A stretch of 64,000 nt of DNA from Winogradskyella aurantia (GTDB lineage: Bacteria > Bacteroidota > Bacteroidia > Flavobacteriales > Flavobacteriaceae), in assembly GCF_002266855.1 (NCBI RefSeq), contig NZ_NGJN01000001.1:372001-436000 (forward strand). The letters are read 5' to 3'. The translations under genes were made by a program, and so were the position numbers. This document shows, piece by piece, positions 1 to 64,000 of the stretch. The number at the start of each line of letters is the position of its first letter. Within the stretch, counting starts at the first letter, position 1. The notes under the pieces were generated by a model, which saw only the letters and a list, made by a program, of their open reading frames with translations, was not told the DNA's origin and made no database searches.

Positions 1-788
1 TTATATTTTTTAACTTTTGATTTTGTGGTAACCACAAGTTGATTTTTTGGAACAAAGATATTTGTCACATTTACAGCTTCATTTAACAAACCACCAGGAT
101 TTCCTCTTAAATCTAGTATTAATTTAGTTGCTCCTTGGTTTTTAAGTGCTCTAATAGCTCTTACAGTCTCTGACGAGGCCTTATTGTTGAATTTTCTTAA
201 AACAACATAACCCGTTTGTTCTCCAATCATGGCATAATAGGGAACGGCTTTGATTTCGAGAGATTCCCGTGTAATTTTTACCATATTGGTTTTGCCCTGT
301 CTTCTATAGGTGACCGTCACCTCACTGCCCGAAGCTCCTTGAAGCAAATTACCAGCATCATCCTTAAAATCCGCAACTGATATGTTATCCACTTTTATAA
401 TTTCATCACCAGCTTTGAGACCCGCTTTATCTGCGGCGTAATCTTTATACGGTTCAACAACAACTAACTTGTCCTTTAGGGTAAGTATTTTGGCTCCAAT
501 GCCGGTGTAATCTCCAGAGTTGTTAATTCTTGAGGCCTCAACATCTTGTTCGTTATAAAATTGGGTATATGGATCTAAATCATCTAACATGCTTTTAATA
601 GCCGTGTCCATAAGGTCAGCAGGATTGGTATCGTCAACATAATTCATGTTGAGTTCTTTAAAAAGCGTAGTGAAAATTTCAATTTGCTTTGCAATTTCGA
701 AGAAGTCGGTTTTAAAGGCTGTAGTGCTGAAAAATATAAGCACTGCAACTACAGGAATTATGAATTTTTTATGTAATATATGTTTCAT
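1..788 (-). CDS. S41 family C-terminal processing peptidase (N-terminal part, cut by window edge)
   Basis: I translated this by hand from the ATG at 786-788; the frame stays open to base 1, so the C-terminus lies outside the window. The protein opens with a basic, then hydrophobic signal segment (MKHILHKKFIIPVVAVLIF) and continues with a linker, a PDZ domain (around residues 90-165, with the AGLKAGDEIIKVDNI loop) and the start of the S41 fold with the family motif LDLRGNPGGLLNEAV. The catalytic Ser/Lys segment is expected just beyond the edge. CtpA-type enzymes are periplasmic proteases that trim or degrade envelope proteins. Its ATG overlaps the rnpA stop codon (AAATGA), so the two are probably translated as a pair. 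Family assignment is firm; the substrate is unknown. Confidence 0.9.
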   Translation of the reverse strand, partial: MKHILHKKFIIPVVAVLIFFSTTAFKTDFFEIAKQIEIFTTLFKELNMNYVDDTNPADLMDTAIKSMLDDLDPYTQFYNEQDVEASRINNSGDYTGIGAKILTLKDKLVVVEPYKDYAADKAGLKAGDEIIKVDNISVADFKDDAGNLLQGASGSEVTVTYRRQGKTNMVKITRESLEIKAVPYYAMIGEQTGYVVLRKFNNKASSETVRAIRALKNQGATKLILDLRGNPGGLLNEAVNVTNIFVPKNQLVVTTKSKVKKY

Positions 789-1162
789 TTGTTAGCTGTT
801 TTATCCAAAAACTTCTGAAGCATCTTTTTCACGGTTTTATCCATAGCCTCAAAAGTTATTGTGTCTTTACTAATGTACAAAATCATTAACGCATAAGCTG
901 TTGAACTATTGTTAAAGTAATTGGGTTTATTTAGTCTAAAGGCTTCTCTCATTAAGCGTTTTATCCTATTTCTAGATACGGCATTTTTATGCAAGCGCTT
1001 ACTAACCGAAACACCTGTTTTAAGGGTGCTGTTATCATCAAATGGAGTTTTTAAGTAAATTAGCCGCAAAGGAAACACCGTTATAGATTGACCTTCATTA
1101 AAAAGACGCTCTATAATTTTTTTGCTTTTTAGTTTATCTTTTTTGCTGAACCGATACGACAT
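785..1162 (-). CDS. rnpA: Ribonuclease P protein component
   Basis: This small basic protein of 125 residues binds RNase P RNA and helps cut 5' leaders from pre-tRNAs. It contains the family signature RNRIKRLMREAFR in its C-terminal half and the usual N-terminal FSKKDKLKSKK start. I chose the ATG at 1160-1162; an in-frame GTG sits one codon upstream (1165) and cannot be excluded. The length fits the family. The gene overlaps the S41 protease gene by 4 bases (ATGA), and a strong promoter match lies about 20 bases upstream. In many bacteria rnpA sits beside rpmH; here the partner is the protease, and no rpmH is seen on the upstream side, where a rightward ligase gene begins. Confidence 0.95.
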   Translation of the reverse strand: MSYRFSKKDKLKSKKIIERLFNEGQSITVFPLRLIYLKTPFDDNSTLKTGVSVSKRLHKNAVSRNRIKRLMREAFRLNKPNYFNNSSTAYALMILYISKDTITFEAMDKTVKKMLQKFLDKTANK

Positions 1163-1181
1163 CACCTGAAAATTACCGAGG

Positions 1182-1211
1182 CAAAAATAGAACTTCCCTT
1201 GCTAACACCAA
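1182..1211 (-). promoter_or_regulatory. Bacteroidetes-type promoter for rnpA
   Basis: Read on the minus strand this is TTG, a 19-base spacer and TATTTTTG, an exact fit to the Bacteroidetes -33/-7 pattern (TTTG/TTG-N19-TAnnTTTG). The -7 box ends about 20 bases before the rnpA ATG, which implies a very short leader. It is the best promoter match found in the window. Confidence 0.6.
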
Positions 1212-1303
1212 GGTTTTTGGGGTATTTAGCTATGATAAAAGTCATATTTTATAGCTTTTTATTGAAGTAACTTACGAAGATTAATAAATATAAGAGCTTA
1301 TTT

Positions 1304-3148
1304 ATGGGACATTTAGACGTTAAACAGCTTAAAACCGCTCAAGACAACGCCGAATATATCCAATATCTTATAAAAGATTTAAAGGCGTTGGATCAAATGC
1401 TTAAACAAGATTTAATAGAGAAAGGTCCCATAAGAATCGGAGCGGAACAAGAGTTTTGTATCACAACTGATAATTATTTTCCGAATAATAACAATATTGA
1501 ACTTCTAAAAGCAATAGACGATAAGCACTTTACAACAGAGATAGGACGATACAATCTTGAAATTAACTCCGACCCATTAGAATTAAGAAATAGTTGTTTC
1601 TCTGAACTTCACCAACAACTTAAAAAACTACTAGAGAAAGCTAAATTAAAAGCAAACGAAAAGGATTCAAAGATTGTACTTACAGGTATTTTACCAACGC
1701 TTAGACTAAAGCACATAGGAGAAAGCCACATGACCGACATGCCCCGCTATCGCGTATTAAATAACGCTTTAAAGGCTCTGAGAAGGCAAAATTTCAACAT
1801 ACACATTAAAGGCGTTGATGAGTTAAGTTTGGTTCACGATTGCGTGATGCTCGAAGCCTGTAACACCAGTTTTCAAACGCATCTACAGATTAATCCAGAT
1901 GAGTTTGTGGCCAAGTATAATTGGGCACAGGCTATTGCCGGACCAGTACTGGCAAGCTGTACTAATTCCCCACTCCTTTTTGGTAGGGAATTGTGGGCAG
2001 AAACCCGAATAGCCTTATTTGCACAGAGTATAGACACACGTGCAAGCTCGTTTATTCACCACGAAAAGCAAGCGCGAGTGAGCTTTGGTGCCCACTGGGA
2101 AGAAGGTACGGTTACCGATATCTTTAAAGACCACATTTCAAGATTTAGGAGTCTTTTGACTTCTAGCAAACACGAAGACAGCTTGGAATTATTGAATAAC
2201 GGGCAAATACCTAAACTCAAGGCCCTTCAATTGCACAACGGTACTGTTTATAAATGGAACCGGGTTTGTTATGGCATTGGCAATGGAAAACCTCACCTTA
2301 GGATAGAATGTAGATATATTCCTTCAGGACCAACTCTAGCTGATGAAATTGCTAATATGGTATTTTGGGTAGGACTTATGTTAGGACAGCCAGAACAGTA
2401 TAAAGAGATTCATAAAAAGATGGATTTTAAGGATATTCAAAACAATTTCCTTAAGGCCTGCCGAACAGGTATGGAGTCCCAATTCACGTGGGACAACAAA
2501 TTGGTAACCGCCAAGGAATTAATTCTAAAAGAATTGTTGCCCTTGGCAAAACAAGGACTTTTAAATTCTGATATAAGCAAAGAAGACGTTGAACTTTATT
2601 TAGGCATCATTGAAAAACGCGTCACCTCCCACACCGGATCTCAGTGGATGGTGTCAAATTACAGAAACCTTCAAAAATCAAAAACATCTTTTGAGGCACT
2701 ACAAGATATAACGGCCTTTATGTCTGAGCGCCAATTAACGGACACAACTGTTGATGCTTGGCCAGATGTCAAACCAAGCGTTAGTTCAAATCAACACAAA
2801 AGCCGCATTGTAAAGCACAATATGAACACTAAAATTCTTTTAGTGCATCAAAACGACAGTTTGGAACTAGTTGCCCATATCATGAAGTGGAAAAAAATAC
2901 ATCACTTACCAGTTGTGAACAACAAAAAAGAACTGAAGGGATTATTGACTTGGACAGATTTAATTAAGTTGGGAGACAAGGAATTGCACGTGCGCGTAAA
3001 AGATGTTATGACTAAAAATCTGATTACGATTTCACAGGAAGCATCGCTTGAGAAAGCGAAAAAACTCATGGTGTCTAATAAAATTAACTGTCTCCCAGTG
3101 TTGAAAAAAAAGGAATTATTAGGTATTTTAACCACAAATGATTTATAA
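1304..3148 (+). CDS. GCS2-family carboxylate-amine ligase fused to two CBS domains
   Basis: Residues about 30-400 resemble the glutamate-cysteine ligase type 2 (GCS2, YbdK-like) ATP-dependent carboxylate-amine ligases: an early RIGAEQEFCI strand with the acidic residues that bind ATP-Mg, then TEIGRYNLEINSDP, and ECRYIPSGPTLADE. After a linker, residues about 507-614 form a pair of CBS domains (…HHLPVVNNKKELKGLLTWTDL… and …NCLPVLKKKELLGILTTNDL), which usually sense adenine nucleotides. The protein is therefore a ligase with its own energy sensor, 614 residues against about 370 for a plain YbdK. It is followed after 5 bases by an AstE/AspA-like deacylase gene, suggesting a make-and-break pair for an amide or peptide bond. 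The substrate cannot be read from sequence. Cytoplasmic; no signal peptide. Confidence 0.8.
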   Translation: MGHLDVKQLKTAQDNAEYIQYLIKDLKALDQMLKQDLIEKGPIRIGAEQEFCITTDNYFPNNNNIELLKAIDDKHFTTEIGRYNLEINSDPLELRNSCFSELHQQLKKLLEKAKLKANEKDSKIVLTGILPTLRLKHIGESHMTDMPRYRVLNNALKALRRQNFNIHIKGVDELSLVHDCVMLEACNTSFQTHLQINPDEFVAKYNWAQAIAGPVLASCTNSPLLFGRELWAETRIALFAQSIDTRASSFIHHEKQARVSFGAHWEEGTVTDIFKDHISRFRSLLTSSKHEDSLELLNNGQIPKLKALQLHNGTVYKWNRVCYGIGNGKPHLRIECRYIPSGPTLADEIANMVFWVGLMLGQPEQYKEIHKKMDFKDIQNNFLKACRTGMESQFTWDNKLVTAKELILKELLPLAKQGLLNSDISKEDVELYLGIIEKRVTSHTGSQWMVSNYRNLQKSKTSFEALQDITAFMSERQLTDTTVDAWPDVKPSVSSNQHKSRIVKHNMNTKILLVHQNDSLELVAHIMKWKKIHHLPVVNNKKELKGLLTWTDLIKLGDKELHVRVKDVMTKNLITISQEASLEKAKKLMVSNKINCLPVLKKKELLGILTTNDL

Positions 3149-3153
3149 TTAGT

Positions 3154-4344
3154 ATGCAAGTAGGCCTCAAAGAACAAAAGCAAAAATTAGTAGCGTCAAA
3201 AAGGGTGTTCCACCATATCAAAGGAGACTTAACTGGCTCTACCTTGGTGTTTTTTGCGGGTATACATGGCAATGAATTTGCAGGCGTACACGCCTTAAAC
3301 AAGGCTTTAAAAACAATTAAAAAAGCAGATATTAAAGGAGAGGTTTATGGCGTATATGGAAATATTGAAGCGCTTAAATTAAAAAAGCGGTATATAACGT
3401 CCGATCTAAACCGAATGTGGACCACTTCCCAACTAAATAAGCTAGAGACCAAGGAACATTTAACTTTTGAAGACCGTGAGCAAAAAGAGCTGTTTGAGTT
3501 TATCAATCAAATCTTATCAAACAGTCAACAGCCCGTTTATTTTATTGATTTGCACACCACCTCGAGTAAAACCCTCCCTTTTATTACTATTAATGACGCT
3601 ATGATTAACAGAAAATTCTCAAAGTGTTTTCCTGTTCCGATAGTCTTAGGTATTGAGGAATATTTAGAGGGGCCTTTGTTGAGCTATCTTAATACAAAAG
3701 GATATTTGTCTATAGGTTATGAAGCAGGTCAACATACAGACCCCCAAGCAGTGAAAAATTGCGAAGCGTTTATTCATTTGGTCCTAAATTGTTCTGGAGT
3801 TTTACAACAGCCCGTACATAAGAATCTAAAAGTTTATGAAGAGCATTTAAAAAACGCGTCAAAAGGAGTTTCTTGTGTCTTTGAGGTAATTGAAAAACAC
3901 CATATTCAACCGGGAGAGCAATTTAAAATGCGGGATGGCTTTATCAGTTTTCAAAATATAAGTAAAGACACTTTATTGGCGTATTCAAATGGCCAGCCGG
4001 TGTATGCCCAACACAAGGCAAAGTTATTTATGCCACTCTATCAAAAATCAGGAAATGATGGCTTCTTTATTATCCGCTCCATTCCACCTATTTTTCTAAA
4101 ACTATCACAATTATTACGAAAGATTAAAGCCGATGTTTTACTAACCTGGTTGCCCGGAATTGCTTGGCACGATAAACAACAGGGCATTTTAAGAGCCAAC
4201 CTGAGGGTGACGCGATTTATGGCTAAATCCATATTTCATCTATTTGGTTACAGGAACAAGCAGTTGGATAAAACACATATGCTTTTGTATAATAGGGAAC
4301 GTGTTTCAAAAAAGGAGATGTATTATAAAGAACCCTGGTATTAA
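3154..4344 (+). CDS. Succinylglutamate desuccinylase / aspartoacylase family zinc hydrolase
   Basis: The protein has 396 residues, with zinc-site motifs of the AstE/AspA branch of the M14 fold: AGIHGNEFAG near residue 33 (His and Glu ligands), TSDLNRMW, FIDLHTTSSKTLPF (third ligand His) and GYEAGQH, which carries the catalytic Glu. Members remove acyl groups from amino acids such as N-acetylaspartate or succinylglutamate. The C-terminal third is an extra beta-rich domain typical of the family. It lies 5 bases after the GCS2-CBS ligase and shares its transcript, which ends at the hairpin at 4351. The real substrate is probably the product of the upstream ligase, but that is inference. A full arginine succinyltransferase pathway is not present here. 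Confidence 0.85.
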   Translation: MQVGLKEQKQKLVASKRVFHHIKGDLTGSTLVFFAGIHGNEFAGVHALNKALKTIKKADIKGEVYGVYGNIEALKLKKRYITSDLNRMWTTSQLNKLETKEHLTFEDREQKELFEFINQILSNSQQPVYFIDLHTTSSKTLPFITINDAMINRKFSKCFPVPIVLGIEEYLEGPLLSYLNTKGYLSIGYEAGQHTDPQAVKNCEAFIHLVLNCSGVLQQPVHKNLKVYEEHLKNASKGVSCVFEVIEKHHIQPGEQFKMRDGFISFQNISKDTLLAYSNGQPVYAQHKAKLFMPLYQKSGNDGFFIIRSIPPIFLKLSQLLRKIKADVLLTWLPGIAWHDKQQGILRANLRVTRFMAKSIFHLFGYRNKQLDKTHMLLYNRERVSKKEMYYKEPWY

Positions 4345-4350
4345 AAAAAA

Positions 4351-4376
4351 CCGCAACTTTTAAGTTGCGGTTTTTT
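4351..4376. terminator. Bidirectional rho-independent terminator
   Basis: A perfect 9-bp stem CCGCAACTT/AAGTTGCGG with a 2-base loop is flanked by eight A on the left and six T on the right. It sits between the stops of convergent genes (4344 and 4395), so it can end transcription from both sides. Confidence 0.9.
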
Positions 4377-4394
4377 GTTGAGTCATTAGATTTG

Positions 4395-6164
4395 TCACTC
4401 TACGTTGAAAGTGTTGTTTTCTGGCTTAACGTCGGCCATAAGTTTTGATTTGTCTATTTCTACTGACTTTACAGGCTTATTAGTTTCGAAGGTGTAGGTC
4501 GGTATTGCCCAAGCCCAATCATCGATGATGGTTGCACTAGTTGGTTTTTCGCCGCGCATCATTTGTAAGGGAATATAAAAATCTTCAGTTGAACCGTCGA
4601 TATAGGTTACCGAAATATCTATAGGCATTGGCATTAGTCCAATACGCTCTAAGGTTACACGTGTGTCCTCCACAGATTTTACACCATAGTCTATGGTGTT
4701 GGTGGTCTGCGCAAAATCAATCAGATACCAATCCAATTCGAAATCTGTAATACGCTCAGCGGTTCTTATAATATCCATCGGTCTTGGGTGCTTAAACGAA
4801 AAATCCGTAAAGTATTTTTTTATGGTTTTCTTTAAATTCTCTTCACCGATAACATAACCCAATTGAGCTAAGAACACCTCGCCTTTGCTATAGGCTGAAA
4901 TTCCATAAGCTTGATTATAGGCGTATCTGTCGGCGTGGGTTGTAAGGGGTTGCTCGTATCCAGAAGTAGCAAGAGCAATATAGCTTCTGTAAGCACCGTC
5001 AAATGGATTATTACCTTTATTTTCACGCAAGGAGTTTGTAGCCAAAGAAGAGATATAGCTGGTAAACCCTTCATCCATCCAGGAGTGCTTTACCTCGTTA
5101 GTGGCCAATAAAAATTGAAACCAAGTATGGGCCAACTCATGAGAAGTAACGCCAACTAAGCTATTGTAATTGCGCTGGCCAGTAATTAAAGTGCACATGG
5201 CGTACTCCATACCACCGTCACCACCTTGAATTACAGAATATTGTTTGTACGGATACATGCCGACATTATCACTGAAGTACTGCATAAGCTTGGCCGTATC
5301 AGGCTGCAATTTTTTCCAGTTATCAAGATATTCTTGATCCATAGTCTTCTTGTAGTAGAAGTGGAGTTTAGGGCCGTCAGGCATTTCATAAATATCATGA
5401 ATGAAATCTGGATCGGCTGCCCAAGTAAAATCATGGACCTTAGGTGCCGTAAAGTGTAAGGTTTTCTTTCCGTTTTTAGCTTTGGTTTCGCCCTTAAGGT
5501 AGCCAGTACCTCCGACAACATAATTTTCGTCAATAGTGAGTTTAATATCAAAATCGCCCCAAACACCATGAAATTCCCTTCCAATGTAGGGGTCGGCATG
5601 CCAGCCTTCAACATCATATTCGGCTAGTTTTGGATACCACTGGGTCATCGATAGGGCCACCCCTTCACTGTTATTTCTTCCTGAACGGCGAATCTGAACC
5701 GGGACTTGAGCATCAAATTCCATCTCAAAAGTAACTTTTTCACCAGGTTGTATAGGTGCATTGAGTTGTACTTCGAGAACGGTACCAACGGTTTTATATG
5801 TAATGGGCTTACCATTTTGAGTTAGTGAATTGACTTTTATGTAGCCAATCTCACCGGGTTTAAGCTTACTGATTTTATCCCCTATCGTAGGATTGGGATC
5901 GGGAATGGTACGAGAACGCACATCCATTTCGCTTCCTGGCTGAAAGGCATTGAAATAGAGATGGTAGTATACACGATTAAGAACATCGGGTGAATTATTA
6001 GTGTAAACAAGGGTCTGCTTACCTTTATATTGAAAATTGTCAACATCCATGTCAATTTCCATTTTATAGTCTACATGTTGTTGCCAATACCCAAGATTAG
6101 CTTGTCCAAAACAAGGGCCATAGCAAACTACTGAGATGATAATAAGGTTAAGTATATTTTTCAT
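4395..6164 (-). CDS. M1 family zinc metallopeptidase (secreted aminopeptidase-like)
   Basis: A 20-residue signal peptide ending CFGQ leads a protein with the gluzincin site: HELAH with His342, Glu343, His346, and the third ligand Glu365 exactly 18 residues later in WMDEGF. The upstream GGMEYAM segment replaces the exopeptidase motif GAMEN, with the Glu kept. At 589 residues it holds the N-terminal saddle, catalytic and short barrel domains and lacks the long C-terminal helical domain of mammalian or E. coli PepN enzymes, as is usual for Bacteroidetes exported M1 proteins. It probably releases N-terminal amino acids from peptides in the periplasm. It starts 2 bases after the S8 protease stop, so the two are co-transcribed. 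Confidence 0.92.
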   Translation of the reverse strand: MKNILNLIIISVVCYGPCFGQANLGYWQQHVDYKMEIDMDVDNFQYKGKQTLVYTNNSPDVLNRVYYHLYFNAFQPGSEMDVRSRTIPDPNPTIGDKISKLKPGEIGYIKVNSLTQNGKPITYKTVGTVLEVQLNAPIQPGEKVTFEMEFDAQVPVQIRRSGRNNSEGVALSMTQWYPKLAEYDVEGWHADPYIGREFHGVWGDFDIKLTIDENYVVGGTGYLKGETKAKNGKKTLHFTAPKVHDFTWAADPDFIHDIYEMPDGPKLHFYYKKTMDQEYLDNWKKLQPDTAKLMQYFSDNVGMYPYKQYSVIQGGDGGMEYAMCTLITGQRNYNSLVGVTSHELAHTWFQFLLATNEVKHSWMDEGFTSYISSLATNSLRENKGNNPFDGAYRSYIALATSGYEQPLTTHADRYAYNQAYGISAYSKGEVFLAQLGYVIGEENLKKTIKKYFTDFSFKHPRPMDIIRTAERITDFELDWYLIDFAQTTNTIDYGVKSVEDTRVTLERIGLMPMPIDISVTYIDGSTEDFYIPLQMMRGEKPTSATIIDDWAWAIPTYTFETNKPVKSVEIDKSKLMADVKPENNTFNVE

Positions 6165-6166
6165 GG

Positions 6167-7768
6167 TTATTTAATCTTTGAGGCTAATATTAGAGCATTG
6201 TAAGCATTCACAATTTTTCCAGTTTTAGATAACTCGGCAAATGGTTTAACATTCGAAGCATCGCCACCAACAACCACTTTTGTGGTCAATGGTAGGCCAG
6301 AATCTAAAATAACCTGTTTTACTTGTGCGGCGGTTAATTTTGGATAGTATGATCGAATTAATGCAGCCACACCAGCAACTCCAGGAGCTGCCATGGACGT
6401 CCCACCTTTAAAATCATATTCGTTTTCTGGTGTTGTTGAATAAATTGAGGATCCTGGCGCAAAAACATCAACATTGTTTTTTCCATAATTTGAAAACCCA
6501 GATACCATTTTTGAGCCATAGCTGCTCGTCAAGGACCCTACTCTGATATATGTTTCTGAGATTTCAACAAAATCTACATTGTCATCTGGGAAATTGGGCT
6601 CTACATCAATATCATTGCTATCATTTCCGGCCGCATGTACAAAAACAACGTCATTATCTGAGGCATAAGCAATAGCGTCCCTCACCCAATCAGCATGTGG
6701 AGAAAAGGACTTACCAAAACTACCATTAATAACCTTAGCTCCATTGTCTACCGCATAACGGATAGCTAACGCTACGTCTTTATCGTATTCGTCTCCATTT
6801 GGAACGGTCCTAATGACCATAATTTCAACGTTATTAGCTACGCCGTTAGCGCCTAAGCCGTTATTGCGCTCTGCAGCAATAATACCAGCAACATGAGTAC
6901 CATGAGATTCCGATTTTTTTACAGGCTTCACATTTCCATTGCCATAGCCCGTTTCTGTTAAGTCGTCAACATCATCACCGGTTTTACGCCCTTTAAACGA
7001 TTTATTTAAATTAAAATTAAGACGCTCGTTGATTTGCTCTAAAGCTTCTTTTAATTGCTCGCTCGCCTCTGCCAAAGTTCCGCCATTGGCACTTATGTTT
7101 TTAGCCACCTGAATGGCTTGTTGCAAGCTTGGGTCTTCGGATGTTATACCGTTAACCTCTTCAATGGTATAGTCTTTTTTCCCAAAATGTTTAGCCAAGG
7201 ATTCATCGGCATTTTTTACAACCTGAGCAATTTGATCATATTGTGTTTTACGGCCAAGCCATTTATCGTACTCTGACTCATATAGCGCTTGCGCCTCGTT
7301 ATATCTAGGATTTGTAGTATCACCAGAAGCTAATATTCGAACATATTCTAGCTGCTCATCATAAGCATCGCCTAGAAAGTTCCAACCATGGATATCATCA
7401 ACATAACCATTATTGTCGTCGTCTTTTCCATTACCTGGAACTTCATCTTTATTGGTCCAAATAACATCGTTCAAATCCTCGTGATCAATATCAATCCCAG
7501 AGTCTATAACTGCTACAATAACCGATTTGCCCTTTTTGTTTTTTATTATTTCAGCATAAGCTCGATCAACCGCCATTCCTGGAATGGTGTCTTTTTCAAG
7601 GTCTAAGTGTCCCCAATTCTTTTTTTCTTGGTCAGTGAGGTCCGAAACCTTTAATGGTGAGGAGTCAATATTCTCTAGTGGCGTAGAAATAATATCTGCG
7701 GATCCGCAGCCTAAAGAAATTATTCCAGCAAGTAGAATGTAGCTAAAAACCTTATAATTCAGTCTCAT
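6167..7768 (-). CDS. S8 subtilisin-like serine protease lipoprotein
   Basis: The N-terminus carries a type II signal peptide with lipobox SLGC (Cys21), so the protein is lipid-anchored. The catalytic triad is visible: Asp89 (VIDSGID), His289 (SHGTHVAG) and Ser458 (GGTSMAAP), with oxyanion Asn382 (AAGND). A calcium-loop-like run GNGKDDDNNGY lies near residue 112. The 200 residues between Asp and His are far more than the roughly 35 of subtilisin. They contain a charged, helical, coiled-coil-like insert at about residues 150-265, seen in some flavobacterial S8 proteases. It lies in one leftward operon with the MBL-fold gene (18 bases upstream) and the M1 peptidase (2 bases downstream). No T9SS tail. 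Confidence 0.93.
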   Translation of the reverse strand: MRLNYKVFSYILLAGIISLGCGSADIISTPLENIDSSPLKVSDLTDQEKKNWGHLDLEKDTIPGMAVDRAYAEIIKNKKGKSVIVAVIDSGIDIDHEDLNDVIWTNKDEVPGNGKDDDNNGYVDDIHGWNFLGDAYDEQLEYVRILASGDTTNPRYNEAQALYESEYDKWLGRKTQYDQIAQVVKNADESLAKHFGKKDYTIEEVNGITSEDPSLQQAIQVAKNISANGGTLAEASEQLKEALEQINERLNFNLNKSFKGRKTGDDVDDLTETGYGNGNVKPVKKSESHGTHVAGIIAAERNNGLGANGVANNVEIMVIRTVPNGDEYDKDVALAIRYAVDNGAKVINGSFGKSFSPHADWVRDAIAYASDNDVVFVHAAGNDSNDIDVEPNFPDDNVDFVEISETYIRVGSLTSSYGSKMVSGFSNYGKNNVDVFAPGSSIYSTTPENEYDFKGGTSMAAPGVAGVAALIRSYYPKLTAAQVKQVILDSGLPLTTKVVVGGDASNVKPFAELSKTGKIVNAYNALILASKIK

Positions 7769-7786
7769 ATTGTTATTCGTATTAAA

Positions 7787-8647
7787 TTAATTAAATATAT
7801 CCTCACAGGTAAAGGTTTCGTGGAGACGAACCCCTTTTTCCGTGTGTTTTACAGTTATGATTTGATTGTGAGCATCGTGCTCTAAAAACAAGTAAAAATT
7901 ATGGTCTGCCGCTAAATTTAAAAATTTTTCTTTTTCATCTAAGGTTAAAAGTGGCCTGGTATCGTAACCCATTACAAAAGGTATAGGCAGATGGCCGGCC
8001 GTAGGTAAAAGGTCAGCCATAAAACAAATCGTTTTATCTTTATATCGAATCATTGGCACCATCTGTTTATCAGTGTGGCCATTGGCAAAGAACACATCAA
8101 ATCCTAATGCTGATTTTTTGAGGGTATCGCCTTCTGGCAGGTTTATAAACTTAAGGTGTCCACTTTCTTGCATTGGCAAAATATTCTCTTTTAAAAATGA
8201 TGCTTTTTCTCGTCTGTTGGGTTCTGTAGCCCATTTCCAATGATCGGCATTACTCCAAAAATTTGCATTTTTAAATGCAGGCTCGTAGCCTGTTTTATCC
8301 TTATTCCATTGAATACTGCCTCCGCAATGATCAAAATGCAGATGGGTCATGAAAACATCCGTGATATCATTACGGTGAAAGCCATATTTATCTAAAGACT
8401 TGTCAATGGAATTATCCCCCCAGAGATAATAATACCCAAAAAATTTATTGCTCTGTTTATTGCCCATGCCTGTGTCAATGAGAATCAATCGGTTGCCATC
8501 TTCAATTAACAAACAACGCGCTGCAATATCTATCATATTGTTATTGTCGGACGGATTACTACGTTGCCATAATGATTTAGGCACAACACCAAACATAGCG
8601 CCGCCATCGAGCTTAAAATTTCCGGATTCAATGGGATATAAATTCAT
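7787..8647 (-). CDS. MBL-fold metallo-hydrolase
   Basis: The protein has 286 residues with the metallo-beta-lactamase signature THLHFDHCGG (HxHxDH) and later metal ligands in GHTDKQM and CFMADLLP. The closest resemblance is to lactonase or AttM/quorum-quenching-like and general MBL-fold hydrolases. I chose the ATG at 8645-8647, giving MNLYPIESGNFKLDGG, which is how the family usually starts. A TTG six codons upstream is possible but less likely. No signal peptide, so cytoplasmic. It is the first gene of the MBL-S8-M1 leftward operon. Substrate unknown. Confidence 0.88.
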   Translation of the reverse strand: MNLYPIESGNFKLDGGAMFGVVPKSLWQRSNPSDNNNMIDIAARCLLIEDGNRLILIDTGMGNKQSNKFFGYYYLWGDNSIDKSLDKYGFHRNDITDVFMTHLHFDHCGGSIQWNKDKTGYEPAFKNANFWSNADHWKWATEPNRREKASFLKENILPMQESGHLKFINLPEGDTLKKSALGFDVFFANGHTDKQMVPMIRYKDKTICFMADLLPTAGHLPIPFVMGYDTRPLLTLDEKEKFLNLAADHNFYLFLEHDAHNQIITVKHTEKGVRLHETFTCEDIFN

Positions 8648-8709
8648 AATTGCGCAATTTACCAAAATACAATGTAAATCGTAAAAGCCTTCACGTTTTA
8701 TTGTGATTT

Positions 8710-8738
8710 TTTGAGTTGTAAAAAAAAACCTATTTTCG
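8710..8738 (+). promoter_or_regulatory. Probable promoter of the antiporter gene
   Basis: TTTG, a 17-base A-rich spacer and TATTTTCG (one mismatch to TAnnTTTG) lie 21 bases before the ATG at 8760. Placement and both boxes are good; spacing is slightly short. Confidence 0.45.
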
Positions 8739-8759
8739 AATGATTATAAAACTTAGAAA

Positions 8760-10598
8760 ATGGTAGAATTAGCTGGTATAATTATTTTGGGAATTTTGGC
8801 CCAATGGGTTGCTTGGAAATTTAAGATTCCTGCGATTTTACCATTGATTTTAATTGGTCTTTTGGTTGGGCCTATCGCTGCGGAATTTATTAACGAAGAC
8901 GGGTCTAAATGGATTGAGCCTATATGGAATGGCAAGAAAGGGCTTTTTCCTGGAGAAAGTCTTTATAATTTTGTGTCATTGGCTATAAGTATTATTCTTT
9001 TTGAAGGAGGACTTACCTTGAAACGCAATGAAATACGAAATGTAGGTCCTGTTATTACAAAGCTTATTACGGTAGGGGCGGCGATTACCTTTTTTGGAGG
9101 GGCCTTACTAGCACATTATCTCTTCGGTTTAAGATGGGATCTGTGTTTTTTGTTTTCTGGTCTAATCATTGTTACAGGACCTACAGTAATCACACCAATT
9201 TTAAGGAATATTCCATTAAAACGAGACTTGGCAGCTGTTTTAAAATGGGAAGGAATTCTTATAGATCCCATAGGTGCATTAATAGCGGTATTAGTATTTG
9301 AATTTATATCTGTTGGTGGTGGTGTTGGTTTCACAAAAGCTGCTCTTGTGCCATTTGGTAAAATTGTTCTTTTTGGTTCAACCTTTGGCTTTACCTTCGC
9401 CCACGCTTTGGTATTTGCCATCAACAAAAACTTTATTCCTCATTATTTATTGAACGTAGTCTCTCTTTCTGTGGTGTTGCTCGTTTTTATTGAGTCTGAA
9501 ATTTTTGCTCATGAATCCGGTCTGTTGGCTGTTGTCGTTATGGGAATGGTCATCGGCAATAGCAAATTAGATAATATCAAGGAGCTACTCTACTTTAAGG
9601 AATCCTTGAGCGTTCTCTTAATTTCCATCCTCTTTATTCTCTTGGCTGCAAACATTAACTATCAAGACATGCTATTGCTTTATCGCTGGGAAACCTTAGC
9701 CTTGTTTTTAGCTATAGTTTTTTTGTTGCGCCCCCTTGCTGTTTTTATGAGCTCATCAGCATCAAAATTAAAAACGAAAGAAAAAATATTCATAAGTTGG
9801 GTTGGACCACGAGGTATTGTAGCGGCTGGTATTGCCTCTTTATTTGGAAGTAAGTTAAGGGCCGAAGGAGTTGCCGGTGCAGAATATATTACACCGTTGG
9901 TTTTTATGATTGTGTTGGGTACAGTGCTATTGAACGCCACAACAGCACGTTTATTCGCTAAGATTTCTGGGGTGTTCTTAACAAAATCGGAGGGCATTTT
10001 AATAGTTGGCGCCTCCAAGGTGTCTCGTCTTATAGCCCAATATTTAGTAGATAACGACAGGCACGTAGTTTTGATAGATAGCAATCAAAACAATATTAAG
10101 GAAGCTGAGAAGATGGGTATTGAGGCATACACCGAGAACATTTATTCCGACAATCTTACCGACAATATAGAGTTTAACGACATTGGTTTTCTTTTGGCAT
10201 TGACAGGCAATGCCGAAATAAATCGCTATGCCGTCAAAAAATTTGGAGATCAGTTTGGTGAAAACGGTTCATTCAGATTGGCCTCAAAGGCAGAGTTAGA
10301 ATATGGGAAAATTTCTACAGAGGATGGTGTTTTCACGCTTTCTGATGATTTTAACAATCTAATGGATGTCACCGAAAATTATCCCCATATCCGCGAAATA
10401 CCGATAAAGGACATTGAAAATTATAATCTGCTTTTAGATAAAATAAAAGCTGATAAAGACCAAATACCTCTTTTTGTAAAATCAGGCAAGGGAGAGCTAC
10501 ATATTATTGCCGCTGTTGATGATGTTTTAGAAAAAGAAATAGACGCAAAGAGTAAATTGGTCTATCTAGGCAAAGAAATAAAACAACAACCTAATTAG
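8760..10598 (+). CDS. Cation:proton antiporter with C-terminal TrkA-N (RCK) domain
   Basis: About 400 hydrophobic residues with roughly a dozen membrane segments form a sodium/hydrogen-exchanger-like (CPA) core, with charged residues such as WEGILIDPIGAL in a mid membrane segment. These are followed from about residue 415 by a soluble Rossmann domain, GILIVGASKVSRLIAQYLVD, with the acidic VVLIDSN end of the NAD-binding strand. This layout (membrane exchanger plus RCK/TrkA-N) is known from bacterial Na+ or K+/H+ antiporters, in which the RCK domain gates transport by nucleotide or ion. At 612 residues it looks complete. It ends 2 bases from the convergent lepA stop. Ion choice is not readable. 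Confidence 0.88.
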   Translation: MVELAGIIILGILAQWVAWKFKIPAILPLILIGLLVGPIAAEFINEDGSKWIEPIWNGKKGLFPGESLYNFVSLAISIILFEGGLTLKRNEIRNVGPVITKLITVGAAITFFGGALLAHYLFGLRWDLCFLFSGLIIVTGPTVITPILRNIPLKRDLAAVLKWEGILIDPIGALIAVLVFEFISVGGGVGFTKAALVPFGKIVLFGSTFGFTFAHALVFAINKNFIPHYLLNVVSLSVVLLVFIESEIFAHESGLLAVVVMGMVIGNSKLDNIKELLYFKESLSVLLISILFILLAANINYQDMLLLYRWETLALFLAIVFLLRPLAVFMSSSASKLKTKEKIFISWVGPRGIVAAGIASLFGSKLRAEGVAGAEYITPLVFMIVLGTVLLNATTARLFAKISGVFLTKSEGILIVGASKVSRLIAQYLVDNDRHVVLIDSNQNNIKEAEKMGIEAYTENIYSDNLTDNIEFNDIGFLLALTGNAEINRYAVKKFGDQFGENGSFRLASKAELEYGKISTEDGVFTLSDDFNNLMDVTENYPHIREIPIKDIENYNLLLDKIKADKDQIPLFVKSGKGELHIIAAVDDVLEKEIDAKSKLVYLGKEIKQQPN

Positions 10599-10600
10599 AG

Positions 10601-12397
10601 TTAATCATTTAATTTGAGTACTGCCATAAATGCCTGTTGAGGAATTTCAACATTACCTACTTGGCGCATGCGCTTTTTACCTTTCTTTTGTTTTTCTAAA
10701 AGTTTACGTTTTCTAGAAATGTCACCACCATAACACTTAGCGGTAACATCCTTACGAAGTGCTTTGATGGTTTCCCTAGCAATAATCTTAGCCCCAATAG
10801 CTGCTTGTACTGGGATATCGAATTGTTGTCTCGGAATAAGCTCTTTTAGCTTTTCAGTCATTTTTTTACCGATAGAGTAGGCGTTGTCTGCGTGAACTAA
10901 GGCCGAAAGAGCATCTACGGTTTGGGCATTCAACAAAATGTCAACCCGAACAAGCTTAGAACTGCGTAAGCCAATAGGTGTATAATCAAAGGAGGCATAA
11001 CCCTTTGAAACCGTTTTTAAACGGTCATAAAAATCGAACACAATCTCGGCCAAGGGCATGTCAAAACTTAATTCAACACGTTCAGTGGTTAAATAGGTTT
11101 GGTTGGTAATCTGCCCGCGCTTTTCTATACAAAGACTCATTACGGGACCTACAAAATCCGATTTTGTGATAATAGTTGCCTTGATATAGGGCTCTTCAAC
11201 CCTGTTTAAAGTCGAAGGTTCCGGCAAATCTGAAGGGTTATTGACAATAACGATTTCATCTGGATTTTTATTGGTGTAAGCATGATAACTTACGTTAGGC
11301 ACCGTGGTGATGACGGTCATATCAAACTCGCGCTCCAAACGTTCTTGAATAATCTCAAGGTGAAGCATGCCTAAAAATCCGCATCTAAACCCAAAGCCTA
11401 AGGCTGCAGAACTTTCGGGTTGAAAAACTAGAGACGCATCATTGAGTTGAAGTTTTTCCATTGAACTTCTCAACTCTTCATAATCTTCGGTGTCTACGGG
11501 ATATATACCTGCAAAAACCATGGGTTTAACATCTTCAAACCCTCCTATGGCATTGGTTGTTGGGTGTTTGGCATCGGTAATAGTATCACCCACCTTAACC
11601 TCACGGGCTTCTTTAATTCCAGTAATTAAATAGCCCACATCACCTGCTTTGATTTCGTTTTTTGGAGCCTGTTTAAGCTTTAGGGTACCAACTTCGTCAG
11701 CAAAATAGGTTTTTCCAGTGTTTATAAATTTGATGTGCTGCCCCTTTTTTATAGACCCATTAATTACTCTAAAAATAGTTTCTACACCTCTAAAAGGATT
11801 ATAAACAGAATCGAATATTAAGGCCTGAAGAGGCTCATCAAGGACGCCTTTAGGCGCCGGAATTCGTTCAATAATAGCTTCAATAATTTTATCTACGCCT
11901 AAGCCTGTTTTCCCACTCGCAGGAATCACTTCTGACGGGTCACATCCCAAGAGGTCAACAATATCGTCTGTAACCTCCTCAGGGTTTGCGCTAGGTAAGT
12001 CTATCTTATTAAGAACAGGAATGATCTCTAAATCATTTTCTAATGCTAGATAAAGATTTGAGATAGTTTGCGCCTGAATGCTCTGTGCGGCATCTACAAT
12101 GAGAAGGGCTCCTTCACAGGCAGCAATAGAGCGTGACACTTCATAGGAGAAATCGACGTGTCCAGGCGTATCAATTAAATTAAAAATGTATTGTTCGCCC
12201 TTGTAGTTGTACTCCATCTGAATAGCATGCGATTTGATGGTGATACCACGCTCACGCTCTAAATCCATATTATCCAGAAGCTGGTCTTGTTTTTCTCTTT
12301 CAGTCACCGACCCAGTAAAGTCCAACAAGCGATCAGCTAAAGTACTTTTTCCGTGGTCTATATGTGCTATGATGCAAAAATTGCGGATGTTCTTCAT
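10601..12397 (-). CDS. lepA: Elongation factor 4 (back-translocating GTPase LepA)
   Basis: The 598-residue translational GTPase has the G1 motif [10 protein letters not shown]2 in [12 protein letters not shown]3 DTPGH, G4 NKID and the LepA-specific C-terminal domain ending in [19 protein letters not shown]. Length and domain order match LepA exactly. It acts on stalled or mistranslocated ribosomes. Monocistronic and convergent with the antiporter gene; a TATATTTG -7 box lies about 30 bases upstream of its ATG. Confidence 0.97.
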
Positions 12398-12426
12398 TTA
12401 TCTTTTTCTAATGCAATATAAGACTG

Positions 12427-12434
12427 CAAATATA
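12427..12434 (-). promoter_or_regulatory. -7 promoter element upstream of lepA
   Basis: TATATTTG on the minus strand is an exact TAnnTTTG match ending 29 bases before the lepA ATG. No good -33 box is present at the preferred spacing. Confidence 0.4.
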
Positions 12435-12547
12435 ATTGATTTATTGTGCTTAATTATAGGAAAAGGTACAATATGGGCGCTATAATTACGGAAAAACCGT
12501 AACTAATAGTTAAAAACAATTTTTATCTTGCGATTTAAACCTAACTT

Positions 12548-14965
12548 ATGATAGTCAATTTACGACTTTTGTTATGCGCAGTACTTTTACCGTCTTTCTA
12601 TCTACTGCAGGCCCAAGACTTTTCAATATTAGGACGCGTTACAGAAGCAAGTGATACACCAATAGAGTTTGCAAACGTTGTGGTGTTAGCAGAAGATTCG
12701 AATCAGTTTATCAAGGGGACCTCAACAGATGATAATGGGCGATTTAGCTTAAATAATCTAGCCGCTGGGAACTATAAATTACGCATTAGCTATATAGGTT
12801 TTGAAGACTACGAGCAAAAACTTATTCTAAACGGAAATTTGGATATAAAAACCATTGTACTCAACGAAGGGGCTGAAACCCTAGGGCAAGTGGATATTGT
12901 AGGGAGAAAACCTACCGTTACCCGCAAGCCAGACCGATTGGTATTTAACATTGAAAATACAGCCCTGACAGAGGGGTCTACCTTGGGTGTTTTAAGAAAT
13001 ACACCAGGTGTTATTGTCGCTGAGGGCGAGATTAATATTAAAAGTAATCGTGCAGTGGTTTACATTAACAACCGAAGAGTGCAATTGACATCTGATGAGT
13101 TAATTCAATTACTTGAAAGCGCCCCGGCCAACAGTATAAAATCTGTTGAGGTTATTACCAATCCACCAGCTAGTTATGATGCGGATAGCGGTTCGGTAAT
13201 TAATATTATAATGAGTAAAAACCTGGTAACTGGCTACAGGGGCAGTGTTGCAACAAATTATACACAGGGCGTTTTTCCTAGGTATAACGTGGGAACAAGC
13301 CATTATTTTAAAAACAATAAGGTTAATCTTAATATCAATTATGATTACAATAGTGAAAAGATTAATAGAGATAACGATGAGCGCATAAACTATTTAGACG
13401 CCGATAACGAGTTGGACGAAATTTGGCGGTCTAATGTCAATAGAAACACCTGGTCAGAAACCCATAATCTTAATCTTAATTTCGATTATTATCTAGATGA
13501 TAAAAGCACATTAAGTCTTACAAGTACTGGCTTATATATGCCTTACTTTAAATATAAAATAAACAATAACACAAACATCAGCGACAGTAATGGCGCGTTT
13601 TTATCACGATTCACGGCAAACAACCTTTCGCGAGATAATAAATATAATATTGGGAGTGACCTCACCTTCTCACACAATTTTGAAAACGCTGCAAATTTGT
13701 CATTTAATGTGCATTATACTGCCTTTAGCTATGAGCGCGACCAAAACGTTTTTAGTAACTTTTTTGATGGCTCGAATAGTTTTATAAACAGTTCAGAATT
13801 CAACACATTGGCTAATCAAGAAACTCAAATCGCAACAGCAAAGGGAGATTATAGTTTACCTATTAGTGAGAGTTCAAACTTTACGACAGGTTTAAAATAC
13901 TCTAATGTGATTACGGATAGCGATATTACACGACTAGATATAATTAATGGTCAGGAGGTTATTAATACAGATAACTCAGATGCCTTCAAGTATGATGAAA
14001 AGGTTTTTGCCGCCTATGCTAATTTTAGTAAATCATGGGAAAATTGGGATTTAAACATTGGCCTTAGAGTAGAACAAACCAATATTGAAGGCACATCTGT
14101 TACCTTAAACCAAACGAACACTCAAGACTATTTAAATTGGTTTCCAAACCTAAGCCTGTCCCACCAATTATTTGAAGACATGAGCATTTATGGAAACTAT
14201 AAACGCAGTATTGTTAGGCCCAATTATACCAACCTTAACCCATTTAGGTTCTTCTTAAATGAGAACTTCGTAGTTACCGGAAACCCAGAGCTTACTCCAA
14301 CATACATTGACCACTATACGGTGGGCACTAGTTTTTTGAAGTATTTTACTGTTGAAGCGTATTACATGAAATATGATGGAAATATTGTAGAACTACCTAG
14401 ACAGGATAACACTACTAATATATTGGCCTTTTCACCGAATAATCTTGACAATATGGTAGATTATGGCTTTGATTTTATCGTACAATTTGGACCGGCTAGA
14501 TGGTGGTATATTTATGCAGTGACCTCCTTTTACAATATATCACAAGAAACCAGCTTTGGCAATAACTTCGTGAGCCTGGACCAATGGTCTAACATCAGTA
14601 TTTTACAAAATAGCTTTAGGTTTCTAGAGGATAATAGTTTAAACGTCAACTTTAACATAACCTATAATAACACAAACCTTCAGAATTTAGCCTTAATTAG
14701 CACGCGTTATATTTCTAGCTTGAGTGTTACCAAGTCGGTGTTTAACAAAAAAGGGATGATTTCTTTAAGTATAGAAGACCTCTTTAACGAACAAGATTAT
14801 CTTTTAGACGTAGACTACCTCAACCAATCAAGCCAGTATTTTACTGATATAGACAATCGTTTCGTAAAAATCGGTTTCCGCTATAATTTCGGCAATACAA
14901 AACTCACTACGAATGAACGCTCCACATCTGCAGAGGAGAGAGACCGTATTAAAGACTTAAATTAA
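12548..14965 (+). CDS. Outer membrane beta-barrel protein (TonB-receptor-like, CarboxypepD_reg N-domain)
   Basis: A signal peptide (to about LLQAQ, residue 22) precedes a carboxypeptidase-regulatory-like beta-sandwich (about 25-112, with GRFSLNNLAAGNYKLRISYI), a plug-like domain (about 125-225, STLGVLRNTPGVIV and NPPASYDADSGSVINI), and a long stretch of alternating Asn/Tyr/Ser-rich strands forming the barrel. This is the architecture of the OMP_b-brl_3 type of TonB-dependent-receptor relatives abundant in Bacteroidetes. The C-terminus is a charged tail after the last strand, not a terminal aromatic residue. No SusD partner is adjacent, so polysaccharide uptake is not indicated. Ligand unknown. 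The gene ends with a 4-base overlap with the convergent PD40 gene. Confidence 0.87.
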   Translation: MIVNLRLLLCAVLLPSFYLLQAQDFSILGRVTEASDTPIEFANVVVLAEDSNQFIKGTSTDDNGRFSLNNLAAGNYKLRISYIGFEDYEQKLILNGNLDIKTIVLNEGAETLGQVDIVGRKPTVTRKPDRLVFNIENTALTEGSTLGVLRNTPGVIVAEGEINIKSNRAVVYINNRRVQLTSDELIQLLESAPANSIKSVEVITNPPASYDADSGSVINIIMSKNLVTGYRGSVATNYTQGVFPRYNVGTSHYFKNNKVNLNINYDYNSEKINRDNDERINYLDADNELDEIWRSNVNRNTWSETHNLNLNFDYYLDDKSTLSLTSTGLYMPYFKYKINNNTNISDSNGAFLSRFTANNLSRDNKYNIGSDLTFSHNFENAANLSFNVHYTAFSYERDQNVFSNFFDGSNSFINSSEFNTLANQETQIATAKGDYSLPISESSNFTTGLKYSNVITDSDITRLDIINGQEVINTDNSDAFKYDEKVFAAYANFSKSWENWDLNIGLRVEQTNIEGTSVTLNQTNTQDYLNWFPNLSLSHQLFEDMSIYGNYKRSIVRPNYTNLNPFRFFLNENFVVTGNPELTPTYIDHYTVGTSFLKYFTVEAYYMKYDGNIVELPRQDNTTNILAFSPNNLDNMVDYGFDFIVQFGPARWWYIYAVTSFYNISQETSFGNNFVSLDQWSNISILQNSFRFLEDNSLNVNFNITYNNTNLQNLALISTRYISSLSVTKSVFNKKGMISLSIEDLFNEQDYLLDVDYLNQSSQYFTDIDNRFVKIGFRYNFGNTKLTTNERSTSAEERDRIKDLN

Positions 14966-16074
14966 TCTTGCCATTCGGCAATAAATAAATTCGTATCTCT
15001 TCCACCACCGTTATTTCGGTTTGATGAAAAGGCTAAGTACTTACCGTTGTTAGAAAAAACAGGAAAAGCATCAAAGGTTTCACCGTGGGTAATACGAGTT
15101 AAGTTTTTCCCATCTATATCAATCATATATAAATTAAATGGAAACCCCCGTTCGGCCTCAAAGTTAGAAGAGAATAAAATCTTTTCACCAGATGGATGAA
15201 AAAACGGACTCCAATTAGCATTTCCCAAGTCGGTTAACTGGCGTAAATCACTGCCATCTGCATTGCAGATATACAGCTCCATTTCGGTGGGCTCTACAAG
15301 GCCTTCGGCTAATAACTCCTTGTACTCTTTAATTTCAGTTTCAGTTTTGGGACGCGAAGACCTAAAAATAATTTTGGTACCGTCTGGCGAAAAGAATGCA
15401 CCGCCATCATAACCTAATTCGTCGGTTATTTGCGTGACCTCGGAACCGTCAATATTCATTGTGTAAAGCTCTAAATCTCCACTGCGGGTTGATGTAAATA
15501 CTATTTTATCCCCCTTAGGCGATACGGTTGGTTCAGCATCATATCCTATTTCATTTGTCAATTGATTGACGATATTGCCCTCTAAATCTGCTACGAAAAT
15601 GTCATAGCTGTCGTAAATAGGCCAGATGTACTTGCCGTTTTTACGTAACGGTGTTTCTGGGCAGTTCTCATCACTTAAGTGTGTTGAGGCATAAATGATG
15701 TGTTTGTTATCTGGCAAAAAGTAAGCGCAAGTGGTGCGGCCCTTACCTGTACTGATCATTGGTGGAACGGTATCTTCAAACGTCTCATCAAAATTCATGA
15801 GAAACATTTGGTCACAACTCACATTCCAATTAGCATTATTGGATTGAAACACAATCTGTTTATCGTCAAAGCTCCAGTAGGCTTCTGCATTATCCCCTCC
15901 GAAGGTGACTTGCCTCATAGATTTGAAATGCTTTTCTTCAGGATATATTAAGGAACTGTCAGTTTTAATGGGTTCTGCAGTTTTTTGGTCAGTTGTTTTA
16001 GAGTCTTCAGAACCATTGCCTTTACAAGACCACAATGCAATGCATAAAAATAAACTTAAAAGTATTCTGTTCAT
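14962..16074 (-). CDS. TolB-like PD40 beta-propeller lipoprotein
   Basis: The type II signal peptide has lipobox LWSC (Cys17), followed by an acidic linker and repeated WD40-like/PD40 blades, each with a signature such as PTVSPKGDKIVFTSTRSGD, FFSPDGTKIIFRSSR and PVFSNNGKYLAFSSNRN. Such propellers are protein- or peptide-interaction modules; TolB itself works in envelope integrity. At 370 residues it is a single propeller with no TolB N-terminal domain and no attached peptidase. It stands alone with its own -7 box about 44 bases upstream. Function beyond a periplasmic, lipid-anchored scaffold cannot be stated. Confidence 0.85.
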   Translation of the reverse strand: MNRILLSLFLCIALWSCKGNGSEDSKTTDQKTAEPIKTDSSLIYPEEKHFKSMRQVTFGGDNAEAYWSFDDKQIVFQSNNANWNVSCDQMFLMNFDETFEDTVPPMISTGKGRTTCAYFLPDNKHIIYASTHLSDENCPETPLRKNGKYIWPIYDSYDIFVADLEGNIVNQLTNEIGYDAEPTVSPKGDKIVFTSTRSGDLELYTMNIDGSEVTQITDELGYDGGAFFSPDGTKIIFRSSRPKTETEIKEYKELLAEGLVEPTEMELYICNADGSDLRQLTDLGNANWSPFFHPSGEKILFSSNFEAERGFPFNLYMIDIDGKNLTRITHGETFDAFPVFSNNGKYLAFSSNRNNGGGRDTNLFIAEWQD

Positions 16075-16117
16075 AACAAAGTATTATAATAAATGGTATT
16101 TAATACCTAATTTTGTG

Positions 16118-16125
16118 CAAAAATA
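16118..16125 (-). promoter_or_regulatory. -7 promoter element upstream of the PD40 lipoprotein gene
   Basis: TATTTTTG on the minus strand is an exact TAnnTTTG match, 43 bases before the ATG. The -33 region is weak. Confidence 0.4.
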
Positions 16126-16222
16126 AGGTATAGTCTTGAAATGCACTATAAATAATTTTTTGTAACAATTTCTACTTTCTATCGCTGTATTTCTATTGTC
16201 TATACAATCAATTTCTTACAAC

Positions 16223-17467
16223 ATGAAAAAGATTCTTTTATTATTCATTTTAGTGGCTGTTGCAGGGTGTAAATCTGAACCACAAATAGCAGAAAATAAA
16301 ATTAAGGAAGATGTCACAATTTTAGCTGACGATAAACTCGAAGGCCGACAGACGGGAACAAAAGGCGAAGAACTAGCCGCAGAATATATTGTAGGGCGCT
16401 TTAAGGACATTGGACTTTCGGAAAAAGGTACAGAGGGCTATATACAGTCATTTTCATTCAAGCCCAAAACAGACCCACACAAGGAAGTTGAGTTTAGCAC
16501 AAATGAGGATGGTACTATTACCGGTAAGAACATTATTGGATTTTTGGATAATAACGCCAAAACAACCATTGTAATCGGTGCCCATTATGACCATTTGGGT
16601 TATGGAGGTGAAGGTTCCTTGTATAGAGAAGGCGACAAAGCTATTCACAATGGCGCAGATGATAATGCTAGTGGCGTGGCCGTGATGTTAAACTTAGCGA
16701 GCAGATTAAAGCTCAAAAATGATCAAGCCGAAATAAAGGACAAAAACAACTATTTGTTTATGGCATTTTCTGGTGAGGAAATGGGGTTATTGGGTTCTAA
16801 CTTTTTTTCAAAAAACCCAACTATAGATGCTAAATCCATTAATTACATGATTAATATGGATATGGTAGGTCGCATGAAAGCTGACAGTACGTTGGCGGTT
16901 TATGGAACGGGAACATCACCAATTTTTAAACAAACCTTGAAGTCGCATAACGATAAGTTTAAGCTGATAGAGAACGAGAGCGGTGTGGGACCAAGTGACC
17001 ACACATCATTTTATTTAATCGATGTTCCTGTGTTACACTTTTTTACGGGTCAGCACGAGGATTATCACAAGCCAAGTGATGATACAGAGAAGTTGAATTA
17101 TGAAGGAATGAGCCTTATTTCCGATTATATTCTTGACATCGTCTCAGATTTAGATGACAATGGAGAGCTTGCTTTCAGAACAACTAAAAACGAAAGTGAA
17201 GAGACCCCAAGGTTTAAGGTTGGCCTAGGTGTTGTTCCCGACTATTTATATGATGGTGAGGGTATGCGTATTGATGGGACTCGTGAAGAAACCCCAGCTT
17301 TTAATGCAGGGCTTCAAAAAGGGGATATTGTTTTAAAACTAGGGGACAGTACTGTGACCGACATGATGAGTTATATGCGCGCACTTTCTGTTTTTGAAAA
17401 AGGAGATGACGCTAATATTACCGTAAAGCGAGGCCAGGAAACCATAGAGACCAAGGTAAAGTTTTAA
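16223..17467 (+). CDS. M28 family zinc aminopeptidase lipoprotein with PDZ domain
   Basis: I started at the ATG at 16223, which gives MKKILLLFILVAVAGC, a clean lipoprotein signal (lipobox VAGC). An upstream in-frame TTG (16196) would add nine residues ahead of the signal and is unlikely. The co-catalytic zinc ligands of M28 are visible: His in GAHYDHLGYG, Asp in GADDNASGV, Glu-Glu in FSGEEMGLLGS, Asp in NMDMVGRM and the last His in DYHKPSDD. A PDZ domain occupies the last 90 residues or so (GMRIDGTREETPAFNAGLQKGD region). It probably trims peptides at the periplasmic face. The DUF4345 gene follows after 21 bases. Confidence 0.93.
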   Translation: MKKILLLFILVAVAGCKSEPQIAENKIKEDVTILADDKLEGRQTGTKGEELAAEYIVGRFKDIGLSEKGTEGYIQSFSFKPKTDPHKEVEFSTNEDGTITGKNIIGFLDNNAKTTIVIGAHYDHLGYGGEGSLYREGDKAIHNGADDNASGVAVMLNLASRLKLKNDQAEIKDKNNYLFMAFSGEEMGLLGSNFFSKNPTIDAKSINYMINMDMVGRMKADSTLAVYGTGTSPIFKQTLKSHNDKFKLIENESGVGPSDHTSFYLIDVPVLHFFTGQHEDYHKPSDDTEKLNYEGMSLISDYILDIVSDLDDNGELAFRTTKNESEETPRFKVGLGVVPDYLYDGEGMRIDGTREETPAFNAGLQKGDIVLKLGDSTVTDMMSYMRALSVFEKGDDANITVKRGQETIETKVKF

Positions 17468-17488
17468 GGGTTTTTCAAGTAAGAACCA

Positions 17489-17878
17489 ATGATAAAACAA
17501 TATATTTTATCTAAGATTCACTTAATTATCTCTATTCTAATTGTGGTGCCTGTAGCTTTTGTTTACGGATTTAACCCAGAATTTCTATTTGAGATCCATC
17601 CAGAATCCACAGACGAGCACAACATCTTAAAAGCCATAATGGGCCTTTATTTGGGCCTTGCTACAATTTGGATTTTAGGATTATACAAACCTTATTTTTA
17701 CAGAACAGCTCTAACAACTAATACGGTATTTATGTTAGGCTTAGGTCTTGGAAGGTGCTTAAGTATGTTAACGGAGGGTATGCCTTCTCCTGCTTTTATA
17801 TTTGGAACGATAGGCGAGTTGGTTTTGGGAGTTTATGGTTTGTGGGTTTTAAAGGCAGAACCATTCCGCCAGAATTAA
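17489..17878 (+). CDS. DUF4345 family small membrane protein
   Basis: The 129-residue protein has four predicted membrane spans (about 8-28, 46-65, 72-92, 98-122) and the family pattern AIMGLYLGLATIWILG … GLGLGRCLSM … GELVLGVYGLWVL. The role of DUF4345 proteins is unknown. It lies 21 bases downstream of the M28 peptidase and is probably on the same transcript. Its stop is 47 bases from the dusB start. Confidence 0.75.
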   Translation: MIKQYILSKIHLIISILIVVPVAFVYGFNPEFLFEIHPESTDEHNILKAIMGLYLGLATIWILGLYKPYFYRTALTTNTVFMLGLGLGRCLSMLTEGMPSPAFIFGTIGELVLGVYGLWVLKAEPFRQN

Positions 17879-17882
17879 AATC

Positions 17883-17909
17883 TTGATATTTTAAAAAACC
17901 GTAGCTTTG
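17883..17909 (+). promoter_or_regulatory. Promoter of dusB
   Basis: TTG, a 16-base spacer and TAGCTTTG (exact TAnnTTTG) end 16 bases before the TTG start of dusB. The short leader supports that unusual start codon. Confidence 0.5.
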
Positions 17910-17925
17910 CTGCAAAATTATAGAC

Positions 17926-18921
17926 TTGGTTAAAATAGGCGACATAGAATTATCTGATTTTCCTTTGCTTCTTGCACCTATGGAAGACGTGAGCGACCCT
18001 CCTTTTAGAGCCTTATGCAAGGAGCAGGGTGCTGATGTGGTCTATACCGAGTTTGTTTCTAGCGAAGGTCTTATTCGTAATGCGGCAAAAAGCGTTATGA
18101 AACTAGATATCTATGAAAAAGAACGTCCCGTGGGGATTCAGATTTTCGGCGCTAATATGGAAAGCATGTTGCAGACCATTGATATTGTTGAAAAATCTAA
18201 GCCGGATATTATAGACATCAACTTTGGTTGCCCCGTGAAGAAAGTGGTTTCTAAGGGTGCTGGTGCAGGGATATTAAAAGACGTTTGCCTCATGGAAGAG
18301 CTCACAGCAGAAATGGTAAAACGCACTAATTTACCTGTCACGGTTAAAACCCGTTTGGGCTGGGACCACGATTCCATAAAAATAGTAGAGGTAGCTGAAC
18401 GGCTTCAAGATGTTGGTATAAAAGCAATTTCCATACACGGTCGCACAAGGGCGCAGATGTATAAGGGCGATGCAGACTGGAAACCTATAGCAGAGGTTAA
18501 GAACAACCCAAGAATGCATATTCCAGTTTTTGGAAATGGCGATGTTAACACGCCAGAGCGTGCGGTAGAGATGCGAGACCGTTATGGATTGGACGGTGCC
18601 ATGATAGGACGCGCTTCTATTGGTAACCCATGGTTCTTTAAACAGGTAAAGCATTATTTTAATACGGGACAACACCTACCACCCATTTCAATGGAGGAAC
18701 GGGTAAAGGCCGCAAGAAGACATCTTCAAATGGCTATTGATTGGAAAGGGGAAAAACTGGGTGTTTTTGAAACGAGACGACATTACACCAACTACTTTAA
18801 AGGAATTCCCGACTTTAAGGAATATCGTATGAAAATGGTTACCAGTGATGATTCAATAGATGTGTTCGCCGCTTTTGATGAGGTCTTGGAAAAGTTCTCC
18901 AATTATCAGTTCGTAAGCTAA
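17926..18921 (+). CDS. dusB: tRNA-dihydrouridine synthase, DusB type
   Basis: This flavoprotein reduces uridines in the tRNA D-loop with NAD(P)H. Visible signatures are the FMN-barrel opening LLLAPMEDVSDPPFR, the catalytic-Cys segment INFGCPVKKVVSKGAGAG, KTRLGWDHD, SIHGRTRAQMYKGDADW and the phosphate-binding GNGDV and GLDGAMIGRASIGNPW. The start is TTG at 17926: no ATG occurs before the conserved N-terminus, and an upstream promoter box fits this position. At 331 residues it is full length. Convergent with the permease gene with a 4-base overlap at the stops. Confidence 0.95.
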   Translation: MVKIGDIELSDFPLLLAPMEDVSDPPFRALCKEQGADVVYTEFVSSEGLIRNAAKSVMKLDIYEKERPVGIQIFGANMESMLQTIDIVEKSKPDIIDINFGCPVKKVVSKGAGAGILKDVCLMEELTAEMVKRTNLPVTVKTRLGWDHDSIKIVEVAERLQDVGIKAISIHGRTRAQMYKGDADWKPIAEVKNNPRMHIPVFGNGDVNTPERAVEMRDRYGLDGAMIGRASIGNPWFFKQVKHYFNTGQHLPPISMEERVKAARRHLQMAIDWKGEKLGVFETRRHYTNYFKGIPDFKEYRMKMVTSDDSIDVFAAFDEVLEKFSNYQFVS

Positions 18922-20120
18922 GATTGGATTAATGACTTGCTAATGCGCTGAGATGCAATTCGTGATGCGATAATCCCCAAGGCGAAAATAGTAACAATCA
19001 CAATAAGTATATTAAAGAATTTCAGCCTTACCGGATAGGGTAACTCTGGCGTCAACAATATCCATTCAAAACGTTGTTGAAGGAAAACAATAATAAACCC
19101 AATGGAGACGCCTATAAGACCGCTAAGAATAGTCATTAAGCTACCTTGAAGAAAGAATATAGATTTAATAGATTTAATTTCCGCACCAAGACTAAATAAG
19201 GTGTTTAAGGATTTCTTTTTATCTAAAATCATCATAATGATAGCGCCAATTACATTAAATAACGCAATGATGATTACCAGGGTGAAGATGAGATAAATAG
19301 CCAGGTTCTCGGTATTGAGCATTTTAAACAAGGCGTCATTTAATTGCTCTCTGTTTTTTACAACAAACCGATCGCCATAAAGCGCCGACAGCTCTTCACG
19401 GATAATAGACTCATCTGCACCCTCAGCTAACTTTAGTTCCAAAGCACTTATTTGATGGTCTTGATAACCCAAAAGGGTTTTGGCCAACTCAATATCAGAA
19501 AACAGATATTTTGAATTAAACTCTTCATTAACATCAAAAAGACCAACATTAGACACATAGGCTGCATTATAAGCGCTTTTAAGGGACCCTATTTGCCCTT
19601 TTCCTGGTTTAGGCACATATATGGATAAGGACTTTAGAAAATCAAAAACACCAAAAGAAAGATTTCTTGAAATACCCCAACCAGCCACTACTTCATTACT
19701 ATTGGGCCTTAGCCATTGCCCTTGTTTTACCATGGAATCAATATTGGTAACCTTCAAATAATTCTCGTCCACACCCTTAAGGGTTGCTAGTAAGTTTTTA
19801 TTTTCAGATTTAATGATAATACGCTCTTCAATTACTTTACTATAAGAAGTTACATGGTCAATACTCAAGAGTTTTGATGCATCTTCATCACTCCACAGAA
19901 ATGATTTTCCTTGGGCTGCTATCAATTTTAAATCGGGATCTACGAAAGAGGAAAACTGTAAGCTAAAATCTTTAAGACCTGCAAATACGGAAAGCACAAT
20001 AAATAATGCAGCTGAAGCAATAATGACCCCTCCAGAAGCGATACGGCTCATAATATTTATAGCATTGTTACTGCTTTTAGAAAACAGATATCGTTTTGCT
20101 ATATAAAAGGAAAAATTCAC
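18918..20120 (-). CDS. FtsX-like ABC permease (LolC/LolE type)
   Basis: The 400-residue protein has one N-terminal membrane segment (about 27-50), a large periplasmic domain (about 50-270) and three C-terminal segments (about 275-300, 320-345, 365-388), the MacB/LolCE topology. The start MNFSFYIAKRYLFSKSSNNAIN is typical of flavobacterial LolC/E-like proteins. It uses GTG at 20118-20120, directly abutting the rbfA stop codon (TAAGTG); the first ATG would remove the first membrane segment. LolCE pulls lipoproteins from the inner membrane, together with the LolD ATPase, which is not in this operon. Substrate is inferred only. Confidence 0.82.
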   Translation of the reverse strand: MNFSFYIAKRYLFSKSSNNAINIMSRIASGGVIIASAALFIVLSVFAGLKDFSLQFSSFVDPDLKLIAAQGKSFLWSDEDASKLLSIDHVTSYSKVIEERIIIKSENKNLLATLKGVDENYLKVTNIDSMVKQGQWLRPNSNEVVAGWGISRNLSFGVFDFLKSLSIYVPKPGKGQIGSLKSAYNAAYVSNVGLFDVNEEFNSKYLFSDIELAKTLLGYQDHQISALELKLAEGADESIIREELSALYGDRFVVKNREQLNDALFKMLNTENLAIYLIFTLVIIIALFNVIGAIIMMILDKKKSLNTLFSLGAEIKSIKSIFFLQGSLMTILSGLIGVSIGFIIVFLQQRFEWILLTPELPYPVRLKFFNILIVIVTIFALGIIASRIASQRISKSLIQS

Positions 20121-20513
20121 TTAAGATTTTTTTCGCTTACCTAAAAGATCAGGATTCTCAATAGGGTTCTCGTCACCCTTTAAGGAACGCTCAATACCAT
20201 CGATATACTCTAGGGAATCATCAATAAAAAAATCGAGTTGTGGCATACGTCTTAATTGGTGACGTGTGCGTTGGGCGAGTTCATGCCTGATCAAAGGCGT
20301 ATTTGACTTAACACCTTCTAACAGGGGCTTAGCCTCTTTGTTTGGAAAAACACTAAGATAGACCTTTGCAATAGATAAGTCTGAGGTGACATTCACTTTA
20401 GTCACAGAGATAATCACACCTTTAAGACCACCTGAAGAGGCGGCGCGCTGAAGAACATCGGCGAGGTCTTCTTGGAGTATTCCGGCTATTTTCTTTTGTC
20501 TATTCGTTTCCAT
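20121..20513 (-). CDS. rbfA: 30S ribosome-binding factor A
   Basis: The 130-residue KH-like protein needed for late 16S rRNA maturation and cold growth. It shows the family pattern RQKKIAGILQEDLADVLQR at the N-terminus, then VSDL-like VNVTSDLSIAKVYLSVF and RHELAQRTRHQLRRMPQLDFFIDDSLEY. First gene of a two-gene leftward operon with the FtsX-like permease, whose start codon touches its stop. A TATTTTTG -7 box lies only 5-12 bases upstream of the ATG, implying an almost leaderless message. Confidence 0.95.
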   Translation of the reverse strand: METNRQKKIAGILQEDLADVLQRAASSGGLKGVIISVTKVNVTSDLSIAKVYLSVFPNKEAKPLLEGVKSNTPLIRHELAQRTRHQLRRMPQLDFFIDDSLEYIDGIERSLKGDENPIENPDLLGKRKKS

Positions 20514-20517
20514 AGTA

Positions 20518-20525
20518 CAAAAATA
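20518..20525 (-). promoter_or_regulatory. -7 promoter element immediately upstream of rbfA
   Basis: TATTTTTG on the minus strand is an exact TAnnTTTG match that ends 4 bases before the rbfA ATG, so transcription would start at or within the first codons. The -33 box is weak; either the message is near-leaderless or the match is chance. Confidence 0.35.
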
Positions 20526-20617
20526 GAGGATATTTAAAGACTATGTGTTTATAAAGAACAAAAATCATATTTTGGTAGTCCAATAATGGCGATATTCGAC
20601 GTCTAAAACTTATACTA

Positions 20618-21022
20618 ATGGAAAAAATAGAACATATTGGCATTGCTGTAAAAGATATAGAATCATCTAATGCTTTATTTAAATCACTTTTTGGAGAAGC
20701 GCATTATAAAGTTGAGGAAGTGGAAAGTGAAGGTGTTAAAACCTCATTTTTTAAATGTGGTCCAAATAAGATTGAATTGTTGCAGGCTACAAATCCCGAA
20801 AGTCCAATCGCAAAATTCATTGAAAAGAAAGGAGAAGGCATACACCATATAGCCTTTGCTGTAGATGATATTGACAAAGAAATTGAGAGATTAACACAAG
20901 AGGGTTTTCAAATGATTCACAAGGTTCCCAAAAAAGGGGCGGACCATAAGCTCATTGCTTTTTTACATCCGAAGTCGACCAATGGAGTTCTCATAGAATT
21001 ATGTCAAGACATTAGGAATTAA
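20618..21022 (+). CDS. mce: Methylmalonyl-CoA epimerase
   Basis: The 134-residue protein is a vicinal-oxygen-chelate fold of two beta-alpha-beta3 units. It has metal ligands in IEHIGIAVKDIE (His), KIELLQATNP (Glu/Gln), GIHHIAFAVDDI (His) and GVLIELCQD (Glu). It interconverts the 2R and 2S forms of methylmalonyl-CoA and links propionyl-CoA to succinyl-CoA through the B12-dependent mutase. The mutase genes are not nearby. The last base is followed by a putative promoter (21028) and the tRNA/GIY-YIG region. Confidence 0.93.
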   Translation: MEKIEHIGIAVKDIESSNALFKSLFGEAHYKVEEVESEGVKTSFFKCGPNKIELLQATNPESPIAKFIEKKGEGIHHIAFAVDDIDKEIERLTQEGFQMIHKVPKKGADHKLIAFLHPKSTNGVLIELCQDIRN

Positions 21023-21027
21023 AATTC

Positions 21028-21058
21028 TTGTAGAGTTTTAAAATATATAGTAATATTG
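21028..21058 (+). promoter_or_regulatory. Probable promoter reading into the tRNA remnant / GIY-YIG / tRNA region
   Basis: TTG, a 20-base spacer and TAATATTG (one mismatch to TAnnTTTG) stand directly upstream of the broken tRNA copy. This may be the original tRNA promoter, now separated from the intact tRNA by the GIY-YIG gene. Confidence 0.4.
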
Positions 21059-21092
21059 CACACTTATTTGGTTTAGCTCTTAGGAGTTAATA

Positions 21093-21151
21093 GGTCCCAT
21101 AGCTCAGTTGGTTACCTGCCTACCTGGCGGTAACGGCGGGCAGGGAGCACC
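21093..21151 (+). pseudogene. Broken 5' copy of the tRNA(CAU) gene with a 30-bp insertion in the D-loop
   Basis: Bases 21093-21114 are identical to the first 22 bases of the intact tRNA at 21412, and 21145-21151 (GAGCACC) are identical to its next 7 bases. The two parts are split by an exact 30-bp insertion (21115-21144) after GGTTA in the D-loop. After 21151 the similarity stops, so the anticodon arm, T arm and 3' acceptor strand are missing. It cannot make a tRNA. It forms a direct repeat with the intact gene on the other side of the GIY-YIG gene. Confidence 0.9.
21115..21144. repeat. 30-bp palindromic insert
   Basis: It starts CCTGCC and ends GGCAGG (perfect 6-bp arms), with an inner TACC/GGTA hairpin. 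Much more GC-rich than its surroundings. The arms resemble the CCTGCC/GGCAGG palindromes scattered in some flavobacterial genomes. A possible degenerate relative (CCTGCCGTACCTGC) lies at 21546-21559. Confidence 0.75.
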
Positions 21152-21172
21152 AAATAAGTGTATTTAAAAATA

Positions 21173-21421
21173 ATGATTTATGTTTATGTGCTTAAAAGCT
21201 TAGTTGATGACCGCTTATATGTTGGTATGACGCAAGATGTAGCTAATAGAGTAAAGGAGCATAATTCAGGTAGAACAAAAAGTACAAAAGGATATAGGCC
21301 ATGGGTTAAAGTCCATGAAGAAATATATTCGGATAGAACTGCTGCGAGACAAAGGGAAAAGTATCTTAAATCGGGATACGGAAAGCAGTGGTTAAAAAAT
21401 AAATATAAATTGGTCCCATAG
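21173..21421 (+). CDS. Single-domain GIY-YIG endonuclease, stop codon inside the tRNA gene
   Basis: The 82-residue protein is a bare GIY-YIG nuclease domain: MIYVYVLKS (GIY-like), RLYVGMT (YIG-like), the catalytic Arg in VANRVKEHNSG and the metal-binding Glu in RQREKYLKSGYGKQWLK. I chose the ATG at 21173; an in-frame GTG at 21158 would add five residues. The last codons (LVP-stop) are provided by the tRNA acceptor and D-arm sequence GGTCCCATAG, so the gene overlaps the tRNA by 10 bases. Relatives of this YhbQ/URI type are common in Bacteroidetes. The tight linkage with a duplicated tRNA end suggests a homing-like or structure-specific nuclease acting on the tRNA gene; that is inference. Confidence 0.9.
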   Translation: MIYVYVLKSLVDDRLYVGMTQDVANRVKEHNSGRTKSTKGYRPWVKVHEEIYSDRTAARQREKYLKSGYGKQWLKNKYKLVP

Positions 21422-21485
21422 CTCAGTTGGTTAGAGCACCTGACTCATAATCAGGTGGTCCTTGGTTCGAGCCCAAGTGGGACCA
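21412..21485 (+). tRNA. tRNA with CAU anticodon (tRNA-Met, elongator type)
   Basis: A 74-base cloverleaf: acceptor GGTCCCA/TGGGACC, D-arm GCTC/GAGC, anticodon arm CCTGA-CTCATAA-TCAGG, variable TGGTC, T-arm CTTGG-TTCGAGC-CCAAG, discriminator A. The first acceptor pair is G-C, so it is not initiator tRNA. Elongator tRNA-Met is most likely; a lysidine-type tRNA-Ile(CAU) cannot be fully excluded. CCA is not encoded in full. Its first 10 bases also encode the end of the GIY-YIG protein. Confidence 0.93.
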
Positions 21486-21517
21486 CAACAAAGCCTTTCG
21501 TTAGAAAGGCTTTGTTG
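21486..21517 (+). terminator. Strong hairpin after the tRNA
   Basis: A perfect 14-bp stem CAACAAAGCCTTTC/GAAAGGCTTTGTTG with loop GTTA begins directly after the tRNA. The following sequence (ATTTATAG) is only weakly T-rich, so it may act as a terminator or as a 3' processing or stability element. Confidence 0.75.
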
Positions 21518-21734
21518 ATTTATAGTTTCAGCTTTTAAGAAGGAACCTGCCGTACCTGCATTCCAGATCAATAGTATTTATATATTTTATATTTAACACA
21601 CAACACCTAATTTACCCTTAAAACAGCACATTTTTAGCATTTCACCGATAATATTTACCGTTTAAAGACGTTTTTTAGTAGAATAAATTTTGTTGGCTAA
21701 GTTTTTTTTATACTTTTACAACTTTATAAGCAGC

Positions 21735-21944
21735 ATGCAAAACAAAACGATGATGGCCTCAGTCTTACTATGTTTTATAGGCTTTTTGTCGATGGCTCAA
21801 GGAGCAACGCCACCGCCCCCAATGCCACCGCCCCCGCCTGGACTCCCGATTGATGGAGGTATCATTGCATTATTTCTGGTAGCATTTGGTTATGGTATTT
21901 TCAAAGCTTATAAGTTATCAAGGCGCGAGAATCCTACTGTTTGA
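21735..21944 (+). CDS. Small proline-rich exported protein with PID-CTERM-like sorting signal
   Basis: The 69-residue protein has a signal peptide (MASVLLCFIGFLSMAQG), a Pro-rich run, the motif PPGLPIDGG, one membrane segment (GIIALFLVAFGYGIFKAY) and a basic tail (KLSRRENPTV). This signal - motif - membrane helix - basic tail layout is that of C-terminal protein-sorting tags, here shaped like the Bacteroidetes PID-CTERM type, in a protein with almost no other content. Start chosen at 21735; ATGs at 21750 and 21753 would also give a signal peptide. The stop overlaps the convergent ribE stop by 11 bases. Role unknown. Confidence 0.75.
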   Translation: MQNKTMMASVLLCFIGFLSMAQGATPPPPMPPPPPGLPIDGGIIALFLVAFGYGIFKAYKLSRRENPTV

Positions 21945-22524
21945 GCTCATGTAGGCGCTTGACGTATTTTCCAATCACATCAAATTCGAGATTTACAATA
22001 TCCCCAACCTTTAAGGTTTTAAAGGTCGTATGCTCATAAGTGTAGGGAATTATAGCAACCGAAAAGGTGTTAGGTTTTGAATTGACAACAGTAAGACTCA
22101 CCCCGTTGACGGTTATGGAACCTTTTTCAATGGTTATATTGTGATAAGTAGGGTCGTAATCAAATGTATATAACCAACTACCGCTGGTTTCCTCAGCAAA
22201 AGTGCAGGTTGCGGTTTGGTCAACATGGCCTTGAACCATATGCCCATCTAGGCGCGCACCTAGTTTCATGGCACGTTCAATATTAACAAAATCACCTTTC
22301 TTTAGCTTGTCCAGGTTGGTTTTGTCTAAAGTTTCTTGTATCGCCGTTACTGTGTAATTAGAGCCGTCGATAGCAACCACAGTTAAACATACGCCGTTAT
22401 GGGCAACACTTTGGTCTATTTTTAATTCGTTAGTAATTTTTGTCTTTAAAGTAATATGCAAATTGCTATCACTCTTTTCTAGTTTTTCAACAATTCCTAA
22501 ATCTTCAATAATCCCTGTAAACAT
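21934..22524 (-). CDS. ribE: Riboflavin synthase, alpha chain
   Basis: The 196-residue protein is two lumazine-binding repeats. The first begins MFTGIIEDLGIVEKL with VAHNGVCLTVVAI; the second carries DGHMVQGHVDQTA and SITVNGVSLTVV. It converts two 6,7-dimethyl-8-ribityllumazine into riboflavin. Length and repeats are complete. No FMN riboswitch-like leader is visible. A TAACTTTG -7 box lies 34 bases upstream, inside a palindrome shared with a facing promoter box for pdxA. Confidence 0.96.
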   Translation of the reverse strand: MFTGIIEDLGIVEKLEKSDSNLHITLKTKITNELKIDQSVAHNGVCLTVVAIDGSNYTVTAIQETLDKTNLDKLKKGDFVNIERAMKLGARLDGHMVQGHVDQTATCTFAEETSGSWLYTFDYDPTYHNITIEKGSITVNGVSLTVVNSKPNTFSVAIIPYTYEHTTFKTLKVGDIVNLEFDVIGKYVKRLHELKQ

Positions 22525-22543
22525 AAGTTGAACTTTAATTAGT

Positions 22544-22565
22544 TAAATTTGCAATTGCAAAGTTA
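22544..22565. promoter_or_regulatory. Two -7 boxes facing each other inside a palindrome (ribE / pdxA)
   Basis: TAAATTTG (22544-22551, plus strand, for pdxA) and TAACTTTG (22558-22565 read on the minus strand, for ribE) are both exact TAnnTTTG matches. They are the two arms of a 22-bp near-perfect palindrome with core TTTGCAATTGCAAA. The two promoters would point toward each other and overlap, so both could hardly be used at once, or the palindrome could be an operator. Neither has a clear -33 box. Confidence 0.4.
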
Positions 22566-22621
22566 AGCACAACGCTTAATTCAATATTCATTTTTAATAA
22601 AAAAATAGGACAGACAGAATA

Positions 22622-23662
22622 ATGAAAAAGGAAGAAAAGATAATTGTGGGAATATCTGTTGGCGACCTCAATGGCATCGGTCCAGAAATTATTATTAAGA
22701 CGTACGAAGACCCGAGGTCTTTAGAGCTCAGTACACCTGTAATTTTTGCTTCAGGAAAGGTGATGCAATTTTTTAAAAATCACTTTAACAGCAAGATTAA
22801 CTTTTTCAATATTGATTCTCCAGAAGACGTGGTACACGGTAAAGTAAATGTGGTTAACGTATGGCGAGAGCCCGTTAAAATAGAATTTGGCAAGGAGGAT
22901 AAAAAAATAGGCGAATACAGCATTAGGTCCCTTGAAGCAGCAACAAAAGCCCTTAAGGAAGATAAGATTGATGTTTTAGTAACAGCACCGATAAACAAAC
23001 ACAATATTCAGTCCGATAAGTTTAATTTCCCAGGTCATACAGACTATTTGGCGCAGGCTTTAAATGGTAAAAGCTTAATGTTTATGGTTTGTGATGGATT
23101 AAGGGTGGGCTTATTGACAGACCATGTCCCACTGAAAGATGCGGCCGACCGAATAAATGAAGCTTTGATTGAGGAGAAGCTAGACACCGTAATCACATCC
23201 TTAAAACAAGACTTTGGCATAAGAAAGCCAAAGATAGCTGTATTGGGTATCAACCCTCATGCTGGTGACAGTGGCGTTATAGGAAGTGAAGATGATGATG
23301 TTCTAAGACCAACCTTGGCAAAAATTAGAGATCAAGGACATTTGGTTTATGGGCCTTACTCCGCAGATAGCTTCTTTGGTTCTAACACATTTAAAAATTT
23401 TGATGCAATTATTGCGTCCTATCACGACCAAGGGCTTATTCCATTCAAGACAATCTCGTTTGGTGAAGGCGTTAATTATACGGCGGGCCTATCAAAAGTA
23501 AGGACATCTCCAGACCACGGAACAGCCTATGAAATTGCTGGCAAGGGCATTGCTGATGAAACCTCATTTAAACGCGCCATTTATACAGCTATTCAAATTT
23601 ACAAGAACAGAAAGGAGTATAAATATTTTAGCAGAAACCCTTTAAAAAAGGTTTCAAAATAA
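22622..23662 (+). CDS. pdxA: 4-hydroxythreonine-4-phosphate dehydrogenase
   Basis: The 346-residue enzyme of the DXP-dependent pyridoxal phosphate pathway. Motifs: GISVGDLNGIGPEI at the start, VTAPINKHNI, FPGHTDYLAQ, the metal-binding His in GLLTDHVPLKDA, GINPHAGDSG, and SYHDQGLIPFKTISFGEGVNYT near the end. All metal-binding His/Asp segments are present, so it should be active. It is followed after about 80 bases by the yceD-rpmF pair, which has its own -7 box. Confidence 0.95.
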   Translation: MKKEEKIIVGISVGDLNGIGPEIIIKTYEDPRSLELSTPVIFASGKVMQFFKNHFNSKINFFNIDSPEDVVHGKVNVVNVWREPVKIEFGKEDKKIGEYSIRSLEAATKALKEDKIDVLVTAPINKHNIQSDKFNFPGHTDYLAQALNGKSLMFMVCDGLRVGLLTDHVPLKDAADRINEALIEEKLDTVITSLKQDFGIRKPKIAVLGINPHAGDSGVIGSEDDDVLRPTLAKIRDQGHLVYGPYSADSFFGSNTFKNFDAIIASYHDQGLIPFKTISFGEGVNYTAGLSKVRTSPDHGTAYEIAGKGIADETSFKRAIYTAIQIYKNRKEYKYFSRNPLKKVSK

Positions 23663-23711
23663 CATCGGACAAAATTTGTTGCTTTCTAACCTTTAAGTAA
23701 CTAAAAATTTA

Positions 23712-23719
23712 TATATTTG
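23712..23719 (+). promoter_or_regulatory. -7 promoter element upstream of yceD-rpmF
   Basis: TATATTTG is an exact TAnnTTTG match. A transcription start about 6 bases downstream would make the ATG at 23730 nearly leaderless and gives a usable short leader for the ATG at 23742, supporting the latter start. Confidence 0.45.
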
Positions 23720-23741
23720 CAGGCTCAAAATGAGTGTGGTA

Positions 23742-24281
23742 ATGAAGACATTAAAAGCGTATACAATTCCGTTTGTTGGCTTAAAGTTGGGAGAGCATCA
23801 TTTTGATTATGATATAGATAATACGTTCTTTCAGAATTTTGAGTATAATGAATTTAGCGGGGTTGATGTTAAAATCAATCTTAAATTAGAGAAAAAAACG
23901 ACTTTATTGGAGTTATTCTTTGAGGCTAGAGGGTCGGTAAATATTAATTGCGATATCACTAACGAGCCTTATGATCAATTAATTGATGATAGTTATAAAT
24001 TAGTTGTAAAGTTTGGCAGTGAATACAATGATGACAATGAGGATATTTTGATTTTGCCTCATGGTGAATATGAAGTGAATGTTGCGCAATACATATATGA
24101 GTTAATCATATTGGCCTTACCGGTAAAACGCATTCATCCAGGAATAGAAGATGGCACGTTAAAGTCGGATATACTCACAAAATTGCAGGAACTTAGCCCA
24201 AAAGACGAGAGTGATTCAAAATCATCTGAGGAAATAGACCCTCGATGGAATAATTTAAAAAAACTATTAACGGATAAATAA
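23742..24281 (+). CDS. YceD family protein (DUF177)
   Basis: The 179-residue acidic protein is of the YceD/DUF177 family, recognised by position (9 bases before rpmF) and by the family pattern: a central CxxxxE-like [22 protein letters not shown] and a C-terminal [23 protein letters not shown]. In many bacteria and plastids it is linked to 23S rRNA accumulation. I start at [11 protein letters not shown] (23742), which matches relatives; MSVV at 23730 would add four residues. The end is charged and Ser-rich. Confidence 0.85.
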
Positions 24282-24289
24282 CATTTAAA

Positions 24290-24493
24290 ATGGCACATCC
24301 AAAACGTAAAATATCAAGAACCAGAAGAGACAAGAGAAGAACACACTACAAAGCATCTGTCCCTCAAATTGCTACATGTCCTACCACAGGAGAGCCACAT
24401 TTATATCACAGAGCACATTGGCATGAAGGCAAATTGTATTATAGAGGTCAAGTTCTTATTGATAATTCAGTAGAAGAAGAGAACGCGGCATAA
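24290..24493 (+). CDS. rpmF: 50S ribosomal protein L32
   Basis: The 67-residue basic protein starts [20 protein letters not shown], the standard L32 N-terminus, with [14 protein letters not shown] in the middle. Only one Cys is present, so this is the zinc-free form of L32 lacking the four-Cys ribbon. Co-transcribed with yceD; ended by the hairpin at 24514. Confidence 0.97.
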
Positions 24494-24513
24494 GTCTTAT
24501 GCATGCATATAAT

Positions 24514-24541
24514 AAAACGCTCACTTGTGAGCGTTTTTTTT
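24514..24541 (+). terminator. Rho-independent terminator after rpmF
   Basis: An 11-bp stem AAAACGCTCAC/GTGAGCGTTTT with a 2-base loop runs into a T-run to 24541. It separates rpmF from fabH. Confidence 0.9.
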
Positions 24542-24671
24542 ATTTTAATTTTCTCAATAAGGCAAAATCTACGTAATTTGCGTCATTATTATGCAAAAAA
24601 CGTAGAAAAATCATTAAAATTCATCAATTTCTAGCGATTTTCTATACTTTTAATTAATCTATAAGCTAATA

Positions 24672-25667
24672 ATGAGTAAAGTTAAAGCGGCCATTACAGC
24701 TGTAGGAGGCTATGTTCCGGATTTTGTTTTAACCAATAAAATCTTAGAGACAATGGTAGATACTAATGATGACTGGATTACTACCCGAACAGGCATCAAA
24801 GAGCGCAGAATTCTTAAAGAAGAAGGTAAGGGCTCATCATTTTTAGCAATAAAAGCAGCTGAAGACTTAATTCATAAAACCAACTTAAACCCAAGGGATA
24901 TCGATTTGGTTATTGTTGCTACCGCTACGCCTGATATGAAAGCGGCTTCTACTGCTGCTTACACTGCCACACAAATAGGTGCTGTCAATGCATTTTCATT
25001 TGATCTGGAAGCGGCATGTTCCAGTTTTCTTTTTGGAATGTCAGTAGCCTCTTCATATATTGAGTCTGGGCGCTATAAGAAAATATTGCTTATTGGTGCC
25101 GATAAAAATTCTTCCTTTATAAATTATAAAGATAGGGCGACATGTATCATTTTTGGTGATGGTGCCGGAGCGGTACTATTCGAACCCAATGAAGAAGGGC
25201 TTGGTGTTCAAGATGAATATTTAAGAAGTAATGGAGAAGGGAGAGAGTTTCTGCAAGCCACCTATGGTGGTTCATCATATCCTATAACATCAGAAACTTT
25301 TGATGAAGGCAAGCATTATGTGTTTCAAGACGGGAAAACAGTCTTTAAAAATGCTGTTTTTAATATGGCAGATGTAGCTGAGCGTATTTTAGAAAGAAAT
25401 AACCTTAGCAACGACGATATTGCATGGCTAGTGGCCCATCAAGCCAATAAGCGCATTATTGACGCTACTGCCAGCAGAATAAAATTAGACGAATCAAAAG
25501 TAATGATGAATATAGAGAAGTACGGTAATACAACATCTGCTACGCTTCCATTGCTTTTGCACGATTATGAATCCCAACTGAAAAAGGGTGATAACTTAAT
25601 TTTTGCCGCTTTTGGCGGTGGATTTACTTGGGGCTCCATTTATTTGAAATGGGCTTATAATTCCTAA
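24672..25667 (+). CDS. fabH: Beta-ketoacyl-ACP synthase III
   Basis: The 331-residue enzyme starts fatty acid synthesis by joining acyl-CoA to malonyl-ACP. The catalytic triad is visible: Cys116 in LEAACSSFLFG, His in VAHQANKRIID and Asn in YGNTTSATLPL. The N-terminal DDWITTRTGIKERR is diagnostic of FabH. It lies just upstream of accB-accC, so malonyl-CoA supply and chain initiation are grouped; spacing to accB is 33 bases. This is the housekeeping enzyme, separate from the condensing enzymes of the lipid operon at 31.6-40.6 kb. Confidence 0.96.
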   Translation: MSKVKAAITAVGGYVPDFVLTNKILETMVDTNDDWITTRTGIKERRILKEEGKGSSFLAIKAAEDLIHKTNLNPRDIDLVIVATATPDMKAASTAAYTATQIGAVNAFSFDLEAACSSFLFGMSVASSYIESGRYKKILLIGADKNSSFINYKDRATCIIFGDGAGAVLFEPNEEGLGVQDEYLRSNGEGREFLQATYGGSSYPITSETFDEGKHYVFQDGKTVFKNAVFNMADVAERILERNNLSNDDIAWLVAHQANKRIIDATASRIKLDESKVMMNIEKYGNTTSATLPLLLHDYESQLKKGDNLIFAAFGGGFTWGSIYLKWAYNS

Positions 25668-25700
25668 CATAAAAACTAACTAACAAAAGATTTAAACATT

Positions 25701-26180
25701 ATGGACTTAAAAGAAATTCAAAACTTAATAAAATTTGTGGCCAAATCTGGCGCAAGTGAAGTTAAGTTAGAAATGGATGATGTTAAAATTACCATTAGAA
25801 CGGGCTCCGACTCAGACACAACTATTGTTCAGCAAGTACCAGTACAATCAGCACCCATAGTGCAGCAGCAACCTCCAGCAGCAGCTCCTGCGCCAGCACC
25901 TGAGACCCCAACCCCAGCTCCAGCCTCTGAAGATTCCAAATACATTACAATAAAATCACCAATAATAGGAACCTTTTACCGTAAACCCGCCCCAGACAAA
26001 CCTGTTTTTGTTGAAGTAGGTTCAGAAATTAAAGAAGGTGACGTACTTTGTGTTATTGAGGCCATGAAACTATTCAACGAAATAGAGTCTGAAGTAACAG
26101 GTAAGATAGTAAAAGTACTTATTGATGATGCCACACCGGTTGAATTTGATCAGCCTTTATTTTTAGTTGATCCGTCATAA
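25701..26180 (+). CDS. accB: Biotin carboxyl carrier protein of acetyl-CoA carboxylase
   Basis: The 159-residue protein has an N-terminal LKEIQNLIKFV helix region, a Pro/Ala-rich linker (about 45-77) and a C-terminal biotinyl domain with the attachment site EAMKLFNEIES (Lys123 is biotinylated). It also has SPIIGTFYRKPAPDKPVFVE, the thumb region typical of AccB. It carries carboxybiotin from AccC to the carboxyltransferase. The accC gene follows after 83 bases. Confidence 0.97.
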   Translation: MDLKEIQNLIKFVAKSGASEVKLEMDDVKITIRTGSDSDTTIVQQVPVQSAPIVQQQPPAAAPAPAPETPTPAPASEDSKYITIKSPIIGTFYRKPAPDKPVFVEVGSEIKEGDVLCVIEAMKLFNEIESEVTGKIVKVLIDDATPVEFDQPLFLVDPS

Positions 26181-26263
26181 CGATTGAAAATTCCAATCCA
26201 CAAATCCCAAGACCTAAATATTGGTATTTGGTGCTTGGAAGATGAATTTTTAAAGCAAAGGTT

Positions 26264-27619
26264 ATGTTTAAAAAAATATTGATTGCCAATAGGGGTGAAA
26301 TAGCATTACGTGTTATTAGAACCTGCAAGGAGATGGGCGTGAAAACAGTTGCAGTATACTCTACGGCTGACGCTGAAAGTCTACACGTTAAATTCGCAGA
26401 TGAAGCCGTTTGTATAGGCCCTCCAGCAAGTAGCGAATCTTATCTAAAGATGTCAAATATTATTGCCGCAGCAGAAATTACAAATGCTGATGCTATTCAT
26501 CCCGGCTATGGTTTCTTGTCTGAAAACGCCAAATTCTCTAAGATATGTGAAGAGCATGGTATTAAGTTCATCGGCGCTTCTGAGGAGATGATTGCCAAAA
26601 TGGGCGATAAAGCAACAGCAAAAGCCACTATGAAAGCTGCTGGAGTTCCATGTGTTCCCGGAAGTGAGGGAATTATTAAGGATTTTAAAGAATGTGAAAC
26701 TATTGCGAAAAAGGTCGGTTATCCTGTAATGTTAAAGGCCACAGCAGGTGGTGGAGGAAAGGGTATGCGCGCTGTATGGAAACCCGAAAATTTAAAAGCG
26801 GCATGGGATTCTGCCAGGCAGGAATCAAAAGCAGCTTTTGGAAATGACGACATGTACATGGAAAAGCTTATAGAAGAACCACGTCATATTGAAATTCAAA
26901 TAGTTGGTGATTCTAGAGGTAAAGCCTGTCATTTATCAGAAAGAGACTGTTCTATTCAACGGCGACACCAAAAATTAACAGAGGAAGTACCGTCTCCATT
27001 TATGACTGATAAACTCCGTGATAAAATGGGTAAGGCTGCGGTTAAAGCGGCTGAATACATAAAATATGAAGGAGCTGGGACGGTGGAGTTTCTTGTTGAT
27101 AAAAATCGTAATTTCTATTTTATGGAAATGAATACCCGTATTCAGGTAGAACATCCCATTACAGAACAGGTTATAGATTTTGATTTAATTAGGGAACAGA
27201 TTTTAGTAGCCGCAGGAGTGCCTATTTCCGGTAAAAATTACACACCAAACCTACACTCTATTGAATGTAGAATAAATGCTGAAGACCCTTATAATGATTT
27301 TAGACCTTCACCAGGTAAAATAACTACCTTACATGCACCTGGGGGCCATGGGGTTAGACTTGATACTCATGTGTATGCGGGCTATAGTATTCCGCCCAAT
27401 TATGATTCCATGATTGCTAAATTAATAACCACAGCACAAACAAGAGAAGAGGCTATAAATAAAATGAAACGCGCCTTGGATGAGTTTGTAATTGAGGGTA
27501 TTAAAACCACAATACCATTCCATAGGCAACTTATGGAACACCCGGATTATTTAGCAGGTAATTATACTACTAAATTTATGGAGGATTTTGAGATTAAAGC
27601 AGAAGAAGAAGAAGATTAA
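26264..27619 (+). CDS. accC: Biotin carboxylase subunit of acetyl-CoA carboxylase
   Basis: The 451-residue ATP-grasp enzyme: [19 protein letters not shown] at the N-terminus, [12 protein letters not shown], the glycine-rich ATP loop [24 protein letters not shown], and the active-site [17 protein letters not shown]. It carboxylates the biotin on AccB. Full length. A 20-bp near-palindrome around 26807-26826 lies within the coding sequence without disturbing the frame. Followed by a clear terminator. Confidence 0.97.
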
Positions 27620-27622
27620 ATA

Positions 27623-27651
27623 AAAACCCAAGCTATTTGCTTGGGTTTTTT
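27623..27651 (+). terminator. Rho-independent terminator after accC
   Basis: An 11-bp stem AAAACCCAAGC/GCTTGGGTTTT with a 5-base loop, followed by T residues. Confidence 0.9.
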
Positions 27652-27743
27652 ATTTCCATAAATACGGTAATACTAAAAAATCATATTCACAAGTATTTAG
27701 AGGCGGTCTTAAAAAATTTGCATTTAGGTTTGTTAAAAAATGT

Positions 27744-27751
27744 TAACTTTG
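27744..27751 (+). promoter_or_regulatory. -7 promoter element upstream of the M43-like protease gene
   Basis: TAACTTTG is an exact TAnnTTTG match 55 bases before the ATG. A TTTG lies 23 bases upstream (27717-27720), somewhat far for a -33 box. Confidence 0.4.
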
Positions 27752-27806
27752 AAATTCATAAAAATGATTTTTCAATAAAAACGAAAAATTAGAAAACCTG
27801 TTTTAC

Positions 27807-29858
27807 ATGAAAAACTTTACCCTAAAAACTATTATTGGCATTATTCTTATTATGATGTCGTTTACTATCCATTCACAAGACCGCACTTGTGGAATGGAAG
27901 CTTACATGGAAGAAATGCTTCAAGATCCAGAGTATGCGAGAGAATATGAAGAGAGTCAGAGAAGATTTAAGCAGCGTCTTCAAGAGTATTTATCAGATCA
28001 AGATTTTAGCCAAAGACAGAATACAATAGAAATTCCCGTTGCAGTACATTTCCCTGAAGCTAATGAAGCTGATAGAGCATGTTTGGAAGTACTTGCACAA
28101 AATCAAATTGACATATTAAATGCAGATTATTCTGCAACTAACACTGACATTGCTACATGGAATAATTCTGTAAGTTCCCTATTTCCTGGGACAACTGCCG
28201 GTGTTGCAGATATTTCTTTTTGCATAGCTGTATCTAACCATCCTCCTGGTTTAGACCCGGAACTAATAGAGGGTAACCCTGCTATTACCATAGGTTATAA
28301 TTTTGGAGGTGGAAGTCCCCGTGACGGTAATTGGGCCGGTTATTTAAATTTCGTTGTAAGAAATATTGGGGCATTGGGCTTTTCTCCGCTTGGGGGAAGT
28401 ATAGCGCTCGGTGATGCTGTTACCATGGATAATAATGCTTTTGGTTCAAATGCAGTACCTGGCTGCCCCGGATCAGGTGTTGTCCCAAGCGCACCATACA
28501 ACCTTGGTCGAACCACTACCCATGAGTTAGGCCATTTTTTTAATTTAGAGCACACCTTTAATGGTGATGGTAATGGAACTTGTGGTATAGGTGGTGATGG
28601 TATAGCCGATACGCCAGAAGTTGCTAATAGCACCTATGGCTGTCCTTCACCCAATGCTGTAGCATCTTGCCTTGCTGGTCAAGTAGCATTGACCATGAAT
28701 TATATGGATTATGTGAATGATGCTTGTATGTATATGTTTAGTGCAGGTCAAATGACAGTAGCTGAAGCCTATATAACAAGTAATTTAGTGCCAGCTTTAG
28801 CTCAAAATGTGTGCACACCACCAACACCAGGCTTTACTTTAACTGCAAATGATAGTCCAGTTTTTTCTTGTCCAAACACTGACACTCAGGCTGTTTTTAA
28901 CCTGTCTTATACAACTATTTTAGATTTTGCTGAAATGACTACGTTTAGTGCTTCTGGTTTGCCGGCAGGTGCTACAGCAACCTTTAATCCACCTTCTCTA
29001 AATGATGATGGCGATTTTACAATGACCATCAATAATATTGATGCCACAGCTCAAGGTAATTTTACCATAACTGTTACAGGCACCTCAAATTCTGTTACAG
29101 AAACGGTAGATGTTGAACTCAATAACAATTGTACTCAAATACTCTGTGACCCTTATTCATCTGCTCAAAATTTAAATATCCCTATCGCTGATGGTTCAGG
29201 AGGAAGTGCAGGACAACCTATTGCTTCAGACGTTATCAATATACCTAATTCATCTATAATTGAAAGTATGACTGTAAACGTAGATGTTACTCATACTTTT
29301 ATTGGAGACTTAATTGTGCAATTAGTCCATCCAGACGGCGTAACCTTTGTCAACTTATGGGAGCTAGATTGTGGCGGACAAAATGATTTTGATATTACTT
29401 TTGATGATACCGCAGGTACAATAGCTTGTGCCCAGCCCACCACAGGAACCTACGCACCTTCAAATCCATTAAGTGCTTTTAATGGATTAGATGCGCAGGG
29501 TAATTGGACGATATTTGTAGCGGATTTCTTTGGAGGAGACACGGGTACTTTCAATGATTGGACTATAACGATTTGCAGTGAACAGGCTCTTAGTGTAGAC
29601 GAACTATCATTAGATAAGTTAACAATTTTCCCTAACCCCAATAACGGCGAGTTTAACATAGGATTCGATTCTAATTCTGGGGAAGATATCATTATTGAAA
29701 TCTTTGATTTAAGAGGTAGAGCGATTTATTCTCAACGTTATAATTCCGTAAGGAGATTTGAGGAGGTAATCAACTTAAATAATGCACAATCTGGCGTATA
29801 TTTATTGAATATATCAGATGGCCCCCAAAAGGTAACCAAGAAAATAATTGTTGAATAA
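27807..29858 (+). CDS. Secreted zinc metalloprotease (M43-like) with P-domain and T9SS sorting domain
   Basis: Signal peptide (to about IHSQ, residue 24), a propeptide, then a metzincin catalytic domain with HELGHFFNLEH (His239, Glu240, His243, His249) and a downstream Met-turn region MNYMDYVNDACMYMFS. After a beta-sandwich linker (about 345-445) comes a proprotein-convertase P/Homo-B domain (about 455-595; HTFIGDLIVQLVHPDG, FNGLDAQGNWTIFVAD). A type A T9SS sorting domain follows (about 605-683; LTIFPNPNNGEFNI … GVYLLNISDG … KKIIVE). It is therefore secreted through the outer membrane by T9SS and probably attached or released as a protease for protein degradation outside the cell. Single gene with its own promoter and terminator. 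Confidence 0.92.
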   Translation: MKNFTLKTIIGIILIMMSFTIHSQDRTCGMEAYMEEMLQDPEYAREYEESQRRFKQRLQEYLSDQDFSQRQNTIEIPVAVHFPEANEADRACLEVLAQNQIDILNADYSATNTDIATWNNSVSSLFPGTTAGVADISFCIAVSNHPPGLDPELIEGNPAITIGYNFGGGSPRDGNWAGYLNFVVRNIGALGFSPLGGSIALGDAVTMDNNAFGSNAVPGCPGSGVVPSAPYNLGRTTTHELGHFFNLEHTFNGDGNGTCGIGGDGIADTPEVANSTYGCPSPNAVASCLAGQVALTMNYMDYVNDACMYMFSAGQMTVAEAYITSNLVPALAQNVCTPPTPGFTLTANDSPVFSCPNTDTQAVFNLSYTTILDFAEMTTFSASGLPAGATATFNPPSLNDDGDFTMTINNIDATAQGNFTITVTGTSNSVTETVDVELNNNCTQILCDPYSSAQNLNIPIADGSGGSAGQPIASDVINIPNSSIIESMTVNVDVTHTFIGDLIVQLVHPDGVTFVNLWELDCGGQNDFDITFDDTAGTIACAQPTTGTYAPSNPLSAFNGLDAQGNWTIFVADFFGGDTGTFNDWTITICSEQALSVDELSLDKLTIFPNPNNGEFNIGFDSNSGEDIIIEIFDLRGRAIYSQRYNSVRRFEEVINLNNAQSGVYLLNISDGPQKVTKKIIVE

Positions 29859-29875
29859 CAACTTAATTTATTAAT

Positions 29876-29905
29876 AAAAAGCTCCTAATTTTAGGAGCTT
29901 TTTTT
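29876..29905 (+). terminator. Rho-independent terminator after the T9SS protease
   Basis: The 9-bp core stem AAGCTCCTA/TAGGAGCTT extends with A/T pairs and ends in a T-run. It finishes only 5 bases before the next start codon (29911). Confidence 0.88.
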
Positions 29906-29910
29906 ATGCT

Positions 29911-31026
29911 ATGGAATTATCGTATTGGGAAATAAAAACGTGGTTGACCAATGTGGACTTTACCGTTATTGGCAGCGGTATTGTAGGTCTAAGTTGTGCC
30001 TTAAATTTAAAATATAGATATCCAAAGGCTAAGGTTATGGTCTTGGAAAAAGGTATGCTTCCCCAAGGCGCAAGTACTAAAAATGCAGGTTTTGCATGTT
30101 TTGGAAGTTTAAGCGAAATAATTGATGATTTAAAATCACATACTGCAGATGAGGTTTTGCAGCTTGTAAAAAAGCGAATTGAAGGATTACAATTACTGCG
30201 TGAAATCTTAGGCGATAGAGCCATTGATTATCAAGAATTGGGTGGGTATGAGTTGTTCTTAGACTCTGATACGGCCTTATATGACCAATGTTTGGAAAAA
30301 CAGGACGGCATAAATCACCTGTTATACCCTGTTTTTAAGTCAGAGGTGTTCTCCTGGAAACCTAATCAGTTTAAATTCGGAAACATCAAACCCAATTACA
30401 GTTTTAATAAATACGAGGGTCAGATAGATACTGGTAAAATGATGGACGCCTTATTGATAAAGGCACAAAAGGAGGGTATAAAAATTTTAAATAATTGCCA
30501 GGTTGATTCCTTTTCAGAGGACCATTCTACCGTTAAAGTTAAGACACAACATTTTAATTTTTCAACCGAGCATTTGCTCATAGCAACTAATGGATTTGCA
30601 TCAAAAATACTCCCTGAGTCTGTAAAACCAGCAAGAGCACAAGTTTTAATTACAAAGCCTATTGCGGACTTGCGCATCAAAGGCACGTTTCATCTTGACC
30701 AAGGGTATTATTATTTTAGAAATATTGATAGTAGAATTTTATTTGGCGGTGGTCGGAATCTAGATTTTAAAACCGAAGAAACTGCTGAATTTGGACAAAC
30801 CCCTATTATACAACACAAGCTAGAAGAACTATTAGCACGTACCATTTTACCAAACACTGAATTTGAAATCGACCAGCGCTGGTCAGGTATCATGGGGATA
30901 GGGCTTCAAAAAAACCCTATAGTTAAACAACTTAGCAACCGTGTATATTGCGGCGTAAGGCTTGGTGGCATGGGAGTTGCCATAGGTAGTTTAGTAGGTA
31001 AGGAATTAGCTAATTTAATAGAATAG
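29911..31026 (+). CDS. FAD-dependent oxidoreductase (DAO/glycine oxidase-like)
   Basis: The 371-residue protein has the dinucleotide motif TVIGSGIVGLSCALNL near residue 18, VLEKG at the end of the second strand, STKNAGFACFG in the substrate/FAD region, and the C-terminal RWSGIMGIGLQKNP … CGVRLGGMGVAIG that closes the FAD site. It resembles the D-amino-acid-oxidase family acting on amino acid C-N bonds; the substrate is not known. The ATG lies just after a strong terminator with no visible promoter between them, so expression depends on read-through or on an unrecognised promoter. Spacing to the next gene is 55 bases. Confidence 0.85.
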   Translation: MELSYWEIKTWLTNVDFTVIGSGIVGLSCALNLKYRYPKAKVMVLEKGMLPQGASTKNAGFACFGSLSEIIDDLKSHTADEVLQLVKKRIEGLQLLREILGDRAIDYQELGGYELFLDSDTALYDQCLEKQDGINHLLYPVFKSEVFSWKPNQFKFGNIKPNYSFNKYEGQIDTGKMMDALLIKAQKEGIKILNNCQVDSFSEDHSTVKVKTQHFNFSTEHLLIATNGFASKILPESVKPARAQVLITKPIADLRIKGTFHLDQGYYYFRNIDSRILFGGGRNLDFKTEETAEFGQTPIIQHKLEELLARTILPNTEFEIDQRWSGIMGIGLQKNPIVKQLSNRVYCGVRLGGMGVAIGSLVGKELANLIE

Positions 31027-31081
31027 CCCAGTTATTGCTGCAGGGGCAAGCAGCTCATAATTATTGACCTAAAACATAGAA

Positions 31082-31531
31082 TTGGTACTTAAGCAACAGT
31101 TATACCAAAAATGTCGAGACTTCTTAAACGAGCGTTTAGAGACTATTCAATGTACTATTTTAGATATTCAAAATTCATTACTAAGCGAAACCAAGAGTAG
31201 TGCGGGAGATAAACACGAAACAGGAAGAGCAATGCTACAATTAGAACGTGAAAAAGCAGGTTATCAGCTTGCTGAAGTACAAAAGCTAAAGGAGCTACTT
31301 GACAGAATCGATCCAACAACCATTAATGAAAACATAGCGCTAGGCAGTATTGTTTTTACTTCAAAATTCAATTATTTCATTGCACTCAGTGCTGGCGAAA
31401 TAGAGATCAATGGCGATGTGTTTTATGCAATCTCACCTTCAACACCTATAGCAGTGTTACTCTTATCGAAGTCCATGGGCGACACTATTACATTTAGAGA
31501 TACAAATTTTATAATTACCAAAATTCTATAA
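31082..31531 (+). CDS. GreA/GreB-like transcription factor-related protein
   Basis: The 149-residue protein has an N-terminal helical hairpin with an acidic stretch SSAGDKHETGRAMLQLERE, like the Gre/DksA coiled coil with its acidic tip. Its C-terminal small beta domain ends YAISPSTPIAVLLLSKSMGDTITF, which lines up with the GreA pattern SPIARALIGKEEGD. Flavobacterial homologues are often labelled 3-oxoacyl-ACP synthase, but nothing of that fold is visible. The start is TTG at 31082, since a stop codon precedes it and no ATG is available. It probably binds RNA polymerase through the secondary channel, but that is inference. Confidence 0.7.
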   Translation: MVLKQQLYQKCRDFLNERLETIQCTILDIQNSLLSETKSSAGDKHETGRAMLQLEREKAGYQLAEVQKLKELLDRIDPTTINENIALGSIVFTSKFNYFIALSAGEIEINGDVFYAISPSTPIAVLLLSKSMGDTITFRDTNFIITKIL

Positions 31532-31594
31532 AAAAAGTATAATTCTTTTTATGTCCATAAATTGTGCTGTAACTTCAGAGCATAAAAGTTAGAC

Positions 31595-32110
31595 GTGCTT
31601 AGAAAAATAGTTGTCATATTTAGTTTTGTTTATATCGCATTGGGGTTTGCTCAGGGCGATTCCAGTATAGATTTTGTTATTAAAAATTTAGGTATCAATG
31701 TCGACGGCAGTTTTAATGAATTTTCAATTTTAACTGAATTTACTTCAGAAGGTGCTTTAGAACACATCTCAAGTCAAATAAAAGTAGCCTCAATAACTAC
31801 AGGTATAGAAAGTAGGGACGAACATATTTTAGAGGAAGATTATTTTAATGCTCAAAAATATGAGTTTATCACGCTTAAAAGCACAGCCATTAATAGAATA
31901 GCAGATAAAAGCTATATCGTAGATGCCAACCTAACCATAAAAGGAATTACTAATCGTGTACAAGTGCCAGTTGAGGTTAAAAAAGTATCGGGAGGTTATG
32001 AAATCAAATCAAATTTTGAAATTAACCGCAGGGATTTTGATATTGGTGGAGGTGGTTTTGTAATGGGAAAAATAGTAAAAATACGTGTGGACCATTATCA
32101 AGAATTGTAG
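31595..32110 (+). CDS. YceI-like periplasmic lipid-binding protein
   Basis: A GTG-started signal peptide (VIFSFVYIALGFAQ) leads a YceI-type lipocalin-like barrel of about 150 residues. Signatures: strand pattern HISSQIKVASITTGIESRDEHILEEDYFNAQKYEFITLKS, and the late FEINRRDFDIGGGGFVMG, both hallmark YceI segments. Known YceI proteins hold isoprenoid or other amphipathic lipids in the periplasm. The stop codon (TAG, 32108-32110) directly touches the ATG of the FAD enzyme, so it is the first gene of the ten-gene lipid operon. It may carry the operon's product after export; that role is inferred from position. Confidence 0.82.
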   Translation: MLRKIVVIFSFVYIALGFAQGDSSIDFVIKNLGINVDGSFNEFSILTEFTSEGALEHISSQIKVASITTGIESRDEHILEEDYFNAQKYEFITLKSTAINRIADKSYIVDANLTIKGITNRVQVPVEVKKVSGGYEIKSNFEINRRDFDIGGGGFVMGKIVKIRVDHYQEL

Positions 32111-33241
32111 ATGACGGCACGGCAATTTGATGTTATTATTATAGGTGGGGGATTAGCTGGATTGACTAGTGCTATACACCTTTCCAGAGCTAAGTTTAAA
32201 GTGTTACTTATTGAAAAAAATGATTATCCTAAACACAAAGTATGTGGCGAATATATTTCAAATGAAGTATTGCCTTATTTGAATTTTCTAGACTTTGACC
32301 CTTTTGAATTTGGGGCTAAGCGTATTTCAAAATTTGAATTGACCACCCCTAACAATAAGAAAATTGAAGCAAAACTTCCACTAGGCGGTTTTGGTATGAG
32401 CCGTTATGAAATGGATTTTCGCCTTTATCAATTGGCCCTTAAATATGGTGTTGAAGTACGCCAAGATACCGTAGTTGATGCAAATTTTGAAGGGGATATG
32501 TTTCAGGTAGACACAAAGGCCAACCACAGTTTTGAGGCCAAAATTGTCATTGGTGCTTTTGGCAAACGCTCTAATTTAGATATACAATTCAATCGAAAAT
32601 TTATAAAAAAGAAGTCGCCTTATTTAGGAGTCAAAATGCATGTCTCAGGCGATTTCCCTGAAGATAAGGTGGCCCTTCACAATTTTAAAGGGGGGTATTG
32701 CGGGGTATCTAAAGTTGAAAATAACCATATTAACGTATGTTATATTACCAACTTTGAATCGTTTAAAAAGTACAAGGATGTAAACTCCTTTCAAGAGGGA
32801 GTAATTTTCAAAAACTCAGAATTGAAAAAGATTTTTAGCAATTCAATCCCAGAATTTGATAAACCATTAACCATAAGTCAAATTTCTTTTGAGACAAAAA
32901 GCCCAGTAGAAAACCATATGCTTATGTGTGGTGATACGGCAGGCATGATTCATCCCTTATGCGGAAACGGTATGGGTATGGCCATTAGAAGCGCCCAATT
33001 AGCATCGCAGTTAATAATTGATTATCTTGAAGGAAAAATCGTAACTAGAGTTGCTCTGGAAAGTACTTACGCCAAACGCTGGAAAAACACTTTTAGTTTA
33101 AGGTTGAAAGTGGGACATATCATTGCTTATTTATTTCGACAAGATTTATTAGCGCCAAAGTTATTGGTGCTGCTAAGATGGTTTCCCTTTCTAGTGCCCC
33201 AGATCATAAAAATGACCCACGGAAAACCCATGGAGGTATAA
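32111..33241 (+). CDS. FAD-dependent monooxygenase/reductase (geranylgeranyl-reductase-like)
   Basis: The 376-residue group-A-type flavoprotein has FDVIIIGGGLAGLTSAIHLS (dinucleotide motif), VLLIEKNDYPKHKVCGEY and the second FAD motif LMCGDTAGMIHPLCGNGMGMAIRSA. This is the fold of aromatic hydroxylases and of geranylgeranyl reductases. Next to a methyltransferase and a type III PKS it looks like the equivalent of the flavin hydroxylase in the actinomycete srs phenolic-lipid operon (SrsC), which oxidises the ring to a quinone. The ATG touches the YceI stop codon; its own stop overlaps the methyltransferase ATG (TAATG). Specific reaction not provable from sequence. Confidence 0.8.
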   Translation: MTARQFDVIIIGGGLAGLTSAIHLSRAKFKVLLIEKNDYPKHKVCGEYISNEVLPYLNFLDFDPFEFGAKRISKFELTTPNNKKIEAKLPLGGFGMSRYEMDFRLYQLALKYGVEVRQDTVVDANFEGDMFQVDTKANHSFEAKIVIGAFGKRSNLDIQFNRKFIKKKSPYLGVKMHVSGDFPEDKVALHNFKGGYCGVSKVENNHINVCYITNFESFKKYKDVNSFQEGVIFKNSELKKIFSNSIPEFDKPLTISQISFETKSPVENHMLMCGDTAGMIHPLCGNGMGMAIRSAQLASQLIIDYLEGKIVTRVALESTYAKRWKNTFSLRLKVGHIIAYLFRQDLLAPKLLVLLRWFPFLVPQIIKMTHGKPMEV

Positions 33242-33951
33242 TGAGTCTATTTATAGATACCACATATAGAAGTGATGCCACTGAAATCATGGACGATTTT
33301 ACCATGAAAGGAGAACTGCTTCGAGATACCTTAGACAAATTAGGCAATATTAATAAATGGTTGGGCGGCAATAGGGTTACCCTAAGTGGAATAGCACAAC
33401 TGTTAAGAGGACAGCCTAAAGATAAAACCTATACGATTATCGATTTAGGCTGTGGCCATGGTGATATTTTAAGGTTGATTGCAGATTTTGGTCGAAAGCA
33501 CAACTATAACTTTAAACTGATAGGAATTGACGCCAACCAAGACGCTATAGATTACGCCATTGAATTGTCTGAGAGTTATTATGAAATAAGCTTCAGAAAT
33601 GAGGATATTTTTTCATCGAAATTCCAGGATTTGCAGTACGATATTGCCTTAACAACGTTGTTTTTACATCATTTTAAAGAAAAAGAAATACTAAGTTTAT
33701 TGCGTGTGCTTTCAAGTAGTGCTAACTTAGGGATTGTTGTTAATGATTTACAGCGCAGTGAAATAGCTTATGGATTATTTAAATTATTGAGTTTGGTAAT
33801 TTCGAACCAGATGATAGTTCAAGATGGTTTAACCTCAATTCTTAGAGCTTTTAAGAAAGAAGATTTAGAACACATGTCCAAACAATTAAACCTCAAATCA
33901 CAAATCCGTTGGAAATGGGCATTCCGTTACCAATGGCTAATAAAAACATAG
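33241..33951 (+). CDS. SAM-dependent class I methyltransferase
   Basis: The 236-residue Rossmann methyltransferase has motif I TIIDLGCGHGDILRLIA, the acidic ribose-binding GIDAN and the later DIALTTLFLHHF. The start is the ATG at 33241, which shares its first base with the FAD-gene stop. Lying between the flavoenzyme and the type III PKS, it probably O- or C-methylates the polyketide product, as SrsB does in the srs operon. The stop is directly followed by the PKS ATG. Confidence 0.85.
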   Translation: MSLFIDTTYRSDATEIMDDFTMKGELLRDTLDKLGNINKWLGGNRVTLSGIAQLLRGQPKDKTYTIIDLGCGHGDILRLIADFGRKHNYNFKLIGIDANQDAIDYAIELSESYYEISFRNEDIFSSKFQDLQYDIALTTLFLHHFKEKEILSLLRVLSSSANLGIVVNDLQRSEIAYGLFKLLSLVISNQMIVQDGLTSILRAFKKEDLEHMSKQLNLKSQIRWKWAFRYQWLIKT

Positions 33952-35004
33952 ATGGCAGTAAGAATAACATCAGTAGCAAAGGAATTGCCTAAACATACAC
34001 GAGAAACAAAGGATATTCTGCCGTATGTTGAACTTTGGTTGGAAGGCCAGGAAGAACGCTTTAAGCGAAAGGTTCTGAAAATTTTTGAAAATGCAGCGGT
34101 AGACAAAAGGTATTCTATAATGGATGCAGAAGAGGTATTCCTGAAAACGTCTTTTGAAGAGAAAAATGATATTTACACAAGAGAATCTATTAAGTTAGCA
34201 GAGAAGAGCTTGCTAAAAGCTTTGGATAAAGCGGCTCTGAAGCCTTCTGATATTGATTATATTATAACCGTAAGTTGTACAGGGATTATGATTCCGTCCT
34301 TAGATGCCTATTTAATTAATCGGTTAAAAATGAAGCAAGACATTGTCCGTTTGCCAGTTACTGAGATGGGTTGTGCGGCGGGCGTATCAGGGATTTTATA
34401 CGCTAAGAACTTTTTAAAGGCCAATCCAAACAAACGCGCAGCGGTTATTGCTGTAGAATCTCCAACAGCCACATTTCAGATTGATGATTATTCCATGGTC
34501 AATATTGTTAGTGCCGCTATTTTTGGAGACGGCTGCGCCAGTGTTATTTTATCCTCCTATGATCATGAGGCAGGACCAGAGATTAAGGATGAAGCCATGT
34601 ATCATTTTTTTGATGCCGAGCACATGATGGGCTTTAAACTGCGTAATACGGGTTTGCAGATGGTTTTAGATCAAACCGTCCCACAAACTATTGCGAATCA
34701 TTTCCCTAAAATTATACATCCCTTTTTAGAAAAGAATGGATTGACCATAGAAGATATTGACCATTTGGTCTTTCACCCAGGGGGTAAAAAAATAGTACAA
34801 ACGGTTGAAGATTTATTTGGGGCATTAGGAAAGAATATCGATGACACTAAAGAAGTTTTAAGACTTTACGGTAATATGAGTAGTGCTACGGTATTATATG
34901 TATTGGAGCGTTTTATGGACAGAGACTTACCGAAAGGTGACAAAGGGATAATGCTCAGTTTTGGACCTGGTTTTTCGGCACAACGAATCTTATTAGAATG
35001 GTAG
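33952..35004 (+). CDS. Type III polyketide synthase (chalcone/stilbene synthase superfamily)
   Basis: The 350-residue homodimer-type condensing enzyme has its complete catalytic triad: Cys141 in TEMGCAAGVSG, His275 in VFHPGGKKIV and Asn308 in LYGNMSSATVL. The C-terminal LSFGPGFSAQ matches the GFGPG loop of chalcone synthases. It extends a starter acyl group with malonyl-CoA and cyclises it to a resorcinol, resorcylic acid, pyrone or phloroglucinol. Long-chain starters are likely because a private ACP, KAS, dehydratase and enoyl reductase are encoded directly downstream. This is distinct from the housekeeping FabH at 24.7 kb. Confidence 0.93.
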   Translation: MAVRITSVAKELPKHTRETKDILPYVELWLEGQEERFKRKVLKIFENAAVDKRYSIMDAEEVFLKTSFEEKNDIYTRESIKLAEKSLLKALDKAALKPSDIDYIITVSCTGIMIPSLDAYLINRLKMKQDIVRLPVTEMGCAAGVSGILYAKNFLKANPNKRAAVIAVESPTATFQIDDYSMVNIVSAAIFGDGCASVILSSYDHEAGPEIKDEAMYHFFDAEHMMGFKLRNTGLQMVLDQTVPQTIANHFPKIIHPFLEKNGLTIEDIDHLVFHPGGKKIVQTVEDLFGALGKNIDDTKEVLRLYGNMSSATVLYVLERFMDRDLPKGDKGIMLSFGPGFSAQRILLEW

Positions 35005-35005
35005 C

Positions 35006-35800
35006 ATGAAGGAATTTCAAGATAAAAATTATTGGGCTTTAATTCTTGGCGGAAGCAGTGGCTTGGGTTTGGCTACTGCCAAAAAGTTAGCCAAGCACGG
35101 CATGAATATCTGTATTGTACATCGAAATTCTAGAATGCAAGAGGGTGAAATTCAAGCCGAGTTTGAAATCATAAAGCAAGAACCCATTAAATTTAAAGCC
35201 TTTAATACTGATGCCTTTAACCCTGAAAAACGAGACGCTATCCTAGAAGAATTGAAAGTGGTTTTTGGAAAAGATCACAAGATTAGAGTCTTGGTGCATA
35301 GTGTGGCCAAAGGAAATTTAAAACCAATGGTTTCTGATGAAAAACCTGTTCTTAAAAATGACGACTTTGCCTTAACCATCAATGCCATGGGCATTAGTTT
35401 ATACGATTGGACCAAAGCCCTTTTTGATGCAAAATTATTTTCAAAGGACACCCGGATTATAAGTTTTACAAGTGAAGGGAACACAAAAGCTTGGCAAAAT
35501 TATGCAGCCGTTTCCGCTGCAAAAGTAACCTTAGAGGCGCTTACACGAAGTATAGCTTTAGAATTCGCTCCATACGGCATAAAGGCGAACTGTATTCAGG
35601 CAGGTGTAACGGATACATCGTCCTTACGAATGATTCCTGGAAGCGATAAAATTATAGAATATACCCTAAAGCGAAACCCAAATAAACGCCTAACCTTGCC
35701 AGAAGACGCAGCGAATGCAGTGTATTTACTGAGTAAAGATGAAGCCTCTTGGATTACAGGCGCTACAATTCCAGTTGACGGAGGCGAACATTTGAGCTAA
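35006..35800 (+). CDS. SDR enzyme with enoyl-ACP-reductase (FabL/FabI-like) active site
   Basis: The 264-residue short-chain dehydrogenase has the NAD(P) motif LILGGSSGLGLATA and, at the active site, Tyr166 and Lys173 (YAAVSAAK), a Y-x6-K spacing. That spacing marks enoyl-ACP reductases FabI/FabL; classical ketoreductases have Y-x3-K. The closing segment ASWITGATIPVDGG is standard SDR. It probably reduces the enoyl group made by the neighbouring dehydratase. No separate FabG-like ketoreductase is in the operon, so that step must come from the housekeeping FabG or be done by this enzyme. One base separates it from the PKS gene. Confidence 0.83.
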   Translation: MKEFQDKNYWALILGGSSGLGLATAKKLAKHGMNICIVHRNSRMQEGEIQAEFEIIKQEPIKFKAFNTDAFNPEKRDAILEELKVVFGKDHKIRVLVHSVAKGNLKPMVSDEKPVLKNDDFALTINAMGISLYDWTKALFDAKLFSKDTRIISFTSEGNTKAWQNYAAVSAAKVTLEALTRSIALEFAPYGIKANCIQAGVTDTSSLRMIPGSDKIIEYTLKRNPNKRLTLPEDAANAVYLLSKDEASWITGATIPVDGGEHLS

Positions 35801-35801
35801 T

Positions 35802-36239
35802 ATGAGAACGACAGAAATCATTTCGCTTTTACCCTACCAAAAGCCCTTTCTATTTGTTGATGGTATTGATTCAATCTCTGAAGATGCTGTTACTGGTCAT
35901 TATACATTTAAAGAAAACGAACCATTTTATGAAGGGCATTTTAAGGACAACCCAATAACACCTGGTGTTATTCTTACAGAATGTATGGCTCAAATTGGCT
36001 TAGTGTGTTTGGGTATTTATTTACTAAAAGATGAATTAAAAGACTCTGTGAAACCACAAATAGCATTGACCTCACATCAAATGGATTTTTACCTTCCGGT
36101 TTTGCCGAAAGAAAAGGTTGTTGTAATTTCAGAAAAAGAAGTCTTTCGTTTTAACAAGTTGAAATGCAAGGTAAAGATGTTGAATCAAAATAATGAATTA
36201 GTGTGTCGGGGAACCATTTCAGGAATGTTGAAGGTATGA
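35802..36239 (+). CDS. FabZ-like 3-hydroxyacyl-ACP dehydratase (hot-dog fold)
   Basis: The 145-residue hot-dog protein has the FabZ features LLPYQKPFLFVDGI and YEGHFKDNPITPGVILTECMAQ, holding the catalytic His and Glu. It removes water from 3-hydroxyacyl-ACP. Starts 1 base after the SDR stop and overlaps the KAS start by 4 bases (ATGA). The dedicated dehydratase and reductase point to a reduced acyl chain being made within this operon. Confidence 0.87.
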   Translation: MRTTEIISLLPYQKPFLFVDGIDSISEDAVTGHYTFKENEPFYEGHFKDNPITPGVILTECMAQIGLVCLGIYLLKDELKDSVKPQIALTSHQMDFYLPVLPKEKVVVISEKEVFRFNKLKCKVKMLNQNNELVCRGTISGMLKV

Positions 36240-37510
36240 AACAACGTGTCGTCATAACCGGTTTAGGAGTTGTGGCACCAAATGGTGTAGGCATTACTAA
36301 ATTTACAGAAGCCTTAAAAACTGGAAAGTCAGGAATTACATTTCACCAAAACCTTAAAGACTTAAATTTTTCCTGCCAAATTGGGGGCATTCCTAAAATT
36401 TCAGAAGAACTAACTGCAGCATATTTTACGGAATTACAGTTACGAGGGCTTAACAGTTCAGGCATTTTGTACGGTTGTATTGCTGGTATTGATGCTTGGA
36501 AAGATGCGGGCTTTGAAATGAATCCTGAAAGTACATTAGATTATGATACAGGTCTCGTTTTTGGTACAGGGACTTCTGGAGTTGAAAAATTCAGAGAGGC
36601 CATTTATAAATTAGACGAAGGCAATGTTCGACGATTAGGAAGCACTGTGGTTTTGCAAACTATGGCAAGTGGTATTAGTGCTTATTTAAGCGGAATGCTT
36701 GGTTTTGGAAATCAAGTCACCACAAATTCGTCAGCATGTACTACGGGAACCGAAGCCTTGTTGATGGGGTTTGATCGTATCCAAAATGGAAAAGCAAAGC
36801 GTATGCTAGTTGGTAGCTGTAGTGACCACGGCCCTTATGTTTGGGGCGGATTTGATGCTATGCGTGTTATGACCTATAAATACAATAACAATCCAGAGGA
36901 AGGTTCCAGGCCTATGAGTGCTTCAGCTTCGGGTTTTGTGCCTGGCAGTGGTGCAGGAGCTTTGGTCTTAGAATCCTTGGAAAGTGCCCTTGAACGAGGT
37001 GCTAAAATTTATGCGGAGGTGTTAGGCGGCGAGATTAATTCAGGTGGTCAACGCCAAGGAGGAACCCTAACGGCTCCGAATCCTCAGGCTGTTCAACGCT
37101 GTATTACAAAGGCCATAAAAAATTCCGGTATAGAACCTGAAGAGGTTGAGGTTATTAATGGCCATCTCACAGCTACATCAAAAGATACCTTGGAAATAGA
37201 AAATTGGTCGAATGCTTTAGAACGCTCAGGTGACCAATTTCCCTATATAAACTCCACCAAGTCTTTAGTAGGTCATTGTTTAGCGGCTGCTGGTGCTATT
37301 GAGTGTGTGGCTAGTGTGATTCAACTAAAACACGAATTTGTAGCCCCAAATATTAATTGTGAAGATTTACATCCAGAAATAGAGACCTTAATAACCTCAG
37401 CTCGTATCCCCAAACAGAAACTCGATTTAAAGTTTAATGTAATCGCCAAGGCTAGTTTTGGTTTTGGCGATGTTAATGCCTGTGTTTTATTTAAGCGATT
37501 TATAGCGTAA
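36236..37510 (+). CDS. Beta-ketoacyl-ACP synthase (KAS II-like)
   Basis: I start at the ATG at 36236, inside the stop of the preceding gene (ATGA), giving 424 residues from MKQRVVITGLGVVAPNG. The Cys-His-His triad is complete: Cys168 in NSSACTTGTEAL, His310 in NGHLTAT and His347 in SLVGHCLAAAG. The usual HGTGT around the first His is altered to HLTAT, a small departure that may affect substrate choice. Catalyses acyl-ACP plus malonyl-ACP condensation. Probably builds the acyl starter on the operon's own ACP. Confidence 0.88.
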   Translation: MKQRVVITGLGVVAPNGVGITKFTEALKTGKSGITFHQNLKDLNFSCQIGGIPKISEELTAAYFTELQLRGLNSSGILYGCIAGIDAWKDAGFEMNPESTLDYDTGLVFGTGTSGVEKFREAIYKLDEGNVRRLGSTVVLQTMASGISAYLSGMLGFGNQVTTNSSACTTGTEALLMGFDRIQNGKAKRMLVGSCSDHGPYVWGGFDAMRVMTYKYNNNPEEGSRPMSASASGFVPGSGAGALVLESLESALERGAKIYAEVLGGEINSGGQRQGGTLTAPNPQAVQRCITKAIKNSGIEPEEVEVINGHLTATSKDTLEIENWSNALERSGDQFPYINSTKSLVGHCLAAAGAIECVASVIQLKHEFVAPNINCEDLHPEIETLITSARIPKQKLDLKFNVIAKASFGFGDVNACVLFKRFIA

Positions 37511-37532
37511 CTTTACCTAATAAAAGCGCACT

Positions 37533-37784
37533 ATGACAAAAGATGAACTGATTACCAAACTCAAGGCTATCATTGCACCCTATGTTCAGGATGAAGAGGC
37601 ATTTAAAAAACTATCGGAAGACACTGATTTTGTAAAGGATTTAAAAATCAACTCAGCTAATTTGGTAGATATCATTTTAGATATTGAAGATGAATTTGAT
37701 ATTCGATTAGAAAATGAGGACATGGAAAAAATGCTCGATGTGAAGTCGGCCATGGCCATCGTGAATGCCAAGCTTGAAGCCTGA
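37533..37784 (+). CDS. Acyl carrier protein
   Basis: The 83-residue acidic helical protein has the ACP pattern DFVKDLKINSANLVDIILDI; Ser41 is the expected phosphopantetheine site. The common D-S-L around the Ser is here N-S-A, so this is a divergent, pathway-specific ACP and not the housekeeping AcpP. Its stop shares a base with the ATG of the phosphopantetheinyl transferase (TGATG), which suggests that the transferase serves this carrier. Confidence 0.88.
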   Translation: MTKDELITKLKAIIAPYVQDEEAFKKLSEDTDFVKDLKINSANLVDIILDIEDEFDIRLENEDMEKMLDVKSAMAIVNAKLEA

Positions 37785-38344
37785 TGGTAGGCAATGACAT
37801 TGTCGATATTCGTGAGGCTAAAAAGTATTCTAATTGGCAACGACCACGATTTTTAGAAAAGCTTTTCACCTCAGAGGAGCAACAATTGATTCACGATTCC
37901 CCAAGCCCTTTTTTAATGGTTTGGCGTTTATGGACCATGAAAGAATCCGCCTATAAACTCTACACACAAACATCACCAAGTCGTTTCTACAGCCCGAGAG
38001 CTTTTCAATGTACTATTGAAAACTCAAAAGCAATAGTCTGTTATGAAGACTTTCAATGTAATGTCAAAACAAAACTAACGTCGCTATATATCTTATCTGA
38101 AGCGCGCCTCAGCGTGAACAAAATGACTTATGATGTTGTATTATTTCATGATAAAAACCCCAAAATCCAGAGCGAACTTTTAAAATCAAGATTGTTAGAA
38201 ATGGTTTCAAAACTATACAATACAAATAGGCCTAATTTGAATTTTAAAAAATGCAAATATGGAATTCCAAAGGTGATTTACAATTCTGAAATAATACATG
38301 TTAGTATGACGCATCATGGAAATTTTGGGGCTATAGCGCTTTAA
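37784..38344 (+). CDS. 4'-phosphopantetheinyl transferase
   Basis: The 186-residue Sfp/AcpS-superfamily protein has the two signature segments MVGNDIVDI near the N-terminus and WTMKESAYKLY near residue 50 (Mg/CoA binding, KESA). It loads the phosphopantetheine arm onto ACP serine. The reading frame begins within the ACP stop codon, so the two are likely made together. The C-terminal part (about 110-186) is less conserved. Confidence 0.85.
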   Translation: MVGNDIVDIREAKKYSNWQRPRFLEKLFTSEEQQLIHDSPSPFLMVWRLWTMKESAYKLYTQTSPSRFYSPRAFQCTIENSKAIVCYEDFQCNVKTKLTSLYILSEARLSVNKMTYDVVLFHDKNPKIQSELLKSRLLEMVSKLYNTNRPNLNFKKCKYGIPKVIYNSEIIHVSMTHHGNFGAIAL

Positions 38345-38348
38345 TAAA

Positions 38349-40598
38349 ATGAAACTATTAGAAGTTAGCATAGCTAAGATTATTAAGTATAGAGTTGTAA
38401 TTATCGCAATTCTAGCGTTGGCTATGGCTTTTTCTGCTTATCAAACAGTTCAAAAGTTAACTGTAGATAATTCTTTGTCCATTTGGTTTTTGGAAGACAA
38501 CCCAAGCTATAAAGCCTATATTGATTATCAGGAAGAATTTGGTTCGGATGAGATTTTTGTCGGGATGGTTCCTGTTGAAAATGCTCTAGAGGAGAAAAAT
38601 ATCGATAGACTAAAGGAACTTCATCAAGCTATTGATTCGTTATGGTATGTAAAAACGTCCTTTAGTTTGGCAAAAGCCAAATATCCTATTTATGCTAATA
38701 AAAAAATTGTTTTTGAGGATTTATATAACGCCCAACGGAGTGAAAAAGGATTAAAAAGTCTATTTAAGAAACTCCCAAATATAAGCGCGCAACTCGTTAC
38801 AGATGATTACAAACACCTATTTTTCTACATACAGCTAAATCCCACCCCTTCTATTGAAGAACAGCGCGAAGTTATAGCAGGAGATATCAAAACCATTATT
38901 GAGTTGTATTATGATGATTATTACTTATCTGGCGCACCAGTTCTTAATGAAGCATACAGTAGAGGGATTTATAAGGAGAGTTTAGTTTTTGGTGTACTCA
39001 CTGTTTTGGTTATTGCTATTATGCTGCTGTTTTTACTACCTAGCAAACGCTATCTTTTTATGGCGTTACTATCTGTTGCTGCACCAATAACCTTACTTTT
39101 TGGTATAATCACCTCATTTGGATTCGCCTTGAATATGATTTCTATGCTTATTCCAACCATTTTAATGGTGTATAGTGTTAGTGATGCAGTACATATTATC
39201 AATATCTATCATAAAGAAGGCTTAGTGCAAAAAAGCATGTCCAAACAGCAGTTGATGTCCCTCGCGGTACTAAAGAGCTTTACACCTTGTTTTTATACAA
39301 CCTTGACGACCTTTGTTGGTTATTTCGCCCTGTATTTATCTCCGTTGCCAGCGTTCAAGAATATGGGTATTTTTACCTGTATTGGATTGTTATTAGCCTT
39401 TGCTTTAGTTTATGTGATAACCATTATTGGCTTTAGTTATGTCAACTTGGATTTTGAAAAGGCCAAACCTGTTTTAAGTTGGAAACGCTATTCACAAAGC
39501 CGCACCATTGACTGGCTCAACAATATCACAACACAATACAAAAACAGCATTATTATATTTTCTTCTCTAATTTTAATTTTTGGATTGTATTCTGTTTTCA
39601 AGGTTAATATTGATACCAATTCTTTAGACCTACTCGCCGAAGGACAGGCAAAGGAGGACCTTCGATATGTTGAGCAAAAATTAAAAAGTAGCTCGCGCTT
39701 ACAACTTAACATTACCTCTAAAACAGAGACTATGCTAAAGTCCGAGCCTTTGAAACAGCTAGAATCGTTTCAGACCAAACTCGAGAGGAATAAATTTATG
39801 AGCACACCAGTTTCTGTGGTCAACTTGAAGAATTTTTTAGAAAAAAGGACACCAGTTCTGTTTCAATCTAATCTTTCAAAAGAGAGCATAGCAGAAACTA
39901 TTGGCAGTATTGGTGACAAGAGCCAAGACTTTTACACATTCTTTTCTAAAGATTTTAAAACTGCAGGCATCACCATTGGTGTTAAAGAATTAAAAACCTC
40001 AGAATTAGAAACCTTACTTTCTAATATTAATTCTGATTTTGAATCTTCTTTTAATCAAGAGGAATATGATATTAAAGTGAATGGTTTTTCAGTGGTTTTT
40101 GCCCAATTGAATAACTTCATTCTCGAGACCCAATTTAAATCCTTTTTTGCTGCATTTTTTGTGGCCTTTTTATGTCTATGGCATTTTATAAAAAGTTTGA
40201 GAAGTACCATTTTGGTGCTTATTCCTAATATTCTGCCCTTAGCGATTCTCGCCATTTTTATGAGCCTTTTAAATATTCCTTTAGATGTTTCTACCGCCAT
40301 GATTACACCTATTATGCTGGGCATAGCCATGGATGACACTATTCATTTGGTTTATAAATATAGGCGGAGCAAAAAAATTAGGGGCTCAGCTGAACAGCGC
40401 ATTAATAAAGCGATGCATTACACGGGGAGTGCTTTATTTTCAACAACAATTGCCTTGGTGGCAGGATTTTTAATTATAGCATCAAGTGCAGTGCCTTCCG
40501 TTAGGAACTTTGGATTACTCTGTGCTGTTACTGTAGCAATTGCTTTACTTACAGACATCTTCTATTTACCTTCTCTTTTAAAGAGATTAGATAAATAG
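38349..40598 (+). CDS. MMPL/RND family exporter
   Basis: The 749-residue protein has two similar halves. Each starts with one membrane segment, then has a large periplasmic loop and a five-helix bundle; the first half covers about 1-370 (bundle from about 215), the second about 385-749 (bundle from about 590). The pattern includes IPTILMVYSVSDAVHII and ITPIMLGIAMDDTIHLVYKY, the charged mid-helix residues of the proton pathway in MmpL/HAE3 transporters. Such proteins export lipids and lipid-like molecules, sterols or polyketides. It starts 4 bases after the transferase and is the last gene of the operon; the likely cargo is the operon's lipid. Confidence 0.88.
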   Translation: MKLLEVSIAKIIKYRVVIIAILALAMAFSAYQTVQKLTVDNSLSIWFLEDNPSYKAYIDYQEEFGSDEIFVGMVPVENALEEKNIDRLKELHQAIDSLWYVKTSFSLAKAKYPIYANKKIVFEDLYNAQRSEKGLKSLFKKLPNISAQLVTDDYKHLFFYIQLNPTPSIEEQREVIAGDIKTIIELYYDDYYLSGAPVLNEAYSRGIYKESLVFGVLTVLVIAIMLLFLLPSKRYLFMALLSVAAPITLLFGIITSFGFALNMISMLIPTILMVYSVSDAVHIINIYHKEGLVQKSMSKQQLMSLAVLKSFTPCFYTTLTTFVGYFALYLSPLPAFKNMGIFTCIGLLLAFALVYVITIIGFSYVNLDFEKAKPVLSWKRYSQSRTIDWLNNITTQYKNSIIIFSSLILIFGLYSVFKVNIDTNSLDLLAEGQAKEDLRYVEQKLKSSSRLQLNITSKTETMLKSEPLKQLESFQTKLERNKFMSTPVSVVNLKNFLEKRTPVLFQSNLSKESIAETIGSIGDKSQDFYTFFSKDFKTAGITIGVKELKTSELETLLSNINSDFESSFNQEEYDIKVNGFSVVFAQLNNFILETQFKSFFAAFFVAFLCLWHFIKSLRSTILVLIPNILPLAILAIFMSLLNIPLDVSTAMITPIMLGIAMDDTIHLVYKYRRSKKIRGSAEQRINKAMHYTGSALFSTTIALVAGFLIIASSAVPSVRNFGLLCAVTVAIALLTDIFYLPSLLKRLDK

Positions 40599-40599
40599 G

Positions 40600-41511
40600 T
40601 TATGGTCTAATTTTAAAGTAAACCTCCGTACCCGAATTTATTTTAGTCGTATGCTCAATCAATAGTGTTCTTGAGTTATATTCCACTGCAATCAACCAGG
40701 TCTTACCATTAAAATAAGAGTCTTTTACCAGGGCCTTAAAATCTGAGACTTCCGTTATTTTAAGTTGATGGGGATAGTAAATTTTATCATTGATAATTGA
40801 AAATTCATCAAAGAACGAAGCGACCAATCCAGACTTTGGGTTATTGTATAATTCTTGTGGACTACCAGTGGCTAATATGGTCCTATCATGCAATACGAGC
40901 ATGGTATCTGCAAAACCCAAAACATCGTATTTGTCATGGGTAGCTACAATGCAGGTGATGGCATTTTTCTTTAAGTAATTAAAGACACTGCGTCGTAGGG
41001 ATTGTTTTTTAAAGTTATCAATATGACTGAAGGGTTCATCTAGTAATAAAATATCGGGTTCTTTGGCCAGCGCTCTAGCTAGTGCCACACGTTGTTTTTG
41101 CCCACCACTCAATGTTTTCACCTTTCGTTTTGCAAACGCTTTAAGCTCAACAACATCAATGAGTTCGTTAATGCGTTGTTGACGTTTTTCAAGGTTAAAT
41201 CGAGACAAATATTTACCTATATTATTCTCAACACTAGTATACGGCATTAAATCAAACTCCTGTGTCACATATTTCATGAAGCCGTATCCAATGACCAAGT
41301 TGTATTTAGGCCCCTTTATTTCGGTATCTTTCCACCAAATTTGCCCCTGTTCTAAATCGTATTCACCGTATATAAGTTTAAGTAGAGTGCTTTTTCCAGA
41401 CCCGCTTTCGCCGATAATGGCAAGGTTTTCACCTTGCTCCACCGTAAAGTTGATATTATCTAAAACATGGGTTTTAGAATACCCAAAACTGACCTGTTCT
41501 ACCCTTAGCAT
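40600..41511 (-). CDS. ABC transporter ATP-binding protein
   Basis: The ATPase has Walker A GESGSGKST, Q-loop VTQEFDLMPY, signature LSGGQKQRVALARALA, Walker B DILLLDEP and H-loop VATHD. About residues 225-303 form a beta-rich C-terminal extension, as in TOBE-type importer ATPases. I start at ATG 41511 (MLRVEQVSFGYS); an upstream in-frame ATG at 41565 would add 18 residues that run through the terminator hairpin. No permease gene is adjacent. A TATTTTTA box close upstream may be its promoter. Convergent with the MMPL gene with 1 base between stops. Confidence 0.88.
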   Translation of the reverse strand: MLRVEQVSFGYSKTHVLDNINFTVEQGENLAIIGESGSGKSTLLKLIYGEYDLEQGQIWWKDTEIKGPKYNLVIGYGFMKYVTQEFDLMPYTSVENNIGKYLSRFNLEKRQQRINELIDVVELKAFAKRKVKTLSGGQKQRVALARALAKEPDILLLDEPFSHIDNFKKQSLRRSVFNYLKKNAITCIVATHDKYDVLGFADTMLVLHDRTILATGSPQELYNNPKSGLVASFFDEFSIINDKIYYPHQLKITEVSDFKALVKDSYFNGKTWLIAVEYNSRTLLIEHTTKINSGTEVYFKIRP

Positions 41512-41527
41512 GCTGTAAAAATAGTAT

Positions 41528-41557
41528 AAAAAAACCGCCTGAAATTTTTCAAGCGGT
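41528..41557 (-). terminator. Rho-independent terminator of the UnbV/FG-GAP gene
   Basis: On the minus strand: ACCGCTTGAA/TTTCAGGCGGT (10-bp stem with one mismatch), followed by seven T. It separates the leftward T9SS gene from the ABC gene. Confidence 0.8.
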
Positions 41558-41581
41558 GTTCTCACTTATGGATTGAATCAA

Positions 41582-44062
41582 TTACTTCTTAATAAACTTT
41601 CGTTTGATGCTTTTACCATTAGACTCTAATCGCAAAAAGTAAATACCACTTTCTAAATAAGAAACATCTAGAGCATCAGAATTAAGCTTTAAATTAAGCA
41701 CGCGCTTTCCGTTAATATCAAAGACGGTTGCAATTCTTCCAACTAAAGCTGCAGTTGTTGTAATCATTAATACATCATCTACTGGATTAGGATAAATAGA
41801 TACATCCGCCAATTCTTCGTCTATAATGCTCAAGGACGCACCCTCAACAATAGTGTGTGCTATATTGATATCCGGGTTTGTAATAACATCAATAATACCT
41901 GATGGCCAATAGATAGTAATGTTATCAATTGCGGTTTCAGTCCCTAGTCCAAAATGAGTATTTAAACTACTCATAAATTCAAAACCTTCACCACTCCTAA
42001 CATCCCTTATTTGTATTCCGCTTGGCGTATGAAGCTCAACTCTTGCACCGATACCGTTGATATTACTTACAGTTCCAACTGTATTGATTTTAACCCAATT
42101 ATTAGAATTGGCATTATTAACGTAGAGAGTTCCACTTCTAAACACATCTAGGAATCCGTCATTATTGACATCTCCAATAGCTCCCGTAGGGGGCATATTA
42201 TTTGGGTAATTAGTGAAGGTAAAATCACCATTGTTAAACAGAACATCACCATTTGACAAAATATCTACAAATCCGTCATTATCAAAATCTACTGGGGCGT
42301 TTTCGATGCCTAATTGTGCATCTAAAACGCCAGAACCTGAAGTAACGTCTGTAAACGTACCGTCACCATTATTTCGCATTAGCTTGGAGTCACCATTAGC
42401 AAGGCTGCTAGCTCCCACATAAACATCCATATCACCATCGTTATCAAAATCGGCCCAAGCTGATGACCAGGTTTGAACATTGTCACCTAGATTCGATGAA
42501 TTATCGTGTCCATCAGTTGGATAATTTGTGTCATACCAGCCGTTACTGTCAGCCACATTAACAAAAACACCATTACCGTCATTACGCCATAATTCGTTTG
42601 TGCTTATGGTCGTAGAACCACCACGACACTTTGCAATAAACAAATCCATATCGCGGTCATTGTCATAGTCTATCCAAACTGTACCGTAATTACCGCCACC
42701 TGGCGTTAGTCCTAGACCGTTTGGCACCACTCCTGGGGAGCGCCCTTGATAAAAGGTTAAATTTCCAGAACCATCATTTATGTAATATACATTTGCTTCA
42801 ATATCATGACAAACAAAAGCGTCTAAATGACCATCATTATTGATATCTATAAAGTTAGAACGCTGAGAAAAGACATCTTCTGGCCCTGATATTTCAGTGT
42901 AACCGGTTCCATCATTATTAGCTTTCATAAAGGTTACGCCATTCCCAGAACCGTACAATAAATCGTTATAGCCATTACCATCAAAATCACCTGCGGCTAA
43001 ACTCCAAGTAGGTAAGTGATTGGCAAAAGAGGTGGTAATATTTACTTGGTTAAAACCTCCTGAAGCTAATTGGTAATTCACGTTTATATCGGTTCTGCCG
43101 ACAGAAACTACGTCGTCTAAAAAATCGCCATTAAGGTCTACTAATGCAATATCGTATGTTTCGGGAGCATTTATAGGATTTGGAGTAAATGTTACAGGAT
43201 ATCCAGACAAATCTGTCCCTGTAGTGAAGTTTACAGTTTCCCAACTACTGAAACCATCCGTTAAGCAATTTGCTCTTACATAAGCGATATAATCAGTTTC
43301 TTGGGACAGATTAGAAAAGGAGAAGGACAAATTTGAAGTCGAAGTTCCGGAAGAAGGAGTGCCTTCGCCAGGAAATCTCAAGGCGACCTCCCAAGAGGTC
43401 TCATTAGTGCCAGGGCTCCAATTTACAATTGCGCTATTGGCAGTAACATTGCTTACGCTGAGATTTAAAACATTGGGACAAGCGGGAGGAGATGTGGAAT
43501 TAATGGTGGGAGAATCCACACAAAAACCCCAGCCCCACGTTAAATTATCATTATAAAAAATACGATATTGAAAATTTTGGAGTTGATTAGCAGTAAACCC
43601 TGAAATGTCTAATAGGGAGCTTGAAAATGAACCGCTAGAAGAACTACAAAAACTGTTTTGCGCACTTGAATTATCTTGTAGTGATTCCTCCCAATTTTCC
43701 CAAGTACTAGAATCTGCATTCCAATATTGCAAAAATAAATCCTGGCCACCCTGGAAAATATTAAAGACATAAGTAAAGCTAACGGTTAATTCAGTTTCAT
43801 TCGCATTAAATGCATCTGTCAAATTTATCACCGGTGATTCAGCTGCAATCGTATTGTTTGAAGCACTGCCAGGCGCATCGTCGTTGAACGAAAAGGAAGA
43901 AGAGCCATTACTAACAGTAGGATTTTCATCCAGAAAATTAGCATCAAACTGTCCTGTTAAAGTCCAGTTTTCATTGGGCCAAGCTGCTGGTTGGTTAATT
44001 ACCTGTGCAAATGCATTTAAACTTATAGCAAGGAATAACGTGAATAGTAATGTTTTTTTCAT
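41582..44062 (-). CDS. T9SS-secreted FG-GAP/VCBS repeat protein with fibronectin III and UnbV domains
   Basis: The 826-residue exported protein has a signal peptide (LAISLNAFAQ), an N-terminal beta-sandwich (about 30-190), a fibronectin III domain (about 193-282; VSNVTANSAIVNWSPGTNET) and an FG-GAP propeller with repeated calcium motifs such as DFDGNGYNDLL, DINNDGHLDAF, DYDNDRDMDLF and DFDNDGDMDVY. An ASPIC/UnbV domain follows (about 670-735; GIGARVELHTPSGIQIRDV), then a type A T9SS sorting domain (about 750-826; SIYPNPVDDVLMI … YFLRLESNGK … KRKFIKK). It is an adhesin-like or binding protein at the cell surface. It lies 10 bases after the di-haem lipoprotein gene on the same strand, so the two are probably one operon. 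Confidence 0.88.
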   Translation of the reverse strand: MKKTLLFTLFLAISLNAFAQVINQPAAWPNENWTLTGQFDANFLDENPTVSNGSSSFSFNDDAPGSASNNTIAAESPVINLTDAFNANETELTVSFTYVFNIFQGGQDLFLQYWNADSSTWENWEESLQDNSSAQNSFCSSSSGSFSSSLLDISGFTANQLQNFQYRIFYNDNLTWGWGFCVDSPTINSTSPPACPNVLNLSVSNVTANSAIVNWSPGTNETSWEVALRFPGEGTPSSGTSTSNLSFSFSNLSQETDYIAYVRANCLTDGFSSWETVNFTTGTDLSGYPVTFTPNPINAPETYDIALVDLNGDFLDDVVSVGRTDINVNYQLASGGFNQVNITTSFANHLPTWSLAAGDFDGNGYNDLLYGSGNGVTFMKANNDGTGYTEISGPEDVFSQRSNFIDINNDGHLDAFVCHDIEANVYYINDGSGNLTFYQGRSPGVVPNGLGLTPGGGNYGTVWIDYDNDRDMDLFIAKCRGGSTTISTNELWRNDGNGVFVNVADSNGWYDTNYPTDGHDNSSNLGDNVQTWSSAWADFDNDGDMDVYVGASSLANGDSKLMRNNGDGTFTDVTSGSGVLDAQLGIENAPVDFDNDGFVDILSNGDVLFNNGDFTFTNYPNNMPPTGAIGDVNNDGFLDVFRSGTLYVNNANSNNWVKINTVGTVSNINGIGARVELHTPSGIQIRDVRSGEGFEFMSSLNTHFGLGTETAIDNITIYWPSGIIDVITNPDINIAHTIVEGASLSIIDEELADVSIYPNPVDDVLMITTTAALVGRIATVFDINGKRVLNLKLNSDALDVSYLESGIYFLRLESNGKSIKRKFIKK

Positions 44063-44072
44063 ATGTCTAAAT

Positions 44073-45458
44073 TTAGTTACATTCTGTATTTAAGGAGTCT
44101 ATCCATTCTTCAATTAAGGCAATCCCTTCAGTATGCATTAAGGTTCTTCCAAGAAGTGGCATCCTCAACGAAGGGTCTATAGAGCTTATTCTATAATGAA
44201 GCACAGATTGACGGGCGTCTCCTGGTTCAATAATATGGCCCAACCCCTCCTCTAAATCTGTATCGGGATCTACACAAACACCCATATTGGTATAATTATT
44301 AGTGTCACTAAAATCTAACCTAAGAGGCCTGTAGGCACAATGTGTTTCTTCCGAGTGACAGTGAGCACAATTAATGTCTAAATATGCTCTAACCCTCATT
44401 TCAATGGGCTGTGATTCATCACTGTAATCAGGGAGAGTTGAAACCAAAGCAGGTAAAGCATCGTCGAGATAGCCAAACTCAACCCACTTATTGAGTTGGT
44501 TTTTTAAACCATCATCGTAATTATAATCACGGTTTAAATTTCTAGGTTTAGGCCCTATAGGCTCTGCTATTTCCATGATTTTATGACATGTGAAACATTT
44601 TGCCCCCGATGGGATTCTATAGTCTACTGAATTCGTTGTACCATTTTCAAGCCATTCTATATTTACAGTACTTCCGTTGAGGTCGAAAAACGCTTCACTT
44701 TGTTCATCGTTCCAAACGTAATTAGCAAAATCCCAACCTTCAGCCTTCTTTATCATCAGACGTGTTTCTATGATTTTGGTGTCGTTATCTGGAAGCACGT
44801 TTTCATAGTAAAAATTCTTTATTAAGATGGCACCAACCGGAAACTCCAAGTGCGTATCGTCGTTAACGTAGCTAGCCCTGGTGTTATTTGGCAACCAAAC
44901 AAAGCGTTTCTTTTTGGCGTAATCACTAAATAATTTAGAATTCAAGGAGTAGGGAAGAATGCCAAAAGTAGGCTCTAGGTTTTTCATATCACCTGCAAAG
45001 AAACCGTATTCGGAAAGAGTGCTATAAGGCATCTCTGCCAAATTGAAATTCACTGTACTGGCACTAGTAATAGTTATGTTAACAGTAGTGGTCTCACAAT
45101 TTTCAGTGCCATTGCAAATGGTATATTCAAAGGAATCTCCTCCGGTTTCATTAGGGTAAGCCTCATAACGTACAATATCATCAAGGAGATTATTTGGAGT
45201 ATTATTTAGGTCTAGAATTTGAGCCGTTCCTTTGGTTGGGTTAGTTATGTTGAATTGACTCGAGGGCGGAATATTGGCATCATTTAAAAACACAAAAATA
45301 TCTATTGAGCTATTTTGAGTAAGTGTAATTGTATCTGAGCTCAGTTCAATGTTCAATGGTGTGATACTGTCATCCTTAGCACAAGATATAGCAAATAAAC
45401 AGATTAGGCCAAGGCATTTCCCTAAGTATTTTTTTAGCATAGACACTATATTTTTCAA
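44073..45458 (-). CDS. Lipoprotein with two c-type haem motifs (SO2930/HNE_0200-like family)
   Basis: Type II signal peptide with lipobox AISC (Cys26), an Ig-like beta domain (about 45-132), then a long conserved domain ending in two c-haem motifs, CFTCH (near residue 292) and CAHCH (near residue 363), and a late Met-bearing stretch SLRMPLLGRTLMH typical of haem-ligand regions. The region resembles the large family of putative di-haem proteins represented by Shewanella SO2930. Known members are found in marine bacteria and are poorly characterised. It is lipid-anchored, so it can carry electrons at the periplasmic or outer face. First gene of the pair with the UnbV protein. Confidence 0.82.
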   Translation of the reverse strand: MKNIVSMLKKYLGKCLGLICLFAISCAKDDSITPLNIELSSDTITLTQNSSIDIFVFLNDANIPPSSQFNITNPTKGTAQILDLNNTPNNLLDDIVRYEAYPNETGGDSFEYTICNGTENCETTTVNITITSASTVNFNLAEMPYSTLSEYGFFAGDMKNLEPTFGILPYSLNSKLFSDYAKKKRFVWLPNNTRASYVNDDTHLEFPVGAILIKNFYYENVLPDNDTKIIETRLMIKKAEGWDFANYVWNDEQSEAFFDLNGSTVNIEWLENGTTNSVDYRIPSGAKCFTCHKIMEIAEPIGPKPRNLNRDYNYDDGLKNQLNKWVEFGYLDDALPALVSTLPDYSDESQPIEMRVRAYLDINCAHCHSEETHCAYRPLRLDFSDTNNYTNMGVCVDPDTDLEEGLGHIIEPGDARQSVLHYRISSIDPSLRMPLLGRTLMHTEGIALIEEWIDSLNTECN

Positions 45459-45802
45459 TCGAAAAATGTAGAACTAGTATTCTACTTTTATTTATTCGAA
45501 ACGAAGGTAAATCTAAGACTTTTTTTTAAAAGCCCTTATAGCTAAGGGTTTAAATGCATTTTAAAGGAGTTGTATTCCAAGAGAAATAGCAATCCAAAAT
45601 GATAATTACAGATAATGGCTTTAAATTAACTAGGCCCAAAAACCATTATGTTTAAACATCTTAAGGCTTTTTTACTTATACGCCCACTTCTTAAAATACT
45701 TTAAAGATTAAAGTTTATGCTGCCTGTAGTGTCCTTAATTGAAAGAAGAGGCTTGCGGAATCTTTCATCATTTTACAGGAAAAATTCCTTGGTCTATTCT
45801 TA
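45459..45802. other. Intergenic region, no gene seen
   Basis: About 340 AT-rich bases between the divergently transcribed haem lipoprotein gene's 5' end and the S9 gene's 3' end. I see no open frame of note. A weak hairpin (CCCTTA/TAAGGG, 45535-45550) has no proper T-run, and a TAATGG/CCATTA pair is separated by 24 bases (45613-45648). It should hold the promoter of the leftward pair, but no TAnnTTTG match stands out. Confidence 0.6.
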
Positions 45803-47968
45803 TTACCCTTTTACCTTTTCTTTAGTTTTACTTGGCAAGACATCAAACCCCATATTGTAAAGTGTAAACCCGAATATGTCTGCATATTGCTCTAAAGTTT
45901 TACTAACTGGGGTTCCAGCACCATGGCCAGCATCTGTTTCTATTCTAATAAGTGTAGGATTGTTCCCAGATTGCTTGGCTTGAAGTTCTGCAGCAAACTT
46001 AAAGCTATGGGCAGGTACAACCCTATCATCATGATCTCCTGTTGTGATTAAAGTTGCCGGATATTCAACGCCTTCCTTTACATTGTGAACAGGAGAGTAG
46101 CCTTTTAAATATTCAAACATTTCTTTGCTATCTTCTGCCGTACCGTAATCATAGGCCCAACCAGCACCAGCAGTAAAAGTGTGGTAACGCAACATGTCTA
46201 AAACACCTACGGCAGGGAGCGCTACTTTCATTAAATCGGGACGTTGTGTCATTGTAGCACCAACTAACAAGCCCCCATTAGAACCCCCTCTAATGGCCAA
46301 ATAATCGGGGGAGGTGTAATTGTTTTCGATAAGATATTCTGCAGCTGCAATAAAGTCATCAAATACATTTTGCTTTTTCATTTGGGTTCCAGCGTCGTGC
46401 CAAGCTTTACCATATTCACCGCCACCTCTTATGTTTGGTACAGCATAAATACCACCTTGCTCCATCCAAACTGCATTGGCAATGCTAAACCGAGGTGTTT
46501 CGCTTACGTTAAAACCACCATATCCGTAAAGAATTGTCGGATTTTTACCGTTGAGCTCCAAACCTTTTTTGTGGGTGATTATCATAGGAACCTTAGTACC
46601 GTCTTTGGAGGCGTAGAACACTTGGTTGCTTTCGTAATCCTCTGGATTAAAATCTATGGCAGGTTTGCGAAATAATTCAGAGGTTCCACTTTCAATATCG
46701 TACTTATAAATACTTCCAGGTGTTACATAATTGGTAAAGGAATAATATAATTCAGATTCTTCTTTTTTGGCGCCAAAACCACCTGCCGAGCCAACTCCGG
46801 GTAATGCTACTTCACGAACGAGCTTACCGTTATAATCGTACTGCAACACTTTAGATACCGCATCTACCATATATTCAGCAAAGAAATAGCCGCCACCAGT
46901 TGATGGACTTAGCACATTCTCAGTTTCTGGGATAAAGTCTATCCAATTCTCTGGAGCAGGATTGGAGGCATCTACAGTAACAATTTTTTGGTTTGGGGCA
47001 TTTAAATTGGTCATTATGAAGAGTTTTGTGCCTTCATTTTCTATAATATTGGAGTCACTATTAGTGTGGTCTAAAATGGTAACAAATTCTGAATTTGGCG
47101 TCGTTAAGTCTTTTATCAACAATTTGTTTCCAGAAGTTGAAACTCTTGGCGTAATAATTAAATAGCGGTCGTCTTCAGTAACACTACCATAGATATAACG
47201 GTGTTTTTCATCAGGCGTGCCACCGTAGATCAATTGGTCATCCGATTGTTTGGTACCTAGCTTGTGATAGTACACTTTGTGTTGATCTGTTTTTGCAGAT
47301 AATTCACTTCCTTTTGGCTTGTCATAGCTTGAGTAATAGAAGCCCTCATTTTTGTACCAGGACATACCACTGAATTTGATATCTACCAGCGTGTCTTCAA
47401 TTATCTCTTTGGATTCTACATCCATGACTAAAATTTTACGCCAATCGCTACCGCCCTCTGAAATAGAGTAGGCTAATATTTTGCCATTTTTTGAAAAACT
47501 AAGACCTCCTAAGGAAATTGTACCATCTTCCTTGAACGTGTTTGGGTCTAAAAAGACTTGGGCAGTTGAAGGGTCTTCACCTGTTTTGTAACGGTAAATA
47601 ACGTATTGGTTTTGGAGTCCGTCATTTTTGCTATAATAGGTGTAATCCCCCTCTTTAAAAGGGGCTCCAATTTTTTCATAATTCCATAATTTCGACAGCC
47701 GAGTCTTTAGTTCTTCGCGATAAGGAATGTTGTTAAGATATCCAAAGGTTACTTCGTTTTGACTTTTTACCCAAGCTTCGGTAGCTTCACTTCGGTCATC
47801 CTCTAACCATCGATAAGGGTCTTCAACGTCAACGCCAAAATAGGTATCAACGGTATCTGTTTTTGTTGTTTCCGGGTAAGTCACAGCTATAGCTTTAGAC
47901 GTTTCAGGTTCATTTTTGCAGGATACAAAAATACAAAGTGTAATGGCTAGCAAAAGTATTCTTTTCAT
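45803..47968 (-). CDS. S9 family prolyl oligopeptidase lipoprotein
   Basis: Lipobox FVSC (Cys17) marks a lipoprotein. The 721-residue protein has a seven-blade beta-propeller region (about 80-420) and an alpha/beta hydrolase C-terminal domain (about 430-720) with catalytic Ser in [10 protein letters not shown], Asp in [13 protein letters not shown] and His in DAGHGAGTP. Prolyl endopeptidases cut short peptides after Pro. Full length and complete. Single gene with no close partner. Confidence 0.95.
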
Positions 47969-48143
47969 GATAAGAAAATTTAGAAAAAAGTTGTTTCACA
48001 AGATAATAACTTAAAGTGTAGGTTATAAAATATATCACGAAAAATAATTTAAGATATCTGCAAGCACATGGGTTTATACAAAAAGGGATTAACATATTGA
48101 ATCATACAGCTATTTGGATAGCAGCATGACAACTATGGCCAAC

Positions 48144-49133
48144 TTAAATCAACCCTTTTGAAACGAGATATTCTGCAATTTGTACCGTATTTGTGGCGGC
48201 CCCTTTTCTTAAGTTGTCGCTTACAATCCAAAGGTTTAAACTATTTGGTTGAGACGTATCTCGGCGAATTCGTCCAACGAAAACCTCATCTTTACCATTG
48301 GCATAAATTGGCATGGGGTACATATTAACATCAAGATTGTCTTGCACAACAATACCATCAGTATTGCTCAAAAGTTTCCTGACTTCATTTAAATCAAAAT
48401 CGTTTTCAAATTCTACATTAACAGATTCACTATGCCCACCAGCAGTTGGAATCCTCACCGCAGTGGCAGTTACAGCAATAGATGTATCGTCCAGAATTTT
48501 CTGGGTTTCTCGTACCAATTTCATTTCTTCCTTCGTGTAGCCATTTTCTTCAAACACATCACAGTGCGGTATGGCATTTTTGTGAATAGGGTATGGGTAG
48601 GCCATTTCACCTTTTTTACCAGCGATTTCATTTTCTAATTGTTCAACGGCTTTTACCCCAGTGCCAGAAACGGATTGATAGGTAGACACAACTATGCGCT
48701 TTATTTTATAGGCTTTGTGAAGGGGTGCTAACGCCATAACCATTTGTATGGTTGAGCAATTGGGATTGGCTATAATTTTATCTTCTTTAACGAGTTGGTG
48801 GGCGTTGATTTCTGGAACAACCAATTTTTTGTTTAAGTCCATCCTCCAAGCAGAAGAGTTGTCAATTACCGTTGTACCAACTTCCGCAAATTTAGGAGCC
48901 CATTCAAGTGAGGTTCCTCCGCCGGCTGAAAATAACGCAATATCAGGGCGTTCAGAAATGGCATCAGGGATACTAATAACTGTATAATCCTTACCTCTAA
49001 AAGAGATTGTTTTTCCTACCGAACGTTCTGATGCCACCACCAAAAGCTCATCAATTGAAAAATTGCGCTCCTCTAACACCTTTAGCATAACGCTGCCCAC
49101 CAATCCTGTTGCACCAACTACGGCTATTTTCAT
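48144..49133 (-). CDS. asd: Aspartate-semialdehyde dehydrogenase
   Basis: The 329-residue enzyme for lysine, threonine, methionine and diaminopimelate synthesis: NADP motif MKIAVVGATGLVGSVMLKVLEE, the catalytic Cys in IANPNCSTIQM, and VSTYQSVSGTG. A late His of the active site lies in RIPTAGGHSESVNVEF. I start at ATG 49133; an upstream in-frame TTG (49154) would add residues that cover the promoter box. Monocistronic. Confidence 0.96.
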   Translation of the reverse strand: MKIAVVGATGLVGSVMLKVLEERNFSIDELLVVASERSVGKTISFRGKDYTVISIPDAISERPDIALFSAGGGTSLEWAPKFAEVGTTVIDNSSAWRMDLNKKLVVPEINAHQLVKEDKIIANPNCSTIQMVMALAPLHKAYKIKRIVVSTYQSVSGTGVKAVEQLENEIAGKKGEMAYPYPIHKNAIPHCDVFEENGYTKEEMKLVRETQKILDDTSIAVTATAVRIPTAGGHSESVNVEFENDFDLNEVRKLLSNTDGIVVQDNLDVNMYPMPIYANGKDEVFVGRIRRDTSQPNSLNLWIVSDNLRKGAATNTVQIAEYLVSKGLI

Positions 49134-49151
49134 AAGACCAAATTTAGAAGA

Positions 49152-49159
49152 CAAAAGTA
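49152..49159 (-). promoter_or_regulatory. -7 promoter element upstream of asd
   Basis: TACTTTTG on the minus strand is an exact TAnnTTTG match 18 bases before the ATG, implying a short leader. No clear -33 box. Confidence 0.45.
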
Positions 49160-49233
49160 GATTTTTTAAATAATTTTTTTGGCATCACAAATGATAAAAA
49201 ACTCCCAAAAACAGTAAATTATTAAGTGCACAT

Positions 49234-49264
49234 AAAAAATAACCCAGACCAAGTGGTCTGGGTT
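49234..49264 (-). terminator. Rho-independent terminator of mscL
   Basis: A perfect 10-bp stem AACCCAGACC/GGTCTGGGTT with a 4-base loop, followed on the minus strand by a T-run. Confidence 0.9.
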
Positions 49265-49303
49265 TAATTAAACTAAAATGTAGTGTAGCGGTGTCGCTAA
49301 TTT

Positions 49304-49705
49304 TTATTTTTTTAATAAGTCTCTAATTTCTGATAATAACTCTTCTTGTGTTGGACCAGCTGGTGGTTCCGGTGCGGGCTCTTCTTTTTTCTTCATTTTA
49401 TTAACACCCTTAACGACCATGAACATAACAAAGGCTACAATAATAAAGTCAATAACATTTGTTAAAAAGGTACCATACTCTAGCCATACTTCACCTACCA
49501 TTTCATTGGTATCGTTTAACGCACCATCTCTTAATTTATATCTAAGGGCTTTAAAATCTGAATTAAAAATCAAACCAACAAGGGGTGATACTATTCCTCC
49601 TGTGAATGCCGTTACAACTTCCTTAAAAGCAGCACCCATTACAAAACCTACTGCAATATCGACTAGATTGCCTTTCATTGCAAATTCTTTAAATTCTTTA
49701 AGCAT
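49304..49705 (-). CDS. mscL: Large-conductance mechanosensitive channel
   Basis: The 133-residue protein has the MscL pattern: amphipathic N-terminal helix MLKEFKEFAMKGNLVDIAVGFVMG, TM1 with the Gly/Ala-rich pore lining, a periplasmic loop (about 45-75), TM2 (about 78-104) and a cytoplasmic helix ELLSEIRDLLKK after a Pro-rich linker. It opens under membrane tension to release solutes during hypo-osmotic shock, fitting a marine organism. Single gene with terminator. Confidence 0.97.
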   Translation of the reverse strand: MLKEFKEFAMKGNLVDIAVGFVMGAAFKEVVTAFTGGIVSPLVGLIFNSDFKALRYKLRDGALNDTNEMVGEVWLEYGTFLTNVIDFIIVAFVMFMVVKGVNKMKKKEEPAPEPPAGPTQEELLSEIRDLLKK

Positions 49706-49783
49706 AATCCGTTAGTGTTTTAATGGTTAATTGATGACTAAAATATAGAAAAAACTTAAATGTTAAAATTTTAATAAAAGTAT

Positions 49784-50890
49784 TTAGCTAATGAAGCTGC
49801 GTTTCACACGTTGGGAAACCGCAGTAATAACCTCATAAGATATAGTATTAGCAGATTCCGCCAAATCACTGGCTCTGTGTGTGCCGTCGAAAATTATAAC
49901 TTCGTCACCTTCTCTACATTCAATATTTGTGACATTGACCATTATCATATCCATACACACATTGCCAATAATTGGTGCTCTTTTGCCATTGATAATGACA
50001 AAGCCTTTTCCACGTCCATATTGTCGTGTTATGCCGTCGGCATGGCCTACAGGAATGGTTGCGGTCATTTCGTAGTCATTAGCTTGATAAGCACGGTTGT
50101 AGCCTACCGTTTCCTGCGGCTCTATTTTATGAATCTGTGAGATAATAGATTTTAATCGCGCAATAGGTATTAATACCTTGTCTTCCTTTACCGCATTCCC
50201 AAAGCCGTAAAGACCAATTCCGCAACGTACCATGTCTAGATGCGCTTCGGGATAATTTATCACACCTGACGTATTGCAAAGATGTAACCATGGCCTGTAA
50301 CCCACTTTAGCTTCAAAGTTTTTGGCAATGGACTTAAAGTCGGAAATTTGTTGTGAGGTGAAAGTGCTCTCGTTTAAATCTTCACTTGCCGCAAGATGTG
50401 AAAAAATAGACTTCACAACGATAGCACTGGTAGATTCTAATTTTGAAATAATAGTATCTACACTACCTGGCCTAAAGCCAAGCCTGTTAAGCCCCGTATT
50501 AAACTTAATGTGAACAGGATATTTATTTTGCTTAGATGCTTCAGCGGTTTGTATAAATTCATCTAAAATTTTGGCACTATAAATACTAGGCTCTAAACAC
50601 CAATCTATAATGGTTTTAAAATTTATAGGTTGCGGATGTAGAACCAAAATAGGGACAGTTATGCCGGCATCTCGTAAGAGAACACCTTCTTTGGCATAGG
50701 CGACGGCAAAGTAATCTACATTTAACGCTTCTAGTTGCTTTGCTACTGCTATAGAATCACTTCCGTAAGCAAAGGCCTTTACAACAGCTAGAAACTTAGT
50801 TTGGGGTTGTAGTTTTGATTTTAAGTAGTTGAAATTATGGGTTAAAGCCCTTAAATCAATCTCTAGGGTGGTTTCTTGGACTTTAGGCAT
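49784..50890 (-). CDS. alr: Alanine racemase
   Basis: The PLP enzyme making D-Ala for peptidoglycan. The PLP lysine lies in [13 protein letters not shown]. The second catalytic residue, Tyr, and the domain-closing region lie in [31 protein letters not shown] start at ATG 50890 ([13 protein letters not shown]), which overlaps the tdk stop by 8 bases; an ATG at 50929 would add 13 mostly Lys/Arg residues and a longer overlap. Co-transcribed with tdk. Confidence 0.95.
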
Positions 50891-51530
50891 CTCCTTTTTT
50901 TTCTTTCGAGTTGATTTCCTCTGCGTCATTGACTTTCATCTGCCTTATCTTGTCCCTAAGCATACTTTTGTAGAAGGCCGCTCTACTCAGCGGCTCATAT
51001 TCTTCTACCTCACCCAGCAAAACCAGGTCGTCACTTTTTGATTTTCTATAGCTGTATTGCGCTAAATTTCCGGTTTTAGTGCAAATGGCATGGACCTTAG
51101 TCACATATTCTGCTGTTGCCATGAGATACGGCATCGGACCGAATGGGTTACCTTTAAAATCCATATCTAATCCGGCTACAATCACTCGAACACCCTTGTT
51201 TGCCAAATCATTACAAACGCGAACAATTTCATCATCGAAAAATTGAGCTTCGTCAATACCGACAACATCACAGCCATCTGCTAAAATGGGAATATTTGCT
51301 GCAGCAGGAACAGGCGTAGAGCGTATTTCATTTTCATCATGAGACACGACCATTTCATCATCGTACCTAACATCAACGGCTGGCTTAAATATCTCAACCT
51401 TTTGCCTAGCGAATTTGGCACGCTTTAATCGGCGAATTAATTCCTCAGTTTTACCGGAGAACATTGACCCACAAATTACCTCAATCCATCCAAATTGTTC
51501 TTTATGATTTACCGTATTTTCGAGAAACAT
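50883..51530 (-). CDS. tdk: Thymidine kinase (type II)
   Basis: The 215-residue P-loop enzyme phosphorylates thymidine. It has [15 protein letters not shown] (P-loop), [10 protein letters not shown] (Walker B/DE motif) and the lasso-region segment [18 protein letters not shown]. Most type II TKs carry a zinc ribbon of two Cys pairs in that area; only one Cys is seen, so the zinc site looks lost. The C-terminal third is otherwise complete. It is co-transcribed with alr, the two genes overlapping. Confidence 0.93.
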
Positions 51531-51583
51531 TTCGTAAATTTAGCATTAAAACGTGGCGATTATTCGTTTGTATAAAGGTCAAG

Positions 51584-51591
51584 CAAATTTA
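51584..51591 (-). promoter_or_regulatory. -7 promoter element upstream of tdk-alr
   Basis: TAAATTTG on the minus strand is an exact TAnnTTTG match, 53 bases before the tdk ATG. It lies between the divergent tdk and 51614 genes; a second near match (TAAATTTA) is close to the ATG. Confidence 0.35.
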
Positions 51592-51613
51592 TTAAAAAAC
51601 AAAAGCAATATAG

Positions 51614-52360
51614 ATGAAAAAGAAATTAGAATCAGAATTAGTGAGCATTGCCCATAGGATTCTAAAACTTAAGGGGCGAGAGGATGTCGATAGAATGCAT
51701 GAGGAAGTTTCTAAGCTGTATGAAAAGCTAACGGTTTTAAAATTTGCACAAGAAAATTTTGATGACAAAATGCCAACCATCGGCAATGATTCCTCATTTT
51801 TTGAAATGCTAGATACGGCATTCAACAATAAGGTCAGCGATAATATTGAAGTAGAAAACAAAGTGTATGTCAATGTGGACGACATAGAGGATGACGATAT
51901 TATGGAGCCTGTTATGGAAAAGATTAAGGATATGGTTGCACAAATGCCTGAAGAGACCCAACAGGTAGACGTCATCTTAGAGAAAACCCTGCCAAAGGAA
52001 ACAAAGACAAATGTTGAGTTTGAAAGTATAAACCCTGAGTATGGGAGCATTCCTGAATTTGAACCATTGGAAGAGGCTAAAAAGCGTGAAAGCGAAAAGG
52101 CAAAAACGTCCTTAAACGATAAATTAAAAGGAAAACAACTTCAGATTGGACTTAATGACAAACTTGCCTTTATAAAGCATTTGTTTGAAGGAAAACGGGA
52201 AGATTATGACCGTGTTGTTTCACAAATTAATACTGCCCCTAGTTTATCAGACGCCCAATCACTGATCAATCAAATGGTAAAGCCCGATTACAACAATTGG
52301 GAAGGAAAAGAAGATTATGAGCAGCGGTTTATGGAGATAGTTGAAGGTAAATTCAACTAA
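51614..52360 (+). CDS. Conserved hypothetical protein (unrecognised)
   Basis: The 248-residue soluble protein is very acidic overall, with no signal peptide or membrane segment. Residues 1-50 form a charged helix, the centre (about 85-150) is acidic and low in structure, and a more ordered helical part lies at about 165-245 (LNDKLKGKQLQIGLNDKLAFIKHLF, short quote positions 168-190), repeating LNDKL twice. I recognise no known family, though homologues occur among flavobacteria in this position before rsmI. Frame and codon use look like a real gene. Confidence 0.75.
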   Translation: MKKKLESELVSIAHRILKLKGREDVDRMHEEVSKLYEKLTVLKFAQENFDDKMPTIGNDSSFFEMLDTAFNNKVSDNIEVENKVYVNVDDIEDDDIMEPVMEKIKDMVAQMPEETQQVDVILEKTLPKETKTNVEFESINPEYGSIPEFEPLEEAKKRESEKAKTSLNDKLKGKQLQIGLNDKLAFIKHLFEGKREDYDRVVSQINTAPSLSDAQSLINQMVKPDYNNWEGKEDYEQRFMEIVEGKFN

Positions 52361-52461
52361 AAATGATTTACCTATTGCACCACATAGTTAGATTAATAGA
52401 ACCCTATGCAGTATCCTGTTATTTACTCACCTCTTTTTTTAGATAAATATTGTAGAGACGA

Positions 52462-53133
52462 ATGACTAAACTTTACCTAGTACCAACACCAATTGGAAAC
52501 TTAAAGGACATGACGCTCAGAGCCATCGATGTTTTAAAAGAGGTAGATTTAATCTTGGCAGAAGACACTAGGACTTCCGGAAAGCTTTTAAAGCATTACA
52601 ATATCTCTACACCGATGCAAAGCCACCATATGCACAATGAACATAGAACCATTAATGGGGTAATTGAAAAACTAAAATCTGGATTATCCGTTGCCCTAAT
52701 CAGCGATGCTGGTACACCTGCGGTATCAGATCCAGGGTTTTTGTTGGTTCGTACCTGCGTAGATCACGGTATAGAAGTGGACTGTTTACCCGGAGCAACC
52801 GCTTTTGTTCCTGCACTAGTAAATAGTGGACTGCCAAATGATAAGTTTGTATTTGAAGGCTTTTTGCCCGTTAAAAAAGGACGCCAGACCAGATTATTGT
52901 TTTTAGCAGAGGAAACTCGAACCATAATTTTTTACGAAAGCCCACACAAATTATTGAAAACCTTGGGTCATTTCTGCGAGTATTTTGGAGAAGACCGACC
53001 CGTTTCAGTTTCTAGAGAACTTACTAAACTCTATGAAGAAACCACTCGTGGAACAGCCAAGGAAGTTTTAGAATATTACACTGATAAACCACCTAAAGGT
53101 GAGATTGTTATTGTGGTTGGTGGAAAGAAATGA
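52462..53133 (+). CDS. rsmI: 16S rRNA 2'-O-ribose methyltransferase RsmI
   Basis: The 223-residue SAM enzyme methylates C1402 of 16S rRNA. It has LYLVPTPIGNLKDMTLRAI at the start, ILAEDTRTSGKLL, LISDAGTPAVSDPG and LPGATAFVPALVNSGL, the RsmI core of the tetrapyrrole methylase fold. Full length at its C-terminus, which ends KGEIVIVVGGKK. The next gene begins 46 bases further on. Confidence 0.95.
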   Translation: MTKLYLVPTPIGNLKDMTLRAIDVLKEVDLILAEDTRTSGKLLKHYNISTPMQSHHMHNEHRTINGVIEKLKSGLSVALISDAGTPAVSDPGFLLVRTCVDHGIEVDCLPGATAFVPALVNSGLPNDKFVFEGFLPVKKGRQTRLLFLAEETRTIIFYESPHKLLKTLGHFCEYFGEDRPVSVSRELTKLYEETTRGTAKEVLEYYTDKPPKGEIVIVVGGKK

Positions 53134-53179
53134 TTTGTTATTTGGAACCAATGTTAAGGATATAATTAATTTTCTTTTT

Positions 53180-53749
53180 TTGGAAGACCTACTTCACAAT
53201 ATCAGGCAATGTACCATCTGCAAATTACAGTTGCCTTTAGGACCAAGACCTGTGCTGAGAGCTCATGTAAATTCTAAAATTTTAATTATAGGACAAGCCC
53301 CAGGAACTAAAGTTCATGAATCTGGGATTCCTTGGGATGACCAAAGTGGTATAAAGTTAAGACAATGGCTTAATGTCACAGAAGCACAATTCTACGACAT
53401 GCAACACTTTGCCATTATCCCGATGGGTTTTTGTTACCCAGGAAAGGGAAAAACAGGGGATTTACCCCCTAGACCGGAATGTGCACCACAATGGCATCAA
53501 TCATTATTAGATAAAATGCCTAATGTGGCATTGACTATTTTAATTGGTGCTTATGCGCAGAAGTATTATTTAAGAGATAAAGCGAAACGAACGTTGACAG
53601 AAACTGTTGGTGACTACGAGACCTACTTACCCTACTACTTTCCAATTCCACATCCCTCACCAACCAATCGATTTTGGAGAAGCAAGAACCCTTGGTTTGA
53701 AGAGTTCGTTGTACCAAATCTTCAGAAGGTTATAAGGGAAATTATATAA
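53180..53749 (+). CDS. Uracil-DNA glycosylase family protein
   Basis: The protein (189 residues from a TTG at 53180) has the family motifs LIIGQAPGTKVHESGIPWDD and, at the C-terminus, PHPSPTNRFW, with FCYPGKGK between. I chose TTG because the frame upstream overlaps rsmI and the family normally starts right before an LLxxIRxC-like segment, here LLHNIRQCTICK. A longer frame from 53099 exists but is less likely. Members remove uracil or related lesions; the exact activity is untested. The CxxC pair may bind metal. Confidence 0.82.
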   Translation: MEDLLHNIRQCTICKLQLPLGPRPVLRAHVNSKILIIGQAPGTKVHESGIPWDDQSGIKLRQWLNVTEAQFYDMQHFAIIPMGFCYPGKGKTGDLPPRPECAPQWHQSLLDKMPNVALTILIGAYAQKYYLRDKAKRTLTETVGDYETYLPYYFPIPHPSPTNRFWRSKNPWFEEFVVPNLQKVIREII

Positions 53750-53811
53750 TAAAATCACCTTTGAACAAACCAGGAATAGGGTTGGTTTTTTTCTGTCAGG
53801 AGAATTACAAA

Positions 53812-54414
53812 CTAATATTGTGATCCATCATGTTTACCAACTTCAAAACCGTGCTTTCTTAAAAATTGATTTCCACTTTCAATAGCACCCTCTTCCATTG
53901 TGGTTCCCATGGAATCGTTCCAACGGTTAAGGTAACCAAAAAGTGATATCACGCCTAGCATTTCCACTATTTCACCTTCATTCCAATGTTTGTATAAGCG
54001 ATTTTTTATATCTGCATTAACAGCATTAGGGATTTGACTTGCAGCTAAGCTAAAATCTAAGGCAGCACGTTCTGCCTCAGAAAATGCAGAATGCGTTCTG
54101 TAATCCCAGATATTCTCTAATTGCTCCTGTTCAGCACCATAACGTTCAGCTGCTCTTATGGCATGGGCTTGGCAATATCTGCATCCTGTGGCGTTGCTAC
54201 TTACCCAAGCAATCATGCGCTTTAATGCAGATGTTACGCGACCTTCATTCGCCATTACGGCTTTGTTTAAGTTAATAAAGGCCTTAGAGATAGCTGGCCT
54301 GCGTTGCATGGTTAATACCGAATTTGGACAAAACCCAAGGGTTTCATTAAAAAATATTGCCAGTTCTTTAGTTTCTAAATCATGGTCTGCAGACAATGGA
54401 GTTACTAATGCCAT
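53812..54414 (-). CDS. AhpD-like carboxymuconolactone decarboxylase family protein
   Basis: The 200-residue all-helical protein has the AhpD-type active-site pattern CRYCQAHAIRAAERYG (CxxC plus His). It belongs to the peroxidase-related alkylhydroperoxidase-like branch. Start at ATG 54414 (MALVTPLSAD); an upstream in-frame start at 54486 would reach into the divergent gene. It is divergent from the OsmC-like gene, 65 bases between starts, so the pair may answer to one regulator. Possibly peroxide defence. Confidence 0.85.
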   Translation of the reverse strand: MALVTPLSADHDLETKELAIFFNETLGFCPNSVLTMQRRPAISKAFINLNKAVMANEGRVTSALKRMIAWVSSNATGCRYCQAHAIRAAERYGAEQEQLENIWDYRTHSAFSEAERAALDFSLAASQIPNAVNADIKNRLYKHWNEGEIVEMLGVISLFGYLNRWNDSMGTTMEEGAIESGNQFLRKHGFEVGKHDGSQY

Positions 54415-54431
54415 AGTTATTTTTTTAATAG

Positions 54432-54439
54432 TATTTTTG
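54432..54439 (+). promoter_or_regulatory. -7 promoter element in the divergent CMD/OsmC intergenic region
   Basis: TATTTTTG is an exact TAnnTTTG match on the plus strand, 40 bases before the OsmC-like ATG. No -33 box seen. Confidence 0.4.
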
Positions 54440-54479
54440 AGAGAACAAGATAGTATTTCTAACACGTAAACTAAAAAAT

Positions 54480-54914
54480 ATGTCACATAAAGTCACAACG
54501 CATTGGAAAGGTGGTCTAACCTTTGAATCGGATAATCCTAGTGGTAAAACCGTAGTCATGGACACAAACATTGAGGGACAGGAAGAACGTTTTGGGTTGT
54601 CACCAAAGGCCATGATGTTATCATCTTTAGCCGGTTGCTCAGGCCTTGATGTTATTTCTATTTTGGATAAAATGAAAGTTGAAATAGACGATTTTAAAAT
54701 AGAAATTTCGGCAGAATTGACGGATGAGCATCCTAAATATTACCACTCAGTTAGTGTTGATTATCATTTCTATGGCCAGGATTTGAATAAAGAAAAAATT
54801 GAAAGAGCAGTTCAGCTTTCGGTTGAAAAATACTGCGGCGTGATGGAAATGTTTAGACGTTTTGCAGATGTAAAAACAACTGTTCAATATCATATTATGA
54901 CCAATCTACAATAG
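54480..54914 (+). CDS. OsmC-like organic hydroperoxide reductase family protein
   Basis: The 144-residue OsmC-fold protein has the two redox cysteines in SLAGCSGLDV (about residue 53) and VEKYCGVMEM (about 120). Such proteins reduce organic hydroperoxides. It shares a divergent promoter region with the AhpD-like gene, which supports a peroxide-defence role. The recJ gene starts 13 bases downstream. Confidence 0.87.
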   Translation: MSHKVTTHWKGGLTFESDNPSGKTVVMDTNIEGQEERFGLSPKAMMLSSLAGCSGLDVISILDKMKVEIDDFKIEISAELTDEHPKYYHSVSVDYHFYGQDLNKEKIERAVQLSVEKYCGVMEMFRRFADVKTTVQYHIMTNLQ

Positions 54915-54927
54915 ATAGTATAGTGTT

Positions 54928-56619
54928 ATGCGCTGGACATTAAAGCCAAAACCCGAACCTTCTAAAGTTGAAGAACTAAAAAAGGAACTTCAGGTCGATG
55001 ATATTGTAGCGACATTATTGTTGCAAAGAGGTATCGATTCGTATGAAGCTGCAAAAACCTTTTTCAGGCCAAGTTTTGAAGATTTACACAATCCGTTCTT
55101 AATGAAAGACATGGATAAAGCCGTGGAACGCATTGAATCTGCGATACTTCAAAACGAGAATATTTTGGTTTATGGCGATTACGATGTAGATGGCACCACC
55201 TCAGTAGCGTTAATGTCCACATATTTAAAAACTAGAACAGATACCGTTGCCACATATATTCCTGACCGTTATGATGAAGGCTATGGGATATCTTTTAAGG
55301 GTATTGACTTCGCATATGATAATGACATTTCGTTGATTATTGCTTTAGACTGTGGCATAAAGGCTATAGATAAAGTCGCTTATGCTAAGAAAAAAGACAT
55401 TGACTTTATTATTTGCGACCACCATAGACCTGGTGATAATATTCCAGAAGCCGTTGCTGTTTTAGATCCTAAACGCAGTGATTGTGATTATCCATTTAAA
55501 GAACTCTGCGGCTGCGGGGTGGGCTTTAAACTAATTACGGCTTTGGCCATTAACCAGGGCCAAACCGTAGAAGACTTAACAGCATATCTCGATTTAGTGG
55601 CGACGGCTATTGGAGCGGATATTGTACCTATAGTAGGTGAAAATAGAGCCTTGGCCTATTTTGGTCTTCAGGTCATTAACACTAATCCACGGCCAGGTAT
55701 GAAAGCCATTATTGCTGAGGTAAAAAAAGAGGAATTAACCATTACCGACGTGGTTTTTATCATTGCGCCGCGTATTAATGCTGCTGGCAGAATGAAACAC
55801 GGTAACCATGCTGTGACACTTTTAACCGAAACGGATTTTAATTTGGCGGTACAGTACGCTGTAGATATTGATCAGTTTAATACTGATCGTCGTGAAACAG
55901 ATCAGCGCATAACGGAAGAAGCCTTAATTCAGATAGAAGAAAATAAAGAAGAAGACCGTTTTACCACAGTTGTTTACAATGAAGTTTGGCACAAAGGTGT
56001 AATCGGTATAGTAGCCTCGCGTTTAATCGAGACCTACTATAGGCCAACATTGGTGTTTACTAGAAGTGGCGATAAATTAGCGGCTTCAGCACGATCTGTT
56101 AAAGGCTTCGATGTATATAATGCATTAGAGGCTTGTAGTGAATTTATCGAACAGTTTGGAGGCCATAAATATGCGGCGGGTTTAACCTTGTTACCAGAAA
56201 ACTACGAGGCTTTCAAAGCAAAATTTGAAACTGTGGTAAAGCAAACCATAGACCCTAAACTTTTAACTCCAGAGATAAGGGTGGATATGAACATAAGTCT
56301 TAATCACATTAATGATAAATTATACCGAATCATTAAACAGTTTGCACCATTCGGGCCCGGTAATATGACACCGGTTTTTATGACCCAAGATATTCGAGAC
56401 ACGGGCTGGGGAAAATGTGTAGGTGAGGATGATAAACATATTCGCTTTACTGCTACACAATCACCCAATGATAAATTAGTCTGTATAGGTTTTGGGTTAG
56501 GAGATAAAATAGACCTAATTAAAAAACAACAGTCATTTAGCGCAGTATATACTATAGATGAAAATCATTGGAATGGAAATACTACATTGCAGTTAAAACT
56601 AAAAGATATTAAAGCCTAA
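54928..56619 (+). CDS. recJ: Single-stranded-DNA-specific exonuclease RecJ
   Basis: The 563-residue DHH-family 5'-3' exonuclease for recombination and repair. Motifs: YGDYDVDGTTSVALM (motif I), DCGIKA, FIICDHHRPG (DHH), NAAGRMKHG, and FGGHKYAAGLTL in the DHHA1 domain. The C-terminal OB-like domain ends about residue 563. Downstream, the MFS gene starts 5 bases after its stop. Confidence 0.96.
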   Translation: MRWTLKPKPEPSKVEELKKELQVDDIVATLLLQRGIDSYEAAKTFFRPSFEDLHNPFLMKDMDKAVERIESAILQNENILVYGDYDVDGTTSVALMSTYLKTRTDTVATYIPDRYDEGYGISFKGIDFAYDNDISLIIALDCGIKAIDKVAYAKKKDIDFIICDHHRPGDNIPEAVAVLDPKRSDCDYPFKELCGCGVGFKLITALAINQGQTVEDLTAYLDLVATAIGADIVPIVGENRALAYFGLQVINTNPRPGMKAIIAEVKKEELTITDVVFIIAPRINAAGRMKHGNHAVTLLTETDFNLAVQYAVDIDQFNTDRRETDQRITEEALIQIEENKEEDRFTTVVYNEVWHKGVIGIVASRLIETYYRPTLVFTRSGDKLAASARSVKGFDVYNALEACSEFIEQFGGHKYAAGLTLLPENYEAFKAKFETVVKQTIDPKLLTPEIRVDMNISLNHINDKLYRIIKQFAPFGPGNMTPVFMTQDIRDTGWGKCVGEDDKHIRFTATQSPNDKLVCIGFGLGDKIDLIKKQQSFSAVYTIDENHWNGNTTLQLKLKDIKA

Positions 56620-56624
56620 ACTTA

Positions 56625-57902
56625 TTGTATAAAAACGACCCATACGCAGCACTTCGAATTAAAGAATTCAATATATTTTTGCTGGTAAGATTTGCATTGG
56701 TCTTCGGTTGGTCCATGCAGTTTGTAGTCATAGAGTGGCAAGTGTATGCCTTAACTCAAGACCCTTTAGCTTTAGGAATTATTGGTCTCTGTGAATTTCT
56801 ACCAGCTTTTTTTCTCGCGCCTTTTGCTGGTCATATCGTTGATAAAAAGGAAAAGCGAAATTTATTTACACTTTGCATTGCCTTGTTCTCATTAATAAGT
56901 TTCGGATTATTTTGGTTAAGCTCAGAACGTATTGAATCCTTGTGGGAAACCACAACTATTTTATACGGCATTTATGGATTGGTGTTTTTTGGAGGCGTCT
57001 TAAGAGCCTTTTTTGGGCCCACAATATTTTCACTTATTGCACTGCTGGTGCCTAAAAGAATATATCCCAATGCTGCCACATGGAGCAGTAGCACTTGGAA
57101 GGGAGCGAATGTTTTTGGCGCCTTGTGTGGTGGATTTTTAATTGCATGGATTGGGGTCCACTATACCCTTGGTATTATTTTTTTCTTGGTAGTACTGTCA
57201 TTCGTTTTCGTGTTACAAATAAGCAAAAAACCTATTTTGAATCAAGGGTCTAATGAGTCCGTGAAGGAAAGTCTCAAAGCAGGGCTCCGGTTTGTGTTCA
57301 ATGATAAAGTCATTTTAGGTGCATTGACCTTAGATATGATTGCTGTATTGTTTGGTGGTGCTGTAGCTATTTTTGCCGTTTTTGCCAAAGATGTTTTAAA
57401 TGCCGGACCAGAAGGATTTGGACTATTAAACGCAGCATTGTCTTCTGGCAGTATCCTAACCATGTTGGCCACGACTTACATACCAATTACAAAAAGTACT
57501 GGAAAGAAATTACTGGTCTCCGTTTTTGGGTTTGGGCTATGTATGATTGTTTTTGGTGCTTCAAAATTATTATGGCTCAGTGTGGTGATGCTGTTCCTAT
57601 CTGGTGTTTTTGATGGCATCTCAATGGTAGTGCGACAAACGATTCTTCAAATAAAAACACCAGACGCTATGAGAGGACGTGTTGGAGCAGTTAATTCCAT
57701 GTTTGTGGGATCTTCTAATGAACTCGGGGCTCTGGAAAGTGGTATAGCGGCACGGATTTTTGGTGCACCATTGGCTGTAGTGCTCGGTGGCACCGTAACA
57801 CTAATTATTGTGGCAATAATTGGCGTTAAAAATCAACCGCTAAGAGAACTGGATTTGCGTAAAGATATCGATGAGCATTACGAAGAGACTAAGGCTCAAT
57901 AA
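56625..57902 (+). CDS. MFS transporter (EntS/MFS_3-like)
   Basis: The 425-residue protein has about 12 membrane helices and the MFS motif LAPFAGHIVDKKEKRN between helices 2 and 3. It resembles the branch of small-molecule exporters that includes EntS. The start is TTG at 56625; no ATG occurs before the first helix. It is probably translated from the recJ transcript, 5 bases downstream. Its end overlaps the convergent lpxH gene by 7 bases. Substrate unknown. Confidence 0.82.
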   Translation: MYKNDPYAALRIKEFNIFLLVRFALVFGWSMQFVVIEWQVYALTQDPLALGIIGLCEFLPAFFLAPFAGHIVDKKEKRNLFTLCIALFSLISFGLFWLSSERIESLWETTTILYGIYGLVFFGGVLRAFFGPTIFSLIALLVPKRIYPNAATWSSSTWKGANVFGALCGGFLIAWIGVHYTLGIIFFLVVLSFVFVLQISKKPILNQGSNESVKESLKAGLRFVFNDKVILGALTLDMIAVLFGGAVAIFAVFAKDVLNAGPEGFGLLNAALSSGSILTMLATTYIPITKSTGKKLLVSVFGFGLCMIVFGASKLLWLSVVMLFLSGVFDGISMVVRQTILQIKTPDAMRGRVGAVNSMFVGSSNELGALESGIAARIFGAPLAVVLGGTVTLIIVAIIGVKNQPLRELDLRKDIDEHYEETKAQ

Positions 57903-58666
57903 TTTTTCAATTCAAAGGTTTCACCATCAAAAACCCCATAAGTAAAATACTGAATCCAATCGCCTAAATTGATGTATTTTGACTTTGGATTAAGCTGTAT
58001 TTCTAGAGGCAAATGTCTGTGGCCAAACACAAAGTAATCACGATGTTTTTCCTCTAATTTTTTCCGACTGTAAACCGCTAACCATTCCTTGTCTTCACCC
58101 AAAAAAGTAGCGTCATCATCTCCGGAGATCAATTTATTCTTTACCGAAAAGTACTGGGCAATACGCATCCCAATATCAGGGTGACCCCATCGAAATAACC
58201 ATTTAAAAAAAGGACTTATAAAGACTTTTTTCATGCGCTTATACCCTTTGTCACCGGGGCCTAAACCATCGCCATGGCCAATAAAAAAAGAAGTCTTTCC
58301 CAATGTAAACTCCATAGGGTTATGGTAAACGGGAATCCCTAGCTCTTCCTCAAAATACCCATTCATCCATAAATCATGGTTGCCCACAAAATAGTGAATA
58401 GGGATACCAGAGTCGCTTATCTCTGCGAGTTTACCTAAGGTTCTAGTAAATCCTTTTGGGATTACCGTTTTATATTCAAACCAAAAATCGAACAGATCAC
58501 CGAGTAAAAAAATAGCTGCGGCGTCTTCCTTTACCTCGTCTAACCAAGCCACGAACTTTTTTTCTCTCGGTAAAGAGCTTTCGCAATCGGGTGCACCCAA
58601 GTGATTATCTGATGCGAAATAGATTTTCTTACCTTTTGGAATGGATATGTGATGATTGCTATTCAT
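57896..58666 (-). CDS. lpxH: UDP-2,3-diacylglucosamine pyrophosphatase
   Basis: The 256-residue metallophosphoesterase of lipid A synthesis has FASDNHLGAPD, LGDLFDFWFE, FVGNHDLWM, GHGDGLGPGDKGYK and GHRHLP, the metal-site set of LpxH. Started at ATG 58666, overlapping the upstream queD stop by 8 bases. It cleaves UDP-2,3-diacylglucosamine to lipid X. The operon seems to be small ORFs - queD - lpxH, reading left. Confidence 0.92.
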   Translation of the reverse strand: MNSNHHISIPKGKKIYFASDNHLGAPDCESSLPREKKFVAWLDEVKEDAAAIFLLGDLFDFWFEYKTVIPKGFTRTLGKLAEISDSGIPIHYFVGNHDLWMNGYFEEELGIPVYHNPMEFTLGKTSFFIGHGDGLGPGDKGYKRMKKVFISPFFKWLFRWGHPDIGMRIAQYFSVKNKLISGDDDATFLGEDKEWLAVYSRKKLEEKHRDYFVFGHRHLPLEIQLNPKSKYINLGDWIQYFTYGVFDGETFELKNY

Positions 58667-59111
58667 TGTCCGAAGCAAACCACTCTGCAAAACTTGTGGC
58701 GGTTTCTTGAAGCTTTAAGGAATGAAGTTTTATGTTTTTTGGCAGTCTCTTCTTAATCTTTACGGCGAAGTCTATTACCATCATTTCACTTGTCGGTTGA
58801 TAGTCTACCAATAATACGTTATGCCCTCTGTTTTCTAATTCTTTGGCCAATTCTATATGAGGTGTGTTTTTATTGAATACGGTAGCATGGTCAAACACGT
58901 CTACAATCTCTTCCTTCACAATTTTTTTTAAATCCCCAAAATCAATCACCATTCCAAATTTTACGTGGGTACTATCAGAAATAGGAATACCTATTACAGT
59001 GACGTCTAAGCGGTAGCTGTGGCCATGCACATTTTTGCACTTACCGTCGTAGCCATAAAGAGCATGACCCGTTTCAAAAGAAAATTGTTTTGTAATTCGA
59101 ATTTGACTCAT
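58659..59111 (-). CDS. queD: 6-carboxytetrahydropterin synthase
   Basis: The 150-residue QueD/PTPS-family protein has zinc ligands in FETGHALYG and VHGHSY, the catalytic Cys in GKCKNVHGH and the Glu in SLKLQETATSFAEW. It makes 6-carboxytetrahydropterin, a queuosine precursor; the queC and queE partners are not in the window. The start ATG overlaps the stop of a tiny upstream gene (TAATG). Confidence 0.9.
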   Translation of the reverse strand: MSQIRITKQFSFETGHALYGYDGKCKNVHGHSYRLDVTVIGIPISDSTHVKFGMVIDFGDLKKIVKEEIVDVFDHATVFNKNTPHIELAKELENRGHNVLLVDYQPTSEMMVIDFAVKIKKRLPKNIKLHSLKLQETATSFAEWFASDNE

Positions 59112-59188
59112 TAGGGTTTGCGATTACGATTAACAAAATAGATAACTATCAAGGCAATGGCCAAGATTAAAAACAGATAATTCCCCAT
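59111..59188 (-). CDS. Very small membrane protein (25 residues)
   Basis: The frame MGNYLFLILAIALIVIYF then a basic tail VNRNRKP is one membrane helix with a positive end. Its TAA stop shares a base with the queD ATG (TAATG), a common sign of translational coupling and of a real gene. I recognise no family. Confidence 0.5.
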   Translation of the reverse strand: MGNYLFLILAIALIVIYFVNRNRKP

Positions 59189-59190
59189 GT

Positions 59191-59367
59191 TTAGTCTTCT
59201 TTATATCGATTCTTATTATATCTATAAATTAAATAGGCGAACGCCACTAAGATGACAAAGGGTAAAAGCATTCCAATAAACACACCGACACCATAGCTGC
59301 TATCAGGGGCCTCTTTGAGTTTCTGATCAATATCAACCTCTTGTAATATGTAAATTATAGCTGTCAA
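59191..59367 (-). CDS. Small membrane protein (58 residues)
   Basis: A short open frame begins at TTG 59367 (TAIIYILQEVDIDQKLKEA after the start), with a strong membrane helix (GVFIGMLLPFVILVAFAYLIY) and a basic tail (RYNKNRYKED). It ends 2 bases before the 25-residue frame, so both sit in the queD-lpxH operon. The start codon is uncertain. No known family recognised. Confidence 0.5.
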   Translation of the reverse strand: MTAIIYILQEVDIDQKLKEAPDSSYGVGVFIGMLLPFVILVAFAYLIYRYNKNRYKED

Positions 59368-59400
59368 AGAGAAAAAATGCCTTTCTATCTTGGCTCAAAT

Positions 59401-60735
59401 TTAAGTGTTTTGCGCTAGTGATTTAAATGTTTTCCTGAATTTTATAATTAGAGGGAGCCCTCTCGCTATTATCCAAAGTGTAAAGGCTATGAAAATCCCA
59501 TAAAGTTTAAAACCCAATGCATCGCATACTAAAATAACTGGGATAAAGACCAATAGCGTTGAAAATAACAAGACATTTCTTAAGAATTGCATACGTCCAA
59601 GACCTTTAAAAACACCATCAAAAATAAAGGCTAAGGCACAAAGAGGCTGCATAGCAATTACTAACCAAAAGATTTCGTAAAACTCAGTCAATACCTGCTG
59701 GTCGTTGGTAAATAAACGACCGATGGGGTAATACAATAAACCACCTATTATAGCGATAACTGAACCAACTAGAATTCCGTACTTAATAAGTTTGTTACTT
59801 AATTCGATTAAAGTATTGTAAGCTTTAGCACCCAAGAGTTTACCAGATAGAATGTTACCAGCACTGGCATAACCATCAATTAAAAAAGCCCCTAGAAACC
59901 ATAGATTAATAGCAATAGTGTAAGCTGCTATATAAACCGAACCATATTTTGTAGCGAAGCTTGTGCCGAAATATAGAGCGATATTTAGGGCAATGGTTCT
60001 AATAAATAAGTTTATAATCATTAAGGCGAAGCGCTTAATCTCCGGATTAAAAGGAAGTTTAATAAGAAGTGGAATATCAGTTTTTTTTAGCATATAATAA
60101 GCTGAAAGGGCTGCCATAATCAATTGTGCAATAACACTTGCATAAGCCGCACCTTCAATGTGCATGGCAGGGACATAACCTTCAACACCATAAACCAAAA
60201 TAATATCGAGAATGATATTTGCCACGGCACCAGTTATAGCAATCAACATAGGATGGAAGGTATTCTGGAGTCCTCTAAAGGTGCCAAAAACGGCAATGGT
60301 AAAAAGGGTAAACGGAAATCCAAAGACCCTAATCTGATAGTAGGTAATACTATAATTTAAAATGGTTTCAGACGCATTGTAAAGCTTAAAAATTTCAGAA
60401 GCAAAGGGATAAGTCACTAAAATGATAATTACGCTTAAGGAGGTAATCAAAAACATAGCTTGGGCTGGTAGATTTTTAACCGCCTCTAAATTCTCAGCCC
60501 CGAGATATTGCGATACAATAGACGAAATAGCACTTCGGGTTTGGCCTAAAACCCAAATAAGCATAGAGAGAAAAGTCGTTACAATACCAACTGCTGCCAG
60601 GGATTCTGTGGCATTGTAATCCATATTACCAATAATGGCAGCATCTGTTAGAGATAGTATGGGCTCTGACACTCCTGCAATTAAAGCTGGAATAGCAAGT
60701 TGATTTATTCGTTTTAATGAGATTTCTGCGCTCAA
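59401..60735 (-). CDS. MATE family efflux transporter
   Basis: The 444-residue protein has 12 membrane helices in two six-helix halves, typical of MATE exporters of the DinF-like group (opening LKRINQLAIPALIAGVSEPI, then LTDAAIIG). These move drugs or toxic metabolites out against Na+ or H+. Its start overlaps the GNAT stop by 4 bases (ATGA), so the two are co-translated. Confidence 0.9.
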   Translation of the reverse strand: MSAEISLKRINQLAIPALIAGVSEPILSLTDAAIIGNMDYNATESLAAVGIVTTFLSMLIWVLGQTRSAISSIVSQYLGAENLEAVKNLPAQAMFLITSLSVIIILVTYPFASEIFKLYNASETILNYSITYYQIRVFGFPFTLFTIAVFGTFRGLQNTFHPMLIAITGAVANIILDIILVYGVEGYVPAMHIEGAAYASVIAQLIMAALSAYYMLKKTDIPLLIKLPFNPEIKRFALMIINLFIRTIALNIALYFGTSFATKYGSVYIAAYTIAINLWFLGAFLIDGYASAGNILSGKLLGAKAYNTLIELSNKLIKYGILVGSVIAIIGGLLYYPIGRLFTNDQQVLTEFYEIFWLVIAMQPLCALAFIFDGVFKGLGRMQFLRNVLLFSTLLVFIPVILVCDALGFKLYGIFIAFTLWIIARGLPLIIKFRKTFKSLAQNT

Positions 60736-61232
60736 AGGACTAATTCATAACAGTGAAAGGGATATTTGCTTTGCTTATGAAAGTAAATATCACCTAATCG
60801 TTTATAACCGCGAAGTTCGTAAAACTTTTGGTTTCTTACATTCTGCGAGAAGGTGTCTAATCGAATAGAACAATAACCATTTTCTATAGCATGTATCTCT
60901 GCGAATTCCATAAGTTTTTGAGCATTACCTTTACCTTGATATTTTGGATGAACGCATAAGCGATGAATATATATGTTATTTTTATTTTTTGTTAGCCATT
61001 CTATAGGAATATATTCATCATCTATTAAGGTAGATATAACGACACATCCAATTACCAGTCTATTTAATTCTAGGACGTAAAGCTCATTCCGTTTTATATC
61101 TTGTTCAAAAGTAGAAATATTCGGATAGTAGTCATTCCATTGATAAATTCCTTTCTCTATCATAGATTTTGCACAGGCTCTTGTTGTGGCCATAATAGAG
61201 TCTAGGTCTTTTTCTTGTCCAGTGCGTATCAT
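60732..61232 (-). CDS. GNAT family N-acetyltransferase
   Basis: The 166-residue GNAT-fold protein has the acetyl-CoA loop VHPKYQGKGNAQKLMEFA and the late NVRNQKFYELRGYKRLG. The acceptor is unknown. It is the first gene of a two-gene operon with the MATE transporter, so a linked acetylation-plus-export detoxification function is possible. Its 5' end is divergent from the universal stress protein gene. Confidence 0.87.
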   Translation of the reverse strand: MIRTGQEKDLDSIMATTRACAKSMIEKGIYQWNDYYPNISTFEQDIKRNELYVLELNRLVIGCVVISTLIDDEYIPIEWLTKNKNNIYIHRLCVHPKYQGKGNAQKLMEFAEIHAIENGYCSIRLDTFSQNVRNQKFYELRGYKRLGDIYFHKQSKYPFHCYELVL

Positions 61233-61241
61233 TATTATATG

Positions 61242-61249
61242 TACTTTTG
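61242..61249 (+). promoter_or_regulatory. -7 promoter element of the universal stress protein gene
   Basis: TACTTTTG is an exact TAnnTTTG match, 17 bases before the ATG at 61267. This short leader supports the ATG chosen. No -33 box at the ideal spacing. Confidence 0.45.
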
Positions 61250-61266
61250 TTTCAAATTTAACAGTA

Positions 61267-62064
61267 ATGAAAACAATTTTAGTTCCTGTAGGGCCCTCTA
61301 AAAATGCAACATCGCATTTACAATATGCTATTGATTTTGCAAAGGCATTCGGCGCAAAAGTTTATGTAGTTCAAATATATAACGTATATACCAAAGCCGG
61401 AACAATGATAAAGATTGATCATATTCTTGAGCGCGAATCTATGGCTTTTCTTGAATCCCATGTTGCCACTGTTGATAAAAAAGGAGTAGAGGTTATTACA
61501 AGAACGTTTAAAGGAGAATTGATTGACACTTTAGAAGAGGTTTGTAAAGCGTTGAAGGTTGATTTGATCATTTTAGAACCGAGAACCACTTCAAGCAAAG
61601 AAGAGGTTTACCTTGGTAAGACATCTGGAAAGATTGTTAAGCGCACTCAAATACCAGTATTAATTGTACCGGAGGGATATATTTATAAACCTATTGTTAA
61701 AATTCTTTTGGCACTTAAGTCCGCCGTCATTAAAAAAGAAGGAGTTCTTAAACCTCTCATCGCTATCAAAGACAAATTTAAAGCCGTTGTAAATATTTTG
61801 TTGGTAAAAACCCCGCATCACCTTGAAGGTGACTTTGAGATTAATGATGAATTAAAAAGGATAATTACAAATACAACAATTTCAGAACGACCAACAACCT
61901 TTCAAGCTGTACTTGAACATTACAAGGAGAATAATCCTGATCTGTTGTGCGTTGTGAGACGCAAACGCGGGTTCTTTTCAAAACTTTGGGAAAAGGACAC
62001 AATTTTAAAAAAGGACTTTCATGCTAATAAAATGCCGGTCCTGGTATTGAGCGGCCTAAAGTAA
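61267..62064 (+). CDS. Universal stress protein (UspA family)
   Basis: I start at ATG 61267 (MKTILVPVGPSKNATSHL), the normal Usp beginning; a longer in-frame GTG/TTG-type extension from 61186 would overlap the divergent GNAT gene. The first 140 residues or so are one Usp domain with IILEPRT and TSGKIVKRTQIPVLIVPEG. The remaining 120 residues look like a second, degenerate Usp-like domain ending in LVLSGLK. Typical roles are stress and starvation survival. Confidence 0.87.
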   Translation: MKTILVPVGPSKNATSHLQYAIDFAKAFGAKVYVVQIYNVYTKAGTMIKIDHILERESMAFLESHVATVDKKGVEVITRTFKGELIDTLEEVCKALKVDLIILEPRTTSSKEEVYLGKTSGKIVKRTQIPVLIVPEGYIYKPIVKILLALKSAVIKKEGVLKPLIAIKDKFKAVVNILLVKTPHHLEGDFEINDELKRIITNTTISERPTTFQAVLEHYKENNPDLLCVVRRKRGFFSKLWEKDTILKKDFHANKMPVLVLSGLK

Positions 62065-62074
62065 ATTGCATAGT

Positions 62075-62082
62075 TACATTTG
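62075..62082 (+). promoter_or_regulatory. -7 promoter element upstream of the DNA methyltransferase
   Basis: TACATTTG is an exact TAnnTTTG match, 31 bases before the ATG at 62114. It lies just after the universal stress protein stop. Confidence 0.4.
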
Positions 62083-62113
62083 GTTCAGACCTTAGTGAAA
62101 TCATTGGCTACTT

Positions 62114-63373
62114 ATGAGCAAAGAGATAATAAAAACTATAGAGCTTTTCGCAGGCGTCGGTGGATTTAGAATCGGATTGGAAGGCTTTCCAAAACGGAAA
62201 AGCAGTCATTATGACGTGGTTTGGAGTAATCAATGGGAGCCAAGCACCAAGAAACAGCATGCCAATATGGTATACACCCAAAGATGGGGTGAGGATAAGC
62301 ACTCAAATAAAGATATTGCAACCGTAGATCTTCGCGATATCCCAGATCATGATTTATTGGTTGGCGGTTTTCCTTGCCAAGACTATTCGGTCGCCACAAC
62401 CTTGAAGCATAGTGGTGGCCTCATTGGTAAAAAAGGTGTTTTATGGTGGCAAATTCACCGTATTCTTGAGGGCAAAAAAGAAAAAAAACCAAAATATCTC
62501 CTGCTCGAAAATGTAGATAGACTTTTAAAGTCACCGGCTTCCCAAAGAGGTCGCGATTTTGCTGTGATGCTTGCGTCGCTCAATAACCTAGGCTATGCCG
62601 TAGAATGGAAGGTGGTAAATGCATCTGAATATGGAATGCCACAGCGGCGTCGACGTATTTTTATCATTGGTTATCATAAGAGTACTGGGCTCTATCAAAA
62701 ATTACAAAAAGCCAAAGGAAAAACAGAATGGCTTTTTGAGGATGGTATTACAGCAAAGGCATTTCCTGGTAAATCAGCTAACGCAAACTTGAATCATAGG
62801 GTTTTGGGGAAAAACCTAGTAGAAGTGTCGGATCATTTTAATAAAGGCCAAAAATTATCTCCATTTATGAATACAGGTGTTATGATAGAAGGCAACTTTT
62901 GGAGCCAAAAATATGAACCGGACTACTATGGGGAATATAAGACCTTGGGAGATATATTAATACCAGAAAAAGAAGTTCCTGAGGATTTTTACTTAGAAGA
63001 TAACTCTCTGGACAAATGGGCATACCTCAAAGGCGCTAAAAATGAAAAACGTTATAATAAAGCTAATGACTTCTGGTACAAATACAATGAAGGAAAGATG
63101 ATTTTTCCTGATGATTTGAAAAAACCCTCAAGAACGATTATAACAGGAGAGGGCGGAAAGTCTGCATCGCGATTTAAACATGTAATTCGGGTTAATGGTC
63201 GCCTGCGACGACTGACACCAGTTGAGTTGGAAAGGTTGAACACATTTCCAGATAATCATACCAAGGTTGAAGGTGTGACGGCTGCCAAGCGTGCCTTTTT
63301 TATGGGAAATGCACTGGTTGTAGGTGTCGTTGAAAAACTAGGTAAGGTTCTTGCGGACGAAATCACATCTTAA
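62114..63373 (+). CDS. DNA (cytosine-5) methyltransferase
   Basis: The 419-residue C5 methyltransferase has the ordered motifs: I IELFAGVGGFRIGLE, IV GGFPCQDYS (catalytic Cys88), VI LLENVDRLL, VIII QRRRRIFIIGY, a variable target-recognition region (about 215-365), and IX/X RLTPVELERLNTFPD … GNALVVGVVEKLG. It methylates a specific sequence to protect it from a partner nuclease. The target sequence cannot be deduced. Its 3' end overlaps the convergent candidate endonuclease gene by 11 bases. Confidence 0.93.
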   Translation: MSKEIIKTIELFAGVGGFRIGLEGFPKRKSSHYDVVWSNQWEPSTKKQHANMVYTQRWGEDKHSNKDIATVDLRDIPDHDLLVGGFPCQDYSVATTLKHSGGLIGKKGVLWWQIHRILEGKKEKKPKYLLLENVDRLLKSPASQRGRDFAVMLASLNNLGYAVEWKVVNASEYGMPQRRRRIFIIGYHKSTGLYQKLQKAKGKTEWLFEDGITAKAFPGKSANANLNHRVLGKNLVEVSDHFNKGQKLSPFMNTGVMIEGNFWSQKYEPDYYGEYKTLGDILIPEKEVPEDFYLEDNSLDKWAYLKGAKNEKRYNKANDFWYKYNEGKMIFPDDLKKPSRTIITGEGGKSASRFKHVIRVNGRLRRLTPVELERLNTFPDNHTKVEGVTAAKRAFFMGNALVVGVVEKLGKVLADEITS

Positions 63374-63995
63374 AAATAGTTTTTCCAACCTTTTTACGTA
63401 TTAAGAAATCAAGCCTTAATACTAAATTAATAGGTTGTTCATCTTTATTGTTTTTAGAGAAGTATAATACACCTTCAGTCTTTGGATTTAGTTCTTTTAT
63501 AGGATATTTTCCGTGTTCTCCTTTTGATCTTAATTGCTCATCAATAGATTTTAAGGTTTCATGAGAAAGTCCTTTTTCATTGAGCAAACGAGTTAATTTG
63601 TCTTTATAAACTCCAGTTATTTTAACCTTTTCTAATCCATTATTTAAATTGTGTCCTTTTGGGTAAATACCGGTTATTAAAAAGTAGATATCTGTAGTTT
63701 TGGTTTCATCAATAAACCAACCTTGGTGCCAATTAGTATTCTTTAAATAAGAAAGCTCAAAAGCAAAAGTAGGCAGCGAGGTGTTTAGATAATCGAGCTG
63801 TGCTTTTTCATCAACATTGAAACTTGTTGTACCATTACTTAATACCAAATCAATACCTTTATATTGCCTATCGAGTTGGTTGATTCTATTGAACCTGTAA
63901 TTAGAACCTTTAAATAGTTTCAAATAAATGGCGTTAAGATATTTCGCTAATAGTACTTCATTATCTAAGTCCTGTCTAAAATTAGAATTGGCCAT
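63363..63995 (-). CDS. Candidate restriction endonuclease (PD-(D/E)XK-like)
   Basis: The 210-residue soluble protein is convergent with the methyltransferase, as in type II restriction-modification systems. A possible PD-(D/E)XK catalytic core is visible: Asp49 (GIDLVLS), then Asp62-Glu63-Lys64 (NVDEKAQ). The remainder has no family I recognise. The start ATG at 63993-63995 is at the window edge and an upstream start outside it cannot be excluded, though MANSNFRQDLDNEVLLAKYL looks like a genuine N-terminus. Nuclease function is inference from neighbour and motif. Confidence 0.65.
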   Translation of the reverse strand: MANSNFRQDLDNEVLLAKYLNAIYLKLFKGSNYRFNRINQLDRQYKGIDLVLSNGTTSFNVDEKAQLDYLNTSLPTFAFELSYLKNTNWHQGWFIDETKTTDIYFLITGIYPKGHNLNNGLEKVKITGVYKDKLTRLLNEKGLSHETLKSIDEQLRSKGEHGKYPIKELNPKTEGVLYFSKNNKDEQPINLVLRLDFLIRKKVGKTIFKM

Positions 63996-64000
63996 TTGAT

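Follow-up and report, generated by a model that had tools for sequence, protein, structure and literature searches.

The window (the whole stretch of DNA analysed, 64 kb) holds a single tRNA gene detected by ARAGORN, tRNA-Met(CAU), and a small nuclease gene runs into its 5' end, behind a second, broken copy of that same end. What kind of genetic element would enter the start of a tRNA gene and leave a complete gene beside itself? The original prediction proposed a minimal homing-like element, one that is directed at the 5' part of a tRNA gene and rebuilds it. Two observations uphold this part of the prediction, namely empty sites in relatives and the presence of the same family at other tRNA genes.

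The tRNA-Met locus and its empty counterparts

Analysis of the window revealed that the intact tRNA-Met gene (21412..21486; Rfam RF00005, 74.1 bits; all features given here are on the forward strand) is preceded by a VOC/glyoxalase-type gene (20618..21022; Pfam Glyoxalase_4, 89.8 bits). This methylmalonyl-CoA epimerase-like gene, which we take to be mce, is the left neighbour of tRNA-Met in the genus. It is followed by a likely tRNA promoter at 21028..21058, presumed from Bacteroidota consensus motifs (TTG at 21028-21030 and TAATATTG at 21051-21058). The TAATATTG-type block is also found upstream of the tRNA in empty sites and has been kept in the window, where it now lies approximately 350 nt upstream of the intact tRNA with the cassette in between. 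The broken copy begins with GGTCCCATAGCTCAGTTGGTTA, which corresponds to tRNA positions 1-22 and occurs at 21093..21114 as a direct repeat with 21412-21433; it continues with a 30-nt GC-rich palindrome, CCTGCCTACCTGGCGGTAACGGCGGGCAGG (21115..21144), placed between tRNA positions 22 and 23, and ends with GAGCACC, positions 23-29 (21145..21151). The 29 tRNA bases said to be present twice were therefore exact base by base, the copy being interrupted by a palindrome that had been left unnamed. Searching with the palindrome pattern gave a single match in the window, no match in any of 100 window shuffles, and one match at up to three mismatches across the whole 3.2-Mb genome. Repeat searches also located a perfect 13-bp inverted repeat around the broken copy, with the left arm in the leader at 21060..21072 and the right arm, which overlaps the end of the copy, at 21149..21161. 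A 14-bp inverted repeat just 3' of the tRNA (21486..21517), in the flank outside the cassette, is possibly the terminator of tRNA-Met.

The gene located between the two tRNA copies (21173..21421) encodes an 82-residue, single-domain GIY-YIG nuclease (Pfam PF01541, 58.3 bits over residues 1-76), and its last two residues (V and P) and TAG stop codon are all encoded within tRNA-Met, both as originally described. Pfam revealed no domain beyond GIY-YIG in this protein and no separate DNA-binding domain. The nuclease is the only ORF of at least 60 amino acids between the copies and the duplicated part is the 5' end of the tRNA, in agreement with the claim that the locus is unlike tRNA-targeting integrases. 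At the Rfam gathering score the window contained tRNA only, and a self-splicing group I intron RNA was not found.

The mce-like gene was present in all 36 same-genus genomes searched (one further genome, G396, lies outside the 36 examined at the mce-tRNA-Met site), and tRNA-Met was found directly after mce in 29 of 29 loci (L014-L042) and in seven more (L172-L178). As anticipated, the site is empty in relatives: a profile search that recovers the nuclease of the window detected none in these 36 loci, and 34 of the sites were clean by eye. In L021 and L031, which belong to sister genomes, a tRNA 5' piece with a different hairpin lies just before the intact tRNA, with no nuclease. Patchy presence with empty orthologous sites, a trait of homing endonucleases, was thus observed at this site (36 of 36) and at a tRNA-Arg site described below (22 of 30). 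In the tree of three flanking genes, the window genome groups on long branches with L020, itself empty, and one gain is therefore the simplest history. The idea that the window tRNA differed in type from its nearest relatives and had undergone whole replacement (co-conversion) was also considered and was dropped, given that this type is common among congeners and the tree places the window genome beside L020. Among 12 tRNA-Met loci including the window (four of 16 had no usable mce), nuclease and mce distances were correlated (Mantel r 0.46, p 0.006) and similar in size, on two weakly resolved trees. These distances therefore neither show nor exclude horizontal transfer, and the case for cassette gain rests on the empty sites.

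Spread, targets and anatomy of the family

Comparison of the window protein with genome contigs yielded 19 loci, 15 of which were aligned with the window in the 16 rows of alignment A1; a tRNA was undetected in L051 and three others. Patescibacteria are represented among the 19 by L050 beside tRNA-Lys and L052 beside tRNA-Leu; in the latter the automatic search returned no broken copy, though visual inspection shows a tRNA-Leu-like piece that bears a palindrome. The A1 search matched 180 of 397 Flavobacteriaceae genomes at E <= 1e-15 (at most 14 candidates scored per genome), and 81 of 247 Bacteroidota genomes matched at E <= 1e-18. The window protein had no match at E <= 1e-10 among 50,697 phage records, nor at the same limit in a plasmid search.

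The 109 best-listed Flavobacteriaceae loci were examined (L063-L091, 29 loci; L092-L171, 80 loci), with array copies merged and some genomes contributing several. A same-strand tRNA was present within 20 nt in 60 of them, within 60 nt in 84, within 100 nt in 86, within 150 nt in 94 and within 600 nt in 100, and an antisense tRNA in none. Within 100 nt, the tRNA was located downstream of the nuclease (5'-type) in 79 loci and upstream (3'-type) in seven, and the targets of these 86 loci were Leu-CAA (26), Arg-UCG (23), Ala-GGC (14), Met-CAU (10), Arg-ACG (8), Ser-UGA (4) and Asn-GUU (1). A further eleven loci lie 119-435 nt behind tRNA-Asn and another three 113-179 nt from an Arg or Leu tRNA. 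That 23 of the 109 have no tRNA inside 100 nt counts against the homing reading. A tRNA was undetected in nine loci (L089, L170, L160 and six members of a subclade found in protein genes), L089 and L170 showing broken tRNA copies by eye. In L170, eight nuclease units are arranged in tandem and are accompanied by broken copies of the tRNA 3' part, and the upstream tRNA of this locus apparently lacks its 5' half. Among 24 further Bacteroidota loci, 18 lay no more than 100 nt from a tRNA (Arg, Leu, Ser, Cys or Pro), all 18 with a broken copy at E <= 0.1; the other six had none within that distance, and four of the six are short loci under 2.7 kb. Broken copies accompany the nuclease at tRNA genes for Met, Arg, Leu, Ala, Ser, Lys, Cys and Pro. 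The expectation that the same nuclease family would be found next to other tRNA genes therefore held in Flavobacteriaceae and in further Bacteroidota loci. The restriction to 5' ends did not hold, as mirror-image 3' cassettes and the protein-gene subclade exist, and the palindrome proved near-constant within the broken copy.

The 5'-type cassettes consist, in order, of a leader, a broken copy of the tRNA 5' end containing one or two palindromes, the nuclease and the intact tRNA, while the 3'-type consists of the intact tRNA, usually a terminator, the nuclease and a broken 3' copy with a palindrome. These features were scored in 123 units (L043-L057 and L063-L171 with a tRNA at <=600 nt, minus the tRNA-Asn group). 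A tRNA-matching piece was detected in 110 of them at E <= 0.1, a lenient limit that admits some chance short matches. A 34-nt fold of <= -12 kcal/mol, to which tRNA pieces may contribute, was present in 117 units compared to 42 of 393 same-locus control windows. Under the stricter criterion of a perfect GC-rich stem of at least 7, the values were 73 of 123 units and 5 of 448 controls, and 55 of these 73 units have the stem abutting a tRNA piece. The perfect-stem count was rejected as sole criterion for the palindrome because it misses imperfect hairpins, and folding energy was used.

The tRNA pieces abut across the insert at junction 22/23 in 15 Arg and 5 Met units, and elsewhere in single to triple cases; the Leu junction is at 24/25 by eye. 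According to automatic matching, broken 5' copies end at positions 22-24 in 53 of 96 cases, at 32-38 in 28 of 96, and at 11 to 46 in the remainder, the first group being explained by the palindrome starting there and the short remainder escaping detection. Broken 3' copies begin at about 14 to 56. A range of 22-32 for these starts was at one point taken as a guide to the cut site and was dropped, since further loci and L054 widen it to that range.

Two or more adjacent units were found in 19 of the 109 loci, in arrays of 2-8 units with periods of 272-384 nt, and adjacent nuclease DNA was 86-100% identical, mostly 94-100%.

Scars, palindromes and nuclease clades

The yqeY - tRNA-Arg(UCG) site was matched in 143 genomes, of which the best-scoring 30, all from different genera, were analysed. 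The tRNA was present in 29 of the 30, with four sites occupied, three scarred and 22 clean. Among the occupied sites, one has three units, one has two, and one is of the 3'-type. Among the scars, L190 retains an apparent nuclease C-terminal remnant (by eye), and L208 and L212 contain hairpin-bearing tRNA pieces. A duplicated end without nuclease had been named in the original prediction as an observation that would speak against it, and such ends do occur (L021, L031, L208, L212, L215/L224 and L225); since L190 keeps its apparent remnant, these nuclease-free partial copies were read as scars and not as a refutation. In L093/L182 the broken and the intact copy are of different tRNA-Arg types and therefore have different histories; only one genus-mate was found, and the tRNA of its empty site corresponds to the intact copy, the broken copy being the odd one.

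Several further arrangements were also recorded. At about 1480-1640 of L215/L224, which are the same place in G248, tandem 112-bp copies combine the 3' part of tRNA-Thr with a palindrome, no nuclease being found, and read as either a scar array or a nuclease-less derivative. Short tRNA 3'-end repeats lie behind intact tRNAs, with no nuclease there, in L046 (2066-2083), L147 (2355-2399) and L151 (1828-1845; all oriented), and are preceded by a hairpin in L046 and L151. In L214, a CCTGCC...GGCAGG palindrome is located approximately 40 nt upstream of a tmRNA gene, with an Rfam Flavo-1 RNA about 190 nt before it.

The Met palindrome, at the same site and alike in sequence, was extracted from 12 of 16 tRNA-Met cassettes, window included, by a procedure that needs conserved flanks. 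In these 12 its mean pairwise identity was 90%, compared to 68% for the nuclease DNA. For Leu, an identical 19-mer occurred in 13 of 19 palindromes extracted from 30 Leu loci. The conservation of both indicates that the palindrome behaves as part of the cassette. The idea that it is exclusive to the element was rejected, given that it is also present as a free intergenic repeat. Dispersed palindromes of this kind recall REP repeats, which go with RAYT proteins, Y1-type transposases. It could accordingly be asked whether mobility belongs to the palindrome itself, as a REP-like repeat entering tRNA genes with the GIY-YIG protein as mobilising enzyme. The near-universal presence of a palindrome or strong hairpin in the broken copies and the nuclease-free, palindrome-bearing tRNA scars, one of them in tandem (L215/L224), are consistent with such an origin, as is the presence of a 20-nt palindrome in 28 of 62 nuclease genomes against 8 of 87 (Fisher p 5.8e-7, a value uncorrected for kinship and counting cassette copies). 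However, 34 of those 62 genomes have no copy of the 20-nt palindrome at one mismatch, the palindrome sequence differs between targets while the nuclease-tRNA plan is constant, and none was seen by eye beside the protein-gene insertions. In addition, clades of nucleases that track tRNA isotype would not be predicted, and the enzyme is a GIY-YIG protein, although dispersed palindromes do occur in some genomes, so that the system does not belong with REP/RAYT elements. We therefore regard the palindrome as rather unlikely to be the mobile unit.

The nuclease tree (120 nucleases, 77 columns, with one starred branch of 117) is weakly resolved. Isotype labels required 21 changes on this tree compared to a shuffled mean of 69.6, and none of 200 shuffles was as low, near-copies being uncorrected. 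Clade-specific targeting, another trait of homing endonucleases, is thus apparent on a weakly resolved tree. All 12 tRNA-Asn members fall on one side of a branch with support 93. The Leu group (SH-aLRT 87) contains 27 of 28 Leu-CAA rows together with Leu-CAG (L055) and Leu-UAG (L052), L054 being outside, and unites Flavobacteriaceae, Lewinellaceae (L055) and Harrisonbacteria (L052). The Arg, Ala and Met labels show 5-8 changes each, which counts against the homing reading. Y5, Y16, R26 and E62 are invariant in the 16 rows of A1, as expected of the GIY-YIG superfamily, and the Tyr, Tyr, Arg and Glu at these positions are presumably the catalytic residues. Median dN/dS was 0.10 over nine pairs with 78-98.5% identity, a tenth, saturated pair being excluded, and sequence comparison thus indicates that the nuclease is under purifying selection.

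The six family loci without a tRNA group together on the tree with support 92. In L163, L164, L168 and L171, where the nuclease occupies about 2000-2230 of the oriented loci, it is preceded by a sugar-nucleotide-epimerase-like 5' end that is interrupted after the same GGAGF motif in each case, and behind the nuclease there is a complete-looking gene with the repeated 5' end; protein-gene names are our reading of the translations. In L143 and L148, members of the same subclade interrupt another gene without a rebuilt end, which counts against the homing reading. The interrupted gene looks like that of a four-helix-bundle protein, and in L143 the nuclease is flanked by the short inverted repeats CACCTGTGAAATA and TATTTCACAGGT.

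A second explanation would make the arrangement a passive by-product, in which partial tandem duplications at tRNA recombination hot spots carry along a repair-type GIY-YIG gene (UPF0213/Slx1-like). The solved structures nearest by sequence, as judged with the family profile, are indeed UPF0213 proteins (PDB 1zg2 and 1ywl) and SLX1, and arrays of near-identical units resemble plain tandem duplication. Against this, the isotype-linked clades span phyla, the nuclease is under purifying selection, the genus contains clean empty sites, and the epimerase-like genes are all broken after one same motif. Moreover, the window's own genome contains two further small GIY-YIG genes and two long ones, and no tRNA is present within approximately 1.5 kb on either side of the two small genes. 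Passive duplication is thus considered improbable. One of these small genes (L002, on C13) lies away from tRNAs, within an array of long imperfect palindromic repeats (TCGAGTG ... CACTCGA).

The stop codon of the nuclease overlaps the tRNA in 55 of 88 5'-type cassettes, in six of these by one base, and the leader at 21060-21172 folds unusually well (-49 kcal/mol compared to a shuffled mean of -28.4; z = -5.55). Together with the expected co-transcription of nuclease and tRNA piece, a palindrome conserved beyond the nuclease gene and a nuclease without second domain, these observations would also fit a system acting on RNA, in which the nuclease acts on the tRNA as an anticodon-nuclease-like toxin or a regulator and the hairpin-bearing tRNA piece serves as decoy or guide. 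However, one subclade sits in protein genes, and the rebuilding of the epimerase-like genes argues against any explanation special to tRNA; the number and place of hairpins also vary between loci, and GIY-YIG proteins of known activity cut DNA (see also the accessible part of PMC1564403). An RNA-level role is therefore judged highly improbable.

Proposed mechanism and relation to known systems

The recurrence of this arrangement at particular tRNA genes in many bacteria, together with genus-mates that have a plain tRNA, makes a selfish mobile element likely. The cassette is probably of the homing type, predicted from its sequence to cut its target gene while carrying the missing end. The GIY-YIG nuclease would cut the tRNA-Met gene of a chromosome free of the element, repair of the break from the cassette-bearing chromosome would copy the cassette into the cut gene, and the copied tRNA part would restore a complete tRNA gene beside the cassette, so that the host survives. 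The 5'-type cut is predicted to lie between the D-arm and the anticodon arm, roughly at tRNA positions 22-38, since palindromes are mostly placed at 22/23 or 24/25 and the copies mostly run out by 38. The palindrome may shield the displaced copy from cutting, or may stop the direct repeats from recombining and losing the nuclease. Nuclease and tRNA would be transcribed as one RNA from the former tRNA promoter, and arrays may grow through repeated cutting or unequal exchange. The empty, occupied, arrayed and scarred states and the mirror-image cassettes are present in the sequences themselves. The intact tRNA that stays beside the nuclease counts against homing, as it would expose the element to self-cutting. 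The lack of a second domain with which the protein might read a tRNA gene, the nuclease-free partial copies, the six Bacteroidota loci without a nearby tRNA and the free intergenic palindromes also weigh against it.

Essential, conserved tRNA genes are the best homing targets, yet cutting them should kill the host, and the family appears to solve this problem by carrying the missing tRNA part. There is about an even chance that these cassettes represent a new class of selfish element in bacteria, acting as a natural "cut and rescue" gene drive against essential tRNA genes and composed of an isotype-specific nuclease of approximately 80 residues, a replacement tRNA part and a locking palindrome, common across Bacteroidota, present in Patescibacteria and with a branch in protein genes. 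If the homing reading is right, it would account for the many small GIY-YIG genes whose ends lie inside tRNA genes and would assign a function to one branch of the single-domain GIY-YIG proteins. It would also provide very small nucleases with distinct tRNA-gene specificities, and a natural counterpart, in ordinary bacteria, to engineered rescue drives, one whose empty, occupied, arrayed and scarred states can all be studied.

Among known systems, I-TevI is a homing endonuclease with a separate DNA-binding domain, and the window protein differs from it in that Pfam finds no such domain. The UPF0213 proteins (PDB 1zg2 and 1ywl, both titled hypothetical proteins) are likewise single-domain GIY-YIG proteins, of about 100 amino acids. 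In its accessible text, a 2006 analysis of the GIY-YIG superfamily contains no link of single-domain proteins to tRNA genes (PMC1564403). Group I introns that reside in tRNA genes and carry an endonuclease gene are mobile and preserve host function (accessible part of PMC3984707). They keep that function by splicing, whereas the tRNA cassettes would keep it by a second gene copy, with no intron RNA in the window. For fungal introns with N-terminal duplications, replacement of gene fragments by mobility has been proposed (PMC7315562, in the part available).

In enzyme and target, the closest system, as far as the accessible part of PMC13096335 describes it, is SegB, a free-standing homing endonuclease of the GIY-YIG type from T-even phages. 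SegB reportedly cleaves within tRNA genes and causes a tRNA-segB unit to amplify in tandem, through microhomology that the 5' end of the tRNA shares with the 3' end of segB. Like SegB, the nucleases described here are GIY-YIG, intron-less and next to tRNA genes. SegB is phage-borne, and the same part of that source reports no isotype preference and describes no rebuilt or hairpin-bearing tRNA copy.

Among the papers listed in searches of an open-access library, none describes the present element. What appears to be new, judging from sequence, is a target-rebuilding homing-type element in bacterial tRNA genes, the rebuilding plan being already known from the mORFs of fungal mitochondria. These mORFs (Allomyces atp6; Glomus atp6, atp9, cox2 and nad3) are the closest parallel in plan according to the accessible text of PMC3630166. 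In both systems the endonuclease gene separates a displaced gene end from an inserted copy of that end; in mORFs the displaced end is native, the inserted one is foreign and the two can differ in host origin. Here, a displaced and a complete gene end flank the endonuclease gene in the window, in 110 of the 123 units, in 18 of 18 further loci and in four of the six protein-gene cases. As that text has it, mORFs affect mitochondrial protein genes and duplicate the carboxy-terminal end, whereas here it is tRNA genes on bacterial chromosomes that are targeted, with either end being rebuilt. To the mORF plan the tRNA cassettes add conserved palindromes in the displaced copy, arrays and isotype-tracking clades.
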